Program-made: the position numbers and the translations under genes
Part shown: in pieces, positions 1 through 64,000 of the stretch
Position numbering within the stretch: position 1 is the first letter of the stretch
How the letters are laid out: each line of letters begins with the position of its first letter
The notes under the pieces: model-generated
The model's input: only the letters and a program-made list of their open reading frames with translations
Told to the model about the DNA's origin: nothing
Databases searched by the model: none
Assembly: GCF_037975245.1 (NCBI RefSeq)
Contig: NC_092577.1
Location: 27,751,898 to 27,815,897, forward strand
Direction: 5' to 3'
Source of the DNA: Apostichopus japonicus
Taxonomy: Eukaryota > Echinodermata > Holothuroidea > Aspidochirotida > Stichopodidae
DNA: 64,000 bases

Positions 1-61
1 TGCTGACTATTACTGTCAGGGAAAATCAATGCACAGTTAGCAAGTATATCATAATTATCTG

Positions 62-1097
62 AATGAAACGGGGTGTAGGCGGTTTTACACTATCTAACGC
101 AACGTAGTCGCCAAGAACCTGAAGTATTTTTAAGGGAGGACCCAAGGAACATGAACTTATAGCATGCTCCTCGTGATGAAGCATAATTGCACCTATTAGG
201 TGAATTGAGTGTACTGTTAATAGTAGGAGAGACTAGTGTAGGTTCTTATGACCAACTAGACCGGTTTCTGCTCTCAAACTTTATAGGAGCTTCATCAGTA
301 GTAGCCTTAGTATATTTTATATTCGGCCTGGGCGTCTCGTTCTCAAAATGCATCTATTTTCTGAGAGCATCTAAAAGAGCTTCGTGTGAACCTTTGGTTT
401 TATTTTTTGATTTATTATATTATATATAATAATTTGGTCGCTGTCGGCAAATTTTGGGTCTGTCGGCAAAAGGAGAAAAGGTGAAGAGAGCGGAAGGGGA
501 AGAAAGAAGGAAAGCTGAATAGAGAACGGGAGCTTCTTTATCGGTTATTTCGAGTTTCCAGTTCTTCATCTGATAAACTCATTCACCAATCCAATCACCC
601 GACGCCTGCAAGTTAAAAACCTCTCGGCAAATAACTGATAATGTCACGGCCGTCAGTATAGCTACTGTAGCCAGGCTCAGCTAGACGAGTGCCAGAATCG
701 CCGGCAACTCAGTGAAAGAAATGGAATTAAAGGCTTCCGTATAGGCCGTAGCCCATGAGTCGTGCTATCGTGTTACAACGTGTTGTTATTATCCTCTGTT
801 CAGAATGACGTCATCGCAGATGTCATTCGTTCTCCGTGGAAAAAACGTGGACACCCCCTCCCCTTAGACCCCTCCCCCATTTCAGTCACCACTTCCAGAT
901 CCGTCGGCAAATCAAATTTGACTTAAAATATACACCAGATTGCATCTAAGGACGTTTCAAAACTAAAAATTTTCCAAAGGGGAGGGGACATCCCCTCCCC
1001 TTAGACCCCTCCCCCATTTCATCAGGCCCTCCCTTAAAAATACTTCAGGTTCTTGGCGACTACGTTGCGTTAGATAGTGTAAAACCGCCTACACCCC
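62..1097. mobile_element. Non-autonomous DNA element with ~70-bp perfect terminal inverted repeats
   Basis: The sequence at 70-139 (GGGGTGTAGGCGG at its outer edge) recurs as an exact reverse complement at about 1028-1097, and a further AATGAAA/TTTCATT pair extends the inverted repeat outward to 62. Outside each end lies a direct copy of AAGTATATCATAATTATCT, which may be an unusually long target duplication or a sign of insertion into an older repeat. The interior holds no recognisable transposase. The open frame at 187-429 begins with TTG and resembles nothing I know. The interior also repeats a motif containing CCCCTCCCCTTAGACCCC, seen in decayed hAT-like elements. The superfamily cannot be assigned. 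Confidence 0.7.
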
Positions 1098-1344
1098 CAT
1101 TTCATTAATAAGTATATCATAATTATCTCATTGAACATATCTTGTTTTATGTTTTTTCTTGGGGTGAATCTGGCGTCATAATTTTCGCGCAAACGAAAAA
1201 ACGAATCGACGCAATAATAGTGTATCCATTGTACATGCACTGTTGAGCGTTCTTAAATATGTGTCTACCGAGCAAAAATATGTGCACAAAAAAGCGTGTC
1301 TGCAACGTTTCTGGTTTTTCTAGTTTTTGGCGAAATGTTTCACC

Positions 1345-1493
1345 ATTTTGCATCTAAGCACTCACAATTAACCAAAAATTTCCAAGGGGGAGGGGGCCCC
1401 TCCCCCTAGACCCCTCCCCCAGGACGCAGATCACTAAAGTGCTACAATCGGGATGTCGGCCCCCCCTTTCTCAAAATCCTGGATCCGCCCCTG
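1345..1493. mobile_element. Decayed hAT-type element, one terminus
   Basis: The stretch ends in GGATCCGCCCCTG, whose reverse complement CAGGGGCGGATCC is a common hAT terminal inverted repeat. It is preceded by the C-rich motif (CCCTAGACCCCTCCCCC) that also occurs twice at about 850-1020. No transposase frame remains and the other end is probably before the window or lost. The (ATC)n array begins right after this terminus. Confidence 0.45.
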
Positions 1494-1500
1494 GTATGTA

Positions 1501-1836
<336 letters not shown>

Positions 1837-1879
1837 CATCGTCATCGTAATCGTCATCGCCACTGTCATTATTAACAAT

Positions 1880-2640
1880 GTCAGTTCTAAATGCTAACTG
1901 GACTTGTCGAAAGTCGATTCGCTGAGTAGCGTTACACATAGACGATGTACAGTCATTTTTCAGGGTATCTGTAACTAACTGTTGCAATCCTCTGTATAGT
2001 TTTTACTTTGACAGACCACTTTGCGTATTTCTACAATTATCAGCTATTTCTTTGCTGGTAGTGCACTGGCGTATATGGTTTTCATTTCCAAACCTTACTG
2101 GCATAATCTCATGATCGGTTTATTGACCAATCAAATTTGCTTCACTGGCGACATGGGTTATTAATTGATTTGGTAATCGTAGATGTCTATGTAAAAACAA
2201 GGATACGGTCACAAAACTTACAGAACCTTACTGCGTAATACACTTTGGAATTAACAAAATTGTGACTTTCCTTCAACTAAACTAAGTTGCGGTAAGTTTA
2301 ATAATACATTAATTAATAGGTTAAATAAAATTAGGCAACAGAAGGTAATTATTAAACAACTCGAGGAGTTAATAATCTCAGTATTCCCATTCCATATATT
2401 AGGAAGAGGGGAAACTGATCTTGCTTCGCAAGAATTGATGAAGAATTGGAAGAAGTAAATAGGCAGTTTAATCTAAAACACAAACTGTGCACTTAATATG
2501 ATATATTTCAATATTTTCGATGGTTAATATAATGTCTCACTTTTGTTTTATATCAACAACAAACGTTGGTCTTCATTCATTTGTTGAGTTGATAATATCA
2601 AGAATGTAGTAAGATAATTTCACTGTGTAAACAACAACCT
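1880..2640. other. Unannotated AT-rich stretch
   Basis: I see no coding potential, splice pattern or repeat structure here. Confidence 0.5.
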
Positions 2641-2659
2641 GTCTTCGTGAGCACAATTT

Positions 2660-2776
2660 GGAGGGAGAGGTAAAGGGAGAGGTTTATGGAGAAGTGGAAA
2701 GAGAGAGAGGTGAAAGGAGAAGTAGGAAGGGAGAGGTGGAGAGAGAGAGGTGAAGGGAGAGGTGGGGGCGGGGGAT
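2660..2776. repeat. Purine-rich GGGAGAGGTG simple repeat
   Basis: An imperfect array of GGGAGAGGTGAA-like units, strongly purine-biased on the plus strand. The short open frame read across it on the minus strand (Ser/Pro/Leu-rich) reflects composition only. Confidence 0.8.
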
Positions 2777-2794
2777 GAGGTGGAACACTGTAAA

Positions 2795-3265
2795 CATAAT
2801 CTAGTCAAGATGACTAGAGTACATTAGTCCAGACAATGCTTCTATCGACCAATTAATTCTAGTCACTTGACTAACTTTTGGTCCAGTGACCAAATAGTTC
2901 TGGTCATATGACTAAGTAAACCTGGTCACATGACCAGTTTTTACTAGTCATTCAATTATGCCTCTATCGACCAGTCTTTAGTCAAGCGACCTAAACGATT
3001 AGTCAAGATGTCAGTTGACTAATTCAATTAGTCACATGACCAGTTTTTACTAGTCATTCAATTATGCCTCTATCGACCAGGCTTTAGTCAAGCGACCTAA
3101 ACGATTAGTCAAGATGTCAATTGACTTATTCAATTAGTCACATGACCAGTTTTTGCTAGTCTTTCAACAATGCTCTATCGACCAGGCTTTTGTCAAGCGA
3201 CCTAAATGATTAGTCCAGCAGTCACTTGACTAATCCAGTTAGTCTTGCCCATGGATAAAAGTAGT
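2795..3265. repeat. Tandem 106-bp repeats built of TAGTCA/TGACTA palindromes
   Basis: The phrase TGACCAGTTTTT recurs at 2931, 3037 and 3143, giving a 106-bp period over about three copies. Each copy is built from short inverted pairs such as GGTCACATGACC, AGTCACTTGACT and GGTCATATGACT. A diverged relative sits at 22150-22345. It lies next to the tRNA-like sequence at 3289-3358 and may be the body of a SINE-like family. Confidence 0.75.
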
Positions 3266-3288
3266 TTTTCTATACTAGTTTTATATGA

Positions 3289-3358
3289 CCCACCACAGAT
3301 TCGAACCTGCGACAACTCCCTTATAGGTACAAAGCTGTCTGTTGAGCTAAATGGTGGG
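3289..3358 (-). repeat. tRNA-like sequence, probably a SINE head
   Basis: Read on the minus strand, the ends CCCACCA and TGGTGGG form a perfect 7-bp acceptor stem. A T-arm CGCAG-GTTCGAA-TCTGTG and an AGCT/AGCT D-stem are present, with a box-B-like GGTTCGAATC. The D-loop lacks the conserved GG and no good 5-bp anticodon stem forms, so I read it as a tRNA-derived SINE head and not a working tRNA. A second box-A-like stretch lies just upstream on the minus strand (about 3375-3405). Confidence 0.45.
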
Positions 3359-3689
3359 AACAATTCTTGGATATAAAACCTGATTGGGCCTTAACCACTG
3401 CTAGACCATCAAGCCCTCTCACATGAAAAAAAGAAAGCAAGAATTTGTGTATTAATTTGGAATCACATTTTATATTTTCTCTTAAACACTACATATGCTT
3501 CACCTCAATAGTAAGTACAAAAGAGTGTCTGATTTCATCAGTAATTGAAGAACCAGAAAACCCAAAGGTTTAGTGGTTCTGATGCCGATGAGAGTTTATG
3601 AAATAAGATAAGTCAGAATTTGTTATTGTTATATACCTGTATTGTACTTATTGCCAGACAACTGAAACCAAACTGAGGCTGATCAGACA

Positions 3690-5265
3690 TAAAGTTGTCA
3701 GTTGCACTCATGAATATAAATGAAATTTCAGTTTCCTGTAGCACTACTGTACCAACCTACCAAGTATGAAGGTGATCAGACATATATTTGAAAAAATATC
3801 GACATTTTAAGAATTTGATTACAAGCCCCACCCACATATTCATGTACTGGACAACAAAAAACAATGAGGTCCATGTAATGATAATGTAGCATATCTACAA
3901 GTTATTCAATACATTTACAGTAATTAAATTTATTGTTTTTAAGATTATACATACACTTGCAAACATGCTAAACTGTAGATTACCTGGCCATCGTAAACAA
4001 AACCAAAAATTAATGCCTTTATTGATGTACATATAAAGTTGAAAAAAAGTGATATAGTTGACTCTAGGCATTTCACCACCCCACACCCCTTCTCCAGACA
4101 AACACATGGGGATCATACGACACAACCCATATCCCCAACCCAGAGCGGAACCCTTACCATCATACCACCTGCAGCCTCACCTACCATCCTACAACCCTGA
4201 TCCCAACATCACCCTACTCATCTGACAACCCCCCCCCCACCTGACACCCATCAGATTTTACCAGTTTCACACCTTACTACCAACACATTAATCTACCCCA
4301 CTCACATAAGATTTCCCTATACTCTATAGGTACATGTACAGTAATACCAGATTATTAACTTCATTTACTATTTTCACTATAGACTATCCCTTTAATTGTC
4401 TGAGCCAGCTATTTATGCAACATACATATACACACATACCCACACGCAAACTTGATCAAAACATACAAACATGCCAACTCATCACAACATACACATATGC
4501 CAACTTAATTGCAAAGGTCACTTTTTTTCAGTCCAGTTTAATTTGTCACTGGACTACTCCTTTAATGGCCTGGCTAGCCAATTTCATGGTTTTATAAAGC
4601 AAAACAAATATAGATAAGATCAGCAAGCTCCCAGGAACCAGGAAAACATGTCAAACGTGACGAATGACAGGAGTTTAGGAATGAGGGACAACAAATGCTA
4701 TATGGCCAACAAACACATGAATATTAATGAGGTTACATGATATTTTCATATGAAAATGTAACTATTATTATCCACCACCAATCAACAAAGTATGGAGATG
4801 ATCGGTTATACCGTTGCAAAGTTATTGACATTTTAAGAATTTCACTTTAACTGCTGCCTACTCATTAATATTCATGTCATGAACAACAAAAACAATAGGG
4901 AACATCTACTAATCATGGAGCATGTACTAATTCAAAATGACAGTAATTCAACATTTAATTTCTAAGATTTCAGGTTTACAAGCTATTTCTAGCAATTAAG
5001 GATTAAGCCCCACCTACTCATGAATATTAATTAGATGAAATTCCATTGTCATGTGACAATGAACCACTTACATCACCATACCAAGTATGAAGCAGATCGG
5101 ACATACCGTTGCGAAGATATTGACATTTTAAGAATTTTACTTTAAGCCCTACCCACTTATTAATATTCATGTGATGGAGAACAAAAACAAAAGGGACCAT
5201 CCACACATCACCAGTCCAATATGACATTGATCCAATGTGTCGTTGTTGAGATATCGTGTTTACGA
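3690..5265. repeat. Three degenerate copies of an interspersed repeat
   Basis: Similar blocks lie at about 3720-3870, 4690-4920 and 5010-5220. Shared phrases include ACCAAGTATGAAG, GATCGGACATACCGTTGC, GACATTTTAAGAATTT, then a CCCACCCAC stretch and ATTAATATTCATG. No coding frame is conserved among the copies. Between them (about 4060-4330) lies a C-rich stretch and otherwise plain AT-rich DNA. Confidence 0.65.
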
Positions 5266-5299
5266 GCAAGCTGTCACATCACACACACACACACATACA

Positions 5300-5695
5300 T
5301 GTTTGTGTTTCGTTCAGACCGACGACCCCATTGTATTTTCCATTGTTCAAATCCACGTACCGTAACATTAACAATACCCCATACAATAGAATTCTTCCGA
5401 GGACGTGGTGATTCTTTAGAAATCACAACCGAGGACCTGAAATTCTTTTGTTCAAGTCCTCGGTCAGATAGCAAAACAAACGCATACCCATACACACATG
5501 TTTGCATTACATTCAGACTGAGGACCCCATTGTATTTTCCATTGTTCAAATCCACGTAACCTAACCTTAACAATACCCCATACAATAGAATTCTTCCGAG
5601 GACGTGGTGATTCTTTAGAAATCACAACTAAGGACCTGAAATTGTTTTGTTCAAGTCCTCGGTCAGATAGCAAAACAAACGCACCCTCACACACG
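5300..5695. repeat. Two tandem copies of a 199-bp repeat
   Basis: TCCACGTAACC/TCCACGTACC at 5352 and 5551 and ATACAATAGAATTC at 5381 and 5580 give a 199-bp period. Each unit contains an imperfect palindrome (GAGGACGTGGTGATT, TTTAGA, AATCACAA...GAGGAC). The minus-strand open frames across both copies are similar because the DNA is duplicated, and I see no sign of a protein. Confidence 0.75.
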
Positions 5696-6072
5696 CCAAC
5701 TTGATCGCATAGGTTACTCGGCCTTCAGCATCGTAACCAAAAAGAACAACATTTTGGAAGTCAAAACTAACACACGCAACAGCTCAAATGATCATGAAAA
5801 AATTTTCAATGACTTATTATTTGCAAGTTAGTTACAGTTTTATAACACCTTAGCCTATTTTGACTCATATATGCTAGTGCAATTGATAGGCAGTATTCTA
5901 TGTTATAAATGTGGTGACAGTTTGAGCCAAAAAAACTGTACAAAAAATGGTAGGTGCCTGGAGCAGTAATTAGGCCATCAATTTTTAGCGATTTGCATGT
6001 TTAGTTTCTCCAGAATTTTATTGACTGATTTATCTGCCGGTGTAGTATCATCAACATTCAAAATGATTTTTT

Positions 6073-9000
6073 TTAAAACTGAAGGGTTTTCTTCAGCAAA
6101 GGCTCATATGCCATATTTAGGACATAGAACACTGCCAAATAATTGCACATGGCTGCGAACAAACTTTTCAAAGTAGCTACTTGCAAGGTTTCCACTATCA
6201 CAGTGTACTCTGGAACACCTTCATCCTCTGTCACCTGGATATAAACTGGCACGTCTGACAAGTCTGTAACCTGCAAAGATATTAAGGTATATGTATTCAA
6301 TATACAGCTCTTTCCAGTTTCAGAAAATGGGAGGGGTGGCTGATCCACCATGATGGCCATGAGTGACCAACAAACAAATATACTCCACCAACGAAGGAAT
6401 CAAAATAAATAATTTCTTAAATATTTTTTCAAATCAATTTACAGTACATCGTATTCACTACAAGTAATACTATTTTTGATGATATAAATAATAGCAGAGT
6501 ATAAATAAAACAACAGAGCTAAATGGTGCACTGGTTCCGTGTATTTTAGAGAGAAATGAATATTTGCCATGAGTTATGACATCTTGTTACAGCTAATTAC
6601 ATCATGGTAGGGATTCATTCCACTAGATGATTTTAATACACTTGGGGCTGATCAGGAAATACATAGTGGGTTATGGTTACTGCAACTACAGATTGAAATC
6701 TGTCCAACATTCTGTTCCAGTTATCACATACATACTAGTCTATTCTACCTTTGTGATGATGTCCTTACTATATTTACAGCTATGAACACTCCCAGGTCAT
6801 ACATGTGATATTTAGATAGGGAATAATGATCAGATGTGCGGGCCTTTGTTGCAGACAGAAGGTTTTCAGGGCCCAAATATTTCAAGGCCCCCCAGAAATA
6901 AGGATGCCAAAAAATGCCCCCCCCCCCAAAAAAAAAAAAAAGATGCCCCAACAAATGTTAGGGCTAAACCAATTTTAGGGCAAATTTGTATGAAAAGTAT
7001 CATTTTGAGTGATTTCATAAATTGTCCCATATGGTCTACAGGTGACTTAGGCCCCCAAATCCTAAAAACCCAAAGGAGGCACTACCTAAGTACCACTGTG
7101 AAAAATGCTCAACACTGCACCATAGAATTCATAGGAAAAGAAACATTTTGTGTGATTTCAGGCGGAGTTCAGGAGTTCAAAATGGCCCATATGGCCCATA
7201 CATGACCTTTGGCCTAAAATTCCAAACACCCCAAAGGAGCACTACCAAAACATTATCGTGACAATTAAACTTTAAGCATTGTGACCATACAATCTGTAGG
7301 AAAATATTAATTTTGAGTTATTTCCTGAAATTGCCCATATGGCATCAGACCTAAAATTGCTGAATACCCCAAAGGAAACACTACCAGGGCACTATCATGA
7401 TGAACCCTCGACACTGTAACATACAATATCAGACCACCTCTGATGGCCTTGACCCATAGTTTACATACTGTTGATTTAAATAATACATTGGGTACTTACA
7501 CTATCCTCATCTGCAAATACAATCATAGCACCCAACTTCTCATTCAGTAGAGTCGGAACTGACAGAATTGCTGCATGCATTCTAGACTCTAAAAGAAAAA
7601 TCAACAACAGAATGTTAAAGCACTCATAACATCATGACATTTCAGAAGAGTGATATTATGTCATATTTGGTAACATCGATAGGACAAAAATATCACAGAT
7701 TCACTCATCTGCAGTCCGGAGAGCAATACTCAATACTCGATAAATTGCTTAGGTGATAATATTAAAGTAGAGTACTAAATACATCACAGGTCTTATTTTC
7801 AGCAAAGATATTTGTATCATTTGATAAGGTCTAGGCTACTTAGCTAAGTAATATCAAGTATGAGCTGAACCCAAGCAAGCATCTTTAAGTTATGCCAATT
7901 GTTCAGTTATTTGTCGTGGGCCCCTACTGGCATGGGCCATAAAAAATGAGGGATTCAAGACAATGATAACTGATAAGGAACATTTGAAGCAAAATATAGA
8001 AACATTAATGGAAAAATATCAAATACTGAGATTGTATTGAAAGAGTTGCTCCATTTGTCAAGAATATGTATCAGTTGTCAAACTCGTATCTTGGACCCAA
8101 AGCAGATAGGTTTCATTGATACCTACAGATTCCTGAAGTCCGAGAACATGTTTTCCCTGAATTAACAACCATATACCATATTCTGAGGTCTTCAGTAAAA
8201 TGAAGATAATAGAGAGCAGACTAGCAAGCAGATTGACACATGAAAATTTGAACCTCAGGATTCAGCTGGCAACAGAGCATGAACTAGTGTGAAAGTTGAA
8301 CAAGGAAGATATTATTTGAGAATATGCAGACAGTGATAAATTGAAATGCCTCTTGTTTCCAAAGTAGAGTAAGTAGACTAGATTTCCATATACTCAGCTT
8401 GTAACAATGTAACATTGCATCATATAAATGGATCAAACTGCATATCGTGTAGCCTATAATACATATAGGCATATAGGGGGAAGTGGGGGCAGGTTGTCAC
8501 ATACCACCTACTTCCACCCATGGATTTGCATATTGAACAATATATTTTTGGAAATTAGAATAGACATTCTATATCCATATCCATAACTTCAAACATGTTA
8601 TAATAACCTTAATATTAATAAAACGTTTTTATATAGGGCATTCCGTCCAAGACCACAATGCTGCAATGCACTGCACACAGAAAAAATATAATTATACAAA
8701 ACATTACCCATATTGCAAATATAAATGCTAATTCAGAGTTGATTTTTTTTTTTTTTTTTTAATAATCGAATAAATTTTGCAATAATCAAAAGTTCAATTT
8801 CCTCTCAAATGTTACCTAAATCTTCCAAAAACATCTATACCCACCCATATCACATACGAGCAGTCAGCCCAATGATTTAATTTGATTTCGGGACAATCAA
8901 GGGAAGTCAGCAGTCTTGAATATAATTTCAAAATTAGGCCCTATATCCCCTCCACTAAGGGGCCCATGATACTGTACCAATTTCCCTTTGTTGAACACAG

Positions 9001-11017
9001 ACCCTTGTTTGTACCAAATGAAGTACTTCACAGCCATAATTTATGCAATCTACCGTCAATACACAGCCTGTCTCGTTATCATCTGAGCACTTGATTGTGT
9101 TCATCCATGATCATATCTGGCAGTCTGGGTTATCTGTGGTACAGGGTCTTTCACAGGGTCCATCCTGATCCTTATTCTACTGAACTTAACTGAACTCTGA
9201 GGGGATTCTAGCAGGCAATTTCTAGAATTGTTCAATTTGTTTAAGCATGATAGGCCTCATGCCATACCGGTGTATGTGACAAGGATTTTTCTCCCTGAAA
9301 ATACAACCCCCCCCCCCCCCAGATTTACTGAAATTGCTTTGATACTTGATTGAGACTCTATTTTATAAGGAACTGCTTGATTTCAGAGAATATGCTTACC
9401 ACAAATTCAACTTTTCCTGCCAAGAATTAGAAAAGTGATTTAAATCAGTGATTTAAAAAAAACCACTGATTTAAATCAGCATGATTTAAAATCACACAAC
9501 CCTCTGCTAGTAAGTCTTAACAAGGTCCTAAATTTACATATAGATTTAGCATTTCAAACATGTGGTGGTAGTTGGTTTCAGAGTTTAGCAGCTGCTGAAA
9601 AAAGAACTCTCACCGTAAGTAATGGTGCTGACATTTGTACAATAAGTGTTGTAGCAGCATTTGACCTGAGAATATGTACGGGTTCATTGATATTGAGAAG
9701 TTTACATAGATAGTATGGAGCAAGTTTATTTAATATTTTGTAGGTCAAAAGCATTAACTTACACATGATACGCTTCTTCACTTGTAACCAGTGGAGATTT
9801 ACAAGGATGGGGGTTATGTGTTCACACTTCCTAGATAAGGTAACCAACCTGGCAGCTCGTACAACGCTGGAGCTTATTTGGCAGTCCATAAATGAGTCTG
9901 TTGCAAGAGTCAAGATGTGAAGAGACAAATGCGTGCACTAGCCTTTTAGTGCTACCACAGTCTGAGTATGTACGGATGCGCCCTATTTTCCTCAGACTGT
10001 ATGATGCAAGACGACAAACGTTAATGTCTAATGAAGGTGTTTATTTTTCACTACCATACATCTGAATGGTTATACCCCCTTACCAAGACATATTTTGCAT
10101 CCACCCCTGCCTCAGACTTTGCTCGTAGTCCATTTTGAAGACCCAGCACATACCTGGGTGATGATCACTTGAATAGTGAATTACAGATTGAATTGTTACT
10201 AATGTACCTTAACAGGCACCCTCGTCCTTCTCCATGGATGTATCTATGACAGTGGGATGCTTCATCTTCAAAGTGCAGCGGATTATGGCATCTCCATACT
10301 TGGAAAGCCCTTCACCAAGCAACTGTGCCATTGTCGTCTTTCCTTCAAGTCGCTTTAATTCAAGTAGTATCTATGGTTAAATGAGATCAATTAGATATTA
10401 TACAGTACATATGGTAAATTCAACTGAGAAGTTAAGAGATCGCTTAGGACTAACACATATTCGGGATTATGTTCAGAGACGTAGACTGAGATGGTTTAGA
10501 CATGTCGAAAGGGATGGAAGATGCGAATTGGTAAAGAAGTAGAGAGAGACTACTGTAGCTGGTCAATGTAGGAGCAGTAGGCTCCCCAAGTCTTGGGATG
10601 AGGACATGAGGTTTTGCGGAGTGATCTTGCTGATAAAGGTATAGATCGGGCTCTAGCTCAGAATAAAACAAAATGGTTTCTTTTAAAGGGGGAACATCCC
10701 AATTCCCAATAGCGGTATCAGCAAAAAAAGTGTGGGAATCCTGCAATCGCGCTGCTTAGCACAACACTGTCTTGAATTGATTTTTGAAAAACAAAGTCGT
10801 GGTTCGAACAAGTGGTGGGCATAAAGTGAATATATTCAAATGTCCATAACTTTTGAAACCACAAGATTGAATTTTACTTTTACGCAGACTACTGTATAAT
10901 AAATAATATCTACAAAGACATATTCATACAGTACCTCTTCATCTTCAAATAGCCAAGGATAGACTTTCTTAACCACTTCGCTAGTAGCATCCTCTTCCAC
11001 AATTAAACGACGTCTAT
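6073..11017 (-). CDS. 3' part of a spliced host gene, four exons (uncharacterised family)
   Basis: Four exons read on the minus strand: 10935-11017, 10220-10370, 7500-7588 and 6073-6270, the last ending in TAA. Each has a YAG acceptor and the first three a GT donor (GTACTG, GTGCCT, GTAAGT). The phases join cleanly: an incoming phase-1 boundary, then phase 0, 1 and 0. Together they encode about 173 residues with fragments DRRRLIVEEDATSE, YPWLFEDEE, LLELKRLEGKTTMAQLLGEG, ILSVPTLLNEKLGAMIVFAD and VYIQVTEDEGVPEYTVIVET. From memory this order resembles the C-terminal half of uncharacterised proteins often annotated beside SAM domains in fish and invertebrates. That assignment is weak and no biochemical role can be given. 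The 5' exons are missing and must lie beyond 11017, perhaps on the far side of the gypsy element. Introns carry LINE remnants. Confidence 0.6.
6890..7450. repeat. Degenerate ~150-170 bp tandem repeats in intron
   Basis: Several imperfect copies share the phrases GCCCATATGG, CCCAAAGGAG and CACTACC. A C10-A14 homopolymer junction lies at about 6920-6941. The open frame across 6834-7205 has no recognisable domain. Confidence 0.55.
7600..9430. other. Intronic DNA, no gene seen
   Basis: Intron between exons 2 and 3 of the minus-strand gene. It contains a poly-T run near 8742 and a poly-C run near 9308, and nothing else that I can support. Confidence 0.5.
9436..9478. repeat. Perfect hairpin, 15-bp arms
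   Basis: TGATTTAAATCAGTG (9436-9450) and CACTGATTTAAATCA (9464-9478) are exact reverse complements around a 13-nt A-rich loop. Each arm is partly palindromic (GATTTAAATC). It is probably the remnant of a foldback element and is too AT-rich for a terminator-type interpretation in an animal genome. Confidence 0.6.
9578..9928 (-). mobile_element. CR1/L2-like LINE fragment, C-terminal end of ORF2
   Basis: The minus-strand frame contains VVRAARLVTLSRK, HITPILVNLHWLQVKKRI, LTYKILNKLAPYYL and LRSNAATTLIV. This is the usual tail of CR1/L2-type reverse transcriptases (HITP-x-L-x-x-LHWLPV, LTYKxLNxLAPxYL, LRSS). The frame appears shifted near its end. It is a 5'-truncated dead copy in an intron of the minus-strand gene. 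Confidence 0.75.
10420..10720 (+). mobile_element. RTE-like LINE fragment, 3' end of ORF2
   Basis: Plus-strand translation gives DRLGLTHIRDYVQRRRLRWF-HVER then, after a TAG, RETTVAGQCRSSRLPKSWDE. This matches the conserved LINE tail RRRLRWFGHV...GRPRKTWDE. Internal stops and a frameshift show it is dead. It sits in the intron between the first two visible exons of the minus-strand gene. Confidence 0.7.
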
Positions 11018-12131
11018 CTGCCAATGTGATAGACATACAACTTTTGTTATTTGTTCACATCCCTAATGTTCATGTGCATATTTTGTACAGCATGTGGGTA
11101 AACATGTACGGTACGATACCAGTCACAATTCAACTATTTAATCACATCCCATTACTAAAATGTACAGTAGAAATGGAAGTGAAATTACTATGCAGTGATA
11201 CAGAAGCCTGAATGCATTTGATACCTGTATGGAAAAGAAACATGTGCAAACATTAATCAATCCGCTATGGTAGCTACATTTTCATTTGTCAAGTGTACAA
11301 TGATAACCAAATACATTTATGTTTGAAATTGTAGTATTTTCAAAAAGTTGAATGAAACACCCCGTAAAAGATGTCCTATTTTATTTCCAATGGAATTAGG
11401 GTTAGCCTAGGGGGATCAACTGCGGTTCACGGTACCACAGGTAAAGCGAGGAATATTCCATCTTGAAAAAAGCCTAGTTCAAGGCTATATGACTCCCTAC
11501 AAACAGCTACAACAAATTAAACACCCACCCACCTTTGTCCTGAATCGGAACTGTTTTGTACAAACTTAAAAAATAGCAGAAAAAACTGTCGCTAGAATAT
11601 ATAACAAATTTTAGCCAAAAATTCCGGACAAGTCAGTGCAATTGTCCAGAAATATTCCCCATCTATACAACTAGGCCTATAAATTGATATGACACAGCTG
11701 TGGCAGCAATAGGCTGTTAGATTGCTCCAAGGTCCCCAATGTTTATTTTGGAAGGGGGAGTGTATTCTCCTGTGAATTGTTAACGGGATTGTTGGATAGG
11801 ATGGTCAGTGGACAAACTGGTAATAAAAGATTGGCGTCATGTTCAGTTGATGTTTCGTATGAAACATAGGCCTAGCCTCTGTATTTTATAAAAACTATTT
11901 AGGGCTAGGCCTGGGGGGGGGGGGGCTATAGGGCCCTAGGAATAATCAGCTTATTTAGTGTAACAGTTTCGCACGCAACTACACAATCCCATACACACTA
12001 TTCTAGTTAATTCGTTATCTTAGGGTGACCCTAATTGGAGGCTAATCCTTAACTCAAACCTAATCTAGGTATAAATAATATGGCCTAGGACCTAAGCCTA
12101 GGCTATGTCCCCCCTGAAAGTGCAGGACAAA
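11018..12131. other. Non-coding DNA upstream of the host gene fragment
   Basis: No exon with convincing splice sites was found in this stretch. A G10 run lies near 11914. The gypsy element begins immediately after it. Confidence 0.45.
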
Positions 12132-14137
12132 TGTAATGCCACTGAGCCAACTAGTCAACCCCACAGCATTAATAAAACAAAAACAAAGCAATTTGAATTT
12201 CACTAGTTGATGTTTATTAAGGGTCCAAGCAGAATTACTGGGTATCAGGCCAGTAATATGACAAAGATATCTTTTACTCAAGATATGAATAGATGAAAAA
12301 CAGATGAATTACACTTTCTTTTTATATGCAATTTAAATCAACATAAAAGGGCGGTGGAAACTACTTAAATGTGACCTTTACTCTAGCACCTGGAAAAACA
12401 ACAGATAAGAGGAAAACATATCAGCATCTGACAACAACAAATTCCAATCAACAATCCTGACATAATACATATTAATGTTATTTTATGCACACTTACTATT
12501 TAAAGTAATTCAAGGCTGATTGTACCAATAAGGGAAAGTTGTTTTTGGTAATTTAACCTCAATGAAGTACTATTTAAAGTAAACATCAAACAAAACAATT
12601 AGATCCCGACATTTTAGCAGATCTCCAAATAACACCACTTGAAGAGTATTCTCTCCATGCAAATTTACCCATATCCAGGTCTGGTTGCACAGTTAAGGCA
12701 GATCCAGAGCCAAATACAATGGAGATCCCTAAACATCATACTTGAGCCTAGCTCAAGGTCAAGCCAAGATACAGGGATGAAATCTCCACTCTTAATTTAG
12801 AGTACTAGTGCAAGGCAACAACAAAATAACCCAACTGAATTTGACAAGGCAATTCATATGACATATGTGGAGGGAAAACAAACTAATCTTACTAACACAA
12901 CTAAATTACCCCTTGGACAACCAGTAAAGGTCAGCCAATACGGCAACATCTTGTGAAACCCAACTTAGTTACCCTTCGGACAACCAGTGAAGGTCAGCCA
13001 AAACGATAACATCAGAAAAAGGGGTTGAAGAATATACTTCCAGTAAACACATAATCTCAATATTACAGAGACACCAAACTACTGTAGCATGACCGTGTCA
13101 AGGTCACAATACAAGAAATCCTAAAAAAATGTCATAAAACATCATACTTGGAGAATTCATACACCATAAATACATATATAATCTTAAGACTATCTCAAGA
13201 CTATCCTAGTGAAGCCCAGATAACATGGATGTGAAAATGGCAAAGTAAGGAGGATACAAAGTATAATAACGGCCCTGGGGCATGGGAAAGCCTGGGCCAA
13301 AGCTTTATGGTAGAAGCCAACAAATAATGATCAGCACCATCAAAAATACAGTTCAAATCCCAGATCCCATTGCTTATAACCAATAAGCTTTTAATAATCA
13401 ATAAAATATTAATCCTCTGCTTTTCAGGAACAAAACAACTAAAAATATTTAGATATCCAGCTATCCCACACACTCTAGCCTGACTATCGAGGGCGCGGCC
13501 ATTTTGGATGAGTCAACACCAAGAAGAGAAAGAAAGAGGGCGCCTAACCACGATTAAATATAACGCAACGGTGGGGAAACCTGACCTAGCGGTAGCAGCG
13601 TTATTTAGAATGTTAAAATGATAACTCTTCCATAACAATGGTTCCTTGACATATTAAATTTATCCATGATCTTAAAAGCCCGATATAAATATGAATCACA
13701 AGTATTCAGACGAAATCATAAATTTCAAGCCTAATGTCACAAATCACATATGTATACTGTGTGTCCCAATCCTATTGACACCACCCACTGAAGGCTATCC
13801 TAACAGGTAGATGAATTAACGATCTTTCAGAGGATTTTCCCTGCATTATTACCAAAGAAAATATAGTCAATTTGCAGAAAACACATGAATACAAAGTAAA
13901 AATAAGTATTTACCCTACATTCCTGGCAGAAATAGCCGCGGAATTTAACAGAACTGAAAAAAGGTACGTTTAAAAGGCAGAGGAAACTTACACGTCTGCA
14001 CTCAATCAGAGCAAGAACAAGAGAGAGAGCATGGCAGGACAGAGATGGTAAAAAGAGGGGCAAACAGGGTCACATGACAGGATGCAGAGCTCTAAGCTCC
14101 TCCCCTAATTGAAGGGTGTTTAAGCCACATCCCTACA
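12132..14137 (-). repeat. 3' LTR of the gypsy element
   Basis: A 2,006-bp direct copy of 19455-21460, bounded by TGTA...TACA. Small open frames inside it occur in both LTRs and are not conserved proteins. The length is large for the family. Confidence 0.95.
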
Positions 14138-14155
14138 CTCTCCCCTGCTTGACAG
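14138..14155 (-). other. Polypurine tract
   Basis: Read on the minus strand, AAGCAGGGGAGAG directly abuts the 3' LTR, where the plus-strand primer of a retrotransposon should be. Confidence 0.75.
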
Positions 14156-14262
14156 TAAGTTTGACCCCAAACTACCTAACATGGAACTAATTAAACTATA
14201 AATATGAAAACTTATTCTACATTCAACATGTAGATACCACTTAACATAATAAAACTTAACAC

Positions 14263-17200
14263 CTACAACTCTGACTGAATGGCAGTGGCTCTGTCTAACA
14301 ACAATCTGCTCTGAATTCTGAGGTGCTCTAACTCAGATCCTAAATTCATAGCAGAACAGGAAGTACCAGGAACGACAGATTTAGGTTCATGATACAAATT
14401 GCTATGGAGACCTTTAGTGGCCCGACTACTCCTACGGAACCCTGGTGGAGACTCTGAACCATCGGAACTTGAGTCATCAGAACTAGAAGATGTGTCCCCA
14501 GAGCTGGGACTGTAGGGTCCCGAACTGCCAGACTCAGAACAATAGTTTGGAATTATTACCACTCTGTCAAAATCAGAGTCACTCGAGCTGCCTGTTTCAT
14601 ATGGCGATACTCTAGGAATTGCTGGTTGTTTTGGTCGGTTACCATTGCGTTTTGGCAGTGGAACTCCTTTGTATGGTTGTACCACTGGGCAGGGACATAT
14701 CTCCCTTCTCCTCACAACTTTTTGAGGACCGCTACCATCAAAAGGTTCCACCGTATAAATCGCCTTATTACCCGGGTGGTCAACAACCTTGAAAACCTTT
14801 GATCCCCACTTATGGGCTATTTTACACCTACCCTTGGGGTGAGCCCTTAAATACACATGACTACCAATAGTTAAAGGTTTAGTGTGAGCACCCTTATTAC
14901 AGTATCGCTTCCTCCTATCACCCTCTTTGGCCACATTCTCCCCTGCTTTTTGGTAAGCATATCTCAAAGCTTCAGCATGAGAATTAACCCAATCTACCAC
15001 AGGGTTTTCAGTTTCGATTGCCTCTGCAGCACTTTCAGCTAGAAGGAAATCGATTGGAAGTCTGGGATTTCTTCCAAACATCAAAAAGAAAGGTGTGTAC
15101 CCAGTCGAAGCATGTGGAGTCGCATTGTAGGAATACAATACCTCAGGCAAATGCCTAGACCAGTTACGTCTCTTTTTCTCAGAAAGAGTTCTCAAGAGGT
15201 CATGGAGAGTTCTGTTAAACCTCTCGGCCTGGCCGTTCCCTTCAGGGTGATAGGGAGTGGTACGGGTTTGCTTAATATCATATATCTTACACAGTTGTCG
15301 GACCAAAGCGGACTGAAAGTTCCTGCCCTGATCAGAGTGTAACCGTTTGGGCACACCATACCGGTTGAACCAGTGGCTGATCAATGCTTGAGCAGTGCTC
15401 TCGGCCGTTTGATCCTTCGTGGCTACAGCCTGGGTGAATTTAGAAAATATATCAGTCATAACCAGTACATTTTCATAACGATTAGCATCTTTCTCTAAGA
15501 TAGTAAAATCCACAGCTAAAATCTCATTTGGCCTGGTTGCAGTTAAGTTCTCAATAGGCTCTCTTACTCTTGGTTGGTTTTTAGCCCTGGTACACTGATC
15601 ACAATTTACACAATACAACGTAATATCCTTAGTCATTCTTGGCCAATAGCATCTGTCACGAATTAAACTTAAAGTACGTTTCACACCTTGATGCCCAGTT
15701 TGATCATGGCAAGCATACAATACATCAGGGATTAACACTTCAGGCAACAACAATTGCCATACTTCACCATCCTTAGTTACTCTGTACATAAGACCATTTT
15801 TGATCTGTAACTTAGTGAACTGTCTTAAAAATAATTTTACTTTAACTGAATCACATGCAAGTTTGGTCATGGTTGGTTGTTCCATATATTGTCTGATTCT
15901 AACCAAAGCAGAGTCCTTTTGTTGAAAGTCTCTCATTTGAGGGACCGAATAACCAGGCAATACACCAATAGCACAAGTCAAAGTTTCAACCTCAACCTCA
16001 GATAAATCTACATCATTAAACATAGAATGAATTGGAGAGGGTATCACAGTTGTCCCCTGTACCTTAGTGCACACTTCACTAAATGAACTATCTCTAACGT
16101 CTATACCATTGAGCCTACGAGACAACCCATCTGCGGCTTGGTTGCGGCAACCCGGTTTGTAACGGATTTCAAAATCAAAGCTGGCAAGAGCCCCAACCCA
16201 TCTTTGTTCCGTGGCACCCAACTTGGCAGAATTTAAGTGGGCCAAGGGATTGTTGTCTGTAAAGACAATAAACTTATTTCCCAACAGGTAATCCCTAAGC
16301 TTTTCTGTGACAGCCCACTTCAAACCCAAAAACTCTAACTTAAAGCTTGAATAGTTTTCCATATTCTTTTCTGCCCCTCTAAGGGTTCTACTAGCGTAGC
16401 ATATAACCCTGCGAGTTCCCTCTTGTCGCTGAAAAAGTACTGCCCCTAATCCATCAAAGGATGCATCAACCTCAAGTTCAAATGGGAGAGAATAGTCGGG
16501 GAATGCTAACACGGGAGGTTCACACAGTCTAGTCCTCAAAGTCTCGAAAGCTACTTGATGGTCATCTGACCACATACATGAAAAATTAAATTTAACACCA
16601 TCTTTCTGGTGCTGGATACAAGTAGATACCAAAGCATGCAAGGGTTTAGCAATTTGAGAGAAACCCTTAACAAATCGTCTGTAGAATGAACAAAAACCCA
16701 GAAAGGATCTCAGTTCTTTGACTTTTGTTGGCTTAGGCCATTCTTTTACTGCCTCAGTCTTACTCGGGTCTGCCCTAACTCCCTCACTAGAAACCTCATG
16801 ACCTAGATAACTGACCTTGGTCTTAAAGAAAGAACATTTCTTTAGTTTTATCTTGAGGCCAAACTTCCGTAACCTATCAAATACTGTTTGAAGGCGAGCA
16901 AGATGATCAGAGAAAGTGCTTGAGTACACAAGAATGTCATCTAAATAACATAACACTGAATAAAAGAACATGTCACCAAGGCATGCTTGCATTAATCTTT
17001 GGAAAGTACCAGGGGCGTTACATAGCCCGAATGGCATCCTCGTATACTCGTAAAGCCCAAACGGAGTTGTAAAACTCGTTTTGTGTTGATCAGCCTCATC
17101 CATGGCCACCTGATGGTAGCCAGACAGGAGATCGATAGTAGAGAACCATTTCGTTCCATGAAGGGAATCTAACGATTCGTCTATGCGTGGGATTGGGTGG

Positions 17201-18330
17201 GCATCTTTTACAGTTTTCTCGTTTAACTTTCTATAATCCACACATAGCCGCAAATCTCCATTCGACTTGCGCACAATCACAATTGGGGATGCATAGGGAC
17301 TAGCACTCTCAATGATCACCCCGCTCTCCAACAACTTTCTAATGTGGTCCCGAACTGGTTCAAATTGCGATGGGGGTATTCGTCGGTATGGTTGTTTCAC
17401 AGGAACCTCATCCACAGTCTTAATCTTATGTCTTACAGTGCCTGTGAAACCCAAATCACTATCAGATGCAGCGAACACGTCACTATTAGCTAATAAAACA
17501 CTCTTAGCTTCCTTTAGTTGTTCCGCATTAAGGTCACTACCCAAATACTGATCAAAATCATTGAAAAAATCATGGGTGATAGTAGCGTCATTATCTACAT
17601 TTACATTGTTAACTGCTACACTTCCATCATTGACCGACACCACAGAATGAAATCTACCTAATGGAGTTTTAGGTCTTAAGGAAATATCTTCATCACTAGA
17701 ATTGCTGATTAATAGTGAAACATTGCCACGGGGAATACAAATAAGAGCAGGAGTAGCTACAAGGCCTCTGGGCAAATTCTCACAAGGTTCCACAAGAACT
17801 TCTAAACCAGCTGTTAACCTGCCACAAGTCACTTTGACCAGGCAACTTGCTTGTGCTGGGATCCACACACAATCGTTCCCAGCGACTCGGGCGATACCCT
17901 TGATATTACAAATATTAGTCCTATCTAGACAAACATGCCGGGGCAATTTTAATTGCCGCACAACCACTTCAGGGGGCAACTCTTGTAACACGTTCATGCC
18001 GACAAGCATGGGAGAAGACGCTGAATCTTTCAGGACCAAAATCCCCCGACCCGGTACTACAACACCAGAGACGCAAATGTCAGTCTCAAAATAACCTTGA
18101 TAGGGTATCCTTGCTCCATTGGCTGAGGTTAAGGTCAACCAGCCTAGGTCACTTAATATTACGTTAGGAAAACACTGATCGAATACATGTTTGGATATGG
18201 TTGTGACCTGGGACCCAGTGTCCACAACTGCTCTGACCTCTCCAACTCCCAACCTTACAACTACTGTAGGACAACTACCAACAATATTAGAACCTACAGA
18301 GGTTGAGCCCTTCTTACCAACCTGATTCAC
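14263..18330 (-). CDS. pol: Gypsy pol polyprotein (PR-RT-RH-IN)
   Basis: Uninterrupted frame of 1,355 residues counted from the GTG at 18330. The frame stays open upstream to a TAG at 18376-18378, so the real pol product probably starts by frameshift from gag. Visible sites are protease DTGS (residues 37-40), RT with LRLCVDYRKLN (360-370) and YLDD (462-465), and RNase H with acidic residues near 622, 692 and 734 (TDNNPL at 691). Integrase has an HHCC finger (H875, H880, C910, C913) and a D941, D1000, E1036 core with D-35-E spacing. The tail is Ser-rich. Pol lies in the -1 frame relative to gag. All catalytic residues I can check are present, so this copy may be competent. Confidence 0.95.
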   Translation of the reverse strand: MNQVGKKGSTSVGSNIVGSCPTVVVRLGVGEVRAVVDTGSQVTTISKHVFDQCFPNVILSDLGWLTLTSANGARIPYQGYFETDICVSGVVVPGRGILVLKDSASSPMLVGMNVLQELPPEVVVRQLKLPRHVCLDRTNICNIKGIARVAGNDCVWIPAQASCLVKVTCGRLTAGLEVLVEPCENLPRGLVATPALICIPRGNVSLLISNSSDEDISLRPKTPLGRFHSVVSVNDGSVAVNNVNVDNDATITHDFFNDFDQYLGSDLNAEQLKEAKSVLLANSDVFAASDSDLGFTGTVRHKIKTVDEVPVKQPYRRIPPSQFEPVRDHIRKLLESGVIIESASPYASPIVIVRKSNGDLRLCVDYRKLNEKTVKDAHPIPRIDESLDSLHGTKWFSTIDLLSGYHQVAMDEADQHKTSFTTPFGLYEYTRMPFGLCNAPGTFQRLMQACLGDMFFYSVLCYLDDILVYSSTFSDHLARLQTVFDRLRKFGLKIKLKKCSFFKTKVSYLGHEVSSEGVRADPSKTEAVKEWPKPTKVKELRSFLGFCSFYRRFVKGFSQIAKPLHALVSTCIQHQKDGVKFNFSCMWSDDHQVAFETLRTRLCEPPVLAFPDYSLPFELEVDASFDGLGAVLFQRQEGTRRVICYASRTLRGAEKNMENYSSFKLEFLGLKWAVTEKLRDYLLGNKFIVFTDNNPLAHLNSAKLGATEQRWVGALASFDFEIRYKPGCRNQAADGLSRRLNGIDVRDSSFSEVCTKVQGTTVIPSPIHSMFNDVDLSEVEVETLTCAIGVLPGYSVPQMRDFQQKDSALVRIRQYMEQPTMTKLACDSVKVKLFLRQFTKLQIKNGLMYRVTKDGEVWQLLLPEVLIPDVLYACHDQTGHQGVKRTLSLIRDRCYWPRMTKDITLYCVNCDQCTRAKNQPRVREPIENLTATRPNEILAVDFTILEKDANRYENVLVMTDIFSKFTQAVATKDQTAESTAQALISHWFNRYGVPKRLHSDQGRNFQSALVRQLCKIYDIKQTRTTPYHPEGNGQAERFNRTLHDLLRTLSEKKRRNWSRHLPEVLYSYNATPHASTGYTPFFLMFGRNPRLPIDFLLAESAAEAIETENPVVDWVNSHAEALRYAYQKAGENVAKEGDRRKRYCNKGAHTKPLTIGSHVYLRAHPKGRCKIAHKWGSKVFKVVDHPGNKAIYTVEPFDGSGPQKVVRRREICPCPVVQPYKGVPLPKRNGNRPKQPAIPRVSPYETGSSSDSDFDRVVIIPNYCSESGSSGPYSPSSGDTSSSSDDSSSDGSESPPGFRRSSRATKGLHSNLYHEPKSVVPGTSCSAMNLGSELEHLRIQSRLLLDRATAIQSEL

Positions 18331-18362
18331 ACCCAGACCTGGACTCTTGGGGCTGGGTGTTT

Positions 18363-19298
18363 CTAGTTTTCCTGACTAGAATTGGTTCTGGCACCATTGC
18401 ATTGGTTGGCAAAATGGCCCCTCTCATGGCAACGATAACATTCCACTTGTGAGATGTCCCGGTTCTGTCTGTTTCGTGGAGTACGGTGGTAGCTCCTACC
18501 CTTCTCTACTATTTCTAAGCGGGTCTGAAAATCGGTTTGCTGTTTTTGGATCGCTTCCAAAACGTCCGTCTGGCTCTTTACAACTGAGGACAGGACCAGC
18601 AGGGCTTCTGAAACATCATGGGTGGCTTCCACGGCATACTGCCCGACTTTACGCGTTTTCTGGGGTCGATGAATACCATTCTCATCCTCCGCCATGTCCA
18701 ATGCCCAGTCTCGAAGATCAATAAAAGAGGTGCTTGGCTTATCTTTCAGAAGCCTTTTGATCTCTCTCCGTAAGCTGCCATCTTTAAGACCATCTCGAAA
18801 TTGCTCTTTAAGGGTTTGGTCCTTATCTGGCCCACCGCTTAAATCAGTTAATTTGTCTGCCAGTGTCATTAGGGCATAGGCGAAATCAGTAATAGACTCG
18901 TCCTCTTTTTGGACCCGATTGCATATGCCCCGCATTACCTTTCCAAGGTCCTTTTTCTCCCCAAACGTTTCCACAAGGACTTCAGTTATCTTTTGTGGGT
19001 CTTTAGAAATTGCAACACCTCTGTGTTTCAGTTCTTGTCGTGCGGGCCCCTCCAAATGAGCCAGAATAAAATGGGCAGCGTTCTCACCCTCCAGGTGCCT
19101 CAACTTTATTGCATTTTCAATGTCCTCTACAAACTCATTGACAGCCAAGGAGTTGTGGCTTGACCCACTGAAAATTTTTACTTTCTTATCCTTGGGGAGA
19201 AGATACACGTTTCCTTGCTTCCTCACCGATTCCTGGGTGTCAGCTAACTTGGTAGATAGAGCATCCAACCGCTTCTGCATGGCTTCCATTTCAGTCAT
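18363..19298 (-). CDS. gag: Gypsy gag with CCHC zinc knuckle
   Basis: Frame of 311 residues from the first true ATG (19296-19298). The open frame begins slightly further upstream at a TTG. It is mostly helical and charged, as retrotransposon capsid regions are, and ends with a basic stretch and one zinc knuckle CYRCHERGHFANQC (C-x2-C-x4-H-x4-C). The stop TAG at 18363-18365 overlaps the upstream part of the pol frame by about 13 nt. Gag packages the RNA into virus-like particles. Confidence 0.93.
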   Translation of the reverse strand: MTEMEAMQKRLDALSTKLADTQESVRKQGNVYLLPKDKKVKIFSGSSHNSLAVNEFVEDIENAIKLRHLEGENAAHFILAHLEGPARQELKHRGVAISKDPQKITEVLVETFGEKKDLGKVMRGICNRVQKEDESITDFAYALMTLADKLTDLSGGPDKDQTLKEQFRDGLKDGSLRREIKRLLKDKPSTSFIDLRDWALDMAEDENGIHRPQKTRKVGQYAVEATHDVSEALLVLSSVVKSQTDVLEAIQKQQTDFQTRLEIVEKGRSYHRTPRNRQNRDISQVECYRCHERGHFANQCNGARTNSSQEN

Positions 19299-19432
19299 TG
19301 TCCCAATCAATAGTCAAGGTCATCAACAGGGTAAGTCCTTTTATTTTCGTTTCCACCGCCCTTACAGAATTTTTTTTTTTTTTTTGGTTTGAAAAATTTA
19401 ATAAATTGGTCACTTTAGGTACACAGCTGCCT

Positions 19433-19452
19433 GAACCCCACTCGTACTACCA
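19433..19452 (-). other. Primer-binding site
   Basis: Two bases inside the 5' LTR the minus strand reads TGGTAGTACGAGTGGGGTTC. TGG followed by a complement of a tRNA 3' end is the expected form. It resembles tRNA-Leu-type primers but not exactly, so the tRNA identity is open. Confidence 0.6.
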
Positions 19453-19454
19453 AT

Positions 19455-21460
19455 TGTAATGCCACTGAGCCAACTAGTCAACCCCACAGCATTAATAAAA
19501 CAAAAACAAAGCAATTTGAATTTCACTAGTTGATGTTTATTAAGGGTCCAAGCAGAATTACTGGGTATCAGGCCAGTAATATGACAAAGATATCTTTTAC
19601 TCAAGATATGAATAGATGAAAAACAGATGAATTACACTTTCTTTTTATATGCAATTTAAATCAACATAAAAGGGCGGTGGAAACTACTTAAATGTGACCT
19701 TTACTCTAGCACCTGGAAAAACAACAGATAAGAGGAAAACATATCAGCATCTGACAACAACAAATTCCAATCAACAATCCTGACATAATACATATTAATG
19801 TTATTTTATGCACACTTACTATTTAAAGTAATTCAAGGCTGATTGTACCAATAAGGGAAAGTTGTTTTTGGTAATTTAACCTCAATGAAGTACTATTTAA
19901 AGTAAACATCAAACAAAACAATTAGATTCCGACATTTTAGCAGATCTCCAAATAACACCACTTGAAGAGTATTCTCTCCATGCAAATTTACCCATATCCA
20001 GGTCTGGTTGCACAGTTAAGGCAGATCCAGAGCCAAATACAATGGAGATCCCTAAACATCATACTTGAGCCTAGCTCAAGGTCAAGCCAAGATACAGGGA
20101 TGAAATCTCCACTCTTAATTTAGAGTACTAGTGCAAGGCAACAACAAAATAACCCAACTGAATTTGACAAGGCAATTCATATGACATATGTGGAGGGAAA
20201 ACAAACTAATCTTACTAACACAACTAAATTACCCCTTGGACAACCAGTAAAGGTCAGCCAATACGGCAACATCTTGTGAAACCCAACTTAGTTACCCTTC
20301 GGACAACCAGTGAAGGTCAGCCAAAACGATAACATCAGAAAAAGGGGTTGAAGAATATACTTCCAGTAAACACATAATCTCAATATTACAGAGACACCAA
20401 ACTACTGTAGCATGACCGTGTCAAGGTCACAATACAAGAAATCCTAAAAAAATGTCATAAAACATCATACTTGGAGAATTCATACACCATAAATACATAT
20501 ATAATCTTAAGACTATCTCAAGACTATCCTAGTGAAGCCCAGATAACATGGATGTGAAAATGGCAAAGTAAGGAGGATACAAAGTATAATAACGGCCCTG
20601 GGGCATGGGAAAGCCTGGGCCAAAGCTTTATGGTAGAAGCCAACAAATAATGATCAGCACCATCAAAAATACAGTTCAAATCCCAGATCCCATTGCTTAT
20701 AACCAATAAGCTTTTAATAATCAATAAAATATTAATCCTCTGCTTTTCAGGAACAAAACAACTAAAAATATTTAGATATCCAGCTATCCCACACACTCTA
20801 GCCTGACTATCGAGGGCGCGGCCATTTTGGATGAGTCAACACCAAGAAGAGAAAGAAAGAGGGCGCCTAACCACGATTAAATATAACGCAACGGTGGGGA
20901 AACCTGACCTAGCGGTAGCAGCGTTATTTAGAATGTTAAAATGATAACTCTTCCATAACAATGGTTCCTTGACATATTAAATTTATCCATGATCTTAAAA
21001 GCCCGATATAAATATGAATCACAAGTATTCAGACGAAATCATAAATTTCAAGCCTAATGTCACAAATCACATATGTATACTGTGTGTCCCAATCCTATTG
21101 ACACCACCCACTGAAGGCTATCCTAACAGGTAGATGAATTAACGATCTTTCAGAGGATTTTCCCTGCATTATTACCAAAGAAAATATAGTCAATTTGCAG
21201 AAAACACATGAATACAAAGTAAAAATAAGTATTTACCCTACATTCCTGGCAGAAATAGCCGCGGAATTTAACAGAACTGAAAAAAGGTACGTTTAAAAGG
21301 CAGAGGAAACTTACACGTCTGCACTCAATCAGAGCAAGAACAAGAGAGAGAGCATGGCAGGACAGAGATGGTAAAAAGAGGGGCAAACAGGGTCACATGA
21401 CAGGATGCAGAGCTCTAAGCTCCTCCCCTAATTGAAGGGTGTTTAAGCCACATCCCTACA
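19455..21460 (-). repeat. 5' LTR of the gypsy element
   Basis: A 2,006-bp LTR that carries the element's promoter by position. One base difference from the 3' LTR was noticed by eye (T near 19927 for C near 12605). Confidence 0.95.
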
Positions 21461-22140
21461 CAAACACTGCTGTGAATTTATCCCCCTAAAATATTTCAAG
21501 AATAATATAGCCAAGGTCCTATCCCCCTAAGGCTAAAGTTTCTAATACAGATTATAAATATTAAGTTTAATTTAGGTTTGTTATTTTGTAAAGAAATTAT
21601 CCATTGCAAACATGAGAAACGCGTGAATACCGGGGCCACCATGATACTGTAAATATACGGAGGCCTTCTGTTACGATAAACTGTGCTGTACAACTACTAC
21701 AACTACAAGGCAGCTTAACGTCATTAGGTTTAACGTTAGGCAATTCGCCTATAGCTACTGCATGATAGGCCTAGCCTAGGACCTAGATCTTAGCTTGTTC
21801 GTACACAAGTTGGAATAATCGAAAATACACACTTTATGGTCTAATATACTATATACTTTTTAAGTGACTAACAAACGACACTGGCCAAAGGCCCAAAGAA
21901 AACTGGTCTAATATACTAACCTTGCAATGGTTACTGACAATATCACTGGATGATAATATTTTTTTGATTTTTCGTACCGTAACCGTCTGGCTGCTAACTC
22001 CCTGCTGTACGTTCCTTGCTCGTCGTGTACGTATGTGTACAATGTACTATAGTTCAGTGCAGTACGGTAGGCCGTACCGTGGCGCTACAATTGTTAATAT
22101 TTTCCCGCGCTTTTTCATATGACGAATATATCAACCTGAT
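21461..22140. other. Non-coding DNA between the gypsy element and the micro-exon locus
   Basis: No coding exon is supported. GC is slightly higher near 22000-22110 (TACGTTCC, CGCGCTTT), which might mark a promoter region, but I cannot show this. Confidence 0.4.
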
Positions 22141-22149
22141 TGACTAGTG

Positions 22150-22345
22150 AGTTTCGTCCCAGTGCTGACATTTATTGTAGGACCAGATTAAAATAGAACT
22201 GTGACCATTATGTTCTGGTCAGGCGACCTTTTGGGTTAGTCGTGAAGGCATCTCTACCAAGATTATGGCGGGATAATCGTTGACTAACGTAAACCAGTCG
22301 ATATGACTAGACTTTAGCCTCGCTTGACTAGATTGTGTTTAGAGT
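22150..22345. repeat. Diverged TAGTCA-type repeat
   Basis: It contains TTCTGGTCAGGCGACC, TTGACTAACG and ATGACTAGACTTTAG, related to the palindromic repeat at 2795-3265. No tRNA-like head is attached here. Confidence 0.5.
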
Positions 22346-22885
22346 GAAAGAGTGGTGCAGAGAGAAACATTGCATCTATATGAATAAATTAATGATTGTA
22401 TCTACAAAATGTTCCCTGATTTAACCCTCTATCTGGACAAACCATGGCTATTGTTTGCTATTGTTTGACAAATGGTGACAGAAATGTTCCTCCTTTCTCC
22501 AATGTAACCACTTGTGAGGCCTAGACATGGACCCACACACACATCAGATACACATTCACATCCCACAGATTCCCCGTGTCTCATCTTTCTGTAGAAAAAG
22601 TTGTGGCATACTAGTAATATCTTCTTTGCTTTTATGTAAAATTATGTGGCTTTCGATTCTTTGACAAATTAATATGCATCATGTATATGTTTGTTTCAAT
22701 ATGAAGTGGATATTTTTTCTCATATTTATTGCTTAATCTGCAATGAGTAATCTGTAGAATTGGTTAATAATTATATTTTTTGTAGACATTTCTCCTCTCC
22801 AGTTTCTTGGTACTGACTCTCTATCACTTTTCTTTTATTATATAATATTGGTCTACAGGTCGACATACCATTCGACATACCAATC

Positions 22886-61382
<38,497 letters not shown>

Positions 61383-62440
61383 ATTCTGGTTTTCCTTTAG
61401 TTATATATTTTACTTTGTATAAGTAAACTTTATATATGATTAGTGTAGTTATTGTTTTCAAAATAGTCATACATTTGTTGACTTATTTTGTTCTTCCGTC
61501 CCCACTCATTCTCACGTTCTGTCCCCTCCGACATCGCACTCTCTGTTAGTGTTACTTGAGCATAAAGTTTCGTTATCAGTTCAATTTTTGCTTTAAATCT
61601 TTCAGTATAGGGTAGATGGGACTAGCCATACAGCCTGCCCGGTTCTGAATTACAGCTACTGTATACAGCATCGAATCGGAACTTGGATTTAACTTTTAAT
61701 TATTGAAATAATCATGAGATCATGAGTCATATAGTATAGAAAAAGTACATGGCCGAGATATGTTTAACAAAATGGGATTATGCAGGAGGGGGTAGTAATA
61801 GTTATGGGGTTAAATGAAGATATGAATATAATGTGTATTGTCATTATAGTCATGAAAGGTTCCTCCTGTCAGAATTGTTTCTAATACCTTCTTAAAAAAA
61901 TGAAGAAGATCCTGCTAGGATCGAAACATCAGGCCAACTTACTTTACACATTCTCCTACACTGGCTCTCTAGTGGATAATCAGTTTGCTAACAGTTTTAT
62001 CATTATTTAAAAAAAAAAAAAATCAAAGTTAAAATTAACTGCACGTCTTCTTTTATTGAACCTTTATTGATGCATTGTCTGTTTTACCGTAGTTAATTGT
62101 GTTACTTCATTAGTCTGATAAACTAAACATCACAAATCACGAATAATGTCTTTTTTGTTTTTATTATGGGTTTCTTTTGGAAAACACGCAAACTTTAGTA
62201 CTTCAAACGTCTGGCAGAGGCTGAGTTAGTCACAATATAAGTATTATATTGGTTGAGATGTACCTGGTTGTGTGAGAAGAGGGGAGCTTCCGTCTGCGCA
62301 AATGTTTGCACCCGAACAATGTGAAATGTGCCAATAGCATGAGTGGCGTCATTTTCATTTAAAATGTGGACTCCAAGAGCTGCAAAACCGAAGAACTCTC
62401 ATCTTGAATAATACAACGCTATGAATAAGTATATAAATGA
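61383..62440. other. Non-coding DNA after the terminal exon
   Basis: Possible 3' UTR followed by AT-rich DNA with a poly-A run near 62009-62022. No exon, repeat or RNA gene is supported. Confidence 0.4.
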
Positions 62441-63215
62441 TACACAGAACCAGGTAGGTATTAATGATACACAGATACTCAGCTTATCATTAATGATACA
62501 CAGATAGGGGTAAATATTAGAGATACATGTACAAAGGCATTGTTAACATTAACGATACACTGGATTGCTAATATTAATGTTAAACAGAATAAGGCAAATA
62601 TTAATCATACATAGACAGGGGTAAAATTGGTGATAGATAGGAAGGGGTTAATATTAATGACATAAAGACTAATGATAGATCCACTAACCTTGCTACATTA
62701 TAATGATATACATACTCGGGAAAATATCAATGATATACAGACAATAGTAAATATTGATGATACACATGATAAGTTAATTATTAATGATAGACAGACTAGG
62801 ATTTAATATCAATGATATACAGACTATGGTAAATATTGAGGCAACACAGGATAAGGTAATGATTAATGATAAACAGACTAGGATTTAATATCAATGATAA
62901 ACAGAGTCGGGTAAATATTGATGATACACGGGATAATACAATTAATAATGATGGACAGACTAGAACTTTATAACATTGTTATACAGGCATTAATGATACA
63001 GCATGGGGTAAAATATATGGTATCCATACCTAAGTTGATGTTAAAGACACATTTACTATAAATAGTAATGACAACTTAACTTGTGTAAATATGAACAATA
63101 TAGACTCAGGTAATTAGTTATGATATATGGACTAGAGCAAATATTGATGATATACAGACTAGAATATGTATTAATAATTCAGTATGGGTAAATATTGGTG
63201 ATACATATATATATA
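62440..63215. repeat. Degenerate minisatellite of AATGATACACAGA-type units
   Basis: About twenty imperfect units of roughly 30-40 bp built on TTAATGATACACAGACTAGG followed by GTAAATA. No unit is coding. Confidence 0.8.
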
Positions 63216-64000
63216 CATTAATATTTGTAAGCCTAGCCTAAGTAAGGGCTCGAAATAGCCGGAAACTAGGCTTTATTATCATCAGTAAACAAATTTGCGT
63301 GCACTTTTGCATTAAAACAGTACACAAATTGCCCAGCTTGCGGATTGCTCATATGTGAACACATGCTTTTAGAAAATCATTACTCGAGATAGGAATACAC
63401 TAGAGAGCTTCCCATAGCTTTATTTTGCACATAAGACAGCCTGCATCAATAAACAACCTTTTTCCGAGGGGGTCACATGGACTTTTTTTTTTTTGTCTTC
63501 AAAGATTTGTTTACATTCAAAAACCGGTCGGTTTTGACCTTTTTCTTAAAAAAAATGTGAGAACAGTGAAAACCTTTAATCAACTAACCCTTTCGACTAC
63601 AACTAGCTAAGACATACAAGGACTCAAATCAGGAGCCTCACAGGCATATGTAGAGAGGTGGCTCTGTATTTGGGGAAAATATGTCAAAAATAACGTTTTT
63701 CGGTCTATGTTAGGGCCAAAAAACGGTCAAATTTCCGAATATATTTCTCCCGAATGCCTCACCCTACAGAAAAGATTTTTAGCTCACCAGAAGCGCCACA
63801 CTGAACGCAAAGCTACATAAAAACAATTTAGCAATAGCGCCTCCACATTGTAAGTAATCCTTAGCAATTCAACTCGAGCATTTTTATGGAATAGAATTTC
63901 GGTCAACCACAGTTGAAACGCTTCGTGTAGTTAGGGTCAACGCTATCACTCACGTAATTGAAACGGTAACTATTTACAGGGGCGTCAATCCGATTTGAAA
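63216..64000. other. Unannotated AT-rich stretch
   Basis: A poly-T run near 63483 and short open frames only. I see no gene. Confidence 0.5.

Follow-up and report, generated by a model that had tools for sequence, protein, structure and literature searches.

The interval described here from the sea cucumber Apostichopus japonicus very probably belongs to a holothurian gene family with about 20 members, in which a signal-peptide exon is followed by eight symmetric phase-1 micro-exons and then by tandem arrays whose exons are usually 6 nt long. The window, that is, the whole 64,000-nucleotide stretch that was analysed (C17:27751898-27815897), was compared with a genome of 671,581,487 bases in 35 contigs. 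A first-pass annotation had interpreted this DNA as an independent system of symmetric phase-1 micro-exons behind a signal peptide, and the comparison of paralogs gave good support to an independent gene family of this design. The signal-peptide exon and the phase-1 micro-exons that it named were confirmed, one of them more weakly; its last exon, its exon count and its interval limits were not. The expanded arrays could not be seen at that stage, because the array of the window copy is short and partly inverted.

Signal-peptide exon and constant micro-exons

The signal-peptide exon was found at at least 19 loci on five chromosomes, C17 (four), C4 (one), C11 (five), C21 (three) and C23 (six). 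The 200-base query gave 21 matches, two of which were second pieces of the same loci, and the counts are lower bounds. A second query, taken from C11, recovered the identical 19 loci. When eight of these loci were aligned (one was masked upstream), the exon, its acceptor and its donor were conserved and the flanks had diverged. The exon ends in phase 1 as previously read, with a conserved acceptor before 22859, an ATG at 22886 and a conserved donor after 22946; its signal peptide was judged by eye. Since the acceptor ahead of it is conserved, a 5' UTR exon probably lies upstream. The region of the first micro-exon, alpha1, gave 20 genomic matches. Each of the 19 signal-peptide loci had one of these matches on its own strand, at a distance of 975 to 6092 bp downstream. 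The twentieth match (C20:8659185-8659332) had no signal-peptide match nearby and is perhaps a further, more diverged family member.

The paralogs compared were A, B and C (C17), parts of D4 (C4) and E11 (C11), and the first 10 kb of F23 (C23). All six were collinear with the window; 13 of the 19 loci were examined as short pieces only. The genes of the family and the units of the arrays share descent, so they are not independent of one another. The following exons were placed by this comparison:

22859..22946, plus strand: signal-peptide exon, ATG at 22886, ending after the first base of a codon; aligned in 8 loci (one partly masked), matched at 19 loci
24391..24414, plus strand: micro-exon alpha1, 24 nt, KFPLSCLK, donor gtgcgt; paralog alignment and 20 genomic matches of the region
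25122..25139, plus strand: micro-exon beta1, 18 nt, NSRDVC; NPHDEC, NSRDEC, NQFDKC, NPGDEC and NWLEEC in paralogs
26041..26064, plus strand: micro-exon alpha2, 24 nt, DIYQVCDL, donor gtgcgt; paralog alignment
26459..26476, plus strand: micro-exon beta2, 18 nt, N/DPSRCK; aligned in A, B, C, D4 and F23, not in E11
28230..28259, plus strand: micro-exon gamma, 30 nt, 10 residues; paralog alignment, not aligned in E11
28661..28669, plus strand: micro-exon delta, 9 nt, GGC; equally long in A, B, C and D4, not aligned in E11
30725..30748, plus strand: micro-exon alpha3, 24 nt, DFYQLCEQ, donor gtgcgt; paralog alignment, not aligned in E11
31015..31029, plus strand: micro-exon beta3, 15 nt, V/FPGSC; paralog alignment, not aligned in E11

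The micro-exons NSRDVC (25122-25139), DPSRCK/NPSRCK (26459-26476), 28230-28259 and VPGSC (31015-31029) had been proposed before and were confirmed by the paralog alignment, and four were added in this study (24391-24414, 26041-26064, 28661-28669 and 30725-30748). The eight micro-exons, of 24, 18, 24, 18, 30, 9, 24 and 15 nt, kept their splice sites and their symmetry wherever they were aligned in the six paralogs (alignments of 71-93% identity). The E11 stretch that holds beta2, gamma, delta, alpha3 and beta3 was not alignable, beta2 of D4 sits at the end of a weak alignment, and the signal-peptide exon of B is absent from the multi-exon alignment. In F23, a 3-base deletion reduces delta to 6 nt (AG/GTTGTG/GT) and, as judged by eye, phase 1 and the Cys codon are retained; the automatic test for kept sites did not score this case as kept. 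The three alpha and three beta exons appear to be one exon pair present three times. The introns between the constant micro-exons contain long (GTCG)n and (GAT)n repeats, at 25629-25763, 26481-26755 and 27720-28194.

The eight micro-exons together encode a module with ten cysteines, and joining the window's signal-peptide and constant exons gives a reading of 74 residues. Among 36 distinct variants of the constant exons, stops occurred in 13, 0 and 16 for phases 0, 1 and 2. In phase 1, each of the eight exon types had a Cys codon in all of its variants; in the other phases, no type had one in all of its variants. We also examined AG..GT pairs in the window from 22001 to 34200. On the plus strand, 33 pairs could be aligned in two or more of D, E and F, the distant paralogs; both sites were kept in 10, and 7 of these 10 had lengths divisible by 3 in all. 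The minus strand served as a control and gave 40 aligned pairs, 6 kept pairs and 2 that were symmetric in all. A test of conserved pairs resting mainly on the close paralogs gave 10 of 19 symmetric pairs on the plus strand vs 1 of 6 on the minus strand. Within the window alone, the candidate pairs were alike on the two strands (279 plus, 295 minus). Splice-site scoring of a single window thus failed to separate the strands and was not used as evidence. The scoring matrices used here, in the strand controls and in the search for terminal exons were set from general metazoan frequencies.

Divergence of the window's constant exons from each paralog was as follows at codon positions 1, 2 and 3 and in the flanks, with the counts shifted for the signal-peptide row, which began one base late:

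A: 0.054, 0.068, 0.068; flank 0.077
B: 0.130, 0.074, 0.093; flank 0.066
C: 0.027, 0.041, 0.041; flank 0.076
D4: 0.206, 0.132, 0.088; flank 0.197
E11: 0.143, 0.119, 0.119; flank 0.191

Third positions were not the fastest, unlike under purifying selection, and the set was not clearly faster than its flanks. The least-changed exons were alpha1 and delta. The largest differences from D4 were in beta1 (7 of 18 bases) and alpha3 (9 of 24), and beta3 differed most from A and B (4 of 15). A composed constant region of 66 aa, without alpha3, had no candidate in the protein collection. Its best Pfam match, TEX29, had an E value of 0.31 and stayed below the cut-off, with no immunoglobulin or fibronectin match, and its best PDB match (E 1.3) was not usable.

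Tandem arrays of 6-nt micro-exons

Downstream of beta3 come tandem units, mostly of 0.6-1 kb, each with one micro-exon. Units of classes I-III were picked by their donor motif only, and the nearest AG at least 3 nt upstream was measured. In 94 of 99 units, the distance from AG to donor was exactly 6 nt: 14 of 14 in class I, 40 of 43 in class II (two at 9, one at 7) and 40 of 42 in class III (one at 3, one at 9). Class IV, with a loose donor pattern, gave 61 matches, of which 33 were at 6 nt, 11 at 9 nt and 17 at other distances. A conserved stretch, GTAAGACATTTCATT, follows the donor of class I-III units and is longer than the usual donor consensus. Several array units have lost a donor, and one has a 7-nt interval.

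GTAAGA hexamers were then counted irrespective of class in A, B, C, D4 and E11. On the plus strand, an AG was found at 6 nt in 115 of 172 and at 9 nt in 15 of 172, and on the minus strand in 2 of 44 and 8 of 44, respectively. The first 22,000 bases of the window held only 8 such hexamers on both strands, 2 with an AG at 6 nt and 0 at 9 nt. A length-free matrix scan of A-F at a cut-off of 18 gave 147 plus-strand matches, 144 of them of 6 or 9 nt, and 0 on the minus strand; at a cut-off of 12, a single minus-strand match appeared, in B. As the scan was trained on 141 array sites and mostly found these again, it serves as illustration and not as a test.

The reading frame of the array exons agreed with that of the constant exons. 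The 90 distinct 6- and 9-mers contained stops in 4, 0 and 9 cases for phases 0, 1 and 2, and their ordered pairs created a junction stop in 30 of 8100. When the 136 array exons of A, B, C, D4 and E11 were read in order (286 codons), stops numbered 3, 0 and 32 in the three phases. Random in-order subsets contained a stop in 0, 5, 0, 0 and 0 of 1000 trials for the five genes. Random orders, which splicing would not make, contained one in 0, 79, 0, 353 and 0 of 1000. Up to about 40 array exons were found per gene. In A, the exons of the four searched classes join into a dipeptide-like tail such as TATPRASTRGYGYHGSSYRYGYGYGY. Since all exons share one phase and stops are very rare, almost any number of exons could be skipped or duplicated without loss of frame.

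Under the mechanism that we propose, the pre-mRNA would be spliced from exon to exon, and every array exon would contribute two residues to a secreted cysteine-rich protein. Diversity in the germ line would arise by duplication of units together with selection acting on the residues that the 6-nt exons encode, and diversity at the RNA level perhaps by exon choice. In its full form, the proposal is that sea cucumbers diversify at both levels: the dozens of 6-nt exons in a gene would form a dipeptide library that is sampled by splicing, its amino acids driven apart by selection, so that each animal or cell might carry a different set of cysteine-rich peptides for defence or self-recognition. We put this forward as a tentative idea that is rather unlikely to hold in every part.

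The exons may instead all be included constitutively, giving one variable-tailed protein per gene and no combinatorial isoforms, with diversity between genes and alleles only. This is a real possibility, short of probable. Read in order, the array exons collected from each of the five genes leave an open frame, and simple duplication of units would also yield symmetric exons. Nothing direct speaks against it, and tolerance of skipping fits constitutive inclusion and the combinatorial reading alike.

The window copy, its hAT palindrome and the 3' end

The window copy itself retains two array exons before a large transposon structure and up to seven exons after it. Its features downstream of beta3 were as follows:

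32581..32586, plus strand: array micro-exon of class IV, TCAGCG, donor gtatat; AG/GT interval of 6 or 9 nt here in the paralogs' best-matching units
33554..33559, plus strand: array micro-exon of class I, 6 nt, GTCGGG
34101..40507, no strand assigned: hAT-type DNA transposon forming the left arm of an inverted pair; identity with the right copy 99.86% over 6409 bp
40508..46056, minus strand: inverted piece of class I/IV array; matches of more than 150 bp to A, B and C on the minus strand only
46057..52459, no strand assigned: second hAT copy, forming the right arm; Pfam matches of its ORFs to DUF4371 and the hAT dimerisation domain
52973..52984, plus strand: possible micro-exon, 12 nt, xSRD; sites kept in the close paralogs A, B and C only
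53726..53731, plus strand: micro-exon, 6 nt, GAGTTG; identical, with its sites, in A, B and C
54545..54556, plus strand: possible micro-exon, 12 nt, DLCQ; A, B and C retain its length, its sites and the Cys codon
56556..56561, plus strand: array micro-exon of class II, TCTTAA
57508..57513, plus strand: array micro-exon of class II, GCTCAC
58467..58472, plus strand: array micro-exon of class II, GCTCAC
59426..59431, plus strand: array micro-exon of class II, GCTCAC
60238..60244, plus strand: class II unit with a 7-nt interval, TCATTTT; frame broken if used

We counted 17 symmetric exons on the sense strand of the window, where about 20 exons had been estimated, and two of the 17 are weakly supported (52973 and 54545). 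For DLCQ, which had been proposed earlier, the length of 12 nt, the sites and the Cys codon are kept, but the case is weaker, as it comes from the close paralogs A, B and C only. Besides these 17, the window holds the unit with the 7-nt interval (60238-60244) and one possible 3-nt exon. The latter, CGG at 33245-33247, runs from an AG to GTAAGA; its sites are kept in A, B and C and are lost in the best D4 match and, by eye, in a copy near 56200 of the window.

The 38-kb gene interval drawn previously (22858..61382) contains the core exons, but its part from 34101 to 52459 is not an ordinary intron. That part is a giant palindrome, an inverted hAT pair flanking 5.5 kb of turned micro-exon array, with minus-strand sites at 44804-44809, 43231-43236, 41438-41443 and 41087-41095. 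The simplest reading is an inversion between two hAT insertions. Upstream of the signal-peptide exon, at 12894-21286 on the minus strand, lies a Ty3/gypsy LTR retrotransposon with a pol-like ORF of 1355 aa (Pfam), an ORF of 315 aa with a CCHC knuckle seen by eye, and tandem repeats at 12894 and 20217 that are alike.

The stop exon placed at 61357..61382 on the plus strand by the first-pass annotation was rejected: in A and B, the two paralogs covered by this comparison, its acceptor is shifted by one base and the frame is not kept. DNA paralogous to the other copies continues beyond the end of the window, and the interval need not be the whole gene. A 3' terminal exon was not found among the phase-1 candidates at 60922, 69919, 70295 and 71231, and none is claimed. 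Candidate 71231 has a strong acceptor and a stop common to A and B. It was rejected as a terminal exon, as six relatives on other contigs have no stop and, by eye, another frame is open there. These relatives, on C16, C13, C1, C12, C20 and C11, have the acceptor and an apparently open frame that is broken in the window copy. The candidate would be a piece of a dispersed element common to the four C17 copies, and its relatives have the appearance of an exon from a gene family or a dispersed element.

The window copy could also be a decaying pseudogene, in which the hAT insertion and the inversion removed part of the array and left one unit out of frame. The inverted hAT pair with its inverted array, the 7-nt unit and the terminal exon that was not found point in this direction. 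However, the signal peptide and all constant exons are intact and in frame, and because the exons are symmetric, the inversion would do the frame no harm. We consider decay of this copy unlikely.

Variation in the array exons and comparison with known systems

The bases of the array exons varied in a class-specific manner. In class II (39 units), the per-site diversity of the six exon bases was 0.63, 0.00, 0.57, 0.72, 0.19 and 0.58, and that of the flanks was 0.03 over the first ten donor-side bases and 0.16-0.19 farther away. The class II exon was more diverse than all 584 six-column windows of its flanks, by a small margin (0.448 vs 0.437 for the highest window), and the class III exon also topped every flank window by a small margin (0.652 vs 0.629). 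There was no clear excess in classes I and IV, where 168 of 582 and 88 of 554 flank windows, respectively, reached the diversity of the exon.

In phase 1, bases 2 and 5 of an array exon are third codon positions. In class II, these two silent positions varied no more than the flanks, and the other four about three times more. Pairs of class II units with 3.3% flank divergence differed at 28.7% of positions 1+2 and 0.0% of position 3 (40 pairs). The figures were 45.1% and 0.0% at 8.0% flank divergence (66 pairs), and 63.1% and 0.7% at 12.5% (271 pairs); past 12.5%, position 3 reached 6-43%. The pairs lack independence from one another, and chance alone would put the two quietest of the six columns on the two third positions in 1 case out of 15. 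The class II exon has the form NCNNTN, with C at base 2 in all and T at base 5 in 36 of 40 six-mers. Nearly every class II codon is therefore NNC or NNT, which cannot be a stop. Silent positions were quiet in classes II and I (in the latter, base 6 is likewise fixed) and not in III and IV. In class III (40 units), all six bases were hypervariable, the silent ones included (51.3% and 44.7% at 2.9% flank divergence, 19 pairs), so selection on amino acids alone is no simple explanation there. The class II pattern is as expected of diversifying selection, and the other classes are less clear.

This variation bears on whether the array sites code at all. With the constant micro-exons real, the 6-nt sites could be non-coding splicing platforms, that is, recursive splice sites or decoys in long introns, whose six bases are removed or rarely included. 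A pyrimidine tract and an AG, followed within a few bases by a strong GTAAGA donor, do resemble a ratchet point, and some array units have lost one of the sites. However, the interval is 6 or 9 nt, and not 0, in nearly all units, phase-1 stops number 0 against 3 and 32 in the other phases, and the amino-acid positions of class II are hypervariable and its silent ones quiet. We therefore regard such platforms as quite improbable. That the whole pattern is chance or a repeat artefact, with AG..GT pairs in AT-rich introns and a tandem satellite, can practically be dismissed, for although single-window scoring gave 327 chance pairs at loose cut-offs and alike counts on both strands before comparison (279 and 295), the strand controls, the phase-specific stops, the cysteine frame and the collinearity of 19 loci all stand against it.

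Coding array exons in a family of secreted-protein genes thus remain our preferred reading. The product is likely to be secreted, to serve in recognition or defence and to be under pressure to vary, as suggested by the predicted secretion, the cysteines, the copy number and the diversity. To our knowledge, echinoderms are without lymphocytes. Genes of this kind would be expected to escape standard annotation. We found no paper describing such genes in the open-access literature on micro-exons in sea cucumbers, holothurians, echinoderms or hypervariable or selected families, and absence there is not absence in print.

Many-micro-exon genes of schistosomes and aphids make secreted proteins at the host interface. 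If RNA confirms the splicing, the present family would qualify as an echinoderm micro-exon system. An independent origin in such a free-living animal, with the 6-nt exon as the unit of both duplication and diversifying selection, would point to this architecture as a general route to variable secreted proteins. How dozens of 6-nt exons within near-identical 1-kb units come to be recognised by the spliceosome could then be tested in an animal amenable to breeding and sequencing, as could the second question, whether echinoderms diversify effectors by splicing.

The sea urchin Trf (185/333) genes are two-exon genes that form an echinoderm family of diversified secreted proteins. The present family resembles them, by general description only, as a diversified secreted family of echinoderms. 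In arthropod Dscam, the exons code for portions of Ig domains, with a single exon selected from each array. As in Dscam, whose alternative exons are used in a mutually exclusive manner (PMC13428168), many alternative exons in one gene would serve diversity. Unlike those of Dscam, the exons here are 6 nt long and symmetric, and they could therefore also be added up.

In aphids, the megacycle gene has more than 100 micro-exons (PMC9168663). Many bicycle genes of aphids share with the present family a signal sequence, cysteine motifs, micro-exons of one phase and fast evolution (PMC9168663). Their internal exons are almost all of phase 2 (PMC9168663), whereas those described here are of phase 1. 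The composed constant region has no CYC motif, and the array units here are tandem copies, unlike in bicycle genes.

The micro-exon genes (MEGs) of schistosomes comprise 35 genes with 10-20 exons, the exons being of 6-81 bp and mostly multiples of three (PMC10526429). Compared with that account (PMC10526429), the present genes likewise have a signal peptide, many short and mostly symmetric exons between long introns, predicted secreted products and a dispersed family. All eight small constant exons and nearly all class I-III units were symmetric, and the terminal exon was not found. The likeness noted here is one of architecture, and the composed constant region gave no sequence relative in the protein, Pfam and PDB collections. 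Unlike schistosome MEGs, the family described here belongs to an echinoderm, its exon set consists mainly of tandem arrays of 6-nt exons in duplicated units, and it carries a conserved cysteine module.
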